Below, in pieces: positions 1 through 64,000 of a stretch of 64,000 bases of DNA. Both the position numbers and the translations under genes were made by a program. Positions within the stretch are counted from its first letter, which is position 1. Every line of letters starts with the position of its first letter. The stretch comes from Niallia circulans (GTDB lineage Bacteria; Bacillota; Bacilli; Bacillales; Cytobacillaceae): the NCBI RefSeq assembly GCF_007273535.1, contig NZ_RIBP01000004.1, positions 496,001 through 560,000 on the forward strand, read 5' to 3'. A model generated the notes under the pieces. The model saw only the letters and a program-made list of their open reading frames with translations, was not told the DNA's origin and did not search any database.

Positions 1-1
1 T

Positions 2-1117
2 GGGAAATTCGCCAAAATTATTCCTCAAGAAACTGCAATTAGTGATGAAGTAATTAAATATGATGCACAAAAATGGCTGTTGCTGCCAACCTTTAAGGAT
101 ATGCATATTCACCTTGATAAAACCTATTATGGCGGACCATGGAAAGCCGTTACACCAGCGAAAAGCATCTTTGATCGCTTTGCAGAGGAAAAAGAACTGC
201 TGCCGCAATTATTGCCGACTGCCAAAGAAAGAGCAGAGAAAATCTTAAATTTACTGATTGGGTTCGGTTCCACACATGTCCGCACCCACGTTAACATTGA
301 CCCTGTAGTAGGACTGAAAAATTTAGAAGCTACACTCGATGCACTGCAAACATTCTCGGGAAAGATTTCACATGAAATTGTCGCATTCCCGCAGCATGGC
401 TTACTTCATTCTGGGGTTGAGAATCTTGTCAGAGAAGCCTTAAAACACGGTGCAACACATGTCGGCGGAGTTGATCCCCATACAGTCGATGGAAATATCG
501 AAAAGTCATTAAATACGATAATTGAAATGGCTGTTGCTACTAATTCCGAGGTTGATATCCATATACATGATAGAGACCATTTAGGATTGTTTACGATGAA
601 TAGATTGGCAGATTTAACGGAACAGGCGAATCTGCATAACAAAGTAACGGTTAGCCATGCATTTGGATTTGCTGGTATTCCAGATTCAAAAGCTGCTGAA
701 TTGGCAGCACGGTTTGCTCAGCTTGGAATTGACATTACTTCAACAGTCCCAATCGGAAATATCATCATGCCTATTCCCCTACTTAAGGAGAAAGGTGTTC
801 AAGTATCACTTGGTACAGACAGCCTAACTGACCATTGGTCCCCTTTTGGCAACGGTGATAATTTAGAAAAGGCAGGCCGTCTGGCAGAACTTTATGGATA
901 TGTTGATGAATGGTCTTTATCACAATCACTTAAGTTTATTACTGGTGGAAAAACACCATTGGATAAGCAAGGCAAACAAGTATGGCCAGCTGTTGGAGAC
1001 GATGCTGATATGAATCTCGTTAAGGCGTCATGCAGTGCTGAAGCAGTAGCAAGACGGGCAACTAGAGAGGCTGTTTTTTATAAAGGGACATTATTATCTG
1101 GTTCGCTCTCCCATTAA
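2..1117 (+). CDS. Cytosine-deaminase-like amidohydrolase, 5' end cut by window edge
   Basis: The frame is open from base 2, so the true start lies left of the window; a TTG at 80 is internal. The visible 371 residues carry the metal-binding signature of the amidohydrolase superfamily: HIHLDKT near the N-terminus, DIHIHDRDH in the middle, VSHAFGF, and GTDSLTDHW late, matching the HxH...H...H...D ligand order of the cytosine deaminase (CodA, COG0402) group. The family deaminates cytosine, isoguanine or related heterocycles in the cytoplasm; the exact substrate cannot be read from the sequence. The next gene starts 34 bases downstream on the same strand, so co-transcription is possible although the two products look unrelated. 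Confidence 0.8.
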   Translation, partial: GKFAKIIPQETAISDEVIKYDAQKWLLLPTFKDMHIHLDKTYYGGPWKAVTPAKSIFDRFAEEKELLPQLLPTAKERAEKILNLLIGFGSTHVRTHVNIDPVVGLKNLEATLDALQTFSGKISHEIVAFPQHGLLHSGVENLVREALKHGATHVGGVDPHTVDGNIEKSLNTIIEMAVATNSEVDIHIHDRDHLGLFTMNRLADLTEQANLHNKVTVSHAFGFAGIPDSKAAELAARFAQLGIDITSTVPIGNIIMPIPLLKEKGVQVSLGTDSLTDHWSPFGNGDNLEKAGRLAELYGYVDEWSLSQSLKFITGGKTPLDKQGKQVWPAVGDDADMNLVKASCSAEAVARRATREAVFYKGTLLSGSLSH

Positions 1118-1151
1118 TAGCATATTCTTAAGAAATGGAGGCTAAGTCTAT

Positions 1152-1913
1152 TTGAAGAAACTATTAAGCATATTATTAATGGCCATCATTTTAGCTGGTT
1201 GTCAAAAAGCGCCTGCACAACAGAATAATCAATCAGAGCCTGAACATACAAAGGCGAATGATTCAGAAGAACCAGTGCCTAGTCTTAAAACGGAGGCTGA
1301 AGAACCAATGACTACACAAGAAAAAGAGCAGTTTTTTCAAGCAGTCGAGATTGGTAATATCTCAGAAATTACAAGCTTTATAGAAGACGGTGCTGATATT
1401 AACAGCGTAGACCAAGAAGGCCGGACTGCAGCAATGCTTGCCACTTACAATAATGACCCTGAAACAGTAAAGCTGCTAATTAATAATGGGGCTGACGTTA
1501 ATATTCAAGACAATATGAAAAACAACCCCTTTCTGTACGCTGGGGCAGAGGGTTATTTAGAAATCGTGAAGCTCACAATAAACGCTGGAGCAGACCCTAA
1601 GCTGTTAAATAGATTTGGCGGTACAGCATTAATACCAGCCTCTGAGCACGGTTATGTTTATGTTGTCAAAGAGCTTCTCGAACAAACCGATATTGATGTT
1701 AATCATGTCAATGATCTTGGCTGGACCGCTATATTAGAAGCTGTAGTGCTTGGGAACGGCGGGAAACACCAACAGGATACACTCCAATTATTAATAACCC
1801 ACGGTGCTGATGTTAACATCCCCGACTCAAACGGAGTTACTCCCCTGCAGCACGCAAAGAAGCTAGGGTATAAAAAGATAAGCGATATACTTTTAGATGC
1901 AGGCGCAAACTAA
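1152..1913 (+). CDS. Ankyrin-repeat lipoprotein
   Basis: A 253-residue protein starting at TTG with a GGAG ribosome site about 10 bases upstream. Residues 1-20 form a lipoprotein signal peptide ending in the lipobox LAGC, so the mature protein should be anchored by Cys17 to the outer face of the membrane. A charged, low-complexity linker (about 20-55) precedes roughly five ankyrin repeats (about 60-253) with typical INNGADVNIQD and ITHGADVNIPD turns. Ankyrin repeats bind proteins and have no activity of their own; the partner is unknown. A perfect hairpin closes the transcript just downstream. Confidence 0.85.
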   Translation: MKKLLSILLMAIILAGCQKAPAQQNNQSEPEHTKANDSEEPVPSLKTEAEEPMTTQEKEQFFQAVEIGNISEITSFIEDGADINSVDQEGRTAAMLATYNNDPETVKLLINNGADVNIQDNMKNNPFLYAGAEGYLEIVKLTINAGADPKLLNRFGGTALIPASEHGYVYVVKELLEQTDIDVNHVNDLGWTAILEAVVLGNGGKHQQDTLQLLITHGADVNIPDSNGVTPLQHAKKLGYKKISDILLDAGAN

Positions 1914-1918
1914 CGTAA

Positions 1919-1960
1919 CTATGGAAAAGAGACCAGTTTCAACTGGTCTCTTTTCCATAG
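1919..1960. terminator. Bidirectional hairpin terminator
   Basis: Perfect 20-bp inverted repeat (1919-1938 and 1941-1960) with almost no loop, between the convergent ankyrin lipoprotein and nirC genes. It contains A- and T-rich segments in both arms, so it could end transcription from either side. Confidence 0.75.
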
Positions 1961-2006
1961 TCAGTGTAATCACCATAAAATGTGAAATTATTCACAAAAT
2001 AGTCCG

Positions 2007-2807
2007 TTATGCTTCTCTCTTAAAAGACTTAACAACTGCTTGTGTCTTTTCTGAAATATTATACCAATATGCTGCACCAACAAAAACTGCGCCGCCGATA
2101 ATATTGCCAATTGTCACTGGCAGTAAATTAGCAAACATTCCACCAATAGACACTGTTTCAGGATGTGGAATGATTAAAGCAATAGACATTAGAGTCATAT
2201 TTGCGACGCTGTGTTCAAATCCAGAAGTGATAAATGCAAAGAGACACCAGAATATCATGATTAATTTGGCTGTTTCATCCTTTAGCTTAACGGAGCTCCA
2301 TACAGCTAAACAAACTAAGATGTTACAGAGAATACCGCGAATAAGCAACTCTATAAAAGGAGCACTCATCTTCGCTTCTGCTCCATGTGTAATAAAATCG
2401 GCTACTCCGCCAACAGCTAAACCAGAATAACTGAATAATAATGCCACAAGGATAGAGCCTATAAAGTTGCCTAAATAGCTAAATCCCCAAACCTTCCCAG
2501 TATCCTTCCACGTTACTTTGTTTTCGAGCATGCCTATCGTCATCACCATATTATTGCCAGTGAAAAGGTCTGCTCCCGCCATAATTACTAAGCTCAACGC
2601 AATTCCAAAGGAGATACCCATAATAATTTTTGTACCGGCAAAATCGGCAGGTGTGAGCATTCCGCCGATTGTAAAAATAAGAATAATCCCTAAGCCAACA
2701 AAAAAGCCAGCAAGCATTGCACCAACTAAATACTTACTTTTGTTCGTATTAAGCGCATTAATCTTCGTTAATGCAGTGTTACTAAAAGTTGTAATAACAT
2801 CCTTCAT
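2007..2807 (-). CDS. nirC: Formate/nitrite transporter (NirC-like)
   Basis: A 266-residue membrane protein of the FNT family, with about six hydrophobic segments. It shows the signature GADLFTGNNM and the central-pore histidine in SGFEHSVANMT. Family members are pentameric channels moving nitrite, formate or hydrosulfide. As the last gene of a siroheme nitrite-reductase operon, nitrite import (or export of toxic excess) is the likely role. I take the ATG at 2807 as start because an AAGGAG site sits 8 bases before it; an in-frame GTG nine bases upstream overlaps that ribosome site. Confidence 0.9.
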   Translation of the reverse strand: MKDVITTFSNTALTKINALNTNKSKYLVGAMLAGFFVGLGIILIFTIGGMLTPADFAGTKIIMGISFGIALSLVIMAGADLFTGNNMVMTIGMLENKVTWKDTGKVWGFSYLGNFIGSILVALLFSYSGLAVGGVADFITHGAEAKMSAPFIELLIRGILCNILVCLAVWSSVKLKDETAKLIMIFWCLFAFITSGFEHSVANMTLMSIALIIPHPETVSIGGMFANLLPVTIGNIIGGAVFVGAAYWYNISEKTQAVVKSFKREA

Positions 2808-2829
2808 TTTAATCACTCCTTTTATTGCT

Positions 2830-3555
2830 TTAATTAGTTCGTTCGGCCATTAATTGCTCTCTCATTCTTTCTAACAATACTTCCTTCAGCAATGAATCGT
2901 ATTGTAAAGGCTGACAAAGAATGACCTCATCCCGACTGTTCGCAACTGCACTTTCCATCCTTTTTAACAGCGTACCTGTAAATAATAAATATGGCATTAT
3001 ATATATTTTGCTGTATTCTTGCTGGAGTTTATAAAGCTCATTAGCGAATGCCGGCTTCCCCGCAGTTAAAAAGGCTGTATATACTGGTGAATCTAGTCTT
3101 TGATAAACATGATTGCTTATTTCCATCAGCTTTAATATTGGTTCAGGGTCACTGCTGCCTCTGCCGACAATTAAGATAGTCCCTTCATTGTCAGTTCGTT
3201 TTTCCGCTATGCGCTTAATTACTAAATCTATCATCTTTGGGTGAAGATCAAATGGCTTGGAAATATAAAAGCTTACGTCTGGAAATTCCGCTTTTATAAG
3301 GGCCAACTCTTCTGGAATATCTCTTTTAAAATGTGCTGCAGCAAATAATAAATTAGGGACAACTAAAATTCGCTTTGCACCTGCTTTTATTACTTTTTTG
3401 ATTGTTTCATAGATTGTCGGTGAAGCAAGCTCCAAAAATGCAATTTCTTGAACTGGTATGTTTACTTCCTTTTTCACTTCTTCGATAAAATTTATAAACT
3501 GGTTATTCCCTTCAGCTATAAGGCTGCCATGTCCAATGTATACAACTGCATCCAT
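2830..3555 (-). CDS. sirB: Sirohydrochlorin ferrochelatase (SirB/CbiX family)
   Basis: A 241-residue cytoplasmic chelatase related to CbiX/SirB. The N-terminal half begins YIGHGS, with the metal-site histidine, and has AAHFKRDIP, the second conserved histidine; the C-terminal half repeats the fold with a degenerate site. It inserts Fe(II) into sirohydrochlorin, the last step of siroheme synthesis. The start overlaps the end of the upstream cobA/hemD gene by 40 bases, implying translational coupling. Together they would supply siroheme to NirB. No separate precorrin-2 dehydrogenase gene is in the window, so that step must be encoded elsewhere. Confidence 0.85.
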   Translation of the reverse strand: MDAVVYIGHGSLIAEGNNQFINFIEEVKKEVNIPVQEIAFLELASPTIYETIKKVIKAGAKRILVVPNLLFAAAHFKRDIPEELALIKAEFPDVSFYISKPFDLHPKMIDLVIKRIAEKRTDNEGTILIVGRGSSDPEPILKLMEISNHVYQRLDSPVYTAFLTAGKPAFANELYKLQQEYSKIYIMPYLLFTGTLLKRMESAVANSRDEVILCQPLQYDSLLKEVLLERMREQLMAERTN

Positions 3556-4991
3556 TCGTGATCACGCATCCATTCTTTTTTATCTAGTTCCTGCTGTACC
3601 TGTTCATCTATTCGTCTAAATCCCATTTGCAAAGCATATTTTTTTACAGATGGACCCATCGCAGCAAATGACATTTCTTTTGGATCTCTATCGCTGTACT
3701 TAGTCCATTCTTGTAAAAAGACATCGATTGACTGCTTATTTGGAAAAACAACTGTTTCCCAATTATCCTCTGTTAATAATCGCTCATTTATCTCATGATA
3801 GCGGGTATCTATTTCGGTAGTATGACTTGGAAAAACATGCAGATTATCTGAGAATGTGCTTTCTGTTAATAGCCTTCTATCGCCAATTAAGACTGCACTG
3901 CTTTTGTCAAATCCTGCCCTTGCACCTCGCAGCCCTCTTTTTTCAAGCTCCTGACGGGTTTTATCAGACAGATATTCTAACCGTCTAGGAAAATCCCGAA
4001 TATCATATCCCGCCTTAAAAAGCTGGGAAAATACAATATCTACTCCTGCTGACGATGCAAAAATTACTCTGTCTGTATTCATTATCAGCTGTAATTCCTC
4101 ATTCGTATAAGAATGAGGAATTGTCATTAAAGCAGGAAATGCATATGCCTCAGCACCATTACTTGTGAAAAATTTTTCCAGAGAACTTTCCGCAGATGAG
4201 CTTTTGGCAACAAGCAGTTTTCTTTGATAAAACGGCTTTTTCTCAAACCACGCAATAGAGGACCGTAACTTGACCACGTCTCCAACTATCGTTAAAGCAG
4301 GATTCTTAATTTCTGCTGCTGTTATTTTCTCTACGATTGTACTTAATGTCCCCTCTACCACCCGCTGTTTTCCTAATGTTCCCCATTCAATAACAGCTGC
4401 CATTGTGTCATGAGAATACCCTTGTGCTTTTAACTGCTTGCAGATTGTCGGCAAGCCTTGAACGCCCATATAATAAGCAAGTGTTTCTCCTGTTGCTTCC
4501 TGCTTAGGCTCACAAGCTAGTTCTTCATTTTTTTTACATTTATGACCAGTTCTAATAGTGAAACTAGTACTATAATCGCGATGGGTGACTGGAATACCTG
4601 CATAGCTGCTTGCGGCAATGCTTGATGTGATTCCAGGAACTATTTCAAACGGTATATTATATGCTGCTATCGCTTCTGCTTCTTCGCCAACTCTTCCAAA
4701 AACAGACGGATCACCGCCTTTTAACCTAACTACATATTTGCCCTTTAATGACTCGGTAATTAAGGTCTGATTAATTTTCTCTTGTCGCATAATATGGTTA
4801 TTAGGCAGCTTTCCACAATATATAAAAGCACACTCATTTTTGGTATAGCGCAGTAATCGCGGATTAGCGAGACGGTCGTATAATACAACATCCGCTTTTC
4901 TTAAGCACTCCATCCCTTTATCCGTCATTAATCCAATATCTCCAGGTCCAGCTCCAACAAATGCTACATACCCCTTGTTTGTATCCATCAT
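3516..4991 (-). CDS. nasF: Uroporphyrinogen-III methyltransferase / uroporphyrinogen-III synthase fusion (NasF-like)
   Basis: A 491-residue two-domain enzyme. Residues 1 to about 245 are SAM-dependent uroporphyrinogen-III C-methyltransferase (SUMT/CobA) with the GAGPGD nucleotide-loop motif, VVRLKGGDPSVFGR and the GITS segment. Residues from about 260 on resemble uroporphyrinogen-III synthase (HemD). The first domain makes precorrin-2, the siroheme precursor. B. subtilis NasF has the same fusion and a similar length. The gene begins directly after the nirD stop codon. Either of two adjacent ATGs (4991 or 4988) could be the start. Confidence 0.9.
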   Translation of the reverse strand: MMDTNKGYVAFVGAGPGDIGLMTDKGMECLRKADVVLYDRLANPRLLRYTKNECAFIYCGKLPNNHIMRQEKINQTLITESLKGKYVVRLKGGDPSVFGRVGEEAEAIAAYNIPFEIVPGITSSIAASSYAGIPVTHRDYSTSFTIRTGHKCKKNEELACEPKQEATGETLAYYMGVQGLPTICKQLKAQGYSHDTMAAVIEWGTLGKQRVVEGTLSTIVEKITAAEIKNPALTIVGDVVKLRSSIAWFEKKPFYQRKLLVAKSSSAESSLEKFFTSNGAEAYAFPALMTIPHSYTNEELQLIMNTDRVIFASSAGVDIVFSQLFKAGYDIRDFPRRLEYLSDKTRQELEKRGLRGARAGFDKSSAVLIGDRRLLTESTFSDNLHVFPSHTTEIDTRYHEINERLLTEDNWETVVFPNKQSIDVFLQEWTKYSDRDPKEMSFAAMGPSVKKYALQMGFRRIDEQVQQELDKKEWMRDHEWMQLYTLDMAAL

Positions 4992-5309
4992 TTACACCAT
5001 CACATAAATATCGTCGTCTTTTACTTCTATCTTGTATACTTCTACACAGCCATTGTCTGGTTTTTGGACAAGTCCAGTAACAAGAGAAATCTTCCAGTCA
5101 TAAAGCGGGCAGAAGACATACTCTCCAGAGACAATCCCTTCTGCCAATGGACCATTTTTATACGGGCTGCGGTTCTCTATCGCTCTGACCTCTCCATTGG
5201 AAAGATGAAATAAAGCGATTGATTTTCCTTTTATTTGAACTTCTTTGCCGATTTGTTGCGGCAGTTCAGATTTCTTCATGATTTTCGTCCATTCTTTTGT
5301 TGCAGTCAT
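4992..5309 (-). CDS. nirD: Nitrite reductase small subunit NirD
   Basis: A 105-residue Rieske-fold protein, the usual length for NirD/NasE. The positions that hold the 2Fe-2S ligands in true Rieske proteins are altered: ENRSPYKNG replaces the first CxH and CPLYDW lacks the second His. This is common in NirD, which is structural rather than redox-active. It partners NirB in cytoplasmic NADH-dependent reduction of nitrite to ammonia. The ATG at 5309 follows a strong GGAGGGGG site, and the gap to nirB is 31 bases. Confidence 0.9.
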   Translation of the reverse strand: MTATKEWTKIMKKSELPQQIGKEVQIKGKSIALFHLSNGEVRAIENRSPYKNGPLAEGIVSGEYVFCPLYDWKISLVTGLVQKPDNGCVEVYKIEVKDDDIYVMV

Positions 5310-5340
5310 CCTTTTTCCCCCTCCAGTATAATCGAGAAGA

Positions 5341-7743
5341 TTATCCTTTAATCACTTCAAACATATCTCGTTTCTTTTGGTCGCTCAGTACAGAAGACCA
5401 TGCTTCTTCGTATGTTGCTCTTGCTTTATCAAAGCTAGCTACAAGCTTACTAACATTTTCTTCATTCAATAGTGTTTCTTTAACAACCGCCGCGCCTGTG
5501 CGTTCGACCCAAGGAGCTGTTCTTTCCCCATAAGTTGCATTTTCACGGTAATATTGCACATATGCTTTTGCCATTGTTATGACTTCTTCTTCCGTTGTTA
5601 CAGTTATTAAGCTGTCACATTCACGAACTTCCGTACCGCCATTTCCGCCAAAATACAGTTGATAGCCATTTTCTACACAAACAACGCCAAAGTCCTTTGT
5701 TAGCACTTCTGCACAGTTCCGCGGACAGCCTGTAACACCCATTTTCATTTTATGCGGCGTATCCACCATCTCAATTGCTTGCTCTAATTTAATGCCAAGT
5801 CCAAGAGAATCCTGTGTACCAAATCGGCAAAATGCTGAACCGACACATGATTTTACGTTGCGCAGTGATTTAGAATAGGCATAACCAGACCGCATTCCTA
5901 AATCCTCCCAAACATGCGGCACATCCTCTTTCTTAACACCATATAAGCCAATCCGGCTGGCACCTGTGATTTTTACTAATGGAACATTGTACTTCTTCGC
6001 TGCTTCTCCCAATTTAATTAAATCTTCTGCAGTTGTTGTTCCACCATACATACGAGGAACAACCGAAAATGTCCCGTCATTTTGGATATTCCCTTCCATC
6101 TTCTCATTTACAAATCTTGATGCTTTGTCATCTTCATACTCTTCTGGGAACAGCATGCGCATATAATAGTTCAAGGCCGGACGACATTTTGAGCAGCCTT
6201 CAGCACTTGCAAAATCAAGGACGATACGAACTTCCTTCGGTGATCTCATTTGCTTTTCTTTTATTTGTGCGACAACCTCGTCACGAGTAAGTGATGTACA
6301 GCTGCACATGCCTGTTTTTTGCAGTGAAGCATCAAAGCTGTCACCAAGTGTGTGTGCAAGGATGCTTTCGACCATTGGTTTACATTTACCGCAAGACCCG
6401 CCGGCTTTTGTACAGCCCTTCACTTCTTCAAAGGTTGTCAGTCCTTGCTCAAGGATAGAGTGGACAATCGTCCCCTTTGTAACACCATTACAGCCGCACA
6501 CCGTATCTTCTGCACTCATGCTTGCAACTAAATCCTCTTCTCCGTCCTGACCCGCCTTGCTCAAGACAGACGAACTTGTATACTCACTTATATCAGCTTG
6601 TTTTTTCAGCATATTAAACAAACGGTTTCCGTCAGTGGCATCGCCGTAAAGGACAACCCCAACAATTTTGTTATCTGTCACCAGGATTTTTTTGTATAAT
6701 TTTGAAAACTGGTCATGGACTATTATTGCCTGTGTATTTTCATCCTCATGAATTTTCCCGCCCGAGAACAGATCACAGCCTGCAACCTTCAGCTGAGTTG
6801 AAAGCACACTTCCTTGATAGCCCTTGCCCTTACCTCTTGTAATATGATCAGCAAGAGCAATTCCCTGCTCATAAAGCGGAGCAACCAAACCGTAAGCAAC
6901 ACCATTATGCTCTGCACATTCTCCGACTGCGTAAATAGATGGATCTGATGTGAGCATATAATCATTCACCACAATACCTCGATTCACTTCCAAGCAAGCA
7001 TCTCTCGCAATCGCAACATTCGGACGAATTCCGACAGCCATCACAACAAGGTCACATTCTACAGATGTACCGTCTGTGAACTTTAAGCCTTGAACACGTT
7101 TCTCCCCATAAATCTCAGCAGTCTGCTTTTCCATTAAAAATTTCATGCCCTGTGCTTCTAAATCCTTCTTAAGAAGCTCTGCTGCTGCAGCATCGAGCTG
7201 CATCTCCATTAATGATGGCAATAAATGAACAACATGCACGTCCATGCCACGGTCAATTAACCCTCTTGCAGCTTCAAGTCCTAACAACCCGCCGCCGATG
7301 ACAACAGCCTTTTTATAGTTTTGAGCTGCTTCCATCATCATCTCTGTATCCGCAATTGTTCGAAAACCAATAACACCGTCTAAATCACTTCCAGGTACGG
7401 GCAGAATAAAGGCACTCGATCCTGTCGCAATAATCAGCTCATCATATGCAAGGATTTGCTGTTTATCTGTGATTACTTCCTTCTTGTCCTTATTAATGCG
7501 AACAACCTTTTCCCCAGTTAATAGATTAATATGATTGTCCTTATACCATTCATAATCGTTTATATTAATATCATTTATAGTCGTTTTCCCCTGTAAAACA
7601 TTGGATAACATAATGCGATTATAGTTTGGGTATGGTTCATCCCCAATAATCGTTATTTCAAAAGTATCCGCATTTCGTTTCAATATTTCTTCAATTGTTC
7701 GAACTCCTGCCATCCCGTTTCCAATTAGAACTAATTTCTTCAT
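5341..7743 (-). CDS. nirB: NAD(P)H-dependent siroheme nitrite reductase large subunit
   Basis: An 800-residue reductase and first gene of the leftward operon. Order of domains: FAD/NADH oxidoreductase with GNGMAGVR at the N-terminus and a second GGGLLGLEAARG dinucleotide motif (1 to about 390); a BFD-type 2Fe-2S domain with VCGCNG and GSCGKC (about 418-470); a further Cys cluster around GCSKCRP; a ferredoxin-like half-domain; and the siroheme/4Fe-4S module with CVGSAFCRFG and GCPRNC. It transfers six electrons from NADH to nitrite, giving ammonium, either for assimilation or as an anaerobic electron sink. A strong GGAGGGGG ribosome site precedes the ATG. Confidence 0.95.
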   Translation of the reverse strand: MKKLVLIGNGMAGVRTIEEILKRNADTFEITIIGDEPYPNYNRIMLSNVLQGKTTINDININDYEWYKDNHINLLTGEKVVRINKDKKEVITDKQQILAYDELIIATGSSAFILPVPGSDLDGVIGFRTIADTEMMMEAAQNYKKAVVIGGGLLGLEAARGLIDRGMDVHVVHLLPSLMEMQLDAAAAELLKKDLEAQGMKFLMEKQTAEIYGEKRVQGLKFTDGTSVECDLVVMAVGIRPNVAIARDACLEVNRGIVVNDYMLTSDPSIYAVGECAEHNGVAYGLVAPLYEQGIALADHITRGKGKGYQGSVLSTQLKVAGCDLFSGGKIHEDENTQAIIVHDQFSKLYKKILVTDNKIVGVVLYGDATDGNRLFNMLKKQADISEYTSSSVLSKAGQDGEEDLVASMSAEDTVCGCNGVTKGTIVHSILEQGLTTFEEVKGCTKAGGSCGKCKPMVESILAHTLGDSFDASLQKTGMCSCTSLTRDEVVAQIKEKQMRSPKEVRIVLDFASAEGCSKCRPALNYYMRMLFPEEYEDDKASRFVNEKMEGNIQNDGTFSVVPRMYGGTTTAEDLIKLGEAAKKYNVPLVKITGASRIGLYGVKKEDVPHVWEDLGMRSGYAYSKSLRNVKSCVGSAFCRFGTQDSLGLGIKLEQAIEMVDTPHKMKMGVTGCPRNCAEVLTKDFGVVCVENGYQLYFGGNGGTEVRECDSLITVTTEEEVITMAKAYVQYYRENATYGERTAPWVERTGAAVVKETLLNEENVSKLVASFDKARATYEEAWSSVLSDQKKRDMFEVIKG

Positions 7744-7780
7744 TGTCTTCCCCCTCCAAGGTTGGGCTAGAAAAGCGTTT

Positions 7781-7800
7781 CATGTGAATTGTTTCACATG
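7781..7800 (-). promoter_or_regulatory. Rex/Fnr-like palindrome upstream of nirB
   Basis: A perfect 8-bp inverted repeat with 4-base spacer. It reads TGTGAA-N4-TTCACA in the core, which fits both the Rex operator (TTGTGAA-N4-TTCACAA) and the Bacillus Fnr/CRP pattern (TGTGA-N6-TCACA). Its centre is only about 47 bases from the start codon. An activating Fnr site at -41.5 would put the transcript start inside the ribosome site, so a roadblock/repressor role, as for NADH-sensing Rex, fits better. Confidence 0.6.
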
Positions 7801-8125
7801 ACCAATCAATAAGATTCTTACGGCAATAACTTTATCTGTACGTATGCTTATAGCCATAAGTTTAGTAAAAGAAGTGGTAAAAATACCTCTTTTATACATT
7901 CATTATATCTTCTTTACCGAGCAAACAAGTCTTGGAAATTCGACGATTTTATGACAACTAATATCTTGCTCTGATGTAGACTAAATAGCCAAACCCAATC
8001 TCTCTAAAAAAAGCTGTACATCTGTTGATATCAAGCGTTTTATTAGAAATTCATCATCAAAGTGACTTATAATAATAACGAAGGCCAAAATTCACAAAAT
8101 TGCCATAAATTAAATTATACCTAAT
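7801..8125. other. Divergent intergenic region nirB / SDR
   Basis: AT-rich gap without a gene. On the plus strand TTCACA (8091-8096) and TTATAC (8115-8120), 18 bases apart, are a plausible promoter for the SDR gene. On the minus side no clear nirB promoter stands out. Small imperfect palindromes at 7848-7861 and 7872-7897 could be further nitrite or redox regulator sites, but I cannot assign them. Confidence 0.4.
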
Positions 8126-8139
8126 TGAAAGCGTTAACA
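8126..8139 (+). promoter_or_regulatory. CcpA cre site
   Basis: TGAAAGCGTTAACA matches the catabolite responsive element consensus at every key position. It lies just after the predicted -10 box (8115-8120) and before the AGGAGG ribosome site, a position that gives repression by CcpA when glucose is present. Confidence 0.75.
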
Positions 8140-8161
8140 AATTAATGAGGAGGTTTTAAAA

Positions 8162-8932
8162 TTGAAGAGATTAGATAACAAAGTAGCCATTATTACAGGA
8201 GGAGCAGGAGGTATTGGAAAAGAATCTGCAAAACGCTTTTTAGAAGAAGGCGCAAAGGTTGTTTTAGTAGATTTATTTCAAGACTCACTTGATCAGACAA
8301 AAGCCGAATTAGACAAATTAGGCGAGGTTATCACCATTCAAGCTGACGTATCCCAAGAAGAAGATGTAAAAAATTATGTGGACAAAACCGTCGAGAAGTT
8401 CGGAAAAATCGATGTTTTCTTCAACAATGCAGGAATTGAAGGAAAAGTCGCTCCAATAACAGAACAAAAAGTAGAAGATCTAGACAAGGTACTTGCCGTC
8501 AATGTACGCGGCGTATTCCTAGGACTAAAACACGTACTAGCTGTTATGAAAGAACAGGGATATGGCAGTGTCATTAATACCTCTTCTGTTGCCGGACTTA
8601 GCGGCAGCCCGAATGTAACACCATATATCGCATCAAAACACGCAGTCGTCGGCCTAACAAAAGCAACCGCAGTCGAAGTTGCTCCATACAAAGTGCGCGT
8701 CAATTCCATTCACCCATCACCAGTCAACACAAGAATGATGCGTTCCTTAGAAGAAGGCTTTGCACCAGGACAAGCTGAAGCAGCAAAAGCAGACATGGAA
8801 AAATCAATTCCATTAGGAAGATACGGAGAATCAGAAGACATTTCTAATCTGGTTCTATTCCTTGGATCTGATGAAAGTTCATTTATTACAGGAGTACAGT
8901 ACCGTGTTGATGGCGGTATGGGTGCTTTGTGA
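8162..8932 (+). CDS. Short-chain dehydrogenase/reductase
   Basis: A 256-residue classical SDR. It shows the NAD(P) motif TGGAGGIG near residue 13, NNAG at about 90, and the catalytic Ser with YIASK (Tyr-x-x-x-Lys). The C-terminal ITGVQYRVDGG is typical of the glucose-1-dehydrogenase / 3-oxoacyl-ACP-reductase-like group. An acidic residue after the second strand (VVLVD) suggests NAD rather than NADP. The start is TTG, fixed by a strong GAGGAGG site 7 bases upstream. The substrate is unknown; the cre site just before it implies a role in carbon-source use. Confidence 0.85.
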   Translation: MKRLDNKVAIITGGAGGIGKESAKRFLEEGAKVVLVDLFQDSLDQTKAELDKLGEVITIQADVSQEEDVKNYVDKTVEKFGKIDVFFNNAGIEGKVAPITEQKVEDLDKVLAVNVRGVFLGLKHVLAVMKEQGYGSVINTSSVAGLSGSPNVTPYIASKHAVVGLTKATAVEVAPYKVRVNSIHPSPVNTRMMRSLEEGFAPGQAEAAKADMEKSIPLGRYGESEDISNLVLFLGSDESSFITGVQYRVDGGMGAL

Positions 8933-9007
8933 TTTAATTAAAAAAGTCAGTTCTTCTTTTGGAAGGACTGACCAATATACGCCCATTCAAATTTTAGGAA
9001 AAAATCA

Positions 9008-9038
9008 GACACAACACCGCAAGTGTTGTGTCTTTTTA
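9008..9038. terminator. Bidirectional terminator
   Basis: 11-bp stem (9008-9018 / 9024-9034) with a 5-base loop, T-run on the plus strand and A-run on the other side, between the convergent SDR and HAD genes. A weaker hairpin around 8946-8972 lies just before it. Confidence 0.85.
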
Positions 9039-9047
9039 GATAAATTT

Positions 9048-9722
9048 TCACTTCTCAAGCAACTTAACAGATTTCTCAATACTGTCTATCACTTCTTCAA
9101 GTGATTTATCTGCCATACTCGCTAATTTCAGATGATAATTCTCAAATGGAAGATGCTCTGTAATTTTATTAGGAACTATCACACAATTCAATCCCGCTGC
9201 AAGTGCCGCTTTAGAGCCATTAGCTGAATCTTCAAAAGCTATTGCTTCACGCGGATTAACTCCTAAAAGCTCCACTACATTTTCGTAAAGCTCTGGATCT
9301 GGCTTAACTTTTTTGACATTATCTCTTGTTTGAATGACATCGAAGTAATGTAAAATATTCAGTTTAATTAAAAAATGTTCTACCCATTCTCTATAGGAGC
9401 TTGATGCCAAGCCAATCTTTAATCCTTGTGCTTTAGCAGCTTTCAAGTAGTCCTCTATCCCATCCCGTGCAATGGGCTTATTCAATTTAGCCTTATGCAT
9501 AACAGCTGATTTTTCGATGATTTCGTCTCTCGTTAAAAGTCCGTTCGATTGGCTTAAGATGAAATTATAAAGGCTGCTAGAGTCCGTACCAATATGGACA
9601 GCATATTCATTTATAGGCAGATTACCTGGGTTCATTTCTAAAATATCACAAAAACTTTCATATAAAGCGTATTCTGTATCAACTGTTAACCCGTCAAAAT
9701 CAAAAACAATTGCTTTTATCAT
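9048..9722 (-). CDS. HAD-superfamily sugar-phosphate phosphatase / phosphoglucomutase-like
   Basis: A 224-residue HAD hydrolase of the beta-phosphoglucomutase-like subfamily. It has the nucleophile motif DFDGLTVDTE at the N-terminus, motif II Ser in LASSSYREW, Lys in KVKPDPELY, and the acidic motif FEDSANG. Such proteins dephosphorylate or isomerise small phosphorylated sugars. It is the last gene on the strand of the gut operon, 36 bases after the aldolase gene, so it may act on overflow sugar phosphates of that pathway; this is inference from position. Confidence 0.8.
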   Translation of the reverse strand: MIKAIVFDFDGLTVDTEYALYESFCDILEMNPGNLPINEYAVHIGTDSSSLYNFILSQSNGLLTRDEIIEKSAVMHKAKLNKPIARDGIEDYLKAAKAQGLKIGLASSSYREWVEHFLIKLNILHYFDVIQTRDNVKKVKPDPELYENVVELLGVNPREAIAFEDSANGSKAALAAGLNCVIVPNKITEHLPFENYHLKLASMADKSLEEVIDSIEKSVKLLEK

Positions 9723-9758
9723 CTGCTAACCTTCTTTCTACTTTAATGCAGCTTTAAC

Positions 9759-10430
9759 TTAGTCCAAAAGGCTGTTACTTCCGTATAATCCATACCACTC
9801 TTTACTAAATGTTTCTACATTCTCTTTAATAGATGGCACTTTAAGAAATGCTTCAATAATGTCTGGAGAAGCTGTAACTCCTTGTGCCCCCGCTAGGCAA
9901 ACCTCTAGTACTTGTTGGGTGTTTTTAAAGCTTGCCGCTAATACTTCACAATTAAAATTAGACTTCGCAAATATTTCTACTATATCTTTAACTACTTGGA
10001 TACCATTTCCTGACAAATTGTCAATTCGATTCACGTATGGCGCTACATAGCTTGCACCTGCTTTTGCCGCCAAGTATGCATTCATAGGTGTATAAACAGT
10101 TGTAGCTAATGTCCGAATTCCCATTCTGCTCAATAATTTAATTGCTTTTAAACCTTCGCTTGTAACAGGAATCTTGATTACTATATTCCCTTGTAATGAA
10201 TCCTGTATATACTTCGCTTCTTCCACTATGTTTTCTGCCATGTCAGCAATTGCTTGCACAAAAAGCACCTTTTCCGTGCCTATACTGCTTTGTATATCCT
10301 TTAGTAAAGGTAAATAGGGTTTTCCTTCTTTAACGATAATACTTGGATTAGTGGTCACTCCGTCTATTGAATAATAGTCACTAAGCAATTGAATTTTGTT
10401 GACGTTTGCAGAATCAATGAATAGTTTCAT
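9759..10430 (-). CDS. fsa: Fructose-6-phosphate aldolase / transaldolase-like protein
   Basis: A 223-residue TIM-barrel enzyme of the TalC/MipB/FSA family. FIDSAN at the N-terminus, the GVTTNPSI loop and the Schiff-base lysine in VIKIPVT are all present, and the length matches FSA rather than long transaldolases. FSA reversibly cleaves fructose-6-phosphate to dihydroxyacetone and glyceraldehyde-3-phosphate. The ATG at 10430 is chosen because AAGGAG lies 7 bases upstream; 15 extra upstream codons lack a site. Being next to a sorbitol PTS whose dehydrogenase makes fructose-6-phosphate gives it a logical substrate. Confidence 0.85.
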   Translation of the reverse strand: MKLFIDSANVNKIQLLSDYYSIDGVTTNPSIIVKEGKPYLPLLKDIQSSIGTEKVLFVQAIADMAENIVEEAKYIQDSLQGNIVIKIPVTSEGLKAIKLLSRMGIRTLATTVYTPMNAYLAAKAGASYVAPYVNRIDNLSGNGIQVVKDIVEIFAKSNFNCEVLAASFKNTQQVLEVCLAGAQGVTASPDIIEAFLKVPSIKENVETFSKEWYGLYGSNSLLD

Positions 10431-10455
10431 ATTTTCACTCCTTAGGAAAAAATAA

Positions 10456-10510
10456 AATAGCTTAACTACCGACAATCATCTTTTAGTTCATCTGGAAAAG
10501 CTAAGCTATT
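10456..10510 (-). terminator. Terminator-like hairpin between gutA and fsa
   Basis: A 9-bp stem (10502-10510 with 10456-10464) closes a 37-base loop and, on the minus strand, is followed by a T-rich run. It may give partial termination and lower expression of the two distal genes. Confidence 0.45.
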
Positions 10511-10531
10511 AACTTTATAGGCGAGACATGA

Positions 10532-10891
10532 TTAGTATATTCGGATTATATCCCCTTGCTTCACATCAGCTATTTCACTATCTTCTAAATATAATGTTCC
10601 TGGTAGCTCTGGTTGTTCAGATCCATCAAACTTGAGGGTAATATGCCCAAGAGATGTAAGATTTTTTTCAACAGCATCACCAACTGAAGTAATTGTGTAT
10701 TTTCTTTCTCCTAATTGAAGGGTGTCACCTGCTTTTATTTCATTGTTAATATCATTAACTGTAATAGATAAGCAATAATCAGCAAGTTCTGCTGGAGCAT
10801 TTTCACCAAACAAAATCAACATTTTATCTCCTAGAAACGCGGATACAGACTCACCTATTTTATTAACTACTGTCTCATATTTCTTTTGCAT
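10532..10891 (-). CDS. gutA: PTS glucitol/sorbitol-family EIIA component
   Basis: A 119-residue protein of the GutA/SrlB family: GENAPAELADYC, LGERKYTITSVGD, LGHITLKFDG and PGTLYLED all match the family. EIIA takes phosphate from HPr and passes it to EIIB. Odd point: where E. coli SrlB carries its phosphohistidine (YCFIHCHG) this protein reads YCLSITVND, with no His. The only conserved His left is that of LGHITL. Phosphotransfer may therefore use a different residue or be impaired; my alignment is from memory. Confidence 0.8.
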   Translation of the reverse strand: MQKKYETVVNKIGESVSAFLGDKMLILFGENAPAELADYCLSITVNDINNEIKAGDTLQLGERKYTITSVGDAVEKNLTSLGHITLKFDGSEQPELPGTLYLEDSEIADVKQGDIIRIY

Positions 10892-10954
10892 ATCCTTACT
10901 CCTTTTCTATGTCTATTTGTGAGTTTTCATAATTATTTATATTTTATTAAATAG

Positions 10955-11950
10955 TTATTCGTATAAGCCAAAGCTTGCTAGCCAAGCAATAAATACGGTT
11001 GGTGCACCGGTCAAAAATCTGCCATACAGAACAGCTGGCACCCCTACTTCGACTGTTTCAGGTTCTGCCTCGGCTAATCCTAAACCAACAGGAACAAAAT
11101 CTGCCGCAGCTTGGGAGTTGATTGCAAATAACGCTGGTAGTGCTAAATGTGGCGGAATATTGCCTTTTCCAATTTCCACGCCAATCAGTGTTCCTACTAC
11201 TTGAGCAATAACAGCACCAGGACCTAAAAATGGTGATAAAAGTGGGAATGAACAAACAAGTGCTATCGCCATTAATCCCCAAACGCTACCAATAAACGGT
11301 GATAAAATATTTGCAAAAAGATCACCAATACCTGTTTCTAAGATAATCCCGATTAGCATCGCAACAAAAGCCATAAATGGAAGGATTGTTTTAATTACTG
11401 TATCAATAGCATCTCTGCCTGCTTGGTAGAAAACACTAGTGATATTTCCCATTCCCATGCCGACTCTTGCCATTAAACCCTTTGGCTTCTGTTGTTCACT
11501 GATTTTCTTACTAGAATCATATTTGTATTCTTTTTCTGGCTTTTTCTCAGCAGGTTGCTCAACTTGCATTACTGCCCCATCTGCAAGCTGGATATTATTT
11601 ATTTTCACACCTGATACATAAATATCTTCCGTAATGTGTTTCGCCAATGGACCGCTTTGTCCTGTAGGCATTATATTAATTGTTGGAATCCGCTTTTGTG
11701 GATATAGACCACAGCGTAATGTACCACCACAATCAATAATGACACATGCCATTTCTGTTTCTGGAACACTTGTTTTAAACCCATTCACTAATTCACAGCC
11801 AGTTAATTCAGCAATTTTGTCTGCAATATCAGGTTTCTCTCCACCTGTAATATAAACAACCTTATTTTTTTCTTCTGTTGGAGTAATTATTAATGGACCG
11901 CCGAATCCGCCTGAACCTTTTGTTATTTTAATAGCTTGATATGTTGTCAT
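10955..11950 (-). CDS. gutB: PTS glucitol/sorbitol EIIB component (membrane)
   Basis: A 331-residue SrlE/GutB-type subunit. The N-terminal cytoplasmic EIIB domain (1 to about 130) has [11 protein letters not shown] and the phospho-cysteine region [14 protein letters not shown] charged linker ([13 protein letters not shown]) leads to a membrane domain with several hydrophobic segments and the conserved [16 protein letters not shown]. In this PTS family the membrane transporter is split between GutB and GutC. It sits between gutC (20-base gap) and gutA (63-base gap). Confidence 0.9.
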
Positions 11951-11970
11951 TTTCGCTCACCATCACTTAT

Positions 11971-12516
11971 TTATAGTTTAACAGTATCTTTTAATTTTAC
12001 GTTTTGTTGTTTAGCTACATATGCTGTCATATAATCTGTGATCCACCCGCGCAAGAAGTTCGTTACAATACCAACTAGGAAATAACGAAGAGCTAATTCA
12101 GCAGTATCAAATCCTAAAGTAGTAATACCAGCCGCAACACCTAAGAAAACAAACAACTCTCCTGGATTAACATGTGGGAATAGCCCGTTATGAGTGTGGC
12201 ATGAATACGATGCAGCTGCATAATAGCTTGGTTTATATTTCTCAGGAAGGAACTTTCCAAGTGATAATGTCATCGGATTAGCTAAAATAAAAGTTCCGAT
12301 AATCGGTAATACAAAATAGCGAGTAAACGGGTTTTTTGCAGACTTTCTCGCCAGCTTTTCTACTCTCTCTTCCCCAACCAAACGGACAAGTGCGTTCATT
12401 GCAACAAGCAGCATAATTAATAAGGGAACAATATCTGTTACCATACCTATAAATGTCTCGCCCCCATGTCGGAACAAGTCCATGAATTTTTCTGCGCCTT
12501 TAATTAAGATATCCAT
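11971..12516 (-). CDS. gutC: PTS glucitol/sorbitol EIIC component
   Basis: A 181-residue membrane protein of the SrlA/GutC family: [20 protein letters not shown] at the N-terminus, [19 protein letters not shown] and the segment around [18 protein letters not shown], which carries several conserved histidines. It forms part of the sugar-alcohol permease, with GutB. The start ATG at 12516 follows GGAGAG. The gene is packed between gutM and gutB with gaps of about 20 bases. Confidence 0.9.
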
Positions 12517-12537
12517 CTATTAATCTCTCCTTTTCTA

Positions 12538-12963
12538 TCAGCTCTTTTTAGGAATTAGATAATCAATCCAGCCTTTTTTTACTCTTAACTCTCCGCCTTT
12601 AGCAATAATATCGTAGCTTTTTAAAGCATCTTCTATCGCATACTTTGTTAACTTGTTAATACCTTTGTAATCATCATCTGAAATTTTTAAAAGGTTTTTC
12701 CCTTCAAACCCTTTTAGTTCTCGCACTCGGGAAAACACAGTAACACCTTGCATTTTAGCTGCCTTTAAGATGTTATTACGCTTATCAATGGCAAACATAA
12801 CAACAGTACCAGCTTTAAACATACCTGTTTTTTTGCCGATGGCTACACGCCCTAAGCGTCTTAATTCACTATATTTCCTATTAAAATGTTTGATTTGTAG
12901 AAAACCAAAAATACTTTGCAATAACCACGCAATACCGATCATTATAATAAATCCTAAGAACAT
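12538..12963 (-). CDS. gutM: Glucitol operon activator-like protein GutM
   Basis: A 141-residue protein with one N-terminal membrane segment (FIIMIGIAWLLQSIFGFLQI) followed by a soluble domain with LRRLGRVAIGKKTGMFKAG, typical of GutM/SrlM. In E. coli and lactobacilli GutM enhances expression of the gut operon; here the membrane anchor suggests it works at the inner face near the permease. A poorly ribosome-sited 67-base gap separates it from gutR upstream. Confidence 0.85.
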   Translation of the reverse strand: MFLGFIIMIGIAWLLQSIFGFLQIKHFNRKYSELRRLGRVAIGKKTGMFKAGTVVMFAIDKRNNILKAAKMQGVTVFSRVRELKGFEGKNLLKISDDDYKGINKLTKYAIEDALKSYDIIAKGGELRVKKGWIDYLIPKKS

Positions 12964-13030
12964 TTTTTACCCCACCTCATTAAATTCTCTAGCTGTTAAA
13001 ATAAACGCTTACAAATTTTTGTAACTTAGT

Positions 13031-14962
13031 TTAACTAAACTTGCTAATCTTCTTTAAACATTCAGATACTTCCTCATAATTTGCCGCACTTGCTAGCTCG
13101 TTAATTAGCTTCTCATCATTTGCTATTCTGATTATTTCATCATAAACACTCACTAGCTGATGCTCGGTCATTTCAGATTGTTTCTCTGGAATGCCTAATA
13201 AGAAAATAAGTTTAATTTCTTTACCATCAGAGATTACTGTATCAGGGAATACTCCTAGCGCCAGTTCTATTTGATCTGATTTATAATTAAAGGTATGTGG
13301 TATTGCGATAAAGCGATCAAATACCATAGAGCCTTTTTTCTCTCGTTCCTTAAGACGATTCATGAATTCATTATCCAAATGTTCTATCTTAATCAACTCG
13401 TCTACCATCATATATAAACTTTCATGATAGCCGGCCTCACTATTCAATAGAAAGAAGCTTTCTTTGCTTATTAAATGATTTAGTATGGATGTATGCGAGT
13501 TAAAATCAGCTTTTAACATAAATGCTTGCATATATGCTACTTCTTCTATCTTCCTGGCAATAGCTTGTTCATCAAAGATTTCATTTATTATTATGAGTGG
13601 TTTACTTGTTTCAACGGAAAGCTTCACTGTAGAAAAAATGATATCAAAATCGTTTAACATATCTTCTGTTATTTCTGTTTCTGAGAAAAGTCTCAATTCC
13701 GTATCTTTATTAAGGATTCGCTGCAGCTGATTAGAAACTAATTTAGCTGTTCCTCTTCCCGTTCCACAGATGACTGCTGCTTTTCTAATGCTTTTCACCT
13801 TCACTTCACTCTGCGAAATGAAAACTCCAAAATAGAACGCAATATAACCAAGTTCATCTTCTGATACTTCTATGTCATATTCATTCTTAATGATTTCACC
13901 TGCAATCTTTGCCATTTGAAAAGCCACTGGATACTTTTCCTTTACATCCATTAACATCGGATTCTCTATACGCAACCCATACATTAATCTGTTTAACATA
14001 AATGTCAAATGATATTGCAAGTCGGTAAAAAATGATTCATTTTCCTCGATAATATCCTTTTTAAATCCGATATTTTCTACAATCATCTCTAGTAATCTCT
14101 TAATTTCACTTGGTATAGCAATGTTTTCCATTGTACGATTATTTGTTGGAGTTCTTCTTCCAGCTATAGGAATGGTAATGAATAAAACTTCTTCCTCTGG
14201 AATTGTAATTGGAAGACATCTTTCAATTACTTTTGCAATCTCCAAACCAATTTGATAATCATGTGTAGCTTTAAGCTTCAAATGACTTTCTTTCAATCTT
14301 TTTAATGGCTGATTTTTAAGCAACCGATCAAGCATTACTACTACAAATTCCATTAATCGCTTTTGCGTACTAGTTTCAAAATCATAGTGGGCTGCAATAG
14401 TTGCTATTTCTTCAGCAATATCAAGATCTAATGGGTATGACCTGTACATGATATCAAATACATTATTAATGATAAAAAAGCGTATATCCAGCTCTTCACC
14501 ATCCAGCCGCATTCCAGTATTGGGTTTACCATAAATTTTCAGATTATAGGCTTCTAATGATACAGACGCTTTTTTCAACTCATTTACAAGTGTTGTTCGC
14601 CCAATATTAATCGCGTATGCCAACTCATCTAAAGTATTAATTTCCTCACTATTCAAAAGCCTTTCAATGATATAAGCAATACGGCGTTTGGAGGAATCAA
14701 TAGAGTCCTTTTTAGTACTTATATGATCCATCAGGAGATTGAAGCTAGATTGATCTTTTATTGATAACCAAAAACCTTTGCCTCTTTTGTTATCTAAGAA
14801 AGCAATACCTTCTAATTGTTCATTTACTTTCTTGATATAATTTCTGACCGATCTTGTTCCAACCCCTAAAGCATCTGCTAAAAACTCTAAAGAGCTATAC
14901 TCCCTTTGTTGCGATATTTCAATAATCTGAATTACTTTATCCTCTAATGTAAAGTCAGACAC
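13031..14962 (-). CDS. gutR: PRD-domain transcriptional activator of the gut operon
   Basis: A 643-residue LicR/MtlR-type regulator. Domains in order: winged-helix HTH (about 1-60); Mga-like HTH (about 85-140, around YAINIGRTTLVNELKK); PRD1 (about 185-290); PRD2 (about 300-400), with the regulatory His in LQYHLTFMLNRL; an EIIB-like domain with VICGTGRGTA; and an EIIA-like domain with the phospho-His in FIAIPHTF. PTS phosphorylation of these sites tunes DNA binding to sugar supply and general carbon state. In PRD2 the second usual His position reads FYFG rather than LHFG. The gene lies inside its own operon, so it is probably autoactivated through the palindrome upstream of gutF. Confidence 0.9.
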   Translation of the reverse strand: MSDFTLEDKVIQIIEISQQREYSSLEFLADALGVGTRSVRNYIKKVNEQLEGIAFLDNKRGKGFWLSIKDQSSFNLLMDHISTKKDSIDSSKRRIAYIIERLLNSEEINTLDELAYAINIGRTTLVNELKKASVSLEAYNLKIYGKPNTGMRLDGEELDIRFFIINNVFDIMYRSYPLDLDIAEEIATIAAHYDFETSTQKRLMEFVVVMLDRLLKNQPLKRLKESHLKLKATHDYQIGLEIAKVIERCLPITIPEEEVLFITIPIAGRRTPTNNRTMENIAIPSEIKRLLEMIVENIGFKKDIIEENESFFTDLQYHLTFMLNRLMYGLRIENPMLMDVKEKYPVAFQMAKIAGEIIKNEYDIEVSEDELGYIAFYFGVFISQSEVKVKSIRKAAVICGTGRGTAKLVSNQLQRILNKDTELRLFSETEITEDMLNDFDIIFSTVKLSVETSKPLIIINEIFDEQAIARKIEEVAYMQAFMLKADFNSHTSILNHLISKESFFLLNSEAGYHESLYMMVDELIKIEHLDNEFMNRLKEREKKGSMVFDRFIAIPHTFNYKSDQIELALGVFPDTVISDGKEIKLIFLLGIPEKQSEMTEHQLVSVYDEIIRIANDEKLINELASAANYEEVSECLKKISKFS

Positions 14963-15073
14963 TCTACCACCTCTTTGCTAAATGAATGCCAAAAACACCA
15001 GGTTTGGGAACTTAAAGTGAACGACAGTCAACCTTGTATTATGACACTCATCAAAGGTATTCTGACTTCACTA

Positions 15074-15874
15074 TTAACCTCTAGATTTCCCTCCTGAAAT
15101 ATTTAATGTTGTACCCGTAATATAACTGGAACGATCGGAAGCTAAATAAGTCACCAAATCGCCAATTTCTGTTAACTTACCTTCTCTGCCAAGAGGAATA
15201 GATTTACTGTAATCTGTGGATAATCCATCTACCGTAACCCCACGAGTATACGCTAGAGCTTCGTTATACGCATCTGTTCTTAATCCTGTAGTTTCAATAA
15301 TACCTGGCGCAATTCCAACTACACGGATGTTAAACTTCCCAAGCTCTTTTGCCCATGCGCGTGTAAAGGAAATTACAGCACCTTTAGTAGCAGAATAACA
15401 GCTTTGTCCTGCAGAGCCTTCTTGCCCTGCCTCAGAAGAAACGTTAATGATGACACCTTTGTTTACCTTTAACATTTCTTTAGCAGCAGACTGTGCAAAG
15501 AGATAAGGACCTTTTTGATTAACTGCTACCATAAAGTCAAAATCACGCTCACTCAATTCATACTCCGGTCTTTCACCCTTATCATCCACTAAAAGTCTTG
15601 GCAGATTTACTCCCGCATTATTTACCAAGATATCGACAGTGCCAAAAAGTTCAACTGTTTTAGAAACAGTGTTGTTTACACTTTCTTTATTTGTTACATC
15701 ACATTTTAGAAAGTAAGAACCATCTTCTCTAGCTCCTTCCTCTCCATTTAAGTCAGCAACGACAACTTTAACTCCATTGTTTAAAAGTCCCTTTGTAATT
15801 TCTAAACCAATGCCAGAGGCTCCACCTGTTACAATCGCGACTTTCCCTTCAAGATTTAACCATGTATCACTCAT
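15074..15874 (-). CDS. gutF: Sorbitol-6-phosphate 2-dehydrogenase (SDR)
   Basis: A 266-residue SDR with TGGASGIG near residue 18, the acidic NAD-selecting VVADLNGE, NNAG, a catalytic Ser and YSATK. The N-terminus (SDTWLNLEGKVAIVTGG) closely resembles lactobacillar GutF. It oxidises sorbitol-6-phosphate to fructose-6-phosphate. The ATG at 15874 is chosen since GAGGAGGAATT immediately precedes it; the open frame continues 31 codons further up, but that stretch runs through the promoter and cre site. First gene of the operon gutF-R-M-C-B-A. Confidence 0.9.
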   Translation of the reverse strand: MSDTWLNLEGKVAIVTGGASGIGLEITKGLLNNGVKVVVADLNGEEGAREDGSYFLKCDVTNKESVNNTVSKTVELFGTVDILVNNAGVNLPRLLVDDKGERPEYELSERDFDFMVAVNQKGPYLFAQSAAKEMLKVNKGVIINVSSEAGQEGSAGQSCYSATKGAVISFTRAWAKELGKFNIRVVGIAPGIIETTGLRTDAYNEALAYTRGVTVDGLSTDYSKSIPLGREGKLTEIGDLVTYLASDRSSYITGTTLNISGGKSRG

Positions 15875-15896
15875 TAGTAATTCCTCCTCATCATTT

Positions 15897-15910
15897 TGAA
15901 AGCACTTTCT
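15897..15910 (-). promoter_or_regulatory. CcpA cre-like site, gut operon
   Basis: On the plus strand TGAAAGCACTTTCT, which differs from the ideal palindromic cre at two positions. It lies downstream of the predicted start of transcription and before the gutF ribosome site, suited to glucose repression. Confidence 0.65.
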
Positions 15911-15923
15911 ATTTCTTGATTTC

Positions 15924-15952
15924 AGTATAGGAGGTAATCTAATGTAATTTAA
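15924..15952 (-). promoter_or_regulatory. Predicted gut operon promoter
   Basis: Minus strand: -10 TATACT (15924-15929) and, 17 bases upstream, a poor -35 TTAAAT (15947-15952). A good -10 with weak -35 is typical of activator-dependent promoters and fits control by the PRD activator. Confidence 0.55.
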
Positions 15953-15990
15953 TACAGACTTTTTCACATAATAGTGAAAAAGTCTGTATT
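15951..15990. promoter_or_regulatory. 17-bp palindrome, putative GutR operator
   Basis: Perfect 17-bp inverted repeat (15951-15967 / 15974-15990) with a 6-base spacer. It overlaps the edge of the -35 box and extends upstream. Its core TTTTCAC-N6-GTGAAAA resembles the MtlR-type operator of PRD activators (TTGNCACA-N4-TGTGNCAA). A terminator for something upstream is the main alternative. Confidence 0.55.
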
Positions 15991-16440
15991 ATTAATCTGA
16001 TTTATTTAGATACAGGATTTTTATGTATGTACTTTAACATAGTCGAAAAGTTTAATCCGCTTAACCACTTGCCATGAAGAACAAATTAATAGTATATCTA
16101 ATTAATTCGGTATGTTTAGAATGGTTTAAAAGCATGATTTTATAAAATAGCTTTACAACAGGAGCTTTAAAGACTGGCACAAACTCTGACATCGTAAACG
16201 ATTGAAAGAAGACTTGGTAAAGATTTGAGTTAGGCTTAGGCTATCTAAATGGGAATCTGAAAAGTCCTTCCTCCATATTTATTAAATAAAAGTTGTTCTC
16301 CCCCTAGTATAAAAAAGCTACAGAAAAAATCCTTTTGTATAAATTTTTAAGCAATTGTTTTAGACAAAGACCAATAGTTATATTACCCTATTAAACTACA
16401 AAAGAAAATATAGTTTAAACCTATTTTCTGTTCCTACTAA
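15991..16440. other. Gene-poor AT-rich gap
   Basis: No open frame with a ribosome site, no RNA signature and no clear repeat structure was found. The composition is uniformly AT-rich with many stops in all frames, as expected for spacer or decayed sequence. Confidence 0.5.
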
Positions 16441-16468
16441 AAAGAGGAAGCTACTCAGCCTCCTCTTT
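16441..16468 (-). terminator. Hairpin terminator
   Basis: Arms AAAGAGGA / TCCTCTTT separated by 12 bases. On the minus strand the stem runs into a T5 tract. It lies about 70 bases past the stop of the small membrane protein gene. Confidence 0.55.
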
Positions 16469-16539
16469 GTTCCCTTTACATGAAAGGTTTATCTTTTTGG
16501 TCACTCTACTGGTATTAATAAATAGAGCATATTGTACCT

Positions 16540-16794
16540 TCATCTAGTTCTTGAATTTCCTGATCTACTCCCATGCCTTCTCCCACAATAAAAACCAAAA
16601 GAAAAAATAGAAATTACAATGATTATCACAACTCCATAATTCTTAATTATCTTGAGCAGATTAGGTAAAACAGTTTTCATCATAAAAGGCAGTAACGCCC
16701 CTTTTGTGTGAAGATAGTAACCATATACAATAACCAATATTATTAAAATAATAAGCGACAACCGAACAATTCTAAAGAATACATTGTCACTCAC
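16540..16794 (-). CDS. Small two-helix membrane protein
   Basis: An 84-residue hypothetical protein. Two strongly hydrophobic segments (about 9-27, and about 53-69) are separated by a basic loop, and the tail is Arg-rich (RRHGSRSGNSRTR). The start is GTG with a GGAG motif close upstream. I recognise no family. It stands alone between rlmD and the gut operon with its own terminator, so it probably forms a one-gene unit. Confidence 0.55.
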   Translation of the reverse strand: MSDNVFFRIVRLSLIILIILVIVYGYYLHTKGALLPFMMKTVLPNLLKIIKNYGVVIIIVISIFSFGFYCGRRHGSRSGNSRTR

Positions 16795-16903
16795 CTTGCT
16801 CCACTCCCCAACTTCTCATTTTGGCTTACTTTTTATTTTTATCTACAATTACAGTTCGATGAAAAGTGCCTCTGTCCTTCTAAATCTGATTTATTTAATA
16901 CGA

Positions 16904-16935
16904 AGAACCCGGATTTTTTAAGAAATCCGGGTTCT
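16904..16935 (-). terminator. rlmD terminator
   Basis: 13-bp perfect stem (16904-16916 / 16923-16935) with a 6-base loop, 6 bases after the rlmD stop codon, followed on the minus strand by T-rich sequence. Confidence 0.8.
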
Positions 16936-16940
16936 AATGA

Positions 16941-18332
16941 TTATTTTAAAACCAACTCCACTACACACTCTACATGCGCCGTGTGGGGGAACATATCCAC
17001 AGGCTGCAAATACTCTACCTTATAATCCTTGCTCAAATAATCAATATCCTTCGCTAATGTCGACGGATTGCAGGATACGTAAATGAACTTCTTCGGTTTT
17101 ACCTTTTTGATGGCGTTAAGCAGCTTTTGGTCGCAGCCTGTTCTTGGCGGGTCGACTACTACTACGTCTGGGCGCCAGCCTTCTTCGACCCATTTTGGGA
17201 GCCAGTGCTCGGCTGTTCCTGTTACGTATGTGGCATTTTTGATGCCGTGTCTATCAGCATTTTTTTGGGCGTCGATGATGGCTGCATCGATGGTGTCCAT
17301 GCCGCGGACTTCGCTTGCACCGTCAGCTAGCCATAATCCGATTGTTCCAACACCGCAGTAGGCGTCAGCGATTTTTTCTTTGCCTGTCAGGCTGGCAGCT
17401 TTTTTGACTTCGTCGTACAGCTTGACTGTTTGTGTCGGGTTTAGCTGGAAGAAGGCACGTGCTGACAGCTCAAAGTTTAAGTCGCCTAATGTTTCTTGAA
17501 TGACCTCTTCGCCTCTTAGATGAATAGTCTTTTCACCGAATATTAGGGATGTCTTGTTGCCGTTAATATTTTGCACTAGTGACTTCACTTCAGGCAGACG
17601 TTTTAGAATTTCTGCCATGATTTGTTTTTTGCGCGGCACTTCTTTTTGAGTTGTAATTAACACGACCTGTACTTCTCCTGATTGGAAGCCTGCTCTTGTC
17701 ACGATTGTACGGACGATACCTTTTTGTGTGCGTTCATCGTAAATTGGTACATTCAGCTCTTCTAAAATGTTGCGAACCTCTTCTGACACCTTGTTTGTCA
17801 GCGGATGCTGAACCATGCAGTTTTGGATTGGGACAAGGCGATGGGAGTCAATCCCATACAAGCCTGCGATTACTTTGCCGTTTTTCTGCTGGCCGATTTG
17901 GAATTGGCTCTTATTGCGGTAATTCCAAGGCTCTTCCATACCGATTGTCGGACGGATATCTAAGTTTTCTATTTTCAGTTTTGTGTGTCTTTCTAGTGAC
18001 TGGATTACAATATCGCGCTTTTCTCTAAGCTGCTGGTCATATGCTAAATGCTGAAGCTGGCAGCCGCCGCATTGCTCGTAGATCGGGCATGGTGCTTTGA
18101 CGCGAAATGGTGATGCCTTTCGGATTTTCTTTACTTTTGCCTCTGAAAACTTCGGCATGATCTTTGTTGCTTCCACGACTACTTCTTCGCCTGGTAGTGC
18201 TCCTTGAACGAAGACGACCTGCCGTTTGAAATAGCCGACACCCTCTCCATTGATTCCGAGTCTTTTAATTGTGAGCGGGAAGGTTTGTCCTTGCTGTAAC
18301 TTTGCCGTGCTTACTTGCTTTTTATCATTCAT
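16941..18332 (-). CDS. rlmD: 23S rRNA (uracil-5-)-methyltransferase RlmD/RlmCD family (YfjO-like)
   Basis: A 463-residue enzyme of the TrmA/RumA family. It has an N-terminal TRAM RNA-binding domain (about 10-68), an Fe-S cysteine set in [14 protein letters not shown], a SAM-binding region around [21 protein letters not shown], and the catalytic Cys in [10 protein letters not shown]. It methylates C5 of specific uridines in 23S rRNA. B. subtilis has two such genes (yefA and yfjO); the neighbouring yfjP/pdaA-like genes favour a yfjO counterpart. Confidence 0.9.
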
Positions 18333-18442
18333 TCTATTGCTCCTATAAGTAGGTTTCTATTTTTTTATTTATTATAATCAGTGTAAACTGCAACCTTTAT
18401 ACTAATACTTCTTTATTGGATAATCCAGCTATCTTGCAAATA

Positions 18443-18476
18443 AAAATCCCTCAAATCTTAATCTTTGAGGGATTTT
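18443..18476 (-). terminator. Arabinanase gene terminator
   Basis: 13-bp perfect stem (18443-18455 / 18464-18476) with an 8-base loop, starting 4 bases after the stop of the GH43 gene. Confidence 0.8.
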
Positions 18477-18480
18477 CTTC

Positions 18481-21177
18481 TTATTCTATTCTAGCTCTTT
18501 TCTTTTTAAAAAGAAACGCACATGCACCGATAACAATCATGGCAATACCTGCCATCAAATAATTGAAGGAGTTTGTGGCTGTATTAGGCAGTCCATGCCC
18601 TTGGCCTTTAACGCTATCTTTATTACTATCATCTGTAACATTGCCCAATTCTTCATCTTCAGCTGTTTCCTTACTGCCATCTTCCTCGCTGCCGTTGTCG
18701 TCCGGCTTATCTGTTCCTGCTTCCTCCTCTGGACCTGTTGTGTCATTTTCCTCAGGTTTATCTGTGTCCTCATCTGGCGTTGGTGTTGCTGGCTCAGACA
18801 CTACTGGAACTGTCCCAGTGTTGTAATAATCCTTGATTGTATCCTCACTCAATGCGACAGAGTCATAAACAAGCACTTCATCCATAAGCCCTTTAAATGG
18901 AGTATCCCAATAGTTTACTCCGAGTGCAAACAAGGAATTTTTATCTGTGAAGACATTAAAGAAATCAGTGCCACTGAATGCCTTTTCCCCATTGATATAG
19001 ATATTAAGCGCTCCATTATCAACGGTAAAAGCAAGATGGGACCATTCATTAACTGGTATTTGTGTGCCAGCATCTGCATCATACCAGCCGTCATTGTTCG
19101 ACCAAAGCATGCTGTTATTGCCGACACCATCATGACCTTTCGGAACAAAGCTGATCCAGTTTACATCTGATTTTGCGCCGAAAAATGCCGTCGTATAATT
19201 AGTCAGCTGTTCTGGGTTCAACCAGAAAGAAACGCTGTATTTATTACTGGAGATAAGCCCCTTCGGTAAAAGCACTCCTGATGCTCCGTCAAAAATCGCC
19301 CCTTGGCCGGTTTTCCCGTCTGTATAGGTAATTGCTCCACCAGTATTAGAAACGAGATTTCCTGTCGGCTGTCCATCTGCCTGTGTGCCAGTGCTGTCCG
19401 TTAAATTGCCTTCAAAGGCATAATGAGCTGCAAGCTTGCCTTTTTCCTCTGGCAAAACGGTGATTTCAAAGGTTTTCTCAGCGTTAGCTTCCCCCTTTGT
19501 TATTGTTGCTGTTAATGTCACCGTTGCCGCCGCTCCATTAGTCGGTCTTGTTACCTTGCCGTCATTTGTAACAACATCGAGATTCGAGGAGCTCCAGCTA
19601 ATAAGTGCACCGCGTAATCCTTCTGTTATAAGTTTCAAGTTGCTGATAACTGCCGTTGTATCGCCTAATTCAAGGCCACTCTTGACTGCCTCGACAATTT
19701 CATTATCTGTTTTGCTTTCTGCTTTGCTTCCCCAGACAGATACACCTTCACTTGATATGGCTGTAAATGTCAGCACATTCGTTTTCGTTGTTGGGTCCCA
19801 CTGGCTTATAAACACGCCAGTATACAACTTGCCGTCAATGGTAAGCTCTGCTTTGTTAGAACCTTTTTCCTTCCACGTTCCAGCTGCTTCACCGCTGATT
19901 GTTCCGTCACTGTTCAAGCTAATCAGCACAGATTTTTTGATTTCTGCAGAAATATCCTGGCCATGGTTAATGAATTTGTAGTCTCCTGCAATATCAGCAG
20001 CCGCAACATCCTGCAAGCTTTCTCCTGCATACTCATATGGAGATACAACTGGCCATCCAGCTTCATTCATATACATTTTGTGAACTCGGATTTCATGCTG
20101 TTCCCCTCTTTCTGGGAAACGAGTATGGAAAATCAAGTATTGCTCATTTGTGCTTTCATCATAATAAACGGAATTATGACCTGGCGATACATAGCCTGTG
20201 CCAATGCCTGTCCCGCTTTCGCCTACCTCACGTTTGAACAGGTAGCTGCCCATCAGCTTAACACCATATGGCTCAATCGATTTGTCATCGAACAATGGCA
20301 ATGTCGGGTCTGCCTTAACATTTGTCATATCATTGCCTGCGGCGTCATAATATGGGCCGTCTGGAGTTTTCGAGCGGACAGCTCTCATGTTGTAGCCGCC
20401 AGTCGAGTCTAACCCACCGAATGACAAGTACATATAATAATAATCTGTTTCCTTGCTGTACTGGATATACGCACCTTCAATCCGACTGTGGTTGCCGCCA
20501 AGCAGCTTTTTCCCATAGCCTTGGTTTGGTAGCTGCTTGCCTGTTTTCGGGTCCATTTCAAGGATGAAAATCCCGCCAGAGTAAGAGCCGTACACCATCC
20601 AAAGCTTGCCGTTTTTATCGAAGAATACGTCAGGATCAACGGCATTTGGATGCTTTGTTGCATCATAAATGGTGCCATCCTCACTCTCTTCATCCCACAT
20701 GCCTGATTTCAAAATAATGCCTTGATCCTTATATGGTCCGTCAACACTATCTGAAACAGCAACACCAAGTGCTGAACGTGGGGAATCTCCTTTACAGGCA
20801 TTATAGTACATATAATATTTCCCGTCCTCAAGCTGGATAACATCTGCTGCCCACAGCGTATCAGACTCTGCCCAATCAAATGTTTCCTTCAACTCCTCGA
20901 GAACATTTTCAAACAGCGGGTTGTCTGCAGACACGTTTGAGGAGATTTGCTCCCATTGCATAAAATCCTTTGTTTTTGCAGAAGCAAGATGCGAACCAAA
21001 AACATAGAACTGGCCATCTGCCTCAATTACAGACGGGTCATGGACAGAAGCCCTTTTAAAGACCGGGTCTTCTGCTGCCTTAACTACTGTTGTATCATTG
21101 CTCAAAAGATACTGCGGAATTACAAGAACAACTGCTAAGAAAAACATCAATAAACTTCGAGATACATTCCTTTTCAT
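18481..21177 (-). CDS. Cell-wall-anchored arabinan endo-1,5-alpha-L-arabinosidase (GH43)
   Basis: An 898-residue secreted protein. A signal peptide (1 to about 34, ending near VVKAA) is followed by a GH43 five-blade propeller (about 40-370) with the catalytic set: general base in VHDPSV, modulator Asp in NAVDPDVFFD, general acid Glu in SRIEGAY. Next come a beta-rich domain typical of Abn2-type arabinanases (about 375-475), a bacterial Ig-like domain (about 480-570) and a LamG/concanavalin-like domain (about 580-785). A Pro/Glu/Asp-rich spacer leads to LPNTA, a hydrophobic helix and a basic tail. LPNTA is the class D (B. anthracis SrtC-type) sortase signal, so the enzyme is probably linked to the wall. 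It would cut the arabinan side chains of pectin. A GGAGGAAT site precedes the ATG. Confidence 0.92.
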   Translation of the reverse strand: MKRNVSRSLLMFFLAVVLVIPQYLLSNDTTVVKAAEDPVFKRASVHDPSVIEADGQFYVFGSHLASAKTKDFMQWEQISSNVSADNPLFENVLEELKETFDWAESDTLWAADVIQLEDGKYYMYYNACKGDSPRSALGVAVSDSVDGPYKDQGIILKSGMWDEESEDGTIYDATKHPNAVDPDVFFDKNGKLWMVYGSYSGGIFILEMDPKTGKQLPNQGYGKKLLGGNHSRIEGAYIQYSKETDYYYMYLSFGGLDSTGGYNMRAVRSKTPDGPYYDAAGNDMTNVKADPTLPLFDDKSIEPYGVKLMGSYLFKREVGESGTGIGTGYVSPGHNSVYYDESTNEQYLIFHTRFPERGEQHEIRVHKMYMNEAGWPVVSPYEYAGESLQDVAAADIAGDYKFINHGQDISAEIKKSVLISLNSDGTISGEAAGTWKEKGSNKAELTIDGKLYTGVFISQWDPTTKTNVLTFTAISSEGVSVWGSKAESKTDNEIVEAVKSGLELGDTTAVISNLKLITEGLRGALISWSSSNLDVVTNDGKVTRPTNGAAATVTLTATITKGEANAEKTFEITVLPEEKGKLAAHYAFEGNLTDSTGTQADGQPTGNLVSNTGGAITYTDGKTGQGAIFDGASGVLLPKGLISSNKYSVSFWLNPEQLTNYTTAFFGAKSDVNWISFVPKGHDGVGNNSMLWSNNDGWYDADAGTQIPVNEWSHLAFTVDNGALNIYINGEKAFSGTDFFNVFTDKNSLFALGVNYWDTPFKGLMDEVLVYDSVALSEDTIKDYYNTGTVPVVSEPATPTPDEDTDKPEENDTTGPEEEAGTDKPDDNGSEEDGSKETAEDEELGNVTDDSNKDSVKGQGHGLPNTATNSFNYLMAGIAMIVIGACAFLFKKKRARIE

Positions 21178-21332
21178 TGCGCCATTCCTCCCTGCCGTGT
21201 CAGCTTAACGAAAGCAGCATAAACCTGTTTCTTGCACACAAGGTATAAATAATAGCCATGCTCCTGTCCATACAGCCAAAACGGTTCTCTATTATTGGCT
21301 ACGAAAGCACTCCCCTCTTGTCTTAATAACTA

Positions 21333-21346
21333 TGTAAACACTTTCA
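21333..21346 (-). promoter_or_regulatory. cre-like site, arabinanase gene
   Basis: TGTAAACACTTTCA fits the cre consensus except for one central base. It lies about 5-18 bases after the predicted start of transcription, a position for CcpA repression. Confidence 0.65.
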
Positions 21347-21357
21347 TAACTTTGATT

Positions 21358-21386
21358 ATCGTATTACACATATACGTACATGTCAA
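21358..21386 (-). promoter_or_regulatory. Arabinanase promoter
   Basis: Minus strand TTGACA (21381-21386), 17-base spacer, TACGAT (21358-21363). A consensus -35 and near-consensus -10 imply a strong basal promoter kept off by repressors. The transcript would carry a leader of about 170 bases. Confidence 0.7.
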
Positions 21387-21413
21387 TATACATAAAGTGA
21401 TTGTATGTACATA
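21371..21413 (-). promoter_or_regulatory. Pair of AraR-like operators
   Basis: Two GTAC-centred boxes 31 bases apart: ATACGTAC (21372-21379) inside the promoter spacer, and TTGTATGTACAT (21401-21412) just upstream of -35. Both resemble the B. subtilis AraR operator core (TTGTACGTACAA). AraR binds paired operators cooperatively on arabinose genes, which suits an arabinan-degrading enzyme. Confidence 0.5.
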
Positions 21414-21545
21414 TTCATAAAAATTAACATGTCACATATACGAATGAATTTTCTGTAAATAGATAATTATTTCATAATATCATTCACAAAATAGACATAA
21501 ATACCATTATAGAGTAAAATTACACCATAAGAGGGGTGATTTCAC

Positions 21546-21881
21546 ATGCTAAAAAAAGCAATCTGGATTTTCACCATCCTGTTTGCAGTCGGTGGTATTT
21601 CCGTTTATAAATATGGAGAATGGCATGGATTTACTTGGATGGAAAAGATATCGAAGCAGAAAGTCTTACAATATTTGAAGGATACGGGAGAAAAGGAACA
21701 GGAAATGAAAAGCATAGAGCCTTCTTATGACTATAAATCAGGCCATTATTATGTCACCGTTGTATTCAAGGATGAACAAGACTTACGTTATGAGTTCATC
21801 TATAGAAACAAAAAAACTGTCTTTATTGGCAGATATGATGACGGCAACAACACATACGACAAAGGCAAGCATCTTCAATAA
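21546..21881 (+). CDS. DUF3139 family protein
   Basis: A 111-residue protein with an N-terminal hydrophobic segment (about 4-22: signal anchor) followed by an extracytoplasmic domain with LQYLKDTGEKEQE and HYYVTVVFKDEQDLRYEFIY, as in the DUF3139 family, whose role is unknown. An AGAGGGGTGA ribosome site lies 8 bases before the ATG. It stands alone, divergent from the arabinanase gene and closed by its own hairpin. Confidence 0.75.
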   Translation: MLKKAIWIFTILFAVGGISVYKYGEWHGFTWMEKISKQKVLQYLKDTGEKEQEMKSIEPSYDYKSGHYYVTVVFKDEQDLRYEFIYRNKKTVFIGRYDDGNNTYDKGKHLQ

Positions 21882-21883
21882 AA

Positions 21884-21911
21884 AGAACAGCTCAAATTCT
21901 TGAGCTGTTCT
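21884..21911. terminator. Bidirectional terminator
   Basis: 12-bp perfect stem (21884-21895 / 21900-21911) with a 4-base loop, between convergent genes. Confidence 0.8.
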
Positions 21912-21916
21912 ACTCC

Positions 21917-22729
21917 TTATTTAGCAGGATGAAATGTCACACTTGCGGACTTTTTTGCTGCTGTCTCCTTGTCAATGTTTTCCTGAAGGGCAGCCATTTT
22001 CTTTAGGGATCGGATAGCTGTTTCAAGATGCTCTGCTGCAGGTCTTGCTGTGAATAAAAGATATTGTAATCCGTATCCAATATAGTAAATCGGAGTCAGC
22101 ACCTTTTTCACATGTTTATTACGGATAATATACAGCTCGTAAGCAAGTGACAGAACTACAAAAAGGACAACGATGCCGTCTATTTGATTCGAATAAGGAA
22201 TAAGCCAAACAATCAAACTGATAAGACTAATAAAAATCACCAGATTTAAGTGGCAGGTTTCACTTATACGGGACTGACTTTTTACATTTTCTAGTGTTAG
22301 TTCCTCGTGCTTATTAAAGCAATTGGCAGCCATATGTTCTGCTGCATGGTATTTACCGAGCGGTGTGAGCTTGAAGATCATTAAGTATAAAATGATAAAT
22401 ATGATAACAGCTATTTCGATCTCCGCTGCACTTAAATCCCCTATCGACCAGCTTCCTTTGGACATCACAAATAGAAATAAAAATCCAAAAACAAACAGTG
22501 ATAAAAAGGACTTCCATGTATCAAGGAATGTTCGGATAAAAAACCACATGCCTCTTACAATGGGAACTTTCCGCAAATACTTGTCGATATCAAAGTCTTC
22601 AATTTCTTCCTCTTTCGCTTTAATTTGATGAGTTGTCTTGATTTCACCATCTTTGCGGACTGAGATTACTTTGACATCGTCAGACTGAAACTTTACGCCA
22701 TTGATTAGCGCTTTTCCTCCATACTTCAT
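21917..22729 (-). CDS. DUF1385 membrane protein (YqhQ-like)
   Basis: A 270-residue protein resembling the DUF1385/YqhQ family: an N-terminal YGGKALINGVKF segment, a KVPIVRGMW stretch, several membrane helices (about 70-95, 100-125, 155-200) and the KYHAAEHMAANCF motif, which corresponds to the YHGAEHK metal-site motif of the family. It is more diverged than standard YqhQ, so it is probably a paralogue. Function unknown; B. subtilis YqhQ is a membrane protein. Confidence 0.75.
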   Translation of the reverse strand: MKYGGKALINGVKFQSDDVKVISVRKDGEIKTTHQIKAKEEEIEDFDIDKYLRKVPIVRGMWFFIRTFLDTWKSFLSLFVFGFLFLFVMSKGSWSIGDLSAAEIEIAVIIFIILYLMIFKLTPLGKYHAAEHMAANCFNKHEELTLENVKSQSRISETCHLNLVIFISLISLIVWLIPYSNQIDGIVVLFVVLSLAYELYIIRNKHVKKVLTPIYYIGYGLQYLLFTARPAAEHLETAIRSLKKMAALQENIDKETAAKKSASVTFHPAK

Positions 22730-22865
22730 AAAGGGTCTCCATTTTTCACAAGATTTTTTTCAATTCATTTATATAATATATTCCCCAATTGCACAATAAA
22801 TGTGCTGTAATCATATGTTTGTCCTTATTTATAGACGGATAGGCACATAGATTGGTTTCATGGAT

Positions 22866-23735
22866 TTATTCAATGCTGCGCCATAAGTATAGAGACGCAT
22901 AGCTTAAATAGGGCTCCCAAGCTGGGATTAATTGCTCAATTTCTTCTTTTGTCGGCTTTGCTTCAAGTCCGAGCAGATTCTTTAATGCATTTTGGATGCC
23001 GATATCTGCAATCGGGAATAAATTCTGCCGTCCAAGCCCGAATAAAAGCACATTCTGAATCGTCCATTGGCCAATTCCTCTGTAGACGATCAATTCCTTC
23101 ATAATCTCTTCATCTGTTCGATCATAAAGGCTCTCTAAGCTCAGCCTGCCTTCAGCAATTTCCTTCGATATATCAATAATATATTCTGCTTTTCTTGTGC
23201 TGAATTGCAGCTCTCTTAATTCTTCTACCGTGAGTGCTGCAACAACTTCAGGATTCGGGTAAAACCATGCTCCATTAAGTTCTGTTCCGTATGCTTTAAC
23301 AAATCTTTCTGTTAAGGTGTATGCGAATTTTATATTAAGCTGCTGATGGATGATGCATTTTACGAGACAATTATATGGATGAAAGTCGAGTACGAGCGGT
23401 GTTCCGAAATGACTGTTAAACAGCTCCTTCAATTCGGTGCCTTGAAAATGCTCATGAACACCAATAAGTGAGCTTTCCCATTGAAAAATCCTTGTAAGCT
23501 CTCGAATAACTTTCTCTTCATACTTTATTGGAAGTTCTTCTAGCTGGAAGACTGGCCCTTCCGTTGTGCCAATTGCTTTCACCTTGACAACAATTTTTTC
23601 ATTTTCTATACCAATAGGCACCTTTATGGACCTTTCTAAGGCATCCACTTGATGCAATGGATCTAAAGCTAAGCGGCTTAACACAAGATCAAAATTATAT
23701 GGACCTGATACCGGGACAATACGCAATAGAATCAC
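22866..23735 (-). CDS. alkA: DNA-3-methyladenine glycosylase (AlkA/YfjP-like)
   Basis: A 289-residue HhH-GPD base-excision glycosylase. It has the helix-hairpin-helix in YRGIGQWTIQNVLLFGLG and the catalytic Asp in FPIADIG; an AlkA-type N-terminal domain precedes it. It removes alkylated purines from DNA. The longest frame starts at GTG 23735, but a TTG at 23726 has an AGGTGA site 5 bases before it and may be the real start. Matches yfjP in the conserved yfj block. Confidence 0.85.
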   Translation of the reverse strand: MILLRIVPVSGPYNFDLVLSRLALDPLHQVDALERSIKVPIGIENEKIVVKVKAIGTTEGPVFQLEELPIKYEEKVIRELTRIFQWESSLIGVHEHFQGTELKELFNSHFGTPLVLDFHPYNCLVKCIIHQQLNIKFAYTLTERFVKAYGTELNGAWFYPNPEVVAALTVEELRELQFSTRKAEYIIDISKEIAEGRLSLESLYDRTDEEIMKELIVYRGIGQWTIQNVLLFGLGRQNLFPIADIGIQNALKNLLGLEAKPTKEEIEQLIPAWEPYLSYASLYLWRSIE

Positions 23736-23812
23736 CTGTTCTGTTTTCCTCTATTATAGCATGGATATATGTGGAAGTTCTATGAAACAGCCTATACTTT
23801 TACAAAAAGAAA

Positions 23813-23838
23813 ACAAGCCCACCGTAAAATGGGCTTGT
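23813..23838 (-). terminator. pdaA terminator
   Basis: 9-bp stem (23813-23821 / 23830-23838) with an 8-base loop and, on the minus strand, a T-rich tail; 4 bases past the pdaA stop. Confidence 0.85.
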
Positions 23839-23842
23839 AAGT

Positions 23843-24622
23843 TTATTTCTTCTGCTTTGCCATAAAATCATCAAGGCTTTTGAATGTATAGCCTCTTTTC
23901 TTCAAGTCTTTGATTGATTGCTCAAGAGCATCTGCATTGTCTTTAGACACAGTATGAAGGAGCATTATGCAGCCTGGATGTGCCTGCTTCATGATATTGT
24001 CATAGCTGTATTGCCAGCCTCTTTGCTGATCGGTTTTCCAATCGACAAACGCTAGTGACCAAAACACCTGTGTATATCCTAGCTCCTTGCCGAGCATTAA
24101 AGTCCGCTCACTAAAAATACCGCGCGGCGGCCGTAAGTATTTCATGCCTTTTTTCCCGGTTATCGCTTCTGTTTCTTTCGCAACCTTCTCAAGCTCATCT
24201 GTCAGTCTTTGATCAGAAACTTGTGTGAAGTCTGGGTGATGATAGGAATGATTTCCAATTATATGACCTTCGTCAGCCATTCGTTTCACTAAATCTGTGG
24301 CACTTTGCAAATAATGTCCTGTCACAAAAAAAGTGGCTGGTACCTTTTCCTTTTTCAATACATCAAGGATTTTTCCTGTATAGCCATTTTCATAACCATT
24401 ATCAAAGGTTAAATACAAGACCTTTTTATCAGGACTGTCCTTATAAAAAGCCCCGTATTTTCCTAAAAGATCATCAAGCGGCTGCCCTGCTTCTGCTGGC
24501 TGCTCATTGCTTGCTTTTTTGAAACCCCAATGCAGTGGCTGATTGGAAACGTTCGCCAATACTGGATGCTGAATGAGCAGAAACATAACAAAAAAGGCCG
24601 AAATCAATTTGAAGTGCTTCAC
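23843..24622 (-). CDS. pdaA: Delta-lactam-biosynthetic de-N-acetylase PdaA
   Basis: A 259-residue NodB-type polysaccharide deacetylase with a signal peptide (about 1-23). The motifs are those of PdaA: TFDNGYENGYT, the metal histidines in GNHSYHHPDF, RPPRGIFSER and a late MLLHTV. PdaA removes acetyl groups from N-acetylmuramic acid, a step in making the muramic delta-lactam of spore cortex, so it supports that the host forms spores. GTG at 24622 is the start: AAGGAGG lies 7 bases upstream, and the seven codons further up overlap that site. Confidence 0.92.
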   Translation of the reverse strand: MKHFKLISAFFVMFLLIQHPVLANVSNQPLHWGFKKASNEQPAEAGQPLDDLLGKYGAFYKDSPDKKVLYLTFDNGYENGYTGKILDVLKKEKVPATFFVTGHYLQSATDLVKRMADEGHIIGNHSYHHPDFTQVSDQRLTDELEKVAKETEAITGKKGMKYLRPPRGIFSERTLMLGKELGYTQVFWSLAFVDWKTDQQRGWQYSYDNIMKQAHPGCIMLLHTVSKDNADALEQSIKDLKKRGYTFKSLDDFMAKQKK

Positions 24623-24697
24623 CTTTCTCCCTCCTTTTAACAAATCTAAACTTATTATTTGTTAGAGTTAGGGAAAAATGATTGGTAAATTAAACAA

Positions 24698-26227
24698 TCA
24701 TTTATAAACAGGTTCTTTAAACTGAGTGAGCTTCTCTAATGATGATTTTTCAATATCCTCATGTAGGGAATTACCATGAGAATCCATTGTCACAACAGCC
24801 CGGAAGCCCTCCACCTGCAAATGCCACATTGCTTCTGGGATACCGAATTGCATAAGGTCAACACCTTTAACTGCTTTTATGCAATCAGCATAATATTGGG
24901 CTGCACCGCCAATTGCATTTAAGTAAACACCGCCATGCTCGGCTAAAGCATGTAAGGTTTTTGTTCCCATCCCGCCTTTACCCATGACAGCGCGGATGCC
25001 GAATTTTTTCATAATATCTCCTTGATAAGGCTCCTCACGAATGCTCGTTGTTGGTCCTGCCGCTTTCACATGCCATATGTCTTCATCATCTTTTAGCATT
25101 ACTGGCCCGCAATGGTATATTACTTGTCCATTTAAATCAACAGGAGAATCGTTTGTGCTTAAGTGTTTATGAATTGCGTCTCTTCCGGTATACATCATTC
25201 CGCTGATTTCAACAACATCGCCGACCTTCAGGCGACGGATTTCCGCCTCAGATATTGGTGCATTAAGCTTAATGACTGTATCATCGTCAGTTGATTTTTT
25301 TTTGCCGGCGAAGGTAATTTTCTCTCCATCCTGGTATTTCCATGCAATAATGCTGCCTGTATTTGCATCAAGCTTTATTCCTAATCTGCGGAATGCCCAG
25401 CAATTATATGCAACAGATACGAAGAAGCTTGCAGGAATGCGATTCATTACACCAATTTTGCAGCCAAGCAAGGTCGTTTCTCCGCCAAATCCCATTGTAC
25501 CGATTCCAAGCTTATTAGCATTTTCCATGATATATGCTTCTAGCTCAGCAAGCTCCGCGTTTTCATTAACATCGTCAACCGTCCGGAAAAGCTGTTCCTT
25601 TGCTAAATCATAGCCGCTTGAGCGGTCTCCACCGATTCCCACACCAATAAAGCCGGCGCTGCAGCCTTGTCCTTGTGCTTGATAAACAGAATGGAGAATG
25701 CATTTGCGAATGCCATCCAAGTCCCTGCCAGCTCTTCCAAGCCCATCAAGCTCACAAGGCAGGCTGTATTGAATATTTTTATTTTCACAACCGCCGCCTT
25801 TTAAGATTAGACCGATATCTATGTAATCCTTTTCCCACTGATCAAATTTGATGACAGGTGTTCCTGCTCCTAAATTATTGCCGCTGTTTGCTCCATGAAG
25901 TGAATCTACAGAATTAGGACGAAGCTTACCTTTTTGTGTTGCCAATTCTATGCATTCATGAATTACTGCCTTTATTTCCAGTTGGTTTGTACCGACAGGT
26001 GTCTTAATCTTAAATGTTGGAAGCCCTGTATCCTGACAAATTGGTGACACTTCCATATCCGCCATTCCGATGTTCTCTTGAATTGTTTCAAGGCTCATCG
26101 CTGATCTCGTTCCAGCGCTTTCCCATTGCGCTGCTGATTTGATGGCACGGCGGACATCCTTCGGAAGATTTGTAGATGTTTCTTCAATCAATTGATATAT
26201 ACTCGTTCTTAAAGCTTTGATATTCAT
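24698..26227 (-). CDS. fumA: Class I fumarate hydratase
   Basis: A 509-residue fumarase of the 4Fe-4S class I type. The alpha part contains the cluster cysteines in SPICQDTGLP and GGGCENKN and a third in FGGETTLLGCKIG; the beta part has GMMYTGRDAIHKHL, AAGPTTSIREEPYQ and VMGKGGMGTKT. It converts fumarate to malate in the citric acid cycle. B. subtilis relies on the iron-free class II enzyme, so this iron-dependent, oxygen-sensitive form marks a difference in lineage. Single gene with its own promoter region. Confidence 0.92.
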   Translation of the reverse strand: MNIKALRTSIYQLIEETSTNLPKDVRRAIKSAAQWESAGTRSAMSLETIQENIGMADMEVSPICQDTGLPTFKIKTPVGTNQLEIKAVIHECIELATQKGKLRPNSVDSLHGANSGNNLGAGTPVIKFDQWEKDYIDIGLILKGGGCENKNIQYSLPCELDGLGRAGRDLDGIRKCILHSVYQAQGQGCSAGFIGVGIGGDRSSGYDLAKEQLFRTVDDVNENAELAELEAYIMENANKLGIGTMGFGGETTLLGCKIGVMNRIPASFFVSVAYNCWAFRRLGIKLDANTGSIIAWKYQDGEKITFAGKKKSTDDDTVIKLNAPISEAEIRRLKVGDVVEISGMMYTGRDAIHKHLSTNDSPVDLNGQVIYHCGPVMLKDDEDIWHVKAAGPTTSIREEPYQGDIMKKFGIRAVMGKGGMGTKTLHALAEHGGVYLNAIGGAAQYYADCIKAVKGVDLMQFGIPEAMWHLQVEGFRAVVTMDSHGNSLHEDIEKSSLEKLTQFKEPVYK

Positions 26228-26336
26228 TTATTTTCCCCCTCAACCCTTTTTAAAGCATGTCTCCTTTTAAATTATACTCTTACTCATAAGTCTGTAACAG
26301 CCATTTGTAATCGTTTTCATATTTACAAAATAAAAA

Positions 26337-26357
26337 AAAGCCCCTTAGTGGAGCTTT
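26337..26357 (-). terminator. Terminator of the SE1561-family gene
   Basis: Imperfect 8-bp stem with a 5-base loop, followed on the minus strand by T8; 4 bases after the stop codon. Confidence 0.7.
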
Positions 26358-26361
26358 CTCA

Positions 26362-26550
26362 TTATTCATCTCTATGTTTAAATTCATTACATTTCGATTC
26401 AATATCGTCGATCATCTCAATCAAGCGGTCGATATCCTCAAGCTCCGCCTCTTCCGGATCAATAGCATCCAACACATCAAGAAACATATTTAATCTCGTT
26501 TTTAAAAAATCTACTTGTTCATTTTTGTTTGTAATAGAAGTGCCCAACAA
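26362..26550 (-). CDS. SE1561 family small protein (YfjT-like)
   Basis: A 62-residue acidic, helix-rich protein with FLKTRLNMFLDVLDAIDPE followed by ELEDIDRLIEMIDDIE, as in the SE1561 family of Bacillales; function unknown. The start is TTG, with AAAGGAGAG about 7 bases upstream. Its place between pdaA and yfkAB matches the conserved region in B. subtilis. Confidence 0.75.
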   Translation of the reverse strand: MLGTSITNKNEQVDFLKTRLNMFLDVLDAIDPEEAELEDIDRLIEMIDDIESKCNEFKHRDE

Positions 26551-26760
26551 AAATCTCTCCTTTCACTTTCATATCCATCGTACCGAAAATATCAGCTTCC
26601 GGCAATCTTTTTCCTTCTATACATATGTTTGCACAATAACACCGTTTTTACACCTGTCATCATTTTTGTTCCGAAAAAAAAGATCACCTACAGGTAATAT
26701 AGGTGACGAGTTCGATTTTTTTTATGTTACACTATACTATACGTGCGTTTCGCATCATAA

Positions 26761-27252
26761 TTATAAGGTAGCCTTTTCCCTTTCTATTAGGGAGTGGTCT
26801 TGTGCAACGACAGGGAGAAGCTCTGTGTCATTGGATGAGTTATTGTTCATTCCAATCTGGGACTTTGTCTCCTGTAATTTATGTTGGATAGACTGATATT
26901 GGCGCTTTGATTGAAAGTAAAGCTGCTTGAAATCTCCTGCTATTTCTTTTAAATCCTGTGTCCTTGCATTGATTGTGTTTTGAATATGCTGAAACATCGT
27001 TTGGCTGTCATTCATAACCTCTCGCATTGTATCACTTAAATAATGCAATTTTTCACTAGTGTCTTGCTTTACTTGAGCAGGGTTTTCTCTTAGCTCATGA
27101 ACTAGCTGGTTGGTTGAATCCTTCCACTGCTGCACTTTCACCTTAGCATTTGTCCTTGTTGTACGATCCATGAGGGATAATGTTGTCCCGATGACACCGC
27201 CGATGACAATTCCAGCCAATAGTTTACTGTTTCCCTTGTTTTCATTAGACAT
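26761..27252 (-). CDS. YtxH-domain-like membrane-anchored protein
   Basis: A 163-residue protein. A glycine-rich hydrophobic segment (about 11-28, LLAGIVIGGVIGTTLSLM) is followed by DRTTRTNAK and a long, polar, probably coiled-coil helix (about 35-145). This architecture is that of YtxH-type proteins, some of which are induced by general stress. It resembles the protein at 36791-37189 over the anchor (GGxIGxxLSxxDxxTRxN), so the two are paralogues. Divergent from yfkAB. Confidence 0.65.
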   Translation of the reverse strand: MSNENKGNSKLLAGIVIGGVIGTTLSLMDRTTRTNAKVKVQQWKDSTNQLVHELRENPAQVKQDTSEKLHYLSDTMREVMNDSQTMFQHIQNTINARTQDLKEIAGDFKQLYFQSKRQYQSIQHKLQETKSQIGMNNNSSNDTELLPVVAQDHSLIEREKATL

Positions 27253-27356
27253 CAGATCATCTCCCTTTTTTATATCAATACTTGTCTATTTCCCATATGA
27301 TTTGAGATTTAAACAAGCAGATGCTTAATACGCAACTTTTTCAAAGGAGTAATAGC

Positions 27357-28481
27357 ATGATTTCTCAAAAAAATCCGATTGTAAATCCTAAGAACGACCC
27401 TTGGGAAGCTTATATGGATATAACCCAGCATGGAGGGATGACCCTCTCCAATATAGAATTTACAACCACAACATTATGTAATATGCGCTGTGAGCATTGT
27501 GCAGTCGGCTACACTCTTCAGCCGAAGGACCCGAATGCCTTGCCAATCGATTTGTTACTGAAAAGACTTGATGAAATACCTCATCTTCGTTCTATGAGCA
27601 TAACAGGCGGTGAGCCGATGATGAGTCGCAGGTCTGTGGAAAACTATGTTGTTCCGTTATTCAAGTACGCCCACAGCAGGGGTGTGAAAACACAAATTAA
27701 CTCTAACTTGACTCTTGACCTTGGCCGCTATGAGCCGATTATTCCATATTTGGATGTTCTTCATATCTCCCATAACTGGGGAACAGAAGAAGAGTTTGCA
27801 GAAAGAGGCTTTGCGATGATGGCAAGAAAGCCGTCATATGAGCATAGAAGCAAGCTTTTCCAAAACATCATCACTAACAGCCGGGCATTGGTTGAAGCTG
27901 GTGTTGTCGTATCAGCGGAAACGATGCTGAACAAGCAAACACTGCCTTACTTAGAGCATATTCACCGCCAGATTGTTGACGAAATGAAATGTCAGCGCCA
28001 TGAAATTCATCCTATGTATCCTTCTGACTTCGCTTCTACGATGGAAACTTTGTCACTAGAGGAAATGCGTCAAAGTATTCATCATTTACTTGATATTAGA
28101 GACGAAAATGTATGGATGCTTTTTGGTACACTGCCGTTTTATCCGTGCAGCAGCACAAAAGAAGATCAGGAGCTTTTAAAGCGTTTATACGCAAGTAAAA
28201 ACGTCACTGTCCGCAATGATCCTGACGGCCGTTCTCGATTGAATGTTAACATCTTCTCAGGAGATGTTATCGTTACAGACTTCGGTGATACGCCAGCTCT
28301 TGGTAACATTAAAACAGATAAGCTTCCGGACATCTTCCAGAAGTGGATGGCAACAGACCTTGCTGCCTCACTTAACTGCCATTGCCCAAGTGTGCAATGT
28401 CTTGGTCCAAACGTGCTTGTCAAAAACAGCTACTATCGTGATATCGACTTCACAAAAAATAAAGCGCTAATAACACGCTAA
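27357..28481 (+). CDS. yfkAB: Radical SAM / CxCxxxxC motif protein YfkAB
   Basis: A 374-residue radical SAM enzyme. The 4Fe-4S cysteines are in TLCNMRCEHC (CxxxCxxC), with the SAM-contact motif SITGGEP. Near the C-terminus NCHCPSVQC gives the CxCxxxxC motif after which the family is named, probably an auxiliary cluster. The substrate is unknown. Here yfkA and yfkB are one continuous frame. The ATG at 27357 is preceded by AAAGGAG; twelve upstream codons of the longer frame have no site. Confidence 0.88.
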   Translation: MISQKNPIVNPKNDPWEAYMDITQHGGMTLSNIEFTTTTLCNMRCEHCAVGYTLQPKDPNALPIDLLLKRLDEIPHLRSMSITGGEPMMSRRSVENYVVPLFKYAHSRGVKTQINSNLTLDLGRYEPIIPYLDVLHISHNWGTEEEFAERGFAMMARKPSYEHRSKLFQNIITNSRALVEAGVVVSAETMLNKQTLPYLEHIHRQIVDEMKCQRHEIHPMYPSDFASTMETLSLEEMRQSIHHLLDIRDENVWMLFGTLPFYPCSSTKEDQELLKRLYASKNVTVRNDPDGRSRLNVNIFSGDVIVTDFGDTPALGNIKTDKLPDIFQKWMATDLAASLNCHCPSVQCLGPNVLVKNSYYRDIDFTKNKALITR

Positions 28482-28484
28482 AAT

Positions 28485-28520
28485 AAAAAGCAGCGATTAT
28501 CACCAATCGCTGCTTTTTTT
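28485..28520. terminator. Bidirectional terminator yfkAB / yfkD
   Basis: 14-bp stem (28485-28498 / 28505-28518), 6-base loop, T7 on the plus strand and A5 on the other side. Confidence 0.9.
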
Positions 28521-28521
28521 A

Positions 28522-29340
28522 TTATCTCGGTTTTTCGCTTGCAAGAAACCCGAAGGAAACATGATCCTGAACAGGAATCCATGCACCAATGCCTTGGGAT
28601 GTCACGTTTTTGACGACAATTGATTTTTTGCCACCCTTAAGCATTAAATACACTTCACCGTAAGTGACCTTTCCCTTTTCATTAACTGCAGGTGCATATC
28701 CGTATAAATAGCCTAGTCTTTTGGCAGGAATGTTATAAATTTGGTCCTTTTTCGTTCCAGTTCCTATCACTGTTTCAAAGGCAAGTGGCAGCCCTGAATT
28801 TTGCATTGCTTTTAGCATCATCATTTTTTTGACTTCTTCTGCATTAGGTATCTTCGCAGTCAAACCGCCCCTGATGATTTTTTGGGATTCTTGTACATAA
28901 TGAATTTGAAATGGTGCTTTGCCACCTCTGTTGTCATAAAAATTCGTATTTATTTTTTGATATTCCCAGTTTGGAGCTGTTTCTGTTGATTCGTAATTTA
29001 ATGGCCATTGTCCAATATAAACAATCGCTTTATAACCAATTGCAAAAGGTGTGCTGTTAACAGTTGTCTCATTAAGCATGCGAATCAAATCAGGATTTTC
29101 TATCTTCACCTTTGAGGAATTAATAAGCGTCTGTGTCAGCTCACTTGGCTGCAGCTTCGGCAAATCCTGAGAGGGATTTGGATAGGTGTTTTCCTTCGTG
29201 ATATTCATAACCGAATTCGGAATAGCAACCAGCTTTGATTTTGGCATATCTTGTTTGTCCTTCGGTTTTTCTGCAAATGCTGGTGCAATACTAGGCAGTA
29301 CCATAAGCAAAGCTAGTAGAATAATACCAATGCGTTTCAA
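28522..29340 (-). CDS. yfkD: YfkD-family secreted protein
   Basis: A 272-residue protein with a clear signal peptide (about 1-23, ending APAFA) and no later membrane segment, so it is exported. The body (IGYKAIVYIGQWPLNYEST, FQIHYVQESQKIIRGGL) matches the YfkD family, for which no biochemical function is known. Its position next to yfkAB is conserved. Confidence 0.8.
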   Translation of the reverse strand: MKRIGIILLALLMVLPSIAPAFAEKPKDKQDMPKSKLVAIPNSVMNITKENTYPNPSQDLPKLQPSELTQTLINSSKVKIENPDLIRMLNETTVNSTPFAIGYKAIVYIGQWPLNYESTETAPNWEYQKINTNFYDNRGGKAPFQIHYVQESQKIIRGGLTAKIPNAEEVKKMMMLKAMQNSGLPLAFETVIGTGTKKDQIYNIPAKRLGYLYGYAPAVNEKGKVTYGEVYLMLKGGKKSIVVKNVTSQGIGAWIPVQDHVSFGFLASEKPR

Positions 29341-29440
29341 ATTAAAGAACTCCTTTCAAACCTAACAGTAATGTTTACTGTTATTTTTTTCGGAGTTCGC
29401 CTAGATTATGCTACTTTGGACAAACAATTTTTTTCAGATG

Positions 29441-30052
29441 CTATTTAATCGCCAATTTATCCATGATCCCGCAGCAGATTGGATGGAATACTTGAATGGC
29501 AGGTCCGATTCCAATCGCAATAATAACTGTTCCAACTCCAATCGGTCCATTAACCATAAAGGCAAAAATCAATGCCAAAATCTCACCAATTAGCTTGGAT
29601 GCCATGATATTAAGTCCAAATCTTTCTTGCAGACTCACCATAAATTCGTCAATTGGGTTTAAAGGAAAACTAGCCTGCAAATATAGAGAAATTCCCAGTC
29701 CGATAATAACAAGTCCGCCAATTAACAGCAGCAGCTGATTCATAAACAGGAAATAATTGAAAACGTTGATAAGATGCGCCATCCAAAAATCAACAAAAAA
29801 CCCAAGAATAAACACAGTGAACAATGACAGCAATGCAGGCTTTCTTCTTAGCAAAAGTGCATTAACGAAGATTAGCAGGATGCCGATAATGACAATCCAA
29901 CTGCCAATTGTTAAGCCAATTAATGCCGACAAGCCAACATTCAAGGCATCCCAAGGTCCTGCTCCCAAATTTGCTTTAATGGTCAATGTCGCCCCAAATG
30001 ACAAAATCAACAGTCCAACAATGTAAAAAAGGCTCCGGTAAAACAAAGCCAT
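29441..30052 (-). CDS. YczE/YyaS/YitT family integral membrane protein
   Basis: A 203-residue protein with five to six membrane helices. The N-terminus (FGATLTIKANLGAGPWDALN) carries the family motif, and SLYLQASFPLNPIDEFMVSL is the second conserved stretch. Family members are of unknown transport function. It is preceded by GGAGGAG. Confidence 0.75.
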   Translation of the reverse strand: MALFYRSLFYIVGLLILSFGATLTIKANLGAGPWDALNVGLSALIGLTIGSWIVIIGILLIFVNALLLRRKPALLSLFTVFILGFFVDFWMAHLINVFNYFLFMNQLLLLIGGLVIIGLGISLYLQASFPLNPIDEFMVSLQERFGLNIMASKLIGEILALIFAFMVNGPIGVGTVIIAIGIGPAIQVFHPICCGIMDKLAIK

Positions 30053-30148
30053 ATGATAACTCCTCCTTTCTTTTAAGCTCGTCTTTTATACATATGCGCT
30101 AGTCCCAGAAAACTTGTACAAAAAACTTAAAATTAAATTAACTGAATA

Positions 30149-30177
30149 TTTACATTAATCTAATTTTATATTATAAT
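30149..30177 (+). promoter_or_regulatory. Strong sigma-A promoter
   Basis: TTTACA (30149-30154), 17-base spacer, perfect TATAAT (30172-30177). It points into the short unit ending at the hairpin at 30399-30434. Confidence 0.75.
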
Positions 30178-30243
30178 AGGCTTATCAAACAAAAGGAGGG
30201 CAGCTAATCACTTCGCTTAATACAAAAGGAGGATAGACCATTT

Positions 30244-30348
30244 TTGACAAAGGACAGTTTAGCATTAACCGTATCTATTAAAGAAAAGTTGGTGGTGGTC
30301 CGATGGAAGCGACTTGATTTTGTCCGAGGAAACATAAGCAAACAATAA
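30244..30348 (+). CDS. Possible 34-residue basic peptide
   Basis: A short frame starting at TTG 30244, with AAAAGGAGGA about 11 bases upstream, and ending at TAA 30346. The sequence begins MTKDSLALTVSIKEKL and is rich in Lys/Arg/Val, with no signal or membrane helix. A second AAAAGGAGGG (30191-30200) lies further up without a start codon in range. The predicted promoter at 30149-30177 and the terminator at 30399-30434 would make a transcript of about 250 bases. It could be a small protein gene or a regulatory RNA. Confidence 0.4.
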   Translation: MTKDSLALTVSIKEKLVVVRWKRLDFVRGNISKQ

Positions 30349-30398
30349 TTATACTTATTTAACCTACATCAAAACGATAAAGGTGATGCCATCTATAA

Positions 30399-30434
30399 AA
30401 AGCCGTCCAGCTGTAAAGAAAGCTGGACGGCTTT
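30399..30434. terminator. Strong hairpin terminator
   Basis: 14-bp perfect GC-rich stem (30399-30412 / 30421-30434), 8-base loop, A-run before and T-rich run after. It serves the short plus-strand unit and the converging chaA gene. Confidence 0.9.
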
Positions 30435-30453
30435 ATGTTTTTTAAAGTACTGC

Positions 30454-31527
30454 TTACAGCAGGTAGAATCCCACTCCCATAATCAAGTAAGCAGCAAGCA
30501 GTGTTGCGCCTTCAAACCAGTTCGTTTCCCCATCATTTGAAATGATAATCATGAGTAAAACAGCAGATGCCATCGATACTAGCTCTGGTAAACTAAATAC
30601 AAGTGACAAGTTTGTCGGGAACATAAGCGATAGCAATACGAGCAACGGTGCTACAAACATTGCTACCTGCAAGGTGGAACCAATTGCAATTTCAACAGAA
30701 ATGTCCATCTTGTTTTTATATGCCATAAGGACTGCAGAAGCATGTTCTGCTGCATTCCCAACAATTGCGACGATAATTATCCCGATAAACAGCTCTGACC
30801 AGCCGAACGATTCTGCAACAATTTCAAATGTATGAACAAGATTCTCAGATATGTAGGCAACCGCCAATGTTGCAAGGGCGAGTATTAGCACACTTCTCTT
30901 TACACTCCACTCAGGCACCTCTTCATGGTGGCTTCCTGCAGCTCCACCCTCTTTGTTACTTTCTGTTTGATATACGCCTCGATGTGTAACAAGCTTAAAG
31001 AATAGTGCTGCTAAGTATAACAAAATAAGAATGATGGAAATTCCAATACTTAATGTTAATGTTTCTGATTCATTCATGGATATCGAGAATACCTCTGGAA
31101 TAACAAATGCAACGATAACCGCAAACATCAGTAAGCCTGAATTATGTCTTGCATCAAACACATTATATGTTTGTACCTTGTATTTAAGGCCGCCAATAAA
31201 AAAGGACAGTCCTGCAACAAGCAGCAGGTTTCCAAGAACGGAACCTGTCAAGGAAGCCAAAACAACCTCTGTCAGTCCCTCTCTCAAGGCAAAAATCGCA
31301 ATGATTAATTCGACTGCATTGCCAAATGTGGCATTCAGCAAACCGCCAATTCTTGGTCCGGCGACAATCGCCAAGCTTTCTGTCGCTCTCCCCATAAAGC
31401 TTGAGAGGGCAATGATGGTCAAACAGTATACGATAAACATGAGAATGCTCGGCCAGTGCAGCAATGAGCCAATAACAGAGATTGGAACCCCAATGAGGAC
31501 TGCCAGGGCAAAAATTTTATTTATCAC
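30454..31527 (-). CDS. chaA: Calcium/cation:proton antiporter (ChaA/YfkE)
   Basis: A 357-residue CaCA-family antiporter with about 11 membrane helices. The two inverted repeats carry the ion-binding motifs NATFGNAVELIIAIFAL and IVGNAAEHASAV, whose glutamates bind the cation. B. subtilis YfkE (ChaA) exports Ca2+ in exchange for protons. A Gly/His-rich loop in the middle (GGAAGSHHEEVPEW) separates the halves. It sits at the conserved yfkE position. Confidence 0.9.
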   Translation of the reverse strand: MINKIFALAVLIGVPISVIGSLLHWPSILMFIVYCLTIIALSSFMGRATESLAIVAGPRIGGLLNATFGNAVELIIAIFALREGLTEVVLASLTGSVLGNLLLVAGLSFFIGGLKYKVQTYNVFDARHNSGLLMFAVIVAFVIPEVFSISMNESETLTLSIGISIILILLYLAALFFKLVTHRGVYQTESNKEGGAAGSHHEEVPEWSVKRSVLILALATLAVAYISENLVHTFEIVAESFGWSELFIGIIIVAIVGNAAEHASAVLMAYKNKMDISVEIAIGSTLQVAMFVAPLLVLLSLMFPTNLSLVFSLPELVSMASAVLLMIIISNDGETNWFEGATLLAAYLIMGVGFYLL

Positions 31528-31754
31528 TTACCCCACTCCTTTTATTTTTAAGATTTAAAAGTCCCTGAATTTATTTTTCCTAAACATCGTTTTTTCAAAC
31601 CTTTCTCACAGTTCACAGACCAGTATATTTCAGGTTTATCTAAACCATTCCGTAATATACCAACATTTTCTGCTTTTTTAATTAGGAATCAGGGTATATA
31701 AAATACAGATAATCCACCAATACTAACAAGGAATGGAAAGGAGTTTTTTAAATT

Positions 31755-32174
31755 ATGAGTGAAGCATTAAAGACAAAGATACTGGAACTATTTAAAAATC
31801 AAAAAACTGGCACATTAGCGACAATACAGGATCAAAAACCATACAGCCGCTTTATGCTTTTCTTCCACGATGACCTGACACTTTATACAGCAACAAATAA
31901 AGAGACACATAAGGTTGATGACATTGGACAAGAGCCAAATGTTCATATTCTTCTTGGTGCCCAGGATGCTAACCTTGCTGGTGCATATTGTGAAATTGAG
32001 GCAACAGCCACTATTGAGGATTCAAAAGATAAAAAAGAAAAATATTGGGATGACTCGCTCAGCAAATGGCTGGGAGGTCCCGATGATCCCAATTATGTGC
32101 TATTACAATTGAAGCCACAGAAAATTCGTTATTTCGCAGACTCTGCTTCACAAGCAGAAGTGCTTGAACCGTAA
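31755..32174 (+). CDS. Pyridoxamine-5'-phosphate-oxidase-fold general stress protein
   Basis: A 139-residue split-barrel flavin-binding protein. GTLATIQDQKPYSRFMLFFHDDLTLYTATN and THKVDD are typical of the general stress protein 26 / PNPOx-like group, which bind FMN or F420 and reduce unknown substrates. An AAAGGAG site precedes the ATG. GGGTAT at about 31694, upstream, resembles a SigB -10 element but lacks a good -35. Confidence 0.75.
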   Translation: MSEALKTKILELFKNQKTGTLATIQDQKPYSRFMLFFHDDLTLYTATNKETHKVDDIGQEPNVHILLGAQDANLAGAYCEIEATATIEDSKDKKEKYWDDSLSKWLGGPDDPNYVLLQLKPQKIRYFADSASQAEVLEP

Positions 32175-32181
32175 AAATTTG

Positions 32182-32208
32182 AGCTGCCGCAAATATAAAG
32201 CGGCAGCT
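32182..32208 (+). terminator. Hairpin terminator
   Basis: 9-bp GC-rich stem (32182-32190 / 32200-32208), 9-base loop, then TTTCTTTAT; 8 bases after the stop of the stress-protein gene. Confidence 0.75.
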
Positions 32209-32312
32209 TTCTTTATGTAAATCGACATTTTCTTATTGCCAATTCTTCGCTCCTTACGTTACCATTATTTAGGGATACTAAATTTTTTTACAGCTATAAG
32301 GAGCAATACATA

Positions 32313-33488
32313 ATGACTAATAAAAAGTTTGCAATACTGATCAGCATTGTCAGCATATCAGGCTTCAGCCAAGGGATGCTGCTTCCACTGATTGCTGTTA
32401 TCTTTGAAGGTGACGGCCTGTCTTCAAGTTTAAATGGATTGAATGCAGTAGGCTTATATATGGGCATCCTGCTTATTTCTCCGTTTATGGAGTACCCACT
32501 CCGAAAATACGGATATAAACCAGCCATTGTTTTTGGCGGACTGCTCGTTATTATATCTTTAGCTATGTTTCCGTTATGGAAAACATTCTGGTTTTGGTTC
32601 TTTTTGCGTTTGCTTATTGGCATTGGAGATCATGCCCTCCATTTCGCAACACAAACATGGATTACAACTGTTTCCTCAGAAAAAAACAGAGGAAGGAATA
32701 TTTCCTTGTATGGCGTGTTTTTTGGTATCGGATTTGCAGCTGGCCCTCTAATGACACCATTAGTGAAACTAAATGAGGCCATTCCCTTTATACTCTCATC
32801 TGTCTTATGCTTTGCCGCATGGATATTCACCTTGTTCTTGAAGAATGATTTTCCTCGGCAAACGGTCGAGACAAATTCATTTAAAGATACAATTTCTCGT
32901 TTTTCATCTGCTTTAAAATATGCATGGGCAGCTTTTCTTCCTCCATTGGCATATGGTTTTTTGGAATCGAGCTTAAATTCCAGCTTTCCTGTTTACGGAC
33001 TGAGACTGGATTTTCAGCTTTCTGAAATCTCCATTCTATTAACATGCTTTTCCATTGGTGCGATTGTTTTTCAATTCCCGCTTGGAATATTAAGTGATTC
33101 TTTCGGACGAAGAAGAACTTTAATAACCATTCTTTTTGTCGGCTTTGTCTGTTTTCTTTCAGCAAGCTTTGTGGAACAAAGATTTATCGGGCTTGCAATC
33201 TGCTTGTTCATCGCTGGCATGGCAGTTGGCTCGACCTTTTCCCTTGGTGTCAGCTATATGACCGACCTAGTGCCGACAAGCTTGCTTCCGACTGGAAATT
33301 TGCTGTGCGGAATGGCATTCAGCATCGGCAGCTTAACAGGACCATATCTTGGTGGCCTGTTTATTCAATATGTTGATAATCTTAGCTATTTCCTTGTTAT
33401 AAGTACAATGCTATTGCTGTTGGGCTTCATCATTTTTATTTCCGCCAAACAAAGAGGTCAGAAGCAAGCAAATACAGTCCCAAATTAA
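32313..33488 (+). CDS. yfkF: MFS transporter (YfkF-like)
   Basis: A 391-residue major facilitator with 12 predicted helices. The loop 2-3 region reads EYPLRKYGYKPAI, and the second half has DSFGRRRTLI, the usual MFS loop 8-9 motif. Substrate unknown; the family includes drug and sugar exporters. The position between chaA and yfkH matches yfkF of B. subtilis. ATAAGGAG precedes the ATG. Confidence 0.8.
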   Translation: MTNKKFAILISIVSISGFSQGMLLPLIAVIFEGDGLSSSLNGLNAVGLYMGILLISPFMEYPLRKYGYKPAIVFGGLLVIISLAMFPLWKTFWFWFFLRLLIGIGDHALHFATQTWITTVSSEKNRGRNISLYGVFFGIGFAAGPLMTPLVKLNEAIPFILSSVLCFAAWIFTLFLKNDFPRQTVETNSFKDTISRFSSALKYAWAAFLPPLAYGFLESSLNSSFPVYGLRLDFQLSEISILLTCFSIGAIVFQFPLGILSDSFGRRRTLITILFVGFVCFLSASFVEQRFIGLAICLFIAGMAVGSTFSLGVSYMTDLVPTSLLPTGNLLCGMAFSIGSLTGPYLGGLFIQYVDNLSYFLVISTMLLLLGFIIFISAKQRGQKQANTVPN

Positions 33489-33592
33489 GGCAAAAGTATA
33501 CCAATTGCTGTTAGTTTATGTTAGGATGAATATAACTAAATACGAATGAAAGCACAAAGTCTGATTTTCTATCAGCGTGCTTATGAAATTTT

Positions 33593-33616
33593 GCTGTCAC
33601 CTATACAGGTGGCAGC
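33593..33616 (+). terminator. Hairpin terminator
   Basis: 9-bp stem with one G-T pair and a 6-base loop, followed by TTTCGTGTTTTTTA; about 105 bases after the MFS gene and before pfeT. Confidence 0.7.
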
Positions 33617-33689
33617 TTTCGTGTTTTTTAGGGGTAATGAAGCTGATTATCTTTCTCATTAATAATAAAAAAAATTAGGAGGAATACCT

Positions 33690-35615
33690 ATGTTGACGGA
33701 AACAAAACCAAATACACAACAAGCACCTGCACCTAAGTCAGCCTTCTTAGAAAAGGTCCTGCCACATCTTGAACTGATTGCTGCCGGAATATGTGGTCTG
33801 TTGATTCTTACAGGCTGGCTGCTTAATCACTATCATTCAGAAGCACTATCCACTATCTCGTATATACTCGCATTTATTATCGGCGGCTTTGCGAAAGCAA
33901 AGGAAGGTATCGAAGAGACGATTGAAAACAAAGCATTGAATGTCGAAATGTTGATGGTGTTTGCTGCTATTGGCTCGGCAATTATTGGCTATTGGACAGA
34001 AGGAGCTATATTAATCTTTATTTTCGCTGTTAGCGGGGCTCTAGAAACATACACGATGAATAAAAGTCATAAGGAAATATCTGCATTGATGAATCTTCAG
34101 CCAGAAAAGGCATGGAAGGTTATGGTTGATGGTTCAGTTGAGCTAATTCCGGTAGCCTCCCTTTCCATCCATGACAGAATTTTAATAAAGCCAGGCGAAA
34201 GGGTCCCAGCAGATGGAAGGATACTTTCAGGCGAAACGGCAATAGATGAAGCAGCTATAACTGGCGAATCACTGCCTGTAACAAAAATTATTGCTGATGA
34301 AGTTTTCGCTGGGACAGTGAATATTAGCGGTTCTGTGACAGTTGAAATAACGAAAAATGCTGATGAAACACTTTTCCAAAAAATTATCGCACTTGTCCAG
34401 TCAGCGCAAAGTGAAAAGTCGCCTGCTCAAGCATTTATTGAAAAGTTTGAAGGCACTTATGTAAAGGTAGTATTAGCCATTGTTGTTATTATGATGTTCC
34501 TGCCTCATTTCGTTTTAGGCTGGAGTTGGACTGAAACATTTTACAGAGCAATGATTCTTTTAGTTGTTGCTTCTCCTTGCGCACTTGTGGCGAGCATCAT
34601 GCCTGCGACCCTTTCCGCCATTTCTAATGGAGCACGAAACGGGATATTGTTTAAAGGCGGCGTCCATTTGGAAAACTTGGCAGCAGTCCAGGCAATTGCC
34701 TTTGACAAAACAGGAACACTTACAAAAGGAAATCCGACTGTAACAGATATATATGTGAAGGATGGCTATGAAGAGGAAACGGTACTCCTTTATGCAGCAA
34801 GCATTGAGAATCACTCAAATCATCCACTAGCCAAAGCAATCGTGGAGAGTGCAGCAGCAACCATTCAAAAGCCGCTGTTGGCACTTGCTAATGTTCAAGA
34901 CAGCTCTGGTTGGGGCGTTACTGCAAATATTAATAATATAGAATGGAAAATCGGAAAAGCAGAATTTGTGGGTGCAAGTGAAGCAAAAAGCTTCCATGGC
35001 TCTATTTATGACCAGTTATCACAGGAAGGAAAAACAGTAGTTTTTATTGCGACAGACGGTGAAATAATTGCATGTATCGGCTTAAAGGATATTGTCCGCA
35101 AAGAAACGCAAGCAGCAATTCAGCTATTGAAAGATTATCAAATTCACACACTTATGCTGACAGGTGACAGTGAAAAGACAGCACATGCGATTGCCAAGGA
35201 AAGCATGGTCCATGAGTATATAGCAGAATGTCTGCCAGAACAAAAGGTTGATCATATAAAGACACTAAAGAGTCGATATGGTATGGTGGCCATGGTTGGT
35301 GACGGCATCAATGATGCACCTGCACTGGCCACTGCTCAAGTAGGAATTGCCATGGGCGGTGGCACAGATGTGGCCCTTGAGACAGCAGACATTGTCCTAA
35401 TGAAAAATGATCTTCCAAAAATTGCAGAAGCGATAAAATTATCAAAACGCATGAATAAAATCGTCAAACAAAATGTCGTATTTTCTATCACTGTTATTAT
35501 GCTGCTGATTATTTCTAATCTCCTGCAAGCAGTTGATCTCCCCTTCGGCGTTATCGGCCATGAAGGCAGTACCATTCTTGTCATTCTCAACAGTCTCCGT
35601 CTACTGCGGAGCTAA
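33690..35615 (+). CDS. pfeT: P1B-4-type metal-exporting ATPase (PfeT/ZosA-like)
   Basis: A 641-residue heavy-metal P-type ATPase without an N-terminal metal-binding domain. It has the actuator motif AITGESLPV, the metal-site motif SPCALVA in the membrane, the phosphorylated Asp in FDKTGTLTKG, the GDGINDAPAL hinge and HEGST in the last helices. SPC together with HEG is the mark of the P1B-4 class, whose B. subtilis member PfeT (formerly ZosA) exports Fe(II) under PerR control. I see no convincing PerR box in the AT-rich leader. A TTAGGAGG site precedes the ATG. Confidence 0.88.
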   Translation: MLTETKPNTQQAPAPKSAFLEKVLPHLELIAAGICGLLILTGWLLNHYHSEALSTISYILAFIIGGFAKAKEGIEETIENKALNVEMLMVFAAIGSAIIGYWTEGAILIFIFAVSGALETYTMNKSHKEISALMNLQPEKAWKVMVDGSVELIPVASLSIHDRILIKPGERVPADGRILSGETAIDEAAITGESLPVTKIIADEVFAGTVNISGSVTVEITKNADETLFQKIIALVQSAQSEKSPAQAFIEKFEGTYVKVVLAIVVIMMFLPHFVLGWSWTETFYRAMILLVVASPCALVASIMPATLSAISNGARNGILFKGGVHLENLAAVQAIAFDKTGTLTKGNPTVTDIYVKDGYEEETVLLYAASIENHSNHPLAKAIVESAAATIQKPLLALANVQDSSGWGVTANINNIEWKIGKAEFVGASEAKSFHGSIYDQLSQEGKTVVFIATDGEIIACIGLKDIVRKETQAAIQLLKDYQIHTLMLTGDSEKTAHAIAKESMVHEYIAECLPEQKVDHIKTLKSRYGMVAMVGDGINDAPALATAQVGIAMGGGTDVALETADIVLMKNDLPKIAEAIKLSKRMNKIVKQNVVFSITVIMLLIISNLLQAVDLPFGVIGHEGSTILVILNSLRLLRS

Positions 35616-35623
35616 ATAAAAAA

Positions 35624-35650
35624 ACAGCCACTTCACACTGAAGTGGCTGT
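35624..35650. terminator. Bidirectional terminator
   Basis: 12-bp perfect stem (35624-35635 / 35639-35650) with a 3-base loop, A7 before and T8 after; between pfeT and the small basic protein gene. Confidence 0.9.
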
Positions 35651-35658
35651 TTTTTTAT

Positions 35659-35745
35659 TTAGTGATAACCATTTTGTCCGTTTGCTGAACCGGATGTTTT
35701 ATGTTTTGGCTTGCTCTTACTGTTTTGTTTAGTCTTTTTGCCCAT
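35659..35745 (-). CDS. Very small basic protein (28 residues), possible spore protein
   Basis: Begins MGKKTKQNSKSKPKHK and ends GQNGYH; Lys/Ser/Asn/Gly-rich and entirely hydrophilic. The ATG at 35745 has GGGGTGA 5 bases upstream and the frame ends just before the shared terminator. Composition and size recall the minor small acid-soluble spore proteins, but I cannot match it to a named one. Coding status rests on the ribosome site, the clean boundaries and the biased composition. Confidence 0.5.
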   Translation of the reverse strand: MGKKTKQNSKSKPKHKTSGSANGQNGYH

Positions 35746-35846
35746 TGTTATCACCCCGTTATAATAATTTCCCCAAGCTTATTTTATGTTTCCTGGTCAT
35801 TTTTATAAGAGGTAAAATTCGGGCTTTTTACACATATGCTGGCAAT

Positions 35847-36677
35847 TTAGCAAGGCTTCTTCTTGCGGCTTGTGAATATTGCGTTGACAATTCCGCCAAT
35901 AATGATAATAATCCCTGTTAAATAAAACCAGATCATCAGCACGATAATTGCACCAATCCCGCCATATGTTGCTGAATAATTGCCGAAATTACCTACGTAA
36001 AAGGAAAAGCCCAGTGATACAAGCACCCAGCCTATTGATGCAAAAAGGGCGCCAGGAATGGCACTTACACAAGTGATTTTCTTATTCGGAGCTACCCAAT
36101 ATAATGCAAGAAAAACAATAAACAAGATGACAGGAGACACTAAAAAGCGCAGTGCTCTCCAAACACTTAGAAACTCATCCGATAAATTGAACTGTGAAAA
36201 CAAAAACACACCTATCTGTTCACCAAACACTGGCAGCAGCAATGCAATTACCACAACAGCAATCATACCAAGTGTTAATACAACAGACATAGCTCTTGCC
36301 ACAATAAAGGAACGTGTTTCTTCTACTTCATACGCCTTATTGAGTGCCTTGATAATCGCATTCAATCCATTTGAAGCAGACCAAATTGTTGCAATGATAC
36401 CAAAGGAAAGCAATGTCCCGTTTCTGCTGAGAACTTGCTCTAGGTTTGTTTCAATGATATCCATACTGTCACCTGGAGCAAATTGTGCAATCAAATTTAA
36501 TAAATCATCCTTTGTGATTGGCAAATACGGCAATAATGTCATCATAAAAATGATGAGCGGAAAAATTGAAAGTAAAAAATAATATGCGAGCTGTGCCGCA
36601 AGACCAAATACATCATCATTTTTCACTTTTACTGCTAATTGCTTCACAAAACTAGTTGCCTCTCCCATAAACCCCAC
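35847..36677 (-). CDS. yfkH: YihY/BrkB-family membrane protein (YfkH)
   Basis: A 276-residue protein with six membrane helices. LAYYFLLSIFPLIIFM, NGLNAIIKALNKAYEVEETRSF and GNFGNYSATYGGIGA are the hallmark stretches of the YihY/UPF0761 family. Function is unknown; it was once wrongly called ribonuclease BN. Last gene of the apparent yfkJ-yfkI-yfkH unit; in B. subtilis these belong to the general stress regulon. Confidence 0.85.
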   Translation of the reverse strand: MGFMGEATSFVKQLAVKVKNDDVFGLAAQLAYYFLLSIFPLIIFMMTLLPYLPITKDDLLNLIAQFAPGDSMDIIETNLEQVLSRNGTLLSFGIIATIWSASNGLNAIIKALNKAYEVEETRSFIVARAMSVVLTLGMIAVVVIALLLPVFGEQIGVFLFSQFNLSDEFLSVWRALRFLVSPVILFIVFLALYWVAPNKKITCVSAIPGALFASIGWVLVSLGFSFYVGNFGNYSATYGGIGAIIVLMIWFYLTGIIIIIGGIVNAIFTSRKKKPC

Positions 36678-36790
36678 CTGCCTATTTGTCGGTTTAGCTA
36701 ATATTGTTCTTTTCCCCTACTTCCAGCAAGGACAAACCTGTTCTTGATATTATCCCCTTAGGACAGGCATTAGCTATAATAGTATTGGGT

Positions 36791-37189
36791 TTAATGTGTA
36801 TACTGAGGCAAGTACTGTGTGCTTGATGTGCTTGATATGCTTGATGTTAGTCCTTGCGGCTTGTACTCCTCCTGTATACTGCCTGAAGTGAACGCATCCT
36901 TCGTTTCCTTCACAATGCTTGCGATTGTCGGCGTAACCTCTTTTAGCTCCTCGACCTTTTCCATAATGAATGCAACATCGCTAGAAACCTTCTCAGCTGT
37001 CAGCTTTACCTTTTCAGATGTATCTGTAATACTTGAGCTCATTGAGTCAAAATCGGTGAAGGAGGACTTTAAATTTCTCATTTTATAAATAGAGTTCTGT
37101 CTTGTTTGTTTATCAAGCATACTTAAAGAAGCTCCTATCAAACCGCCCAATAAAATCCCTTTCGCTAAGCTAATCTGTGCCATATGCAT
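36791..37189 (-). CDS. yfkI: YtxH-like membrane-anchored protein (YfkI)
   Basis: A 132-residue protein with an N-terminal glycine-zipper-like anchor (AKGILLGGLIGASLSML) followed by DKQTRQNSIYKM and a polar coiled-coil region, with a Ser/Thr-rich tail. It resembles the gene at 26761-27252. It starts 26 bases after yfkJ, so the two are cotranscribed. Confidence 0.7.
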   Translation of the reverse strand: MHMAQISLAKGILLGGLIGASLSMLDKQTRQNSIYKMRNLKSSFTDFDSMSSSITDTSEKVKLTAEKVSSDVAFIMEKVEELKEVTPTIASIVKETKDAFTSGSIQEEYKPQGLTSSISSTSSTQYLPQYTH

Positions 37190-37215
37190 CTTCCTTCCGG
37201 TTAGAATTTGGATAG

Positions 37216-37689
37216 TTACAGATGGTATTTATTCCTGATTTTTGTCAGCAATCCCTTACATCCATCTGTTACCATCTGGAATACCTCATCAAAGTTGCCA
37301 GTATAATACGGGTCAGGTACTTCTTCATATACCCGATTCTTTGCAAAATCCATCAGCAAATGGACTTCGATTTCTTCGAGTTGTTCATTAAGAATCCTAA
37401 TATTTTCCCGATTGCTGTTATCCATTGCAATTAAATAGTCGAAGCTGTCCAAATCAGCTAGTTGCAGCTGCCTTGCCAGTATCCCTGTATCGCTAATTAA
37501 ATTCTTTTTCAATATTTCTCTTGTTCCTTGATGCGGCGGATTACCTGTATGCCATCCGCCAGTACCTGCTGAGTCGCATGTGATGCGGTCTTGTAGCTTT
37601 TCTTTTTTGACAAGATCTCGAAATATTGCCTCTGCCATTGGTGAACGACAAATATTTCCTAAGCAAATAAATAACACACGAACTTCCAT
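37216..37689 (-). CDS. yfkJ: Low-molecular-weight protein-tyrosine phosphatase (YfkJ)
   Basis: A 157-residue phosphatase. The P-loop FICLGNICRSPMAE (CX5R) is at the N-terminus and the general-acid Asp in EVPDPYYTG near the C-terminus. It removes phosphate from tyrosines; B. subtilis YfkJ is linked to stress resistance. The ATG at 37689 follows GGAGGAAAAATAGG; eleven codons further upstream lack a site. Confidence 0.92.
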   Translation of the reverse strand: MEVRVLFICLGNICRSPMAEAIFRDLVKKEKLQDRITCDSAGTGGWHTGNPPHQGTREILKKNLISDTGILARQLQLADLDSFDYLIAMDNSNRENIRILNEQLEEIEVHLLMDFAKNRVYEEVPDPYYTGNFDEVFQMVTDGCKGLLTKIRNKYHL

Positions 37690-37880
37690 CCTATTTTTCC
37701 TCCAATTCATAAGAACATACATTAATTCCTAACAGCATGTTTTGTTTTAGCTTATCGCAATTTGCTTCATTTTGAAAACACAAATATGAATTGACATTTG
37801 TTCGTGCACATGAAAAGATAGAAAAAAAGTGGGACAAAAGATTTGCTTGATCTAAGATCCTGCAAAAAGGAGAGATTTTT

Positions 37881-38105
37881 GTGAACTTAGAAATTAAATC
37901 AACAGAAAATGTGGAATATATGATTGAACAAATAAAAGAAAAGCTTAAGGTGCTTAATTTTGGCGCAATCAAACCTACACATTTTGATGAAGAGATGTAT
38001 GTGGAGTTAAAAGAAATTTATGAGCATATCATGAAAAGAGATTCCTTTAGCCCAAATGAAATGCAGGCATTGGCTGAAGAATTAGGAAACTTGCGTAAGA
38101 AATAA
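37881..38105 (+). CDS. yfkK: DUF1128 family protein (YfkK)
   Basis: A 74-residue helical cytoplasmic protein starting at GTG, with AAAGGAG 8 bases upstream. ENVEYMIEQIKEKLKVLNFG and ADxxSPNEMQAL-like HIMKRDSFSPNEMQALAEEL match the UPF0435/YfkK family; function unknown. Divergent from yfkJ, as in B. subtilis. Confidence 0.85.
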   Translation: MNLEIKSTENVEYMIEQIKEKLKVLNFGAIKPTHFDEEMYVELKEIYEHIMKRDSFSPNEMQALAEELGNLRKK

Positions 38106-38131
38106 TATGGCGCTTCTTTTTTTTGCATCAT

Positions 38132-38177
38132 AATAACAACAAACCTGTTAGCATCAGCTAACAGGTTTGTTGTTATT
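38132..38177. terminator. Bidirectional terminator over the yfkM stop codon
   Basis: 21-bp perfect inverted repeat (38132-38152 / 38157-38177) with a 4-base loop. It includes the last codons of yfkM and closes both convergent genes. Confidence 0.85.
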
Positions 38178-38688
38178 TCTCAAGCAGCTTTAATGATTCT
38201 CTAGTAAATGCGGGAATATCTTCTGGTGTTCTGCTTGTCACAAGCTGGCCGCCGCAAACTACTACTTCTTCATCTTTATAAGTTGCGCCTGCATATTCCA
38301 TGTCTACTTTAATAGACTTATACCCAGTCGCATTTCTTCCTTCTAATGTTTTAGCTGTAATCAATAGCTGCGGTCCGTGACAGATTGCGAAGACTGGTTT
38401 ATTGCTGTCCATAAAGGATTTTGCGAATGCAACAGCACGATCATCTCCACGGAGCTGGTCAGGCGAAAATCCACCAGGTATAAACAACGCATCAAACTCA
38501 TCTGGAGTAACATCATCGATACTTTTATCGATTTTTACTTCTGCTTCCTTTTGTTTGCCTGTCACTGTTTTTCCTGCTTCGAATTCAATTGTTACTACCT
38601 CGTGTCCAGCTTCCTTGAAGGACTTTGCCGGCTCCGTATACTCTGAATCCTCGAACATATTAGTTATTAATGTTGCAATTTTACTCAT
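38173..38688 (-). CDS. yfkM: DJ-1/PfpI family general stress protein (YfkM/GSP18)
   Basis: A 171-residue DJ-1/PfpI-fold protein. The nucleophile-elbow Cys is in VFAICHGPQLL, with PGGFSPDQLR upstream. Members include deglycase/protease-like stress proteins; B. subtilis YfkM is general stress protein 18. A sequence fitting a SigB promoter lies just upstream, in keeping with stress induction. Confidence 0.88.
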   Translation of the reverse strand: MSKIATLITNMFEDSEYTEPAKSFKEAGHEVVTIEFEAGKTVTGKQKEAEVKIDKSIDDVTPDEFDALFIPGGFSPDQLRGDDRAVAFAKSFMDSNKPVFAICHGPQLLITAKTLEGRNATGYKSIKVDMEYAGATYKDEEVVVCGGQLVTSRTPEDIPAFTRESLKLLEK

Positions 38689-38726
38689 ATAGGGAACATC
38701 TCCTTCTTTTTGATTTCACAGATAAA

Positions 38727-38751
38727 ATTCCCCAAATGGACAAGTTAAAAC
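38727..38751 (-). promoter_or_regulatory. SigB-type promoter of yfkM
   Basis: Minus strand GTTTTA (38746-38751), 13-base spacer, GGGAAT (38727-38732), which fits the general-stress sigma factor consensus (GTTTAA-N12-15-GGGWAW). It would place the transcript start about 30 bases before the start codon. Confidence 0.65.
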
Positions 38752-38766
38752 ATTAAAATGCTAAAA

Positions 38767-39477
38767 TTATTCATTTCGCCTTGCAAAATCAACAAATCTG
38801 AACTTGTCTGGCCTATGTCTTGATTCAGTATATTGGAAAAGGGTAGCGTTTTCAAAATAGATATAATTCTTCACAACAACAATCGCTTGAAACCCGTCTA
38901 AATCAAGAAGCCGATAATCCTCTTCTGTTGGAATCTCAACCGTAAATTCCTTTCTCGCAAAACCGATCTTCAGCTTCAAATCCTTTTCGATATAATCGAA
39001 GATCGAATGACTGCAGATTTCCTTTGTAAGTCCAGGCACAAATCTTTCTACAATATAGTCTTTATCAAGAATGATTTTTTCTTTATTTATTTCCCTGATA
39101 CGAGACACTTCCCAAATCGGTTCATCCTTTTTTAGATTCATTTCCGTTTGGAGAATTGCTGTAGGTATGTTTTTATGAAAGCTCTCAATATGAGTCACCG
39201 AGCTACTGCCCATTTTTTCAGCTAATTCCTTAAAGCTTACAAGTCCTGATATTGGAAACTGCAGCTTTTGCATATCTAGTACTAGCGAACCTTTTCCGCG
39301 CAATTTTTGGATATAGCCCTTCTGAGCAAGTATATTTAATGCCTTGCGAATTGTTTCTCTTGATGTATCATACCGCTCTGCCAATTCATTTTCAGAAGGC
39401 AGTATACTGTTTGGCGCATATTTTCCGTTTCTTATCGCTGTTTCGATTTCTTCAAAAATTACTAAGTATTTATTCAT
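38767..39477 (-). CDS. treR: GntR-family repressor, TreR-like
   Basis: A 236-residue regulator. N-terminal winged helix (about 1-68) with SENELAERYDTSRETIRKAL; C-terminal UTRA effector domain, with SHSIFDYIEKDLKLKIGFAR matching TreR. TreR represses trehalose uptake and cleavage genes and is released by trehalose-6-phosphate. In B. subtilis treP-treA-treR lies beside yfkO/yfkM, which fits this position, but no treP or treA is in the window. Confidence 0.8.
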   Translation of the reverse strand: MNKYLVIFEEIETAIRNGKYAPNSILPSENELAERYDTSRETIRKALNILAQKGYIQKLRGKGSLVLDMQKLQFPISGLVSFKELAEKMGSSSVTHIESFHKNIPTAILQTEMNLKKDEPIWEVSRIREINKEKIILDKDYIVERFVPGLTKEICSHSIFDYIEKDLKLKIGFARKEFTVEIPTEEDYRLLDLDGFQAIVVVKNYIYFENATLFQYTESRHRPDKFRFVDFARRNE

Positions 39478-39824
39478 CCTTTTTCACCAACGTTCAATTA
39501 GCCTTTTATTTCTTCGCCTCTATTCTACCTTTTTTATTATGGCTTGTCTAAATACGAAAAAACTAAAAAAATTGTAAAAAGAGGTTTAGGCGGTGAAAAA
39601 ACAGGGTAATGACTATGATGAGTATTAATAAATAGGATACAGGAAAAAATTTTGTTCATAATTTTTCATAAATTAGTACCATTTATTTCGGTAAAATTGT
39701 ATAATTTATGAACTTTTTTTGGTAGTATTAACAAAACCATCGAACAATTTGTTCTTTATATGGAACTTTTGGATTATATTTGTTATGATATTATTACATA
39801 TAGTGATAAGGTGTGTGAGACTGT
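39478..39824. other. treR / sinR intergenic region with SinR box
   Basis: Very AT-rich gap between divergent genes. It holds a palindrome GAACAA-T-TTGTTC (39742-39754) that runs into GTTCTTT (39751-39757), the exact SinR-box heptamer, about 70 bases before sinR. A TATGAT (39784-39789) could be the -10 of the sinR promoter. These suggest autoregulation. No gene was seen. Confidence 0.5.
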
Positions 39825-40148
39825 ATGATCGGTGATCGTGTTAAAAAACTTCGCTTAGAAAAAAGAATGTCATTGTCAGAACTTGCTGAACAAGCAGGTG
39901 TTGCAAAATCTTATTTAAGTTCCTTGGAGCGCAATCTCCAGTCAAATCCATCCATACAGTTTTTAGAAAAAATTGCTTCTGTTTTTAATGTTCCAGTGGA
40001 CCATCTTATAAATGAACAGCAAAATAAAGATGACCTTGATACAGAATGGCTGAAAATTGTGAAAGAGGCAATGGACTCTGGTGTTTCCAAAGCTGAATTC
40101 CGAGAGTTTCTTGAGTATAATAAATGGAGAATTGAACAAAAAAAATAG
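39825..40148 (+). CDS. sinR: SinR, master repressor of biofilm genes
   Basis: A 107-residue protein very close to B. subtilis SinR. The HTH_3 DNA-binding domain (1-69) contains SLSELAEQAGVAKSYLSSLE and RNLQSNPSIQFLEKIA. The C-terminal SinI-type dimerisation domain has LDTEWLKIVKEAMDSGVSK and FREFLEYNKWR. SinR tetramers repress matrix operons and promote the motile state; SinI disrupts the tetramer. Here the gene is not preceded by sinI. Confidence 0.93.
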   Translation: MIGDRVKKLRLEKRMSLSELAEQAGVAKSYLSSLERNLQSNPSIQFLEKIASVFNVPVDHLINEQQNKDDLDTEWLKIVKEAMDSGVSKAEFREFLEYNKWRIEQKK

Positions 40149-40181
40149 AACTTTTACAGTTCACTTAAATAAGATAATCAT

Positions 40182-40206
40182 AAGACACAAGCAATTGTGT
40201 CTTTTT
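40182..40206 (+). terminator. sinR terminator
   Basis: 9-bp stem (40182-40190 / 40195-40203) with a GCAA tetraloop and a T-run; 33 bases after the sinR stop. Confidence 0.8.
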
Positions 40207-40320
40207 CATTTATTCTTTAAAGTAGTCTGTAAAAGCAATATATAAACGTACAAAAATAAATCTATGCTTGCTTCATTATATATCTGAATTTTAAAACAAT
40301 TTAAGGTGTAATAAAAATAA

Positions 40321-40339
40321 AAAATTGCGCGCAAATTTT
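40321..40339 (-). terminator. Possible weak sinI terminator
   Basis: Near-palindrome AAAATTgcgcgcAAATTTT, followed on the minus strand by T-rich sequence, about 60 bases after the sinI stop. Confidence 0.3.
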
Positions 40340-40397
40340 CCCTTTACATGAACTAATGAGGTTTTATTAAATACTATTTTTTGAATTAAGTAGTCTT

Positions 40398-40517
40398 TTA
40401 ATCGTTATTGATGAAATTACGCACATCTTTTATGTCCAGTCCTATTTTTTTTGCTTCCTTCATTAACTGAATCCATTCTGTGTCTAGTTCTTCTACAACT
40501 AATTTTTCCTCTATCAC
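40398..40517 (-). CDS. sinI: SinI-like anti-repressor (39 residues)
   Basis: A short gene running opposite to sinR and converging with it. It starts at GTG 40517, with GGGAGAGGGG 9 bases upstream, and ends at TAA 40398. The core ELDTEWIQLMKEAKKIGL followed by DIKDVRNFI lines up with B. subtilis SinI (ELDQEWVELMVEAKEANIS...EEIRKYL) and with the C-terminal domains of both SinR copies in this locus, so it should form SinI-SinR heterodimers and relieve repression. It lacks the longer tail of B. subtilis SinI. In B. subtilis sinI-sinR is one operon; here sinI is a separate unit behind a c-di-GMP riboswitch. Confidence 0.85.
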   Translation of the reverse strand: MIEEKLVVEELDTEWIQLMKEAKKIGLDIKDVRNFINND

Positions 40518-40554
40518 TTAATTCTGCCCCTCTCCCAAAAATACTTATTGTACT

Positions 40555-40635
40555 TTGGCAGTCCGGCTGTCATTGTTTCACAACTTTAGACCCGTGACTT
40601 TGCGTCCCAATCTTTCGAATTGGTTTGCCCTGTTC
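40555..40635 (-). promoter_or_regulatory. Cyclic-di-GMP-I (GEMM) riboswitch in the sinI leader
   Basis: Read on the minus strand, the leader contains in order AGGGCAAACC (40622-40631), a CCAAT...GAAA...ATTGG stem-loop with the GAAA tetraloop, GGGACGCAAAG, ACGGGTCTAA, a variable loop, then TGACAGCCGGACTGCC (ending 40557). These are the conserved blocks of the class I c-di-GMP aptamer, including the tetraloop that docks in its receptor. The closing helix pairs GGCA with TGCC. After it, CTGCC can instead pair with GGCAG at 40524-40528, which overlaps the ribosome site of sinI; this predicts translation that rises when c-di-GMP binds. Confidence 0.88.
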
Positions 40636-40654
40636 TTTTATGCATTTTATTATA
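40632..40654 (-). promoter_or_regulatory. sinI promoter -10 and SinR box
   Basis: Minus-strand TATAAT at 40649-40654 would start transcription near 40642, about 11 bases before the aptamer. The -35 region is poor (CACATA), hinting at an activator such as Spo0A. GTTCTTT (plus strand 40632-40638), an exact SinR-box match, covers the start site. Confidence 0.6.
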
Positions 40655-40811
40655 TAACTTTTCTTTTTACATATGTGCATAAATTTGTCAGAAATATAGT
40701 ATTTTAACAAATTATTTTTCTACTTTTTTCTACATTCTACCTTTTTTTGGTATGTATTTTCGTGCTATTTGTTTAATCCTGTTGGTTTCTGTCAAAATAT
40801 CCGACTAATTT

Positions 40812-41015
40812 TTATTTGTCTTTTTTTACATATTGATTTCTATATGCTGATAAAACTTTCTTAAAAGAATAATTTACATGAATTTTTTCAAAGGTCATTG
40901 CATCAAAAAACGGGTACTTGGTAAGGTCATTATTACAGACTGGACAAAACCATTCTCCTCTTTCACTACTGCTGTATGATGGCCTATTGCACTGATCACA
41001 GTTTTTTCTATACAT
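40812..41015 (-). CDS. Small zinc-ribbon protein
   Basis: A 67-residue protein. CDQC near the N-terminus and CPVC about 14 residues later form a classic four-cysteine zinc ribbon; the rest (FDAMTFEKIHVNYSFKKVL) is mixed polar. AGCAGGTG precedes the ATG. It runs in the same direction as sinI, ending about 295 bases upstream of it, and divergent from sinR2, with SinR boxes in the shared region. I do not recognise a named family; a role in DNA or protein binding is possible. Confidence 0.65.
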   Translation of the reverse strand: MYRKNCDQCNRPSYSSSERGEWFCPVCNNDLTKYPFFDAMTFEKIHVNYSFKKVLSAYRNQYVKKDK

Positions 41016-41079
41016 ATTACACCTGCTTTACATATTCAATAGTCGCTTGAATGGCTGATGACCATTAATATCAAAAATA

Positions 41080-41262
41080 GTTCTTTTTAAATGATTTTTT
41101 GTTCTTTTTATAGAACTTATAAATTCAGTATAGTTCAATTATCTCATTTTGGAAAATTCTAAAATCTGCTATTTTTTCTCTTTAACGAACGAATATCGTT
41201 CTTTTTCTCGAATATACTCCGTTTTGCTAGCTTTTTTGTATTTTTTATTGAACAAAACGTTC
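41080..41262. promoter_or_regulatory. Cluster of SinR boxes between the zinc-ribbon gene and sinR2
   Basis: GTTCTTT occurs at 41080-41086, 41101-41107 and 41198-41204. The third is part of a palindrome GAACGA-N3-TCGTTC (41187-41201), and the second is followed by GAAC (41113-41116). A fourth element GAAC-N5-GTTC (41250-41262) lies just before TATAAT (41265-41270), the likely -10 of sinR2. Confidence 0.6.
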
Positions 41263-41308
41263 GTTATAATGAAATTATGTTTTATATTACATAAGGAGAT
41301 TTTTCTAA

Positions 41309-41635
41309 ATGGTTGGTACAGCATTGAAAAGATTGCGGTTAGAAAAAGGCTACTCTATTAATGAGTTATCTGACCGGGCAGGTGTCTCGAAGTCTTACTT
41401 AAGCTATATTGAGCGGGGAATTCAAAAGAATCCTTCCTTACAGGTCCTTTCAAAGCTTGCTTCTACCCTTGACACACATGTGGAAGAGTTACTCGAAACA
41501 AATCCAACTTCAACGGACAACTTGGATTCAGAATGGGTAAACTTAGTAGAGGAAGCCATTAAAGAAGGAATAACAAAAGATGAGTTTTCTTGCTACTTGG
41601 AGTTCATTAAATTCAAAAAGTCATCTGCAGATTAA
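41309..41635 (+). CDS. Second SinR/SlrR-like regulator
   Basis: A 108-residue paralogue of SinR: HTH_3 domain (1-69) with SINELSDRAGVSKSYLSYIE and RGIQKNPSLQVLSKLA, and a C-terminal domain with LDSEWVNLVEEAIKEGITKDEF. It keeps both the DNA-recognition helix and the SinI-type interface. In B. subtilis the SinR paralogue SlrR pairs with SinR to repress autolysin and motility genes; this gene may play that part, though it has only a SinR-sized architecture. ATAAGGAG precedes the ATG. Confidence 0.85.
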   Translation: MVGTALKRLRLEKGYSINELSDRAGVSKSYLSYIERGIQKNPSLQVLSKLASTLDTHVEELLETNPTSTDNLDSEWVNLVEEAIKEGITKDEFSCYLEFIKFKKSSAD

Positions 41636-41642
41636 CGGCAGC

Positions 41643-41668
41643 TTTTAATGGATTCGCTTCCATTAAAA
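41643..41668 (+). terminator. sinR2 terminator
   Basis: 9-bp stem TTTTAATGG / CCATTAAAA (41643-41651 / 41660-41668) with an 8-base loop, just after the sinR2 stop; weak in GC. Confidence 0.55.
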
Positions 41669-41670
41669 AA

Positions 41671-41710
41671 AGACATATGGATCAACCAAAAAAGGAAGCA
41701 CCATATGTCT
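41671..41710 (-). terminator. psuG terminator
   Basis: 10-bp stem (41671-41680 / 41701-41710) with a 20-base loop, followed on the minus strand by T7; 10 bases after the psuG stop. Confidence 0.6.
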
Positions 41711-41719
41711 TATGCCGGA

Positions 41720-42634
41720 TCACTTTTTGTTTAATTCAACAGCAATCCTTGAGCCTACTTCAGCATTATTTTTTACTAATGCAATATTTGCAGTTAAGCT
41801 TGTACCTTCAGTAAGTTCCTTCACTTTGCTAAGCAAGAAAGGTGTAACGTTCTTACCGCTAATGCCATTTTCCTTCGCTTCATTTAATGCCGTTTCAATG
41901 ATGTTTGTAATATATGACTCTTCCATAGCATCATTTTCAGGGATTGGATTTGCAATTACCACTCCGCCTTTAAGGCCAAGCTCCCATTTTGTACGAATCA
42001 TGTCTGCTGCCAATTGTGGCTCATCAACAGTGAAGTTGACGTTAAATGGACTTGTTCTTGTATAGAAGGCAGGTAATGTTTCTGTACCATATCCAACAAC
42101 AGGCACACCGAATGTCTCCAAGTATTCAAGTGTTAATCCAATATCAAGGATTGACTTCGCACCAGCACATACAACAGCTACACTTGTTTGAGCCAGTTCC
42201 TGTAAGTCTGCAGAAATATCCATTGTTCGCTCTGCTTCACGGTGAACTCCGCCGATTCCGCCTGTCACGAACACTTCTATCCCAGCAAGCTCAGCACAAA
42301 TCATCGTTGCAGCAACAGTAGTTGCACCATTTTTCTTATTTGCAATCAAATATGGCAAATCTCTTCTGCTTGCTTTTTCAATATCATTGCTTTGTGCTAA
42401 AAATTCAATTTCATCATCAGAAAGTCCTATCTTAATTTTCCCATCAATAATGGCAATTGTTGCAGGCACTGCACCGTTTTTACGGATAATGTCTTCAACT
42501 TCTTTCGCCGTTTCTACATTTTGCGGATATGGCATTCCATGAGAAATAATCGTTGATTCAAGTGCCACAATCGCCTTGTTGTTCTTCTTAGCCTCTAATA
42601 CCTCATTTGAGTACTCTAGCCAACTTGTTTTCAT
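41720..42634 (-). CDS. psuG: Pseudouridine-5'-phosphate glycosidase
   Basis: A 304-residue PsuG (YeiN) enzyme, with [16 protein letters not shown] near the N-terminus, [11 protein letters not shown], the Schiff-base lysine in [10 protein letters not shown], and the late [12 protein letters not shown]. It splits pseudouridine-5'-phosphate into uracil and ribose-5-phosphate. It follows psuK with a 17-base gap; together they let the cell use pseudouridine from RNA turnover. Confidence 0.93.
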
Positions 42635-42651
42635 GTATTCATTTCTCCCTT

Positions 42652-43749
42652 TTAATCAAAGTATTTTTTGAAGGTATCTTGCAGTTTTTTCTGGTTTAAT
42701 AATGGATTAACTGTTTCGTGTGATTGCAGTGTCAACAGTGAGCAAGCAATGCCAATTTTGCAGCAGTTTTCTGTATTCAACCCTTTTAAATAAGAGTACA
42801 TTATGCCAGCAACTAAAGAATCTCCCGCACCTGTTACGTCTTCAATTTCAATAGGAGGGGGCAAAATGACACCAGCTTCCCCTAGTTTTGTAAAGAAAAT
42901 CAGCCCCTTGTCCCCACGAGTTATTACCACTCGCTCGACGCCTTTTTTCATGATGATTTCAGCGGCCTTAAAGAAGTCACCTTCCTCGTAAATCCTCATA
43001 TCAGATAATGCCTCTGCTTCATCCTTATTGGCAATAAGCCAGGTTACTCCCCTTAGGTCATTCGGCAGCTTCTTCACTTTTGGAGAAGAAACAGGTGTGA
43101 CACAAAGCTGCAGATTTTCCTTCCTGCTTCTGACAATAACTTGCTCAAGAACGTCAGCAGGGAAGTTTGTATCTAAAATTATTAATTCGGCGGAGGCAAT
43201 ATGACCCCAGCGCTTTTCGATTATGTCTTGTGTCATACTGTCGTATATAGACATATCGGCCAAAGCGACTGTCATCTCTCCTTCTACATCAAGTAAAGCT
43301 GTGTATGTACCTGTAACATAATCTTCTGAAACGAGAGTTGGTTTCATATCAGCGTAAAGCTTTGTATAGTCAATTATCCAATCACCGCTATGGTCTGCCC
43401 CCACCATTGTTAACAGGGAGCTGTCCATTCCAAGACGCCCAAGGTTTTCTGCAATATTGCGGGCAACCCCGCCACATGATTGACTCGTGCTGGCAGGATT
43501 TGAGGTTCCGAACTTAATCTTCTCCTCGACTTGAATTTTTCTGTCTATATTAGCACCACCAATGCAAATAACTTCTCTTTTTTGTGGTAATACATAGGCC
43601 CTTCCTAGCAGTTTCCCTTCACGTGTTAACGCAGAGATATATCCTGCAACTGCTGATCTTGATAATCCTGTTTTTTCGGCAAGTTCATTTTGCGTTAGGA
43701 ACGGATTTTCTTGTATCAGCTGCAATATCGTAATCTCTTTTTCATTCAT
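42652..43749 (-). CDS. psuK: HTH-domain pseudouridine kinase
   Basis: A 365-residue PfkB-family kinase with an N-terminal winged HTH (about 1-55, [20 protein letters not shown]). The kinase part has the NAGVA-like [15 protein letters not shown] and the catalytic [12 protein letters not shown]. It phosphorylates pseudouridine at the 5' position for PsuG. The ATG at 43749 has GGAGGTG 7 bases upstream; five upstream codons overlap that site. The HTH suggests the enzyme doubles as the operon's own regulator. Confidence 0.85.
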
Positions 43750-43771
43750 TTTTTTCACCTCCATATTTTAC

Positions 43772-43813
43772 AACTTATGTTTAAATTATAAACTTATGTT
43801 TATTTCAGAACAA
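43772..43813 (-). promoter_or_regulatory. psuKG promoter with direct repeats
   Basis: Minus strand TTGTTC (43808-43813), 17 bases, TATAAT (43785-43790). Two identical 12-base direct repeats (43772-43783 and 43791-43802, period 19) flank the -10 box on both sides, a clear repressor geometry. Confidence 0.7.
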
Positions 43814-43859
43814 GCATTATTTTCTAATTTTTCGAAACTATACGGTTTTGACAAAAAAA

Positions 43860-43881
43860 AGAAGACTATTTCTAGTCTTCT
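43860..43881 (-). terminator. motAB terminator
   Basis: 9-bp stem (43860-43868 / 43873-43881) with a 4-base loop and, on the minus strand, T8. It overlaps the motB stop codon. Confidence 0.85.
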
Positions 43882-44693
43882 GAAACGGTTCTTGGCTGTA
43901 TTAAAATTTCAACACGTCTGTTTTTCTCTCTGCCTTTTTCTGTTTTATTGCTGGCAATCGGCTTAAATTCACCATAACCTTTTGCACTGAAGGAACTTGG
44001 ATTCAGCTTGTCATTATTACGCAATAACAGCTTCATAAAGTTAATCGCTCTGGAGACACTTAAATCCCAGTTTGATTCGAACTCCGCATTCTTAATCGGT
44101 ACATTATCTGTATGACCGCTGACAATGATGCTTCTCGGCGGGTCCATGATTAAAAGATTGGAAATCTCTGAAACTAAATGTTCATCCTTTTCTCTAATAT
44201 TGGCATTTCCTGATGTAAACAGGACATTATCTCTTATGGAGACAAGCAAACCTTCATCTGTTAAGGAAGTCTCCAATTTATCTTCTAAGTTGTTTTTTTC
44301 TATATAACTATCTAATTTATCTTGAACACCTTGCAGCTCTTCTTGATCTTGCTTTTGCTGCGCCTCTGAAAGCTCTTCCTCTGACACATTTGTGCTCTTA
44401 GAAGATTCTTCCTGAGATGCGTCTCCCTTGGTTTTATTGTTTTCATCCAAGTCGGACTTTTCTTCTACTTCAGCAGGAGTAGGACTTGGATATTCAAAGA
44501 TACCTGTTCCTGCTTGAAATTCCTGATTAAAAACTTCTGCCAATGCGGCAAACTTTTTCTGATCAACAGAGCTCATCGCATATAAAACGATAAACAATGC
44601 CAGCAATAATGTCAGTAAGTCAGCATATGGAACAAGCCATGATTCGTCAACATGCTCCTCATGATGCTCCTTTTTCTTTCTTTTCTTACTCAT
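43872..44693 (-). CDS. motB: Flagellar stator protein MotB
   Basis: A 273-residue protein. One N-terminal helix contains the proton-carrying Asp in VPYADLLTLL; a plug and acidic linker follow, then an OmpA-type peptidoglycan-binding domain (about 140-265) with VSGHTDNVPI and GYGEFKPIASN. With MotA it forms the stator that drives flagellar rotation. It overlaps motA by 8 bases. Confidence 0.95.
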   Translation of the reverse strand: MSKKRKKKEHHEEHVDESWLVPYADLLTLLLALFIVLYAMSSVDQKKFAALAEVFNQEFQAGTGIFEYPSPTPAEVEEKSDLDENNKTKGDASQEESSKSTNVSEEELSEAQQKQDQEELQGVQDKLDSYIEKNNLEDKLETSLTDEGLLVSIRDNVLFTSGNANIREKDEHLVSEISNLLIMDPPRSIIVSGHTDNVPIKNAEFESNWDLSVSRAINFMKLLLRNNDKLNPSSFSAKGYGEFKPIASNKTEKGREKNRRVEILIQPRTVSED

Positions 44694-45486
44694 TTCCGCT
44701 CACGCTGCCTTCCATTTCCTCAAGGAATTTCTTCCTTTCAGATATCGGCAAATAGGATGCTAGTTTTTGTTCGATAACACGTGGTGCTTCTCCTTCTAAA
44801 ATAGACAGGATTCCTTCAATCATCAAGTATTTTTGTTTTGCCTCGATTTTTGACTTTCTTTTCAGCTTGTTAGCAAATGGATGCCATAATACGTAACCTG
44901 TAAAGATACCAAGCATTGTTGCAACGAATGCTGCTGAGATAGCATGACCAAGACCTTCTGAATCGTCCATATAACCTAATGCGGCAATTAGCCCGATAAC
45001 AGCTCCAAGTACTCCAAGTGTCGGTGCATACGTTCCTGCTTGAGTAAAGATTAATGCAGAAGCCTGATGGCGATCTTCCATCGCTTCAATTTCTTCTGAT
45101 AGAACATCACGAATATATTCAGCACTTTGACCATCTACTGACATAGACAAGCCATTTTTCAAAAACGGGTCTTCCACTTCATCTGTTTTTGATTCTAATG
45201 CCAACAAACCTTCTTTACGTGCTAATTGAGCCCATTCAGAAAACATGCGGATAAGCTCCTTCGTGTCTGGAACCTTTTGTTCTTTAAAGATGACTCCAAA
45301 TAATTTAGGAACTTTTTTAATTTCACTTGTAGGGAATGCAATAACTACCGCTGCTATAGTCCCTAATATGATAATCAAAAGGGCAGCTGGGTTTGCAAGA
45401 ACAGAAGGGCTTACCCCTTTAAAGACCATTCCGACCCCGACTGCGATAATTGCTAATATAATACCAATCAATGATGTTTTATCCAT
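44686..45486 (-). CDS. motA: Flagellar stator protein MotA
   Basis: A 266-residue four-helix membrane protein with the conserved prolines in YAPTLGVLGAV and a cytoplasmic loop rich in charged residues (about 55-135) that contacts the rotor. It conducts ions with MotB to power rotation. ATG at 45486 is the start: the AGGTGG site lies 5 bases upstream, and an in-frame GTG nine bases before it overlaps that site. Confidence 0.95.
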   Translation of the reverse strand: MDKTSLIGIILAIIAVGVGMVFKGVSPSVLANPAALLIIILGTIAAVVIAFPTSEIKKVPKLFGVIFKEQKVPDTKELIRMFSEWAQLARKEGLLALESKTDEVEDPFLKNGLSMSVDGQSAEYIRDVLSEEIEAMEDRHQASALIFTQAGTYAPTLGVLGAVIGLIAALGYMDDSEGLGHAISAAFVATMLGIFTGYVLWHPFANKLKRKSKIEAKQKYLMIEGILSILEGEAPRVIEQKLASYLPISERKKFLEEMEGSVSGNE

Positions 45487-45575
45487 AAAAACCACCTATC
45501 ATACAGTTTATTCTTTTATCTTTTATTGCTATTACTTTTTTGTTTTATTACATTTTGATGACTTTCTCTTCCTTT

Positions 45576-45602
45576 TCTTCGACATTTCTCAGCAAGTTTT
45601 TA
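45576..45602 (-). promoter_or_regulatory. Candidate motA promoter, SigD-like, with Spo0A-box match
   Basis: Minus strand TAAA (45599-45602), 15 bases, GTCGAAGA (45576-45583), a partial match to the SigD pattern TAAA-N15-GCCGATAT. The -10 region contains TGTCGAA, an exact match to the Spo0A-box consensus TGNCGAA. Confidence 0.35.
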
Positions 45603-45990
45603 GAAAAAAATTGATTTTTATTTATATGAATTTTGTGAACGTTTTTTGAACACGACAAAAACAGCTGAAAAAAAAGCAAAATATAACCTTCTAAACATCA
45701 ATAATTATTATTTCTGCTAGCTAAAACTACCTTGGGATTTCAAATATAGTATAGGTTTACATTTAGTTCATCCACTGCGTGCGACGACTAGCTTTCCCTT
45801 AGTAGAAGTCGTGTGTCTCCGCTCCATCTCACTAGTATTTAAAACTAAGAACAAAAAACTGAACTATTAATCGATATCCGATAAATAGTTCAGTTTTAAC
45901 TAAGACTTATTCTTATGTCACAACATCTTTCTAACGGTGAATAAACACTTTAAAGGTGGATTGAGTAAGTATTGTTTCTAAATAACCAGG
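45603..45990. other. Non-coding gap with two hairpins
   Basis: No gene seen. It holds an imperfect hairpin with arms ACGACT / AGTCGT (45784-45789 / 45807-45812) in an unusually GC-richer stretch, and a 14-bp perfect inverted repeat (45855-45868 / 45884-45897) with a 15-base loop that could be a terminator. Nothing identifiable produces a transcript toward them. Confidence 0.45.
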
Positions 45991-46368
45991 CTATCTCCTC
46001 AATTTATCCTCTACCTTTTGCTGGTAGCTGCCAAATAGTTTTGAATGGCTGGTCCCTGTTCTTTTTTTCATTATTTGGTGGAATTGGATTAGCTTCTGAT
46101 TGTATTTGGTTTGTAATTTTGCTGTTTCAGCTTTATCCGTGCATGCCTTGATAAGATCCTCGATTGAAAGCAATTCTTGCTTTATTTCATTTTCTTCGAC
46201 TGAATGTCCGCTATTTTTCAAAATTCGGTAGGCCATGCGCAATTCCTGCGGCACAGCTGCCAAGCTGTCTTTAGGCAAGGGTTTTCCGAATCCAGGAAGA
46301 TTATTGAATTCTCCGTCTTGATAAGCTCTTTTTATCTTATCTTCCGATACAATTGAAGAGAAATCCAT
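45991..46368 (-). CDS. DUF1992 (DnaJ homologue C28-like) protein
   Basis: A 125-residue cytoplasmic protein: ERAYQDGEFxNLPGxGKPL-type segment (KRAYQDGEFNNLPGFGKPLP), then helices with LRMAYRILKNSG. This matches the DUF1992 domain shared with human DNAJC28, without a J domain. Function unknown. ATG at 46368 or the adjacent TTG at 46371 could be the start. Confidence 0.8.
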   Translation of the reverse strand: MDFSSIVSEDKIKRAYQDGEFNNLPGFGKPLPKDSLAAVPQELRMAYRILKNSGHSVEENEIKQELLSIEDLIKACTDKAETAKLQTKYNQKLIQFHQIMKKRTGTSHSKLFGSYQQKVEDKLRR

Positions 46369-46519
46369 CAATGCACATCCTTTCTTTTTTTATAAGTATA
46401 GCCTAGCAAAGGAGGAAATTCTTCACTTATACCCGTATTTGCGATTAAAAATATAACGTTTAGAAGAATAGAAATCTTTCTTTATCAGGACACTATTACA
46501 GTAAGAAAGGGGTGTAATA

Positions 46520-46675
46520 ATGGCTAGAGGAAAACATTTCGAACATAAGAAAAAGCATCACCCAGGTCCACTCCCAGAAGGTGTAAGAAAACATACACAT
46601 GCAGAAGATGCACCTGAAGATGAAGAATTTATCGTGACACAAGAAGCTTTTAAAAATCGTATAGAAGAAGAATGA
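46520..46675 (+). CDS. Small His-rich acidic-tailed protein (51 residues)
   Basis: Starts at ATG 46520 with GAAAGGGGTG 6 bases upstream. The N-terminal half is basic and His-rich (MARGKHFEHKKKHHPG), the C-terminal half acidic (EDAPEDEEFIVTQEAF). Such short MARGK-type proteins are seen in Bacillaceae but I cannot name a function. The clear ribosome site and biased composition support it as a gene. Confidence 0.6.
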   Translation: MARGKHFEHKKKHHPGPLPEGVRKHTHAEDAPEDEEFIVTQEAFKNRIEEE

Positions 46676-46831
46676 CTGCATGGAAAGGCGGCTTACTTGC
46701 CGGCTTTCCTCTCCATAACTATCCTCCGTTTATCCATTCCCGAACAACAAATGGTATAATATTGTTGATAAGACCTGAAGGCTGCAGGCGATTTGCCTGT
46801 TAAGATACAACAGGTGCTGGAAGGAGCAAAT

Positions 46832-48922
46832 ATGAAATCACTCGTACTTTGTGAAAAACCGAGTGTGGCAAGAGAAATTGCCAGAGTCCTCGGATGCAAT
46901 AAAACATCGAAAAGCTATATAGAATCAGACAAATATATCGTGACATGGGCATTAGGTCATCTTATTGAATTGAAGATGCCTGAGCATTATGATCCTAAAT
47001 ATAAAAATTGGGATTTAGCCGACTTACCAATCATTCCAGACAAGATGGATCTTAAAGTCATGAAGCAAACAAGCCATCAGTATAAAGCAATTGAACAGCT
47101 TGCTAAAAGAAAAGATGTTCATGAATGTATCATCGCAACAGATGCCGGGCGTGAAGGCGAGCTAGTAGCAAGATGGATATTGGATAAAATGCGTTTCCAA
47201 AAGCCAATGAAGCGACTATGGATTTCTTCACAGACAGACAAAGCAATTCTCGATGGGTTCCGTAAATTGAAATCAAGCAAAGAGTTTGATTCATTATATG
47301 CATCAGCAGTATGCCGGGCCCAAGCAGATTGGCTAATCGGCTTAAATGTAACACGCGCATTAACGACTAAGTTTAATGATCCCCTTTCTGCCGGAAGAGT
47401 ACAAACACCTACTTTATCTCTTGTTATTGAAAGAGAAAAACAAATTCAAGCCTTTGTACCGAAGGAATATTGGACAATCAGTGCCAAGATAGGAGAATCA
47501 AGCGCACAGTTTGAGAAAAATGGAGACAAACGAATTTTTTCTCAAGAACAAGTGGAAGGAATTATTAACAGCACGAAAAATGAGCGCGCGATGGTCACTT
47601 CCATGACACGTAAGGAAAAAACAGAGCATCACCCTCTTCCATATGATTTGACAGAGCTTCAGCGTGATGCAAACAAAATTTTCGGCTTTTCTGCTAAAAA
47701 GACATTAAATGTTATGCAAAAGCTGTATGAACAGCATAAATTAGTGACATATCCAAGAACGGACTCCCGCTACTTGACGACAGATATGAAGGATACCATG
47801 CTCGATAGGCTTCAAAGCGTGTCAGCAGCTTACAAGGAAGAAACACAAAAGCTGCTTGTCAAAAAAGGCAAAATGGAAGCAGCAAATATATTCAATAATG
47901 ACAGGGTTTCGGATCACCATGCCATCATTCCAACAGAACAGGCTGTGTTCCTTCATAAGCTGGATAATGATGAAAAGAAAATATACGATTTAATTGTTAA
48001 GAGATTTCTAGCACTCTTTTATCCGAAGTATAAATATGAAGTTATTGCGACAACATTGACAATTGGCGGACATAGCTTTGTTATTCATGATACAAATGTA
48101 ATCGAGCCTGGGTTTAAAGTTTTAACGGGCACAAAAGCTACAAGCAACACACTTCTCAGCTCCTTAAAGCAAGGTGAGGAAGTCGCCGTCAGCTCTGTTA
48201 AGAGTGAGCAAAAATGGACAGAGCCGCCACTTCGTTACAGTGAAGCGGATATACTAGGCAAAATGGAGAAGTTCGGCTTAGGCACACCTGCTACAAGAGC
48301 TGAAATTATTGAGCGCCTTGTTACAACAGAGGTTGTTGAAAGACAAAACGGCCGCTTCCACTCAACTCAAAAAGGGAAACAGCTTCTTGAACTGGTTAAT
48401 GATGACTTGACTTCGCCTGAGCTGACAGCGACATGGGAGCAAAAGCTTGAGGACATTGCAAAAGGCAAAGCAAATCCAGATAAATTTATGCAGGAAATTA
48501 AACAGCAGACAAAGCAGTTTATTCTTGAAATAAAAAACAGCGATAAAGCATACAAAATCCAGAATCTTACTGGTTCTAAATGTCCAGAATGCGGCTCTTT
48601 CCTGAAAGAAAAGAACACCAAAAACGGCAAGCTTCTTGTCTGCTCCAGCATGGACTGCAATTTCAGCAAACGGAAGGATCCTAAGCTTTCCAATAAACGC
48701 TGTCCGCAATGCCATAAAAAGATGGAAATCCATAACGGAAAAGCAGGCACCTACTTCCAATGCCGTAGCTGTAATGTTGTTGAAAAGGCAGAAGATCGCA
48801 AGAAAAAAGTCAGCAAAAAAGAAGAACGAAAGCTTGTTCAGAAATACACGAAGGATGAAGGCTTCGGCAACAGCCTTGGTGATTTATTAAAGGCAGCTAT
48901 GAATAAAGAGGACGATAAATAA
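46832..48922 (+). CDS. topB: DNA topoisomerase III
   Basis: A 696-residue type IA topoisomerase. The Toprim domain begins LCEKPSVAREIARVLG and has DAGREGELVAR; the catalytic Tyr is in YPRTDSRYL. The C-terminus carries zinc-finger modules (CPECGSFL...C...C and CPQCHKKM...C...C). It decatenates and relaxes DNA through single-strand passage. The ATG at 46832 follows GGAAGGAG; the thirteen upstream codons lack a site. Confidence 0.95.
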   Translation: MKSLVLCEKPSVAREIARVLGCNKTSKSYIESDKYIVTWALGHLIELKMPEHYDPKYKNWDLADLPIIPDKMDLKVMKQTSHQYKAIEQLAKRKDVHECIIATDAGREGELVARWILDKMRFQKPMKRLWISSQTDKAILDGFRKLKSSKEFDSLYASAVCRAQADWLIGLNVTRALTTKFNDPLSAGRVQTPTLSLVIEREKQIQAFVPKEYWTISAKIGESSAQFEKNGDKRIFSQEQVEGIINSTKNERAMVTSMTRKEKTEHHPLPYDLTELQRDANKIFGFSAKKTLNVMQKLYEQHKLVTYPRTDSRYLTTDMKDTMLDRLQSVSAAYKEETQKLLVKKGKMEAANIFNNDRVSDHHAIIPTEQAVFLHKLDNDEKKIYDLIVKRFLALFYPKYKYEVIATTLTIGGHSFVIHDTNVIEPGFKVLTGTKATSNTLLSSLKQGEEVAVSSVKSEQKWTEPPLRYSEADILGKMEKFGLGTPATRAEIIERLVTTEVVERQNGRFHSTQKGKQLLELVNDDLTSPELTATWEQKLEDIAKGKANPDKFMQEIKQQTKQFILEIKNSDKAYKIQNLTGSKCPECGSFLKEKNTKNGKLLVCSSMDCNFSKRKDPKLSNKRCPQCHKKMEIHNGKAGTYFQCRSCNVVEKAEDRKKKVSKKEERKLVQKYTKDEGFGNSLGDLLKAAMNKEDDK

Positions 48923-48923
48923 G

Positions 48924-48950
48924 AAAAAGCAGACCAATGGTCTGCTTTTT
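48924..48950. terminator. Bidirectional terminator topB / MFS
   Basis: 12-bp perfect stem (48924-48935 / 48939-48950) with a 3-base loop and T-run on both outward sides. Confidence 0.9.
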
Positions 48951-50141
48951 TCAATGTGAAATTCGGTCTACATGGTGAAGATGCTTTCTGCCTGTTGCAA
49001 CAGCTGCCATTGCCAGCAATACAAAAATTGCTCCGACTATAAATGGCACATGCGGAGAATATACCTCTGCCAATTTATTCGCAAGCCACGGTCCAACTGC
49101 TCCACCAAAAAAGCGAACAAAGCTGTAGGCTGCCGAAGCTGTTGCTCTCTCAACAGGAGCTACTTCCATAACTGCTGTCGTTATAAGTGTATTGTTTGTT
49201 CCTAAGAAAAGCCCTGCCACAATAACTGCAACAATAATTACTGCCTTGCTGTCTGTCCAGATGCCCATTGCGAGTAGTGTTGAAGCAAATAAAATCAGCA
49301 TGGCAGTCATTGACTTAATCGTACCGAATCTTTCCTGCAGTCTTGGCGCAATGAAAACAGAGGTAACAGCTAGACATAAGCCCCAGCCTAGAAAGACGTA
49401 GCCTAAACCATGTTCATCCAATTCCATCACAAAAGGAGAGTATGCCATCAATGTGAAAAAGCCTATATTATATAAAAAGGCCGTTAATCCTAAACGGAAT
49501 AATCCAGGATATTTAAGTGCCTTAATCGGATCTAAAACAGAGCTTTTCACCTTTGGCTTTTCTAATTTAGGCATTTTCAGCAATAATGCTAAAAAGGCGA
49601 TAATCATTAAGATACTTACACCGAAAAATGGTCCTCGCCATGAAATCGAGCCAAGTTCCCCGCCAAGAAGCGGACCTACTGAAATACCTAAGCCAATTGC
49701 TGCTTCATAAAGTATAATAGCTTTTGCCGTTCCACCCGTTGATAATCCAACAATAGCTGATAATGCTGTTGCAATAAACAATGCATTTCCTAAGCCCCAT
49801 CCGCCGCGGAAGCCGACAATCTGCCAGATACCATTAGAAGATCCTGCTAAGCCAGCAAATACGATTGTAAATAAAATCCCTGTCAGCAGTGTCCATTTAA
49901 TCCCAATCCGGCTTGATACAACCCCAGTGATTAACATTGCAATCCCTGTGATCAAGTTATAGCTTGAAAACAATAAAGATACCTGACTTGGTGTCGCATC
50001 CAACTGCACAGCAATTGCAGGCAAAATCGGATCAACAAGCCCCAGTCCCATAAAGGAAATAATCGTTGCACAAAAGATTACCCAAATGACTAGCGGCTGT
50101 TTATTTGGTGTTTCCAATGAAGTAACAGTCTCCCTGCTCAT
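48951..50141 (-). CDS. MFS efflux transporter
   Basis: A 396-residue, 12-helix major facilitator of the drug-efflux (DHA1) type: DPILPAIAVQL in helix 1, SRIGIKWTLL in loop 2-3, and the helix-5 antiporter-like AIGLGISVGPLLGG. Substrate unknown. Divergent from a MerR-type regulator and sharing its promoter region, which suggests inducible efflux. ATG 50141 follows AAGGAT; another ATG at 50150 overlaps that site. Confidence 0.8.
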   Translation of the reverse strand: MSRETVTSLETPNKQPLVIWVIFCATIISFMGLGLVDPILPAIAVQLDATPSQVSLLFSSYNLITGIAMLITGVVSSRIGIKWTLLTGILFTIVFAGLAGSSNGIWQIVGFRGGWGLGNALFIATALSAIVGLSTGGTAKAIILYEAAIGLGISVGPLLGGELGSISWRGPFFGVSILMIIAFLALLLKMPKLEKPKVKSSVLDPIKALKYPGLFRLGLTAFLYNIGFFTLMAYSPFVMELDEHGLGYVFLGWGLCLAVTSVFIAPRLQERFGTIKSMTAMLILFASTLLAMGIWTDSKAVIIVAVIVAGLFLGTNNTLITTAVMEVAPVERATASAAYSFVRFFGGAVGPWLANKLAEVYSPHVPFIVGAIFVLLAMAAVATGRKHLHHVDRISH

Positions 50142-50190
50142 TAATATCATCCTTCTTTTTATTAATTAATCGATTTAATAATCCATGTAA

Positions 50191-50226
50191 AGTATAACCC
50201 TTATTAACGTTTACGTCAACGTTAAT
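50191..50226 (-). promoter_or_regulatory. MFS promoter with palindromic operator
   Basis: Minus strand TTGACG (50214-50219), 17 bases, TATACT (50191-50196). A perfect 9-bp inverted repeat ATTAACGTT-N6-AACGTTAAT (50203-50226) covers the -35 box, so a bound regulator would block the MFS promoter. Confidence 0.65.
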
Positions 50227-50333
50227 GTTTGGTGGTGAATCGCTTGCTCTTTTCTTTTCAATATGCCAAAGTTAATAAGAGTTAGTTGGATTACATGCTG
50301 CTTTTTTAGAGCATTGTTAAAAGGAGCAACAAT

Positions 50334-50771
50334 ATGGAATTTCTGAAAATTGATGATGTAGCCAAAAGGAGCGGATTGACTAAACGGACAATTCGTTACT
50401 ATGAGCAGATAGGACTTATCCCTTCCCCAGAAAGAAGTGATGGGGGTTATCGTTTATATACAGAAGAACATGTGACACTATTACAGAAAATCACCAACGC
50501 AAAGGATGTACTTGGCTTCTCCCTTCAAGAACTGCAGGAGTTCATTGCTTTAAGTGATGCTTTGGAGCTGCAGAAAATTGATTATCGGCAAGTAAAAGGA
50601 ACGAGCCTGCAAAGAGAAAAGCTGGAAAGAATATTAGAAACGACATTAGAGCAACTGAAGCTGATTGAGTTAAAAAAGCAAAATATCCTTAAAGTCGAGG
50701 AGGATATAATCTCATTAAAGAACCGGGCGGAGGCTGCATTAAAAAGATGGGCCGAAGAAGACAGTAAATAA
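50334..50771 (+). CDS. MerR-family regulator
   Basis: A 145-residue protein. The MerR winged helix (1-70) has DVAKRSGLTKRTIRYYEQIG and GGYRLYTEEHV; a long dimerisation coiled coil follows (about 80-135). No cysteine cluster is present, so the effector is not an evident metal. Probably controls the divergent MFS gene. AAAGGAGC precedes the ATG. Confidence 0.85.
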   Translation: MEFLKIDDVAKRSGLTKRTIRYYEQIGLIPSPERSDGGYRLYTEEHVTLLQKITNAKDVLGFSLQELQEFIALSDALELQKIDYRQVKGTSLQREKLERILETTLEQLKLIELKKQNILKVEEDIISLKNRAEAALKRWAEEDSK

Positions 50772-50810
50772 CAGAAAGCCAGCATTCCTCATGCTGGCTT
50801 TCTGTTATTT
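50766..50810. terminator. Bidirectional terminator spanning two stop codons
   Basis: 20-bp perfect inverted repeat (50766-50785 / 50791-50810) with a 5-base loop. It contains the stop codons of merR and of the converging HAD gene. Confidence 0.85.
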
Positions 50811-51473
50811 ACTATTTGCAAACTGGCTGAGCAATTCCTCAACAGTTAAATAATCTGTACTCGGTACATTCCACTCTGCTTGCTTCAATGTAGCGGAATT
50901 TCCGATGCTGACGGAAAACATTTGTGTTTCCATTATTCCTTTAAGCCCTGCCTCCCCATCTTCCACAGCTGCACAGCTCTCATATGGAACACCAAGGCAG
51001 TCGGCTGCTGTTAGGAATATTTCCGGATCTGGCTTTCCGTTTTTCAGCTTTTTGGGATCAACAATGCACTCAAACCAATCTTTTATACCGAATTTCTCCA
51101 ACAGAAATGGAGCATTGGAGCTGGAAGAAGCAATCCCCATCTTAATGCCAGATTTTTTCAGATGGAACAGGAATTCATACATACCAGGAAGCATGTCTCC
51201 TTTTGTGAATTCAGCAATAAGCTCCCTATAGTACTCCCCTTTTTTATTTCCTAGCAGCAGCTTCTCTTCCTCTGTAACATCCCTGCTGCATCTGTTCGAA
51301 AGCTCGTCCATCAATACCTTCCGAGGTATCCCTTGAAAGCGAAGGTTGTCATCTATTGTATATGGAACCCCAAGCTCATCAGCAATTCTTTTTGTTGCTT
51401 CATAATAATGCTCGACAGTATCTGCAATTACACCATCAAAATCAAATATAACAGCTTTTAAAGTTCGTTTCAT
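50805..51473 (-). CDS. HAD hydrolase, beta-phosphoglucomutase-like
   Basis: A 222-residue HAD protein with IFDFDGVIADT, the cap-domain RFQGIPRKVLMDEL, ASSSSNAPFLLEKFGI, KKLKNGKPDPEIFL and VEDGEAG. The QGIxR segment is characteristic of beta-phosphoglucomutase, although no maltose/trehalose phosphorylase is nearby, so a general phosphatase cannot be excluded. ATG 51473 follows GGAGG. Confidence 0.8.
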   Translation of the reverse strand: MKRTLKAVIFDFDGVIADTVEHYYEATKRIADELGVPYTIDDNLRFQGIPRKVLMDELSNRCSRDVTEEEKLLLGNKKGEYYRELIAEFTKGDMLPGMYEFLFHLKKSGIKMGIASSSSNAPFLLEKFGIKDWFECIVDPKKLKNGKPDPEIFLTAADCLGVPYESCAAVEDGEAGLKGIMETQMFSVSIGNSATLKQAEWNVPSTDYLTVEELLSQFANSK

Positions 51474-51780
51474 GATTTCCTCCGTCACGTAATAATCTAT
51501 ATATTATAGCAAAAACTTAGAGGTGATGCCGTCTCTCGCTAAATCAAAAATAAAGGCTAGTTATTATCGGAACATAGCTTTATTGCAAATAAATCTTCTA
51601 CTATTATGACAAATCAGTTTATTTATGAACGTAAACAAGCTACAATGAATAAAAGGATTTGCCACATCAGACATTATATTGATAAAGCAGAACGACTCTT
51701 GCATGCAAATTGCGAGATATCGTATCAGCTCTTAAAAGGCAATCGTTACATATTACGCTCTTTAGCAAAGGAGAATAGCA
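51474..51780. other. Leader and promoter region of ampS
   Basis: No convincing gene. TACAAT at 51640 could be a -10 box, with a weak -35 upstream. The frame at 51606-51842 lacks a ribosome site and runs into ampS, so it is not called. Confidence 0.4.
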
Positions 51781-53013
51781 ATGAGTACATTTCAGCAGAA
51801 TTTAGAAAAATACGCAGAACTTGCAGTGAAGGTAGGAGTTAATATCCAGCCTGAACAAACGCTTGTAGTTAATACAACAATCGATGCAGCAGAGTTTGTC
51901 CGCCTAGTCGTTCGCAAAGCATATGAAGCAGGTGCAAAAAATGTTGTCGTGAACTGGACAGACGATACTGTTACAAGAACAAAATACGAGCTTGCGCCCG
52001 CTGAGGCATTTTTAGAATATCCGGAATGGAGAGCAAAAGAAACAGAAGAGCTTGCTAAAGCTGGGGCTGCATTCATGTCCGTCCTATCATCAAGTCCTGA
52101 TTTACTTAAAGGCATTGCAACAGAAAAAATCGCTAACTTCCAAAAGGCATCTGGAAAAGCATTGAGCACCTTCCGTAAATATGTGCAATCAGATAAGGTC
52201 AGCTGGACTGTTGTCGGTGTCCCTTCTGCTGCATGGGCGAATACTGTATTTGCAAATAAACCGGAAGAAACACGCGTTGACCTTCTTTGGGACGCTATCT
52301 TCAAAGCATCCAGAGTGGATCAAGAACAACCAATCGAGGCATGGAAGCAGCATGACAAGAATCTTCATGAAAAAGTTGATTACTTAAACAACAAAGCTTA
52401 TAAAAAGCTGCATTACAAAGCTCCTGGCACAGACTTGACAATTGAACTGCCAGAAAACCATCTATGGTGCGGTGCTGGAAGTATTAATGAAAAAGGCTTT
52501 GAATTTATGGCAAATATGCCAACTGAGGAAGTTTTCACAGTACCTCACAAAACTGGTGTAAACGGCACTGTTGCAAGCACAAAGCCATTAAGCTATGGCG
52601 GAAACATCATCGACAACTTCTCCGTAACATTTAAAGACGGCAGAATTGTTGATGTGAAAGCAGAGCAAGGCGAAGAGATTCTGCGCCAGCTTGTTGAAAC
52701 AGATGAAGGCTCTCATTACTTAGGTGAAGTCGCACTTGTACCGCATCGCTCGCCTATTTCAGAGTCCAATATTCTTTATTACAATACATTGTTTGACGAA
52801 AACGCATCGAATCATTTAGCAATTGGAAGCGCGTATGCATTCTGCATTAAAGGCGGAAAAACAATGTCCAGCGAAGAATTGGCTGCTGCAGGTTTGAACG
52901 AAAGTATTACACATGTCGACTTCATGATTGGGTCTGATAAAATGGATATCGACGGCATTACAGCAGATGGAAAAACAGAAGCAGTCTTCCGTAATGGAGA
53001 TTGGGCTTTCTAA
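51781..53013 (+). CDS. ampS: M29-family aminopeptidase
   Basis: A 410-residue metallo-aminopeptidase of the AmpS/PepS/T family. NMPTEEVFTVPHKTGVNGT supplies the glutamate and histidine ligands; SHYLGEVALVPH and THVDFMIGSDKMDIDG give the others. It removes N-terminal amino acids from peptides in the cytoplasm with two divalent metal ions. AAAGGAG precedes the ATG. It ends at a strong terminator. Confidence 0.92.
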   Translation: MSTFQQNLEKYAELAVKVGVNIQPEQTLVVNTTIDAAEFVRLVVRKAYEAGAKNVVVNWTDDTVTRTKYELAPAEAFLEYPEWRAKETEELAKAGAAFMSVLSSSPDLLKGIATEKIANFQKASGKALSTFRKYVQSDKVSWTVVGVPSAAWANTVFANKPEETRVDLLWDAIFKASRVDQEQPIEAWKQHDKNLHEKVDYLNNKAYKKLHYKAPGTDLTIELPENHLWCGAGSINEKGFEFMANMPTEEVFTVPHKTGVNGTVASTKPLSYGGNIIDNFSVTFKDGRIVDVKAEQGEEILRQLVETDEGSHYLGEVALVPHRSPISESNILYYNTLFDENASNHLAIGSAYAFCIKGGKTMSSEELAAAGLNESITHVDFMIGSDKMDIDGITADGKTEAVFRNGDWAF

Positions 53014-53021
53014 GAATAACC

Positions 53022-53061
53022 AAAAACAACCCTGGGAGATAAGTCTGCCAAGGTTGTTTTT
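53022..53061. terminator. Bidirectional terminator
   Basis: 14-base arms (53022-53035 / 53048-53061) with one mismatch and a 12-base loop, followed by T7. Confidence 0.8.
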
Positions 53062-54183
53062 TTATTTACTGTCTTTTTTGACAAGCTGAATTTGCTCTAA
53101 TTGCTGGCTGCTGTCCAGAACGAATTTCATTTCATAATGGTTAGCAGAATACATAGCAATGTAGCCATCATGATTCTTGTTTGCTGAAAATGTATTTGGC
53201 TTACCTAATATCTCATTGATAATAGACATATTTATCTTAAGGCGCATGCCAGGAATCGCAATCGAAGTTACCTGCTTTGTCTGATCATCATAGTAGTATG
53301 TGACTTCCGGGTAAGTTACCATCATTGTTCCATCACTTTGCTTTGCATCTGTATACTCTTTATTTGACTTGGTAATTTCGCTTATGCTTGTACCAATTGG
53401 ATACTGGCTGCCTAACAGCATCCCCTGCTCCGCAATTGTTAAAGCATCTTTTGAGAGAGTAAGATTTTTAAATGGCAAGTAGTATTCTTCCTCCTCAAGC
53501 CATTGCTCCATTTCCGTTTCTTTATCAATATAGGTTGTGTCCGTCTCTTTCAGCTGCAGACGCTCTGAACTCAACGTCCATGTAGTCACTTCGTACAAAT
53601 CGGAATTCTTTTTTTCTGCTGTCTGCAGATAGTTTTGCTGGATACTTTTGATTTTGCGCTTTAAGACTGGAATTTCCTTATTAGAAAGGGACGCAAGCTC
53701 TCCGTCCTTCATCACATACAGTGATGCAACAGTATTATCCTTAGCCTTTGTTTGATAGACTGCAATAATACTATGCTTATTGACGGTATATGTGCTAATA
53801 TTTTTATTTTTAGTATTAAATACGAGCGGTTCCCGCAGTTTAATCGCTTGTTTAAGCTCTTTTTTATCATCGTCTGACTCCGCCGTTAAATAAAGGGAAA
53901 ATTCCCCTTCTACAATAGAATCATCTTTATCTCCGAGAAAGCTATCCTCTTTAAGTGGATATTTTTCTGTTTCATCGCCAACTAAATATGCTTCGTATAC
54001 TTCATTGTCCTCCTTAAGTGTTAAAGAGGATATTGCATTTTCCATGATCCACTCTACCTGTGTTTCAGCAAGTTTCGCCGAAGCCTCACTCTCTTCGGTC
54101 TTTTTTGAACTTAGTTGAATTGCCCCCACGACAACCAAAACAGCACACAATATAAGTATGCCAATATATATATATAGTTTCAT
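53062..54183 (-). CDS. Membrane-anchored extracytoplasmic protein, unknown
   Basis: A 373-residue protein with an N-terminal hydrophobic anchor (about 5-24) and a large polar domain outside the cell. A conserved-looking C-terminal part (LGSQYPIGTSISEITK, INEILGKPNTF) recalls SMBA/BamE-like or YjgB-type folds, but I cannot assign a family. CAGGAGAAT precedes the ATG at 54183; upstream codons lack a site. It stands alone, convergent with ampS. Confidence 0.6.
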   Translation of the reverse strand: MKLYIYIGILILCAVLVVVGAIQLSSKKTEESEASAKLAETQVEWIMENAISSLTLKEDNEVYEAYLVGDETEKYPLKEDSFLGDKDDSIVEGEFSLYLTAESDDDKKELKQAIKLREPLVFNTKNKNISTYTVNKHSIIAVYQTKAKDNTVASLYVMKDGELASLSNKEIPVLKRKIKSIQQNYLQTAEKKNSDLYEVTTWTLSSERLQLKETDTTYIDKETEMEQWLEEEEYYLPFKNLTLSKDALTIAEQGMLLGSQYPIGTSISEITKSNKEYTDAKQSDGTMMVTYPEVTYYYDDQTKQVTSIAIPGMRLKINMSIINEILGKPNTFSANKNHDGYIAMYSANHYEMKFVLDSSQQLEQIQLVKKDSK

Positions 54184-54414
54184 TATATTCTCCTGATTAT
54201 AAAAACACGTAATTTGCTTATCTTTTTTTAACGTACTTATTAATATTAACAAAATGGCTACCTTTCTACAAATCAAGGTTTTTCCAGTTTTCGTTTACAT
54301 ATTATTTGGAAAAATCAGCATAAGGCTGCAGCCCTTTTGGGACTGGCTCCTTTTTATGTTATCCTATACTTAGTTCTGGTCAGAAAAACGATATATGGAA
54401 AGGGTTGATATTTA

Positions 54415-54684
54415 ATGGTTCAATATCATCTTACCATCAACGGAAAGGTTCAAGGCGTCGGCTTTCGCTACTTCGTCCAAATGAAGGCAATGGAATATAA
54501 TGTACATGGCTGGGTCAAAAACAGAGACAACGGTTCTGTTGAAGCTGTCATTTCAGGACCAAAGGAAACGCTTGAAGTATTTATTGCTGACATTAAAAAG
54601 GGAAACAGGTTTGCCGCAGTACAGAATGTGGAAATCACTGAACAGCAAGCCGAGTCGTTTCGCTCCTTCAGCATTCGTTACTGA
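54415..54684 (+). CDS. acyP: Acylphosphatase
   Basis: An 89-residue protein with [11 protein letters not shown], whose Arg binds phosphate, and [12 protein letters not shown], whose Asn positions the attacking water. Acylphosphatases hydrolyse carboxyl-phosphate bonds such as that of acetyl- or 1,3-bisphosphoglycerate. Matches YflL of B. subtilis. AAAGGGTTG precedes the ATG. Confidence 0.93.
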
Positions 54685-54736
54685 CTCTTGGTTAGGAACA
54701 ACAAAAATTAGTGTTATTAAAGTTAGGAGTTTTTTT

Positions 54737-55138
54737 ATGTGGAAAGAATTTAAAGCCTTTGCTGTCAAAGGCAATGTCATCGATCTAGCAATCGGTGTAA
54801 TTATTGGCGGGGCATTCAGCAAAATTGTCAGCTCCCTTGTGAATGATATTATCATGCCGATAGTCGGAGTTCTCCTTGGGGGTGTTAATTTAACAAGCCT
54901 TAAATTAACCTACGGCAAGGCAACTGTCCTTTATGGACAATTTATCCAAACAATATTAGACTTTTTTATTGTCGCCTTTTCTATCTTTATGGTTATCAAG
55001 CTGATTACCAAGTTCAAAAAGAAAAAAGAAGCAGAAATTGTCGAAGAAAAGGCACCATCCATTGATGCAAAGGAAGAATTATTGATGGAAATCCGAGATC
55101 TCCTGAAAAAAGACCGAGTCAGACAAGAAGAAAATTAA
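54737..55138 (+). CDS. mscL: Large-conductance mechanosensitive channel MscL
   Basis: A 133-residue protein: N-terminal [20 protein letters not shown], a first helix lined with [11 protein letters not shown], a second helix (about 67-90) and a charged C-terminal bundle. MscL pentamers open under membrane tension to release solutes after osmotic downshock. TTAGGAGT sets the ATG at 54737; the frame is open further up through acyP but without a site. Confidence 0.95.
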
Positions 55139-55205
55139 TTTTTTTTGAAACATAAACTATGTTTCATACGTAAAGAGGTTAAAATATAAACAATGGAGTG
55201 ACTTT

Positions 55206-55844
55206 ATGTACGCGCATAGTGTTAACACAAATCATTTACCTGCTGTCTTAAGAGCATTTGCCTTATCCTTAGGAATTGCAACTGTTGGAACATTAGTAGG
55301 TAACTTTATTCCAGCTTCACTCTTTTTACCATTAGCAATATTAGAGGTTGTGATGCTTGTTATTGCCTTCTTTCTTAGAAGAGGGAAATCAATGTCCTAT
55401 TCCTTCCTTTATGCCTTTACGTTTATTTCGGGAATAACGACATATCCAATCGTTTCCCATTATATATCCACTATTGGTGCAAATGTCGTGATAATGGCTT
55501 TAGGAACAACAACAGTCGTATTTGCTGGACTTGCAATATATGCAACGACAACAAAACGTGACCTTTCCTTCCTCGGCGGAATGCTAATGGCAGCATTACT
55601 TGCCTTGATTGTGATCTCTATATTTAATATCTTCTGGCCTTTAGGCACCACTGCGATGCTTGTCTATTCCTTTATCGGAGTGCTTGTGTTCAGCGGATAT
55701 GTACTTTTTGACTTTAACCGTATGAAGCACTACGGAGTTTCAGCAGAGCAGGTACCATTAATGGCTTTAAACCTGTATCTAGACTTTGTGAACCTGTTCA
55801 TTAACATCTTAAGAATCTTTGGAATTCTTTCAAGTAAAGATTAA
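55206..55844 (+). CDS. yetJ: Bax-inhibitor-1 family protein (YetJ-like)
   Basis: A 212-residue, seven-helix protein of the BI-1/YccA family. The two aspartates of the pH sensor are seen in LFDFNRMKHYG and LNLYLDFVNLFINILRI. B. subtilis YetJ is a pH-dependent calcium leak channel; its structure is the model of the family. GGAGTG precedes the ATG. Confidence 0.88.
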   Translation: MYAHSVNTNHLPAVLRAFALSLGIATVGTLVGNFIPASLFLPLAILEVVMLVIAFFLRRGKSMSYSFLYAFTFISGITTYPIVSHYISTIGANVVIMALGTTTVVFAGLAIYATTTKRDLSFLGGMLMAALLALIVISIFNIFWPLGTTAMLVYSFIGVLVFSGYVLFDFNRMKHYGVSAEQVPLMALNLYLDFVNLFINILRIFGILSSKD

Positions 55845-55847
55845 CCT

Positions 55848-55877
55848 AAATGCTGCCTGTTCACTCAGGCAGCATTT
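55848..55877. terminator. Bidirectional terminator
   Basis: 12-bp perfect stem (55848-55859 / 55866-55877) with a 6-base loop, directly after the yetJ stop. Confidence 0.85.
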
Positions 55878-55878
55878 G

Positions 55879-56154
55879 TTATTTCAGCAATCTTCCTTTC
55901 ACATTGCGAATGAATTCGGCTGGATCATCCTTAATAATAAACGAGAAAACTCCTTTATTTGTGTGCAAGTACAGCATTTGATAAAGGTTATTTGTTTTTT
56001 TTACAGATATGTCATAAACAATCTCTAACTGAAAAACATTTTCCTCAGCCATAATTCTGTCACTGCAAAGAATCAGGCTTTGTTTTATCTCTTGGACGAC
56101 CTGCCTATTAAATTCAATCCTTCTTGTGACAACATAATAAGCCAATTCTGCCAT
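55879..56154 (-). CDS. Small conserved-looking protein, unknown
   Basis: A 91-residue soluble protein with alternating strand-like segments (FQLEIVYDISVKK, QMLYLHTNKGVFSFIIKDD) and a C-terminal basic helix, suggesting a small PH-like or YokE-like fold. GGAGGTAA precedes the ATG, and it begins 13 bases after the MocR gene stop, so the two may be cotranscribed. No named function. Confidence 0.55.
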   Translation of the reverse strand: MAELAYYVVTRRIEFNRQVVQEIKQSLILCSDRIMAEENVFQLEIVYDISVKKTNNLYQMLYLHTNKGVFSFIIKDDPAEFIRNVKGRLLK

Positions 56155-56167
56155 TATTACCTCCTGC

Positions 56168-57592
56168 TCATTTATGCATATTGTCTGTCAATAATGAATC
56201 ATAAATACTTGTTAGTAAGTGCATTCCTTTTCTTATGCCTTGTTCATTTAGAAAGGAATAGCTGAGCCTTATATATGGAATATCCCGTTCTAAAGGGTCA
56301 CAAATCTGACCCGGAACATAAGAGACAGAGTTTGCAAGCGCCATAGCCTTTAGCTTGTTTTTATCCATTGTCTCGTCTATACGCACCCAAAGGTTTAGCC
56401 CGCCTCCAGGGCTATCCCAATGGAAGGAATGGTCCCGAAGTGCCTCTTCCATCTTTTCCTTCCTTATCTGCAATGCTATTCTCAGCTTTTCCATATGTGT
56501 ACGCACCCTGTCAGATGTTAGATAAAACAAAAAGGCCTTCTGGCTTAGAAGTGGTGTCCCATTATCAGCAAGTGCCTTTCCTTTAATCAGCCATTTCATC
56601 AGACTTGGATGTGCGACCATTGCACAAATTCTTAATCCTGGAGCCATATATTTGCAGAAACTTCGCAAGTAAATAATATACCCACCCGTATCATAGGAGT
56701 AAATAGGCGGTGGCGGAGTTTCGTGAAAGTAGATTTCACGGAAGGCATCATCCTCGAGAATGATACATTGATATTTTTCAGCAAGCTCTGCCAGCTGTTT
56801 TCGCTGCTCAATTGGCACAGTATAGCCTGTAGGATTCTGATATGTCGGATTTGTGTAAAACAACTTTGGCTTATACTTCTTCATAAAGTATTCCACTTCT
56901 TCTAGACAAAAACCTGCTGCTGTTATAGACACAGGTATAAGTTTTGCCCCTCTGTTTGCGAATATATCAGCCGCACCACTGTAAGTCGGGCTTTCTATCA
57001 GCACATAATCGTGTGCTTGAACAAATACCTTGGCAATGATATCAATCCCTTGCTGTGCTCCAGATGTGATTACTATTGATTCCTCTGGTATGTATAAACG
57101 GTCGTACTTTTGAAAGTAGGCTGACATACCTGCTATTAGCTCTTCATCACCTTTAACATTTGCATAAGTTCCAAGCAAAAGCGGATATTTGTCAAAAATC
57201 TCCTTAGCATGCTGAGAAAGGTACCTATTAGGCAATAATGTCGGATCAACAACGGATGCTGAAAATTTATAAGTGACTGGCTCACGATGGATATCGGAGA
57301 GATGACTGTTATGAATATAAGAACGAATTGCTGGCTGCTCCTCTGATATATTGCTTATATGGTCACTATCTTTTCTGTAATAGCCTGTTTTATCCTTTGC
57401 ATAAACATGCCCTTCCTCTTTTAAAAGCTGGTATGCCTTCAAGATAGTCAAACGATGAACACCAAGAAGCCCGGCAAGGCTTCGTACAGAAGGAAGCCTT
57501 TTATCTTTTGGCCACTCCCCTGTTTGGATACGTGTTAGCATATATTCATATACTTGCTTGTAAAGTGCCGTTTGTTCAGATTTCATAACCAT
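56168..57592 (-). CDS. MocR/GabR-type regulator with aminotransferase domain
   Basis: A 474-residue protein. N-terminal GntR winged helix (about 1-75) with LPSVRSLAGLLGVHRLTILK; C-terminal PLP aminotransferase fold I domain with the cofactor lysine in SFCKYMAPGLR and NPTYQNPTGY. MocR proteins sense PLP-linked amines and control nearby genes by binding direct repeats. Divergent from an EamA exporter, its likely target. ATG 57592 follows AAAGGAGGG. Confidence 0.9.
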   Translation of the reverse strand: MVMKSEQTALYKQVYEYMLTRIQTGEWPKDKRLPSVRSLAGLLGVHRLTILKAYQLLKEEGHVYAKDKTGYYRKDSDHISNISEEQPAIRSYIHNSHLSDIHREPVTYKFSASVVDPTLLPNRYLSQHAKEIFDKYPLLLGTYANVKGDEELIAGMSAYFQKYDRLYIPEESIVITSGAQQGIDIIAKVFVQAHDYVLIESPTYSGAADIFANRGAKLIPVSITAAGFCLEEVEYFMKKYKPKLFYTNPTYQNPTGYTVPIEQRKQLAELAEKYQCIILEDDAFREIYFHETPPPPIYSYDTGGYIIYLRSFCKYMAPGLRICAMVAHPSLMKWLIKGKALADNGTPLLSQKAFLFYLTSDRVRTHMEKLRIALQIRKEKMEEALRDHSFHWDSPGGGLNLWVRIDETMDKNKLKAMALANSVSYVPGQICDPLERDIPYIRLSYSFLNEQGIRKGMHLLTSIYDSLLTDNMHK

Positions 57593-57632
57593 ATTGATCC
57601 CTCCTTTATCCATTATTGTACCATTTCCTTAA

Positions 57633-57679
57633 ATCTGTTCTATGTGAAATTATCTGGTCTGTCCTACCTGTTTTACAAT
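57633..57679 (+). promoter_or_regulatory. Direct repeats in the MocR/EamA promoter region
   Basis: ATCTGTTCT (57633-57641) and ATCTGGTCT (57652-57660), 8 of 9 bases identical, repeat with a 19-base period. They lie upstream of TACAAT (57674-57679), a possible -10 of the EamA gene. MocR regulators typically bind such spaced direct repeats. Confidence 0.5.
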
Positions 57680-57700
57680 AACGGCAGGAGGGATTTCATA

Positions 57701-58609
57701 ATGACCATTTTCTTGTATAGTTTAATGTGTTTTATTTTTGGAACTACTTTTTTAGCAATCAAGGTTGGAGTTGACGAAGGCTTTCCACCCTTTCTGTCTG
57801 CAGGAATCCGTTTTTTGGCTGCAGGCGCAATTCTGTATATCATCCTGCTTGCCCGTAGAAAGACATCTTGGAAGCTTCTTTTGCGCAAAGAGCTGATGTT
57901 CACAGGATTTACCTTAACATTTATAACATTTGCTTGTCTTTATTGGGCAGAACAGTTTGTTTCCTCAGGAATTGCGGCAGTGCTGTCAGCTTCTGCTCCG
58001 ATTATCATTATTCTTATCCAAACTGCCTTTATGGGAGTAAGAATTGATAAAGCCAGCATTGTCGGTATCATACTAGGATTCGCTGGAGTTTTCTTCCTAT
58101 TTCTTCCGGGTCTATCCATCACTTGGAATACTTTCTGGATTATCGGGTGCGGAATTATCCTTTTTGGTCAATTTGGCTATGCAACAGGTTCAATTTGGTC
58201 TGGGAAAACGATTAGTACATTTAAAAAGGAAAGTCCAATGGCATTGAATGCTGTGCAAATGATATACGGAGGACTGTTTCTGCTGCTTTTATCTCTATTC
58301 GCAGGGGAACCTGCGCCTAATATAACCATACCGGGACTTTTGTCGATTCTTTATTTGACTGTAGCAGGGTCCATGATTGCCCATACTATCTATTACTATC
58401 TTGTCGCAAAAACAAATGCCTTTCTTCCTTCGACGTGGTTATATGTTTCACCTTTAATCGCGTTAACAATAGGTCACTTTTTTTATAACGAAGCTGTTCA
58501 TCCGGTCATGCTTGTTGGTGTTTTACTGATTTTATCAAGCCTTATTTTAGTAAACCTTGGAAAGATACTGCAATTTGTGTCCATAAAAAAAATGGCATCC
58601 TCTAAATGA
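57701..58609 (+). CDS. EamA/DMT-family transporter
   Basis: A 302-residue, ten-helix drug/metabolite transporter with two EamA repeats (about 3-135 and 150-290); GTTFLAIKVGVDEGFPPFLS and RFLAAGAI are typical. These export amino acids, nucleosides or other metabolites; the neighbouring MocR regulator points to an amine or amino acid. GCAGGAGGG sets the ATG at 57701. Confidence 0.88.
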   Translation: MTIFLYSLMCFIFGTTFLAIKVGVDEGFPPFLSAGIRFLAAGAILYIILLARRKTSWKLLLRKELMFTGFTLTFITFACLYWAEQFVSSGIAAVLSASAPIIIILIQTAFMGVRIDKASIVGIILGFAGVFFLFLPGLSITWNTFWIIGCGIILFGQFGYATGSIWSGKTISTFKKESPMALNAVQMIYGGLFLLLLSLFAGEPAPNITIPGLLSILYLTVAGSMIAHTIYYYLVAKTNAFLPSTWLYVSPLIALTIGHFFYNEAVHPVMLVGVLLILSSLILVNLGKILQFVSIKKMASSK

Positions 58610-58623
58610 GGACGCCATTTTTT
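58587..58623 (+). terminator. EamA gene terminator
   Basis: 16-base arms with one mismatch (58587-58602 / 58608-58623) and a 5-base loop, A6 before and T6 after. It includes the last codons of the gene. Confidence 0.85.
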
Positions 58624-58751
58624 CAAGGGCTTTCGTCTAAATAAGACAAAGAAAGACGGATAAGACAAGATTCTAGAAATATCATCATTTCCTGGAAAAT
58701 AATTTAGCTATTCGACAGCATTTCCTATAAATCACACTTCTAGATATCTGT

Positions 58752-59255
58752 TCACTTGGACTTATATTTCCGAGCAAGCTCCTGTGTCTCTGCTTTTCTG
58801 TTTCTTCTCATCTGGGCACGAACTTTACCTGATTCAAACAAACTGATTTCTTCTTCCGTTTGTGGGACAACCTGCGGCACTGCTGTTGGTTTGCCGTGTT
58901 CATCTATGGCAACCATTGTCAAAAAGCTGAGAGCACAAAGATGTTTTTCTCCTGAAAGCAAGTCTTCAGATGTCACCTTTACGAACACCTCCATAGAGGA
59001 GGTTCCTGTATAGGTTACAAAGGCTTCTAAACAAACTGAATTGCCCTCTTGAATTGGATGAAGGAAATCAACTGAATCAGTTGAAGCTGTCACAATATGC
59101 TTTCTTGCATGTTTCATGGCAGCAATAGCAGCCGTATCATCGATATATGCCATTAATTTTCCTCCGAACAATGTGCCATAAGTGTTCGTATCTGTGGGGA
59201 AAACAATGCTCGTTTTAACAACAAGCGACTCACTGCAATATTTAGAACCTACCAT
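58752..59255 (-). CDS. ykhA: Acyl-CoA thioesterase (YkhA-like)
   Basis: A 167-residue hot-dog-fold enzyme: FPTDTNTYGTLFGGKLMAYID with the active-site loop, then DSVDFLHPIQEGNSVCLEA. It hydrolyses acyl-CoA esters. Length and motifs match B. subtilis YkhA. GGAGG precedes the ATG. Confidence 0.9.
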   Translation of the reverse strand: MVGSKYCSESLVVKTSIVFPTDTNTYGTLFGGKLMAYIDDTAAIAAMKHARKHIVTASTDSVDFLHPIQEGNSVCLEAFVTYTGTSSMEVFVKVTSEDLLSGEKHLCALSFLTMVAIDEHGKPTAVPQVVPQTEEEISLFESGKVRAQMRRNRKAETQELARKYKSK

Positions 59256-59339
59256 ATATCCTCCTTAGGATTGCTTTCTAAGATTACTTACTATAAGTAT
59301 TATATGTAATTTACTATTTGCCGTCTATTGGGCTTCATG

Positions 59340-60284
59340 CTATTGAAAAAAAGAATTTTTCTTTTTTGCCTTTAGAAGATCTCCCATCCAGCCCCTTGTT
59401 TTTAAATAAGCATAAATCAGTACAGTAGTCAGGACGATTAAGGCAAGCGAAATGGCATAGCCAAATTTCCAATCGAGCTCAGGCATATATTTAAAGTTCA
59501 TCCCCCACAACGCTCCAAGTGCCATAATAGGCGTACAAAGGGCTGTAAACACTGTCAATGTCTTCATAATTTCATTACCGCGATGCTGAGAAACAACCTC
59601 TTCAAAGTGGACGAGATTATTTAATTCTTTTTCATACTCATCAACTAAAGTAAGTCCTCTCTGAATTCGTTTAGAAACGCGCTTATAATCTCTGCCATCT
59701 GTGACATCATCCCCAAAGGCTTCCTCAATGGCAAACTTAAGCTCTAAAAATGGCATCATGACGTTTTTCCAAATAAGTATTTCATGCCTTGACTGATAAA
59801 TCTTATCTAAGGTTTTTGTACTATTTTTCTCTTTTACGTCCCATATCAACTCATCTAGTTTCTCCTCGTATGTATCAATATGGTAAAGAATATCTGTCAT
59901 AATGTTGCCAAGTATCACCATAAACCCATCTACAGAGGAAATCGAATTGCTGGCAGATTGAATAATATCTGACCTTTTATTAAGATGCAGGCTGTTATCA
60001 TGATAATCCAATGTGATGAGATATTTATCAAATAGGTAGAAGTAAAACAGCTCATAATCTCCTCTTTCCTCAATTTTGCGATTATAGATAAGCGAACCAC
60101 TTAAAGACTCCTTGCCGATTATGGATGTATCCATTTCCAAATAGTTTCCCTTTTTTTCATTGATAATTTTGTGCCAATCTTCAATAGGAATGTCCACGTC
60201 TGCTTTTAATTGGTCGATCTCTTCAATCTTTTCAAGTGCATACCAAATCCACTCGCCCATGTGATGCTTTTTCAAAAAGACCAC
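59340..60284 (-). CDS. corA: CorA-family magnesium transporter (YfjQ-like)
   Basis: A 314-residue CorA protein. A large N-terminal cytoplasmic funnel (about 1-245) is followed by two helices; the selectivity motif GMN is in ALWGMNFKYMPELDW. It carries Mg2+, or in some homologues efflux of Zn2+/Co2+. B. subtilis yfjQ lies next to yfjP; here it has moved about 36 kb away. Confidence 0.9.
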   Translation of the reverse strand: MVFLKKHHMGEWIWYALEKIEEIDQLKADVDIPIEDWHKIINEKKGNYLEMDTSIIGKESLSGSLIYNRKIEERGDYELFYFYLFDKYLITLDYHDNSLHLNKRSDIIQSASNSISSVDGFMVILGNIMTDILYHIDTYEEKLDELIWDVKEKNSTKTLDKIYQSRHEILIWKNVMMPFLELKFAIEEAFGDDVTDGRDYKRVSKRIQRGLTLVDEYEKELNNLVHFEEVVSQHRGNEIMKTLTVFTALCTPIMALGALWGMNFKYMPELDWKFGYAISLALIVLTTVLIYAYLKTRGWMGDLLKAKKKNSFFQ

Positions 60285-60425
60285 TCCGATCGTTTTTTGT
60301 TTCTATTTTCCCCTATTTCTGTAAAAAAAAACTTAAATGTATTTGAGCAAGGTTTCTCCGCTAATACTCTTGGGTAAATATAAGTAAGCAATAATTATTG
60401 GACAAACTATTCGGAGGGATGAATT

Positions 60426-60662
60426 ATGAAAACGATGCGAACATTGGCGGTTGTAGGTGCAGGCGTTGGGAGTTATCTTCTCTTTACCTCAAAAGGAAAA
60501 GAAATGATGCAGCGAGTCACTCAGATGTTACACTCCAAAAAGGACGAATCAACTATCATGAAGGCTGGAAACCCCGATCCGCAAGATATCGATGACAATA
60601 ATATGGTTAGTGAAGGCGCAATGTATTCAGTAAACTACTATAATAAGCAGCGACCAGAGTAA
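60426..60662 (+). CDS. Small membrane-anchored protein
   Basis: A 78-residue protein. Hydrophobic Gly-rich N-terminus (about 5-21, TLAVVGAGVGSYLLFTS) followed by SKGKEMMQRVTQML and a polar tail. It has the look of a shortened YtxH-type protein. CGGAGGGATG precedes the ATG. Function unknown. Confidence 0.6.
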   Translation: MKTMRTLAVVGAGVGSYLLFTSKGKEMMQRVTQMLHSKKDESTIMKAGNPDPQDIDDNNMVSEGAMYSVNYYNKQRPE

Positions 60663-60669
60663 GAAAAAA

Positions 60670-60692
60670 GGTCTCCACATTAAATGGAGACC
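60670..60692. terminator. Bidirectional terminator
   Basis: 8-bp stem (60670-60677 / 60685-60692) with a 7-base loop and, on the minus strand, T6. It overlaps the stop of the sigma-factor gene. Confidence 0.8.
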
Positions 60693-61231
60693 AGCTTATT
60701 TACTTTCGGACGCAATTGCTCTTTTGCTCTTTTCATGCGTGTTTTAACCGTTGAAAGGGGCGTTTTTGTTTTGTCGCTAATCTCTAACAATGTATTGTTA
60801 TGATAATAGAATAATAGAAGAGGCTCTTTGTACATTTGTGGCAGCTCTTCTAATGTATCAATCATTTCTTCATGAGCGCATTTGTTTATAATCGTATCCT
60901 CTGGAGGCAAGGAAACGGACGTCTCCCGTACATATGTATATACCGTTTCCTCCCAGAATTTCTTCGATGTCTTTTCTTTTCTCCAATAATCACGGCATTT
61001 ATTTATCGCTATTTTATATAACCAGCTTTTTGCTTTACTGTAATCTTCGAAGGAAGAAAACGATAGATAGGAAGATATAAGTACTTCCTGATAAATATCT
61101 TCGGCTAGTTCTTTATGTTTGACCAATGAAAGGATATAAGCAAATATCGCATTTCCATGTTCTTTAATTATCTCTTCATAACAGGCTTCATTACAATCAC
61201 CTGTGTAGTTATTAATTAGGGGTTCCATCAT
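60680..61231 (-). CDS. ECF-type RNA polymerase sigma factor
   Basis: A 183-residue sigma-70 family protein with region 2 (about 25-95: AEDIYQEVLISSYLSFSSF, KSWLYKIAINKCRDYWR) and region 4 (about 125-178: LLEISDKTKTPLSTVKTRMK). No sigma 1.1 or 3 regions. Its promoter set is unknown, and no anti-sigma gene follows; the next gene downstream is on the other strand. GGAGGATA precedes the ATG(s) at 61231/61228. Confidence 0.9.
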   Translation of the reverse strand: MMEPLINNYTGDCNEACYEEIIKEHGNAIFAYILSLVKHKELAEDIYQEVLISSYLSFSSFEDYSKAKSWLYKIAINKCRDYWRKEKTSKKFWEETVYTYVRETSVSLPPEDTIINKCAHEEMIDTLEELPQMYKEPLLLFYYHNNTLLEISDKTKTPLSTVKTRMKRAKEQLRPKVNKLVSI

Positions 61232-61318
61232 TATCCTCCTTCCCCTAGGACGCTTCTACACAATAAACGAAACAGCACCTATAAACCCCTACACTTTTTT
61301 TAAAAGTTTTTTATTTTT

Positions 61319-62647
61319 TTATTGATGTGCTTGTTTGCCTGGTGAAAGCCAGATGGAAAAGCCGATTTTTTTGCAAATGGTTAAATAATGCAGCAGTGCC
61401 AGGATGACAGCGCCTAAATTCATGCCTATTGCTATGCCGCCCATCTGTAAATGGCTTAAGGAGCCAAGATAGTAGATAGCTGTATACGAAAAAATAGTAG
61501 CCCAAACCGAGTGGAATACCGCATCCTTTAAGAGTCCGAGGCCAATAAGGAAAGCCTGCATTGGAATCGTGAAATAGTGCAAGAAGAAATACGGCCATAA
61601 TAATTGCACAATGGAAGCAGCTTGAGATGAGTGAAAGAATTTCATTGTCAGCGGCTCTGCATAAAAGTAAAAAATGGCAATAGCAACTGAACCGTACCCA
61701 AGAGTGATCAGCATCACTTGCTTAAGCAGATGCTGTAAATGTAAGTAATTCCTTTCAGCATAAGCCTTTGACACGGTCGGAATAAGCATTGTCATAAAGG
61801 AATGCGCAATGAATGCCGGAAAAAAGCCGATAGTCAAGGCAATCCCTGCAAGCATCCCATACTGCTCTGTCGCATTAGCTGCTGTTATACCCGATGCAAC
61901 CAGTGCCCCCTTTATTAAAAAGGGCTGTATAGCATGGGACAAAGCATGAAAAATCCGCAAGCCTGTCGTCGGAATGGACACAGACAAAAGATCCTTCCAA
62001 ATTGCCTTGCCACCCATCCGCTCATTTTCACCTTTTCTAATGCGTTGATACTGAACGAAAAACATATGAAGCAAATACAAAAATACAACTAAATCACTGC
62101 CAACAATGGTACAGAATGCGATTAAGACAGATGTTTCCAAATCAAAGGAAAACCATTGAAAAAGAAAAACAAGCATTCCTAGTTGGACAATTTTCCGCAG
62201 GAAATTAGATGCTGCTATTTTTCCCATTTGCTGTTTGCCCATAAAGAATCCTCTTGCGATCGACGTAAAGGAAATAACCGGCAGCAGCAAAAGAACGAGC
62301 CATTTTAAGATTGGGTGATAGTCCTGGAATATTGGAATAAACGGAATGACGAAACCAGCGACTATCGTCAGCACAATTGTAAAGATGATTGTCCATTTTA
62401 TTACTTGTTGAAGCATACTGTGATGATAGACTGAATCCTTTTCAGCAATAAACTTCGAAATAGAGACAGGAAGCTCAAAGCTCGCCAGCAGCACAATAAG
62501 GAATATTGTTGGCAGAACTGTCATGAAAAGTCCAAGTCCCTGTTCCCCCAATTCCCGCGCCATAACCATGTTAATCAAAAACTCAATACATTCACCAAAA
62601 AACGCCGTAACAATCAATAAAAGCGTACCCTTATAAAATGAGCTCAT
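61319..62647 (-). CDS. Lipid-linked oligosaccharide flippase-type protein (SpoVB/YkvU-like)
   Basis: A 442-residue protein with 12-14 membrane helices of the MOP (MurJ/SpoVB) superfamily: EFLINMVMARELGEQGLGLF at the N-terminus, ARGFFMGKQQMGKIA in the first third, and ATEQYGMLAGIALTIGFFPA. Size and sequence suggest YkvU/SpoVB relatives, which export wall or spore-cortex precursors. GGAGAG precedes the ATG. Confidence 0.82.
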   Translation of the reverse strand: MSSFYKGTLLLIVTAFFGECIEFLINMVMARELGEQGLGLFMTVLPTIFLIVLLASFELPVSISKFIAEKDSVYHHSMLQQVIKWTIIFTIVLTIVAGFVIPFIPIFQDYHPILKWLVLLLLPVISFTSIARGFFMGKQQMGKIAASNFLRKIVQLGMLVFLFQWFSFDLETSVLIAFCTIVGSDLVVFLYLLHMFFVQYQRIRKGENERMGGKAIWKDLLSVSIPTTGLRIFHALSHAIQPFLIKGALVASGITAANATEQYGMLAGIALTIGFFPAFIAHSFMTMLIPTVSKAYAERNYLHLQHLLKQVMLITLGYGSVAIAIFYFYAEPLTMKFFHSSQAASIVQLLWPYFFLHYFTIPMQAFLIGLGLLKDAVFHSVWATIFSYTAIYYLGSLSHLQMGGIAIGMNLGAVILALLHYLTICKKIGFSIWLSPGKQAHQ

Positions 62648-62816
62648 CGATCTCTCCTTACAAAAAAAATAGATTATTTTCTTTTGCTTTTAAACCATCA
62701 TATGAGACAAGTTATAAAAATATATTTATTTGTTTTAAATTGATGTTAATCAAACGTTTGTTTAAATAGGACAAACCCAATAACGACAAGGCTTTATATC
62801 AATTGAAATAAAAAAA

Positions 62817-62839
62817 ATCCGCAAGATTTCCCTGCGGAT
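62817..62839 (-). terminator. liaRS terminator
   Basis: 7-bp stem ATCCGCA / TGCGGAT with a 9-base loop and, on the minus strand, T7; 4 bases after the liaR stop. Confidence 0.8.
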
Positions 62840-62843
62840 GCTT

Positions 62844-63476
62844 CTATTCAACAAGCCGATATTTAAATGCATAAATAACAGCCTGGGTCCTGTCCTGCAC
62901 TTGTAGTTTGCTTAAAATATTACTAACATGTGTTTTGACTGTTTTTATGGCAATAAACAAAACATCAGCAATTTCCTGGTTGCTTTTCCCTTCAGCCATT
63001 AGCAGCAGTATTTCCATCTCTCTTGCTGTTAGTTCGTCATGAAGCAAGATTTGCGGCTTCTCTCTCATTTTCATCATCATTTTATCAGTGACCTCTGGTT
63101 CGAGAACAATCTGACCATTAAAGGTAGAACGGACTGCCTCTGCTATTTCACTTGCCTTTGACGTTTTCAGCATATAACTGGTCGCTCCTGCCTGCAATGC
63201 TGGATATACCTTCTCATCATCCAGAAAGCTCGTTACAATAATAATTTTCGCTTCTGGCCAGGCTTCCACAATATGCTTTGTTGCTTCAATTCCATCCATT
63301 TCATTCATGACCAAATCCATTAAAATGATATCAGGACGCAATTCTAAAGCCATATCAATTGCCGTTTTTCCATTGTCAGCTTCACCGACGACTTCAATAT
63401 CCGACTGTGCCGATAAATAGGAGGACACGCCTATCCGCACCATCTCGTGATCATCAACAAACAAAACTCTAATCAT
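62844..63476 (-). CDS. liaR: NarL/LuxR-family response regulator LiaR
   Basis: A 210-residue response regulator. The receiver domain (1 to about 120) has [11 protein letters not shown] and the phospho-acceptor Asp in [14 protein letters not shown]; the C-terminal LuxR-type HTH (about 145-205) has [20 protein letters not shown] and VKTHVSNIL. With LiaS it responds to cell-wall antibiotics and envelope stress. Start overlaps the liaS end by 4 bases. Confidence 0.88.
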
Positions 63477-64000
63477 GCTTTCGCCTCCACATCTAAAATC
63501 ATTGGCACCTTCACTTCAAGCCGTGTCCCTTTTTGCTGCAGACTGACAATTTTCAGCTGACCGCCAATTTCCGCTGCCCGCTCCTGCATATTCTGCAGTC
63601 CATATGAGCCGGTTTTGCTTTCTTCCACATCGAATCCAATCCCATCATCCATGACCCTTAAGATAATATATTGTTCTCTATGTAAAAGCTGCACATCAAA
63701 CTTACTTGCTTTTGCATGCCTAAGAGTATTTGATACAGATTCCTGCAGTATACGGAATAAATGGTCTTCAATCCCTTTATCTAAACTAAATTCCTCTAGC
63801 TTCCATGTGATTTTCATTTCTACTTTATGGACAAGCTCTGATAAAAGCTCCATTATTCCTTCTTTTAACGTTTTATCCTTAAGAGCTGCAGGTCTCAAGT
63901 GCAGCAGCAATGCTCTCATTTCAAGCTGTGACTGGTGGATCGTCTCTTCAACTAACTTTAACTGCTTTGACTCAATCGGATCGCCTTCTGGTTGCCTTCT
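63473..64000 (-). CDS. liaS: Sensor histidine kinase LiaS, N-terminal part beyond the window
   Basis: The minus-strand frame is open to the right edge, so only about the last 175 residues are seen. The visible stretch begins in the dimerisation helices ([15 protein letters not shown], typical of LiaS/VraS), and has the ATPase motifs [20 protein letters not shown] and GSYGLQNM. The phosphorylated histidine and membrane sensor lie outside. It is translationally coupled to liaR. Confidence 0.88.

Follow-up and report, generated by a model that had tools for sequence, protein, structure and literature searches.

Can the second messenger c-di-GMP act directly on the Sin switch? This question is raised by a locus in a stretch of 64,000 nucleotides from Niallia circulans, which we refer to as the window. 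SinR is the textbook repressor of biofilm formation and c-di-GMP the textbook signal for settling down. In the model species Bacillus subtilis, sinI and sinR form a single Spo0A-controlled operon with sinI first, and we know of no riboswitch that joins SinR and c-di-GMP there in the way described below. An earlier interpretation made from the letters of the window (the sequence-only reading) had placed a class I c-di-GMP riboswitch directly before a stand-alone gene for a 39-residue SinI-like anti-repressor; the region that it singled out extends from the sinI stop codon to a TATAAT motif (40649-40654, by eye). Our analysis leads to the view, to which we assign a probability of roughly 0.72, that the sinI leader begins with a c-di-GMP-I riboswitch which probably switches translation ON and would thereby release SinI against SinR; this view draws on leader anatomy and on modelled folds. 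The features concerned are the following:

40649..40654, minus strand: putative -10 box (TATAAT) immediately before the aptamer (by eye; no good -35)
40554..40639, minus strand: c-di-GMP-I (GEMM-I) riboswitch aptamer (RF01051, 81.8 bits, full length)
40535..40558, minus strand: putative expression platform hairpin CCAAAGUAC / GUAUUUUUGG (minimum-energy fold; 91 leaders of relatives)
40527..40536, minus strand: purine-rich Shine-Dalgarno region GGGAGAGGGG (from the sequence)
40398..40517, minus strand: sinI, predicted antirepressor of SinR (39 aa, GTG start; PF08671, 49.5 bits; 1b0n_B)
40313..40339, minus strand: possible intrinsic terminator behind sinI (by eye: stem rich in A/T, followed by a T-rich tract)
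39825..40148, plus strand: sinR, the expected SinI target (HTH_3 and SinI domains; 1b0n_A, E 7e-38)
41309..41635, plus strand: second SinR-like repressor, possible second target (HTH_3, 63.6 bits; SinI domain, 42.5 bits)

The presence of a c-di-GMP-I aptamer before sinI is confirmed. The Rfam covariance model RF01051 matches 40554-40639 on the minus strand with 81.8 bits (E 1.5e-14, gathering score 35) over model positions 1-87 of 87, and this is its sole match at the gathering threshold in the 64-kb window. A covariance model of our own (R1), for which 28 aptamers not linked to sinI were the sole source, gives 81.6 bits. Between the aptamer end at 40554 and the sinI start codon at 40517, on the same strand, lie 36 nt. 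The product of the sinI open reading frame (ORF) matches the SinI family PF08671 with 49.5 bits against a cut-off of 31.4, no other Pfam family being found at E 0.1; its residues 9-36 align with the SinI chain of PDB entry 1b0n_B (E 0.004), and it represents a SinI domain without helix-turn-helix. A SinI with identical letters occurs in a Niallia taxi record (L266). The sequence-only reading was therefore right about the class of the aptamer, for which it had proposed the Rfam covariance-model check and which is matched significantly and at full length, about its position directly before the gene and about the 39-residue SinI-like product; the epithet 'stand-alone' is likewise apt, since the nearest SinR gene is convergent and 249 nt away.

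Proteins of the cognate SinR type, with a helix-turn-helix and a SinI-type C-terminal domain, are encoded in the genome at 39825-40148 and 41309-41635. The former gene lies tail-to-tail with sinI; the latter sits behind the sinI leader, and its product may, by analogy, be SlrR-like. Although the SinI and SinR proteins of the window align with those of the B. subtilis pair (1b0n), the gene arrangement differs, as the window sinI is convergent with sinR and stands behind a riboswitch, and the B. subtilis-type sinIR operon order is not encountered. None of 14 control genomes, B. subtilis included, gives a c-di-GMP-I match, in agreement with the earlier statement that sinI of that species has no riboswitch. 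The candidate terminator at 40313-40339 is not among the finds of a consensus terminator scan. Palindromes of the form GTTCT-n-(A/G)GAAC have only two matches in the window (39751-39766 and 41101-41116), one ~60 and the other ~190 bases 5' of the respective sinR-like gene. Both are similar to what we take to be SinR half-sites, suggesting autoregulation. TasA as an output of SinR in this genus was considered and dropped, because the TasA family (PF12389) is absent from all 13 genomes of the genus, all 13 of which have SinI matches.

The genome as a whole holds 8 c-di-GMP-I aptamers and 4 SinI domains, two of which belong to SinR-like proteins and two to stand-alone genes. Both of the stand-alone SinI genes (2/2) lie under a c-di-GMP-I aptamer, so the pairing seen in the window is more than chance:

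C4:1520322-1520399: second stand-alone sinI (locus L003), with its aptamer at C4:1520478-1520565

The window SinI was further used as query against 193 genomes of the family and found matches in 176. The survey covers the matches listed, comprising 150 places that were taken as 147 loci, with 54 of the 176 matching genomes outside; aptamers were detected with model R1 and sinR was recognised by a small helix-turn-helix profile. Including the second sinI of the N. circulans genome, the set amounts to 157 distinct SinI ORFs without helix-turn-helix from 122 genomes. Among these matches, 123 of the 157 stand-alone ORFs, in 108 of the 122 genomes, are preceded on their own strand by an aptamer at a distance of under 250 nt. 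The sequence-only reading had suggested such a survey of sinI leaders in relatives, and its outcome goes further than that reading supposed: the riboswitch wiring is the common state of the examined sinI genes in the family. A few weak aptamer scores were kept among the 123 (L182, 31 bits; L167, 32; L175, 42; L146, 48). The nearest SinR gene at these 123 loci is convergent in 96 cases, has the same orientation in 4, is divergent in 1 and lies outside the fetched stretch in 22; convergent sinI and sinR ORFs are often separated by ~100 nt, and locus L154 carries an aptamer, sinI and a convergent sinR. The 34 of the 157 ORFs (among the matches listed) at which no aptamer was detected include second SinI copies and all 5 ORFs of genera g3, g13 and g25. 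Also among the 34 are two loci from the present genus (L048 and L060), which have sinI convergent with sinR and no detected aptamer, and are possible natural losses of the aptamer; the SinI match of L060 contains an internal TGA stop.

Beyond the family, the combination was traced with a DNA pattern consisting of the aptamer core and, spaced as in the loci already observed, SinI codons for D-x-E-W. Named genomes contain this pattern in at least 120 stretches, from which 80 loci were obtained, and SinI is encoded at 77 of the 80 (the remaining ones being L223, L246 and L268). The genera with SinI at the pattern include Niallia, Cytobacillus, Neobacillus, Mesobacillus, Metabacillus, Peribacillus, Heyndrickxia, Jeotgalibacillus, Alkalihalobacillus, Salipaludibacillus, Gracilibacillus and Thalassobacillus; for Alicyclobacillus the case is weak (26.7 bits). 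Of the 77 named loci, 17 have their closest SinR-like gene on the strand that carries sinI. A sample of the window's order (taken as Bacillales) shows the pattern in 117 of 397 genomes and 44 of 136 genera, and a reversed control pattern in 0 of the 397. A phylum-wide sample gave 2 of 299, both inside the order, and so none of the 295 genomes sampled outside it. These counts are lower bounds, because the riboswitch-to-SinI part of the pattern catches just 96 of the 123 family loci.

Paenibacillaceae possess c-di-GMP-I aptamers in 102 of 104 genomes, and an aptamer lies within 1.5 kb at 3 of their 30 best SinI/SinR loci, the same three being recovered when 19 of the 30 were rechecked with Rfam. 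With so few sinI loci near aptamers in that family, the link appears to be chiefly one of Bacillales, with few cases outside. Twelve of the Paenibacillaceae loci (L336, L337, L339, L341-L349) show sinI convergent with sinR, the ORF ends being ~20 nt apart or less, and no riboswitch at the Rfam gathering score. Plasmids yielded one partial match (18% of the leader) and phages no match for the SinI protein. A record titled Chryseobacterium sp. ISL-80 (L208) carries a riboswitch-sinI-sinR locus resembling those of genus g15; its title is probably wrong.

How would such an aptamer govern sinI? The sequence-only reading gave no direction of control; the anatomy of the leader predicts ON, at the level of translation. 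In the window, the terminal CC of the aptamer and the first Gs of the Shine-Dalgarno region pair to form the base of the hairpin. The distance from aptamer end to start codon (the latter chosen by script) has a median of 30 nt in the family leaders, most of whose spacers are alike and read UGCC-UGG-AAUAC-loop-GUAUU-UU-(A/G)GGGG-start. Identical leaders were merged, and 9 of the 123 with differing or doubtful spacers were excluded beforehand, which left an alignment of 91 distinct leaders. Here 94.1% of the cells of the 10-bp hairpin are paired, as against 26-56% when it is slid by 1-3 columns. Shuffling the letters inside each column gives 91.5%, and 94.1% is reached by 0 of 500 shuffles. Similarly, the covariation score is 0.194, compared with 0.153 in the shuffled columns (0/500 as high) and 0.03-0.15 in the slid ones. 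The variation is mostly one-sided (G-U/A-U/G-C or U-A/U-G), and double changes are not above control, whether counted as pairs (2 against a shuffled mean of 1.5, with 231 of 500 shuffles as high) or as cells (8 against 18 at slide -1 and 12 at slide +1). RNAalifold retains 5 of the 10 pairs, namely the outer five, none of which has a double change. As judged by eye, the printed family spacers contain no U-tract 3' of the hairpin, which is thus not intrinsic-terminator-like. That this hairpin joins the aptamer's CC to the Gs of the Shine-Dalgarno site is our ground for inferring an ON switch that acts on translation. At the genome's other stand-alone sinI the spacer, CACCUUAU-GAGA-AUAUAAGGAGG, is unrelated to that of the window and follows the same logic, with CCUUAU opposite the AUAAGG of AAGGAGG.

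From structures of the Vc2 riboswitch, a C is known to contact c-di-GMP in the ligand pocket. Without ligand, then, the last two Cs of the aptamer would pair with the Shine-Dalgarno region and no SinI would be made. Once c-di-GMP is bound, these Cs would be held in the pocket, the hairpin would lose its base and translation of sinI could start. SinR, and possibly the other SinR-like protein as well, would in turn be sequestered by SinI, so that the targets of SinR would be released.

Folding energies back this switch only partly. In the unconstrained minimum-energy fold of the window leader the Shine-Dalgarno region is buried, and the mean unpaired probability of its hexamer UGGGAG (chosen by script) is 0.20 in the free state and rises to 0.87 when the aptamer fold is enforced. 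In a set of 96 of the 123 leaders the median goes from 0.31 to 0.67, the site becoming more open in 85 of the 96 and less open in 2. The bound state was imposed by hand, with the terminal GCC kept unpaired; its median cost of 8.1 kcal/mol (window leader: 10.0) would have to be made up by ligand binding. The cost of opening the Shine-Dalgarno site has a median of 4.87 kcal/mol in real leaders against 4.17 with dinucleotide-shuffled aptamers; the real leader exceeds the shuffled mean by more than 0.5 in 65 of 122 cases and falls below it by as much in 31. Shuffled aptamers are nearly as effective because the G-rich site pairs with almost anything. In arguing for an ON switch, the conserved hairpin is the stronger argument.

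The same riboswitch could have the opposite sign, the ligand shutting sinI off and c-di-GMP thereby keeping SinR active. Switches of the c-di-GMP-I class that act in this way exist, mcpA of B. thuringiensis being labelled 'off' in the passages of the MogR paper considered here (PMC7793685). Moreover, kinetic effects lie beyond the reach of folding, and in the fold of locus L069 (genus g15) aptamer and hairpin coexist in the free state. We nevertheless regard the OFF sign as unlikely, since no U-tract terminator is seen by eye between aptamer and gene, and a conserved hairpin built on the aptamer's own CC is one that the ligand should open. The same passages cite unpublished microarray data in which sinI of B. 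thuringiensis is up when a diguanylate cyclase is overexpressed, which would also speak against an OFF switch if that sinI carries the riboswitch (PMC7793685). The cbpA (ON) and mcpA (OFF) elements of B. thuringiensis resemble the present case as c-di-GMP riboswitches tied to surface or motility genes, but in the parts of the papers considered their targets are an adhesin and a chemotaxis receptor, outside the SinR circuit (PMC7793685, PMC7423583). Among RF01051 members in general, the window aptamer conforms in fitting the whole model well above the gathering score. It departs from the usual ones in its target, a protein-protein antirepressor of a master regulator, and in its spacer, a potential 10-bp hairpin on the Shine-Dalgarno site without U-tract.

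More doubtful still is an antisense action, in which the riboswitch transcript would run into the convergent sinR and silence it, SinI being secondary. The convergent layout of 96 of the 123 loci with riboswitch and sinI, in which the ORFs are often ~100 nt apart, would suit such a role. PMC9943018, in the sections available to us, takes a Paenibacillus c-di-GMP-I element that lies opposite a SinR homologue to be antisense-acting, and names c-di-GMP as the class most prone to antisense placement (152 antisense, 2,554 sense). What speaks against it is that the SinI ORF has its own ribosome site at a median of 30 nt behind the aptamer, that the switch logic is located at this very site, that a same-strand SinR-like gene is the nearest one at 17 of the 77 named loci, and that a possible terminator (by eye) follows the window sinI. 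The Paenibacillus element belongs to the same aptamer class and likewise lies opposite a sinR-like gene, sinI being unmentioned in those sections of the text; the window locus differs in having a SinI gene in sense orientation as a direct target (PMC9943018). Indeed, a convergent riboswitch-sinI-sinR layout is what a pipeline of that type would report if the small sinI were left unannotated. That an aptamer-like sequence without regulatory role lies beside a small ORF by chance or as a relic is very improbable, for against the two genomes of the genus with sinI beside sinR and no detected aptamer stand the full-length match of 81.8 bits, the pairing in 108 of 122 examined family genomes (among the matches listed) and in many named genera, and the conserved platform.

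The pairing of a c-di-GMP-I aptamer with sinI has a forerunner in the literature. In a 2015 study of Bacillus methanolicus MGA3 (PMC4342826), '(c-di-GMP)-sinI' at BMMGA3_08510 is listed as a putative riboswitch within an RNA-seq-defined 5'-UTR; this is the same arrangement as in the window, and the 5'-UTR indicates that aptamer and sinI share one transcript there. In the portion of that paper considered, the entry is one table row among four putative c-di-GMP switches, without mechanism or survey. The interpretation offered by the sequence-only reading consequently stands with regard to aptamer class (RF01051), gene identity (PF08671) and adjacency (36 nt), and its remark that no c-di-GMP-controlled sinI had been described is not quite right in view of this putative case. 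We found no study of the sinI riboswitch itself in the open-licence PMC literature, and relative to the papers searched there the order-wide wiring, the conserved hairpin on the ribosome site and the prediction of an ON switch are new.

Transcription of sinI is probably controlled separately. If the TATAAT at 40649-40654, recognised by eye, serves as a -10 box, the transcript would start at about the start of the aptamer; by raw count, 68 of 122 leaders have a TA(T/C/A)AAT motif ~70-10 nt 5' of the aptamer. The motif TGTCGAA, which we take to be a Spo0A-type box, precedes the aptamer in 52 of 122 leaders and 10 of 17 genera, with ~2 expected from shuffles. The window sinI has no exact box, the nearest 8-mers having 2 mismatches, and the second sinI of the genome (L003) has one. 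As a feature specific to sinI the box is weakened by its occurrence in 8 of 36 non-sinI c-di-GMP-I leaders (L032, L037, L038, L039, L042, L019, L023 and L031), hinting at a broader group shared by Spo0A and c-di-GMP. In genomes with such boxes the leader might plausibly serve as a coincidence gate, combining Spo0A and c-di-GMP in AND fashion.

Taken together, a broader picture can be put forward tentatively, at somewhat less than even odds: in much of the Bacillales the Sin switch would be wired to c-di-GMP, sinI, often driven by Spo0A, would be translated only at high c-di-GMP (an AND gate with the sporulation-biofilm phosphorelay), B. subtilis would be the exception, and 'antisense' c-di-GMP switches opposite sinR-like genes would in part be unannotated riboswitch-sinI pairs in sense orientation. 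A conserved sinI riboswitch would constitute a one-step, testable link between c-di-GMP and SinR in many genera of Bacillales, and B. subtilis, if this is true, would be a poor guide to its relatives with respect to this wiring. The sinI leader is a small self-contained part suited to in vitro and reporter tests.

Some observations concern the other aptamers of the N. circulans genome. The second riboswitch-sinI (L003, 1501-1588) is located between genes for a nucleotidyl transferase (GalU-like) and a WecG/TagA glycosyltransferase, the flanking genes occupying positions 15251-16159 and 16798-17556 of L350. Genes for a phosphoglucomutase, an epimerase and a further glycosyltransferase occur within ~20 kb, and these polysaccharide genes around the second sinI are a possible SinR target. 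Six further c-di-GMP-I aptamers are present (L001, L004-L008), and, judged by eye, the ORF 3' of L001 looks to encode a secreted protein, those behind L005 and L008 sensory or chemotaxis proteins.
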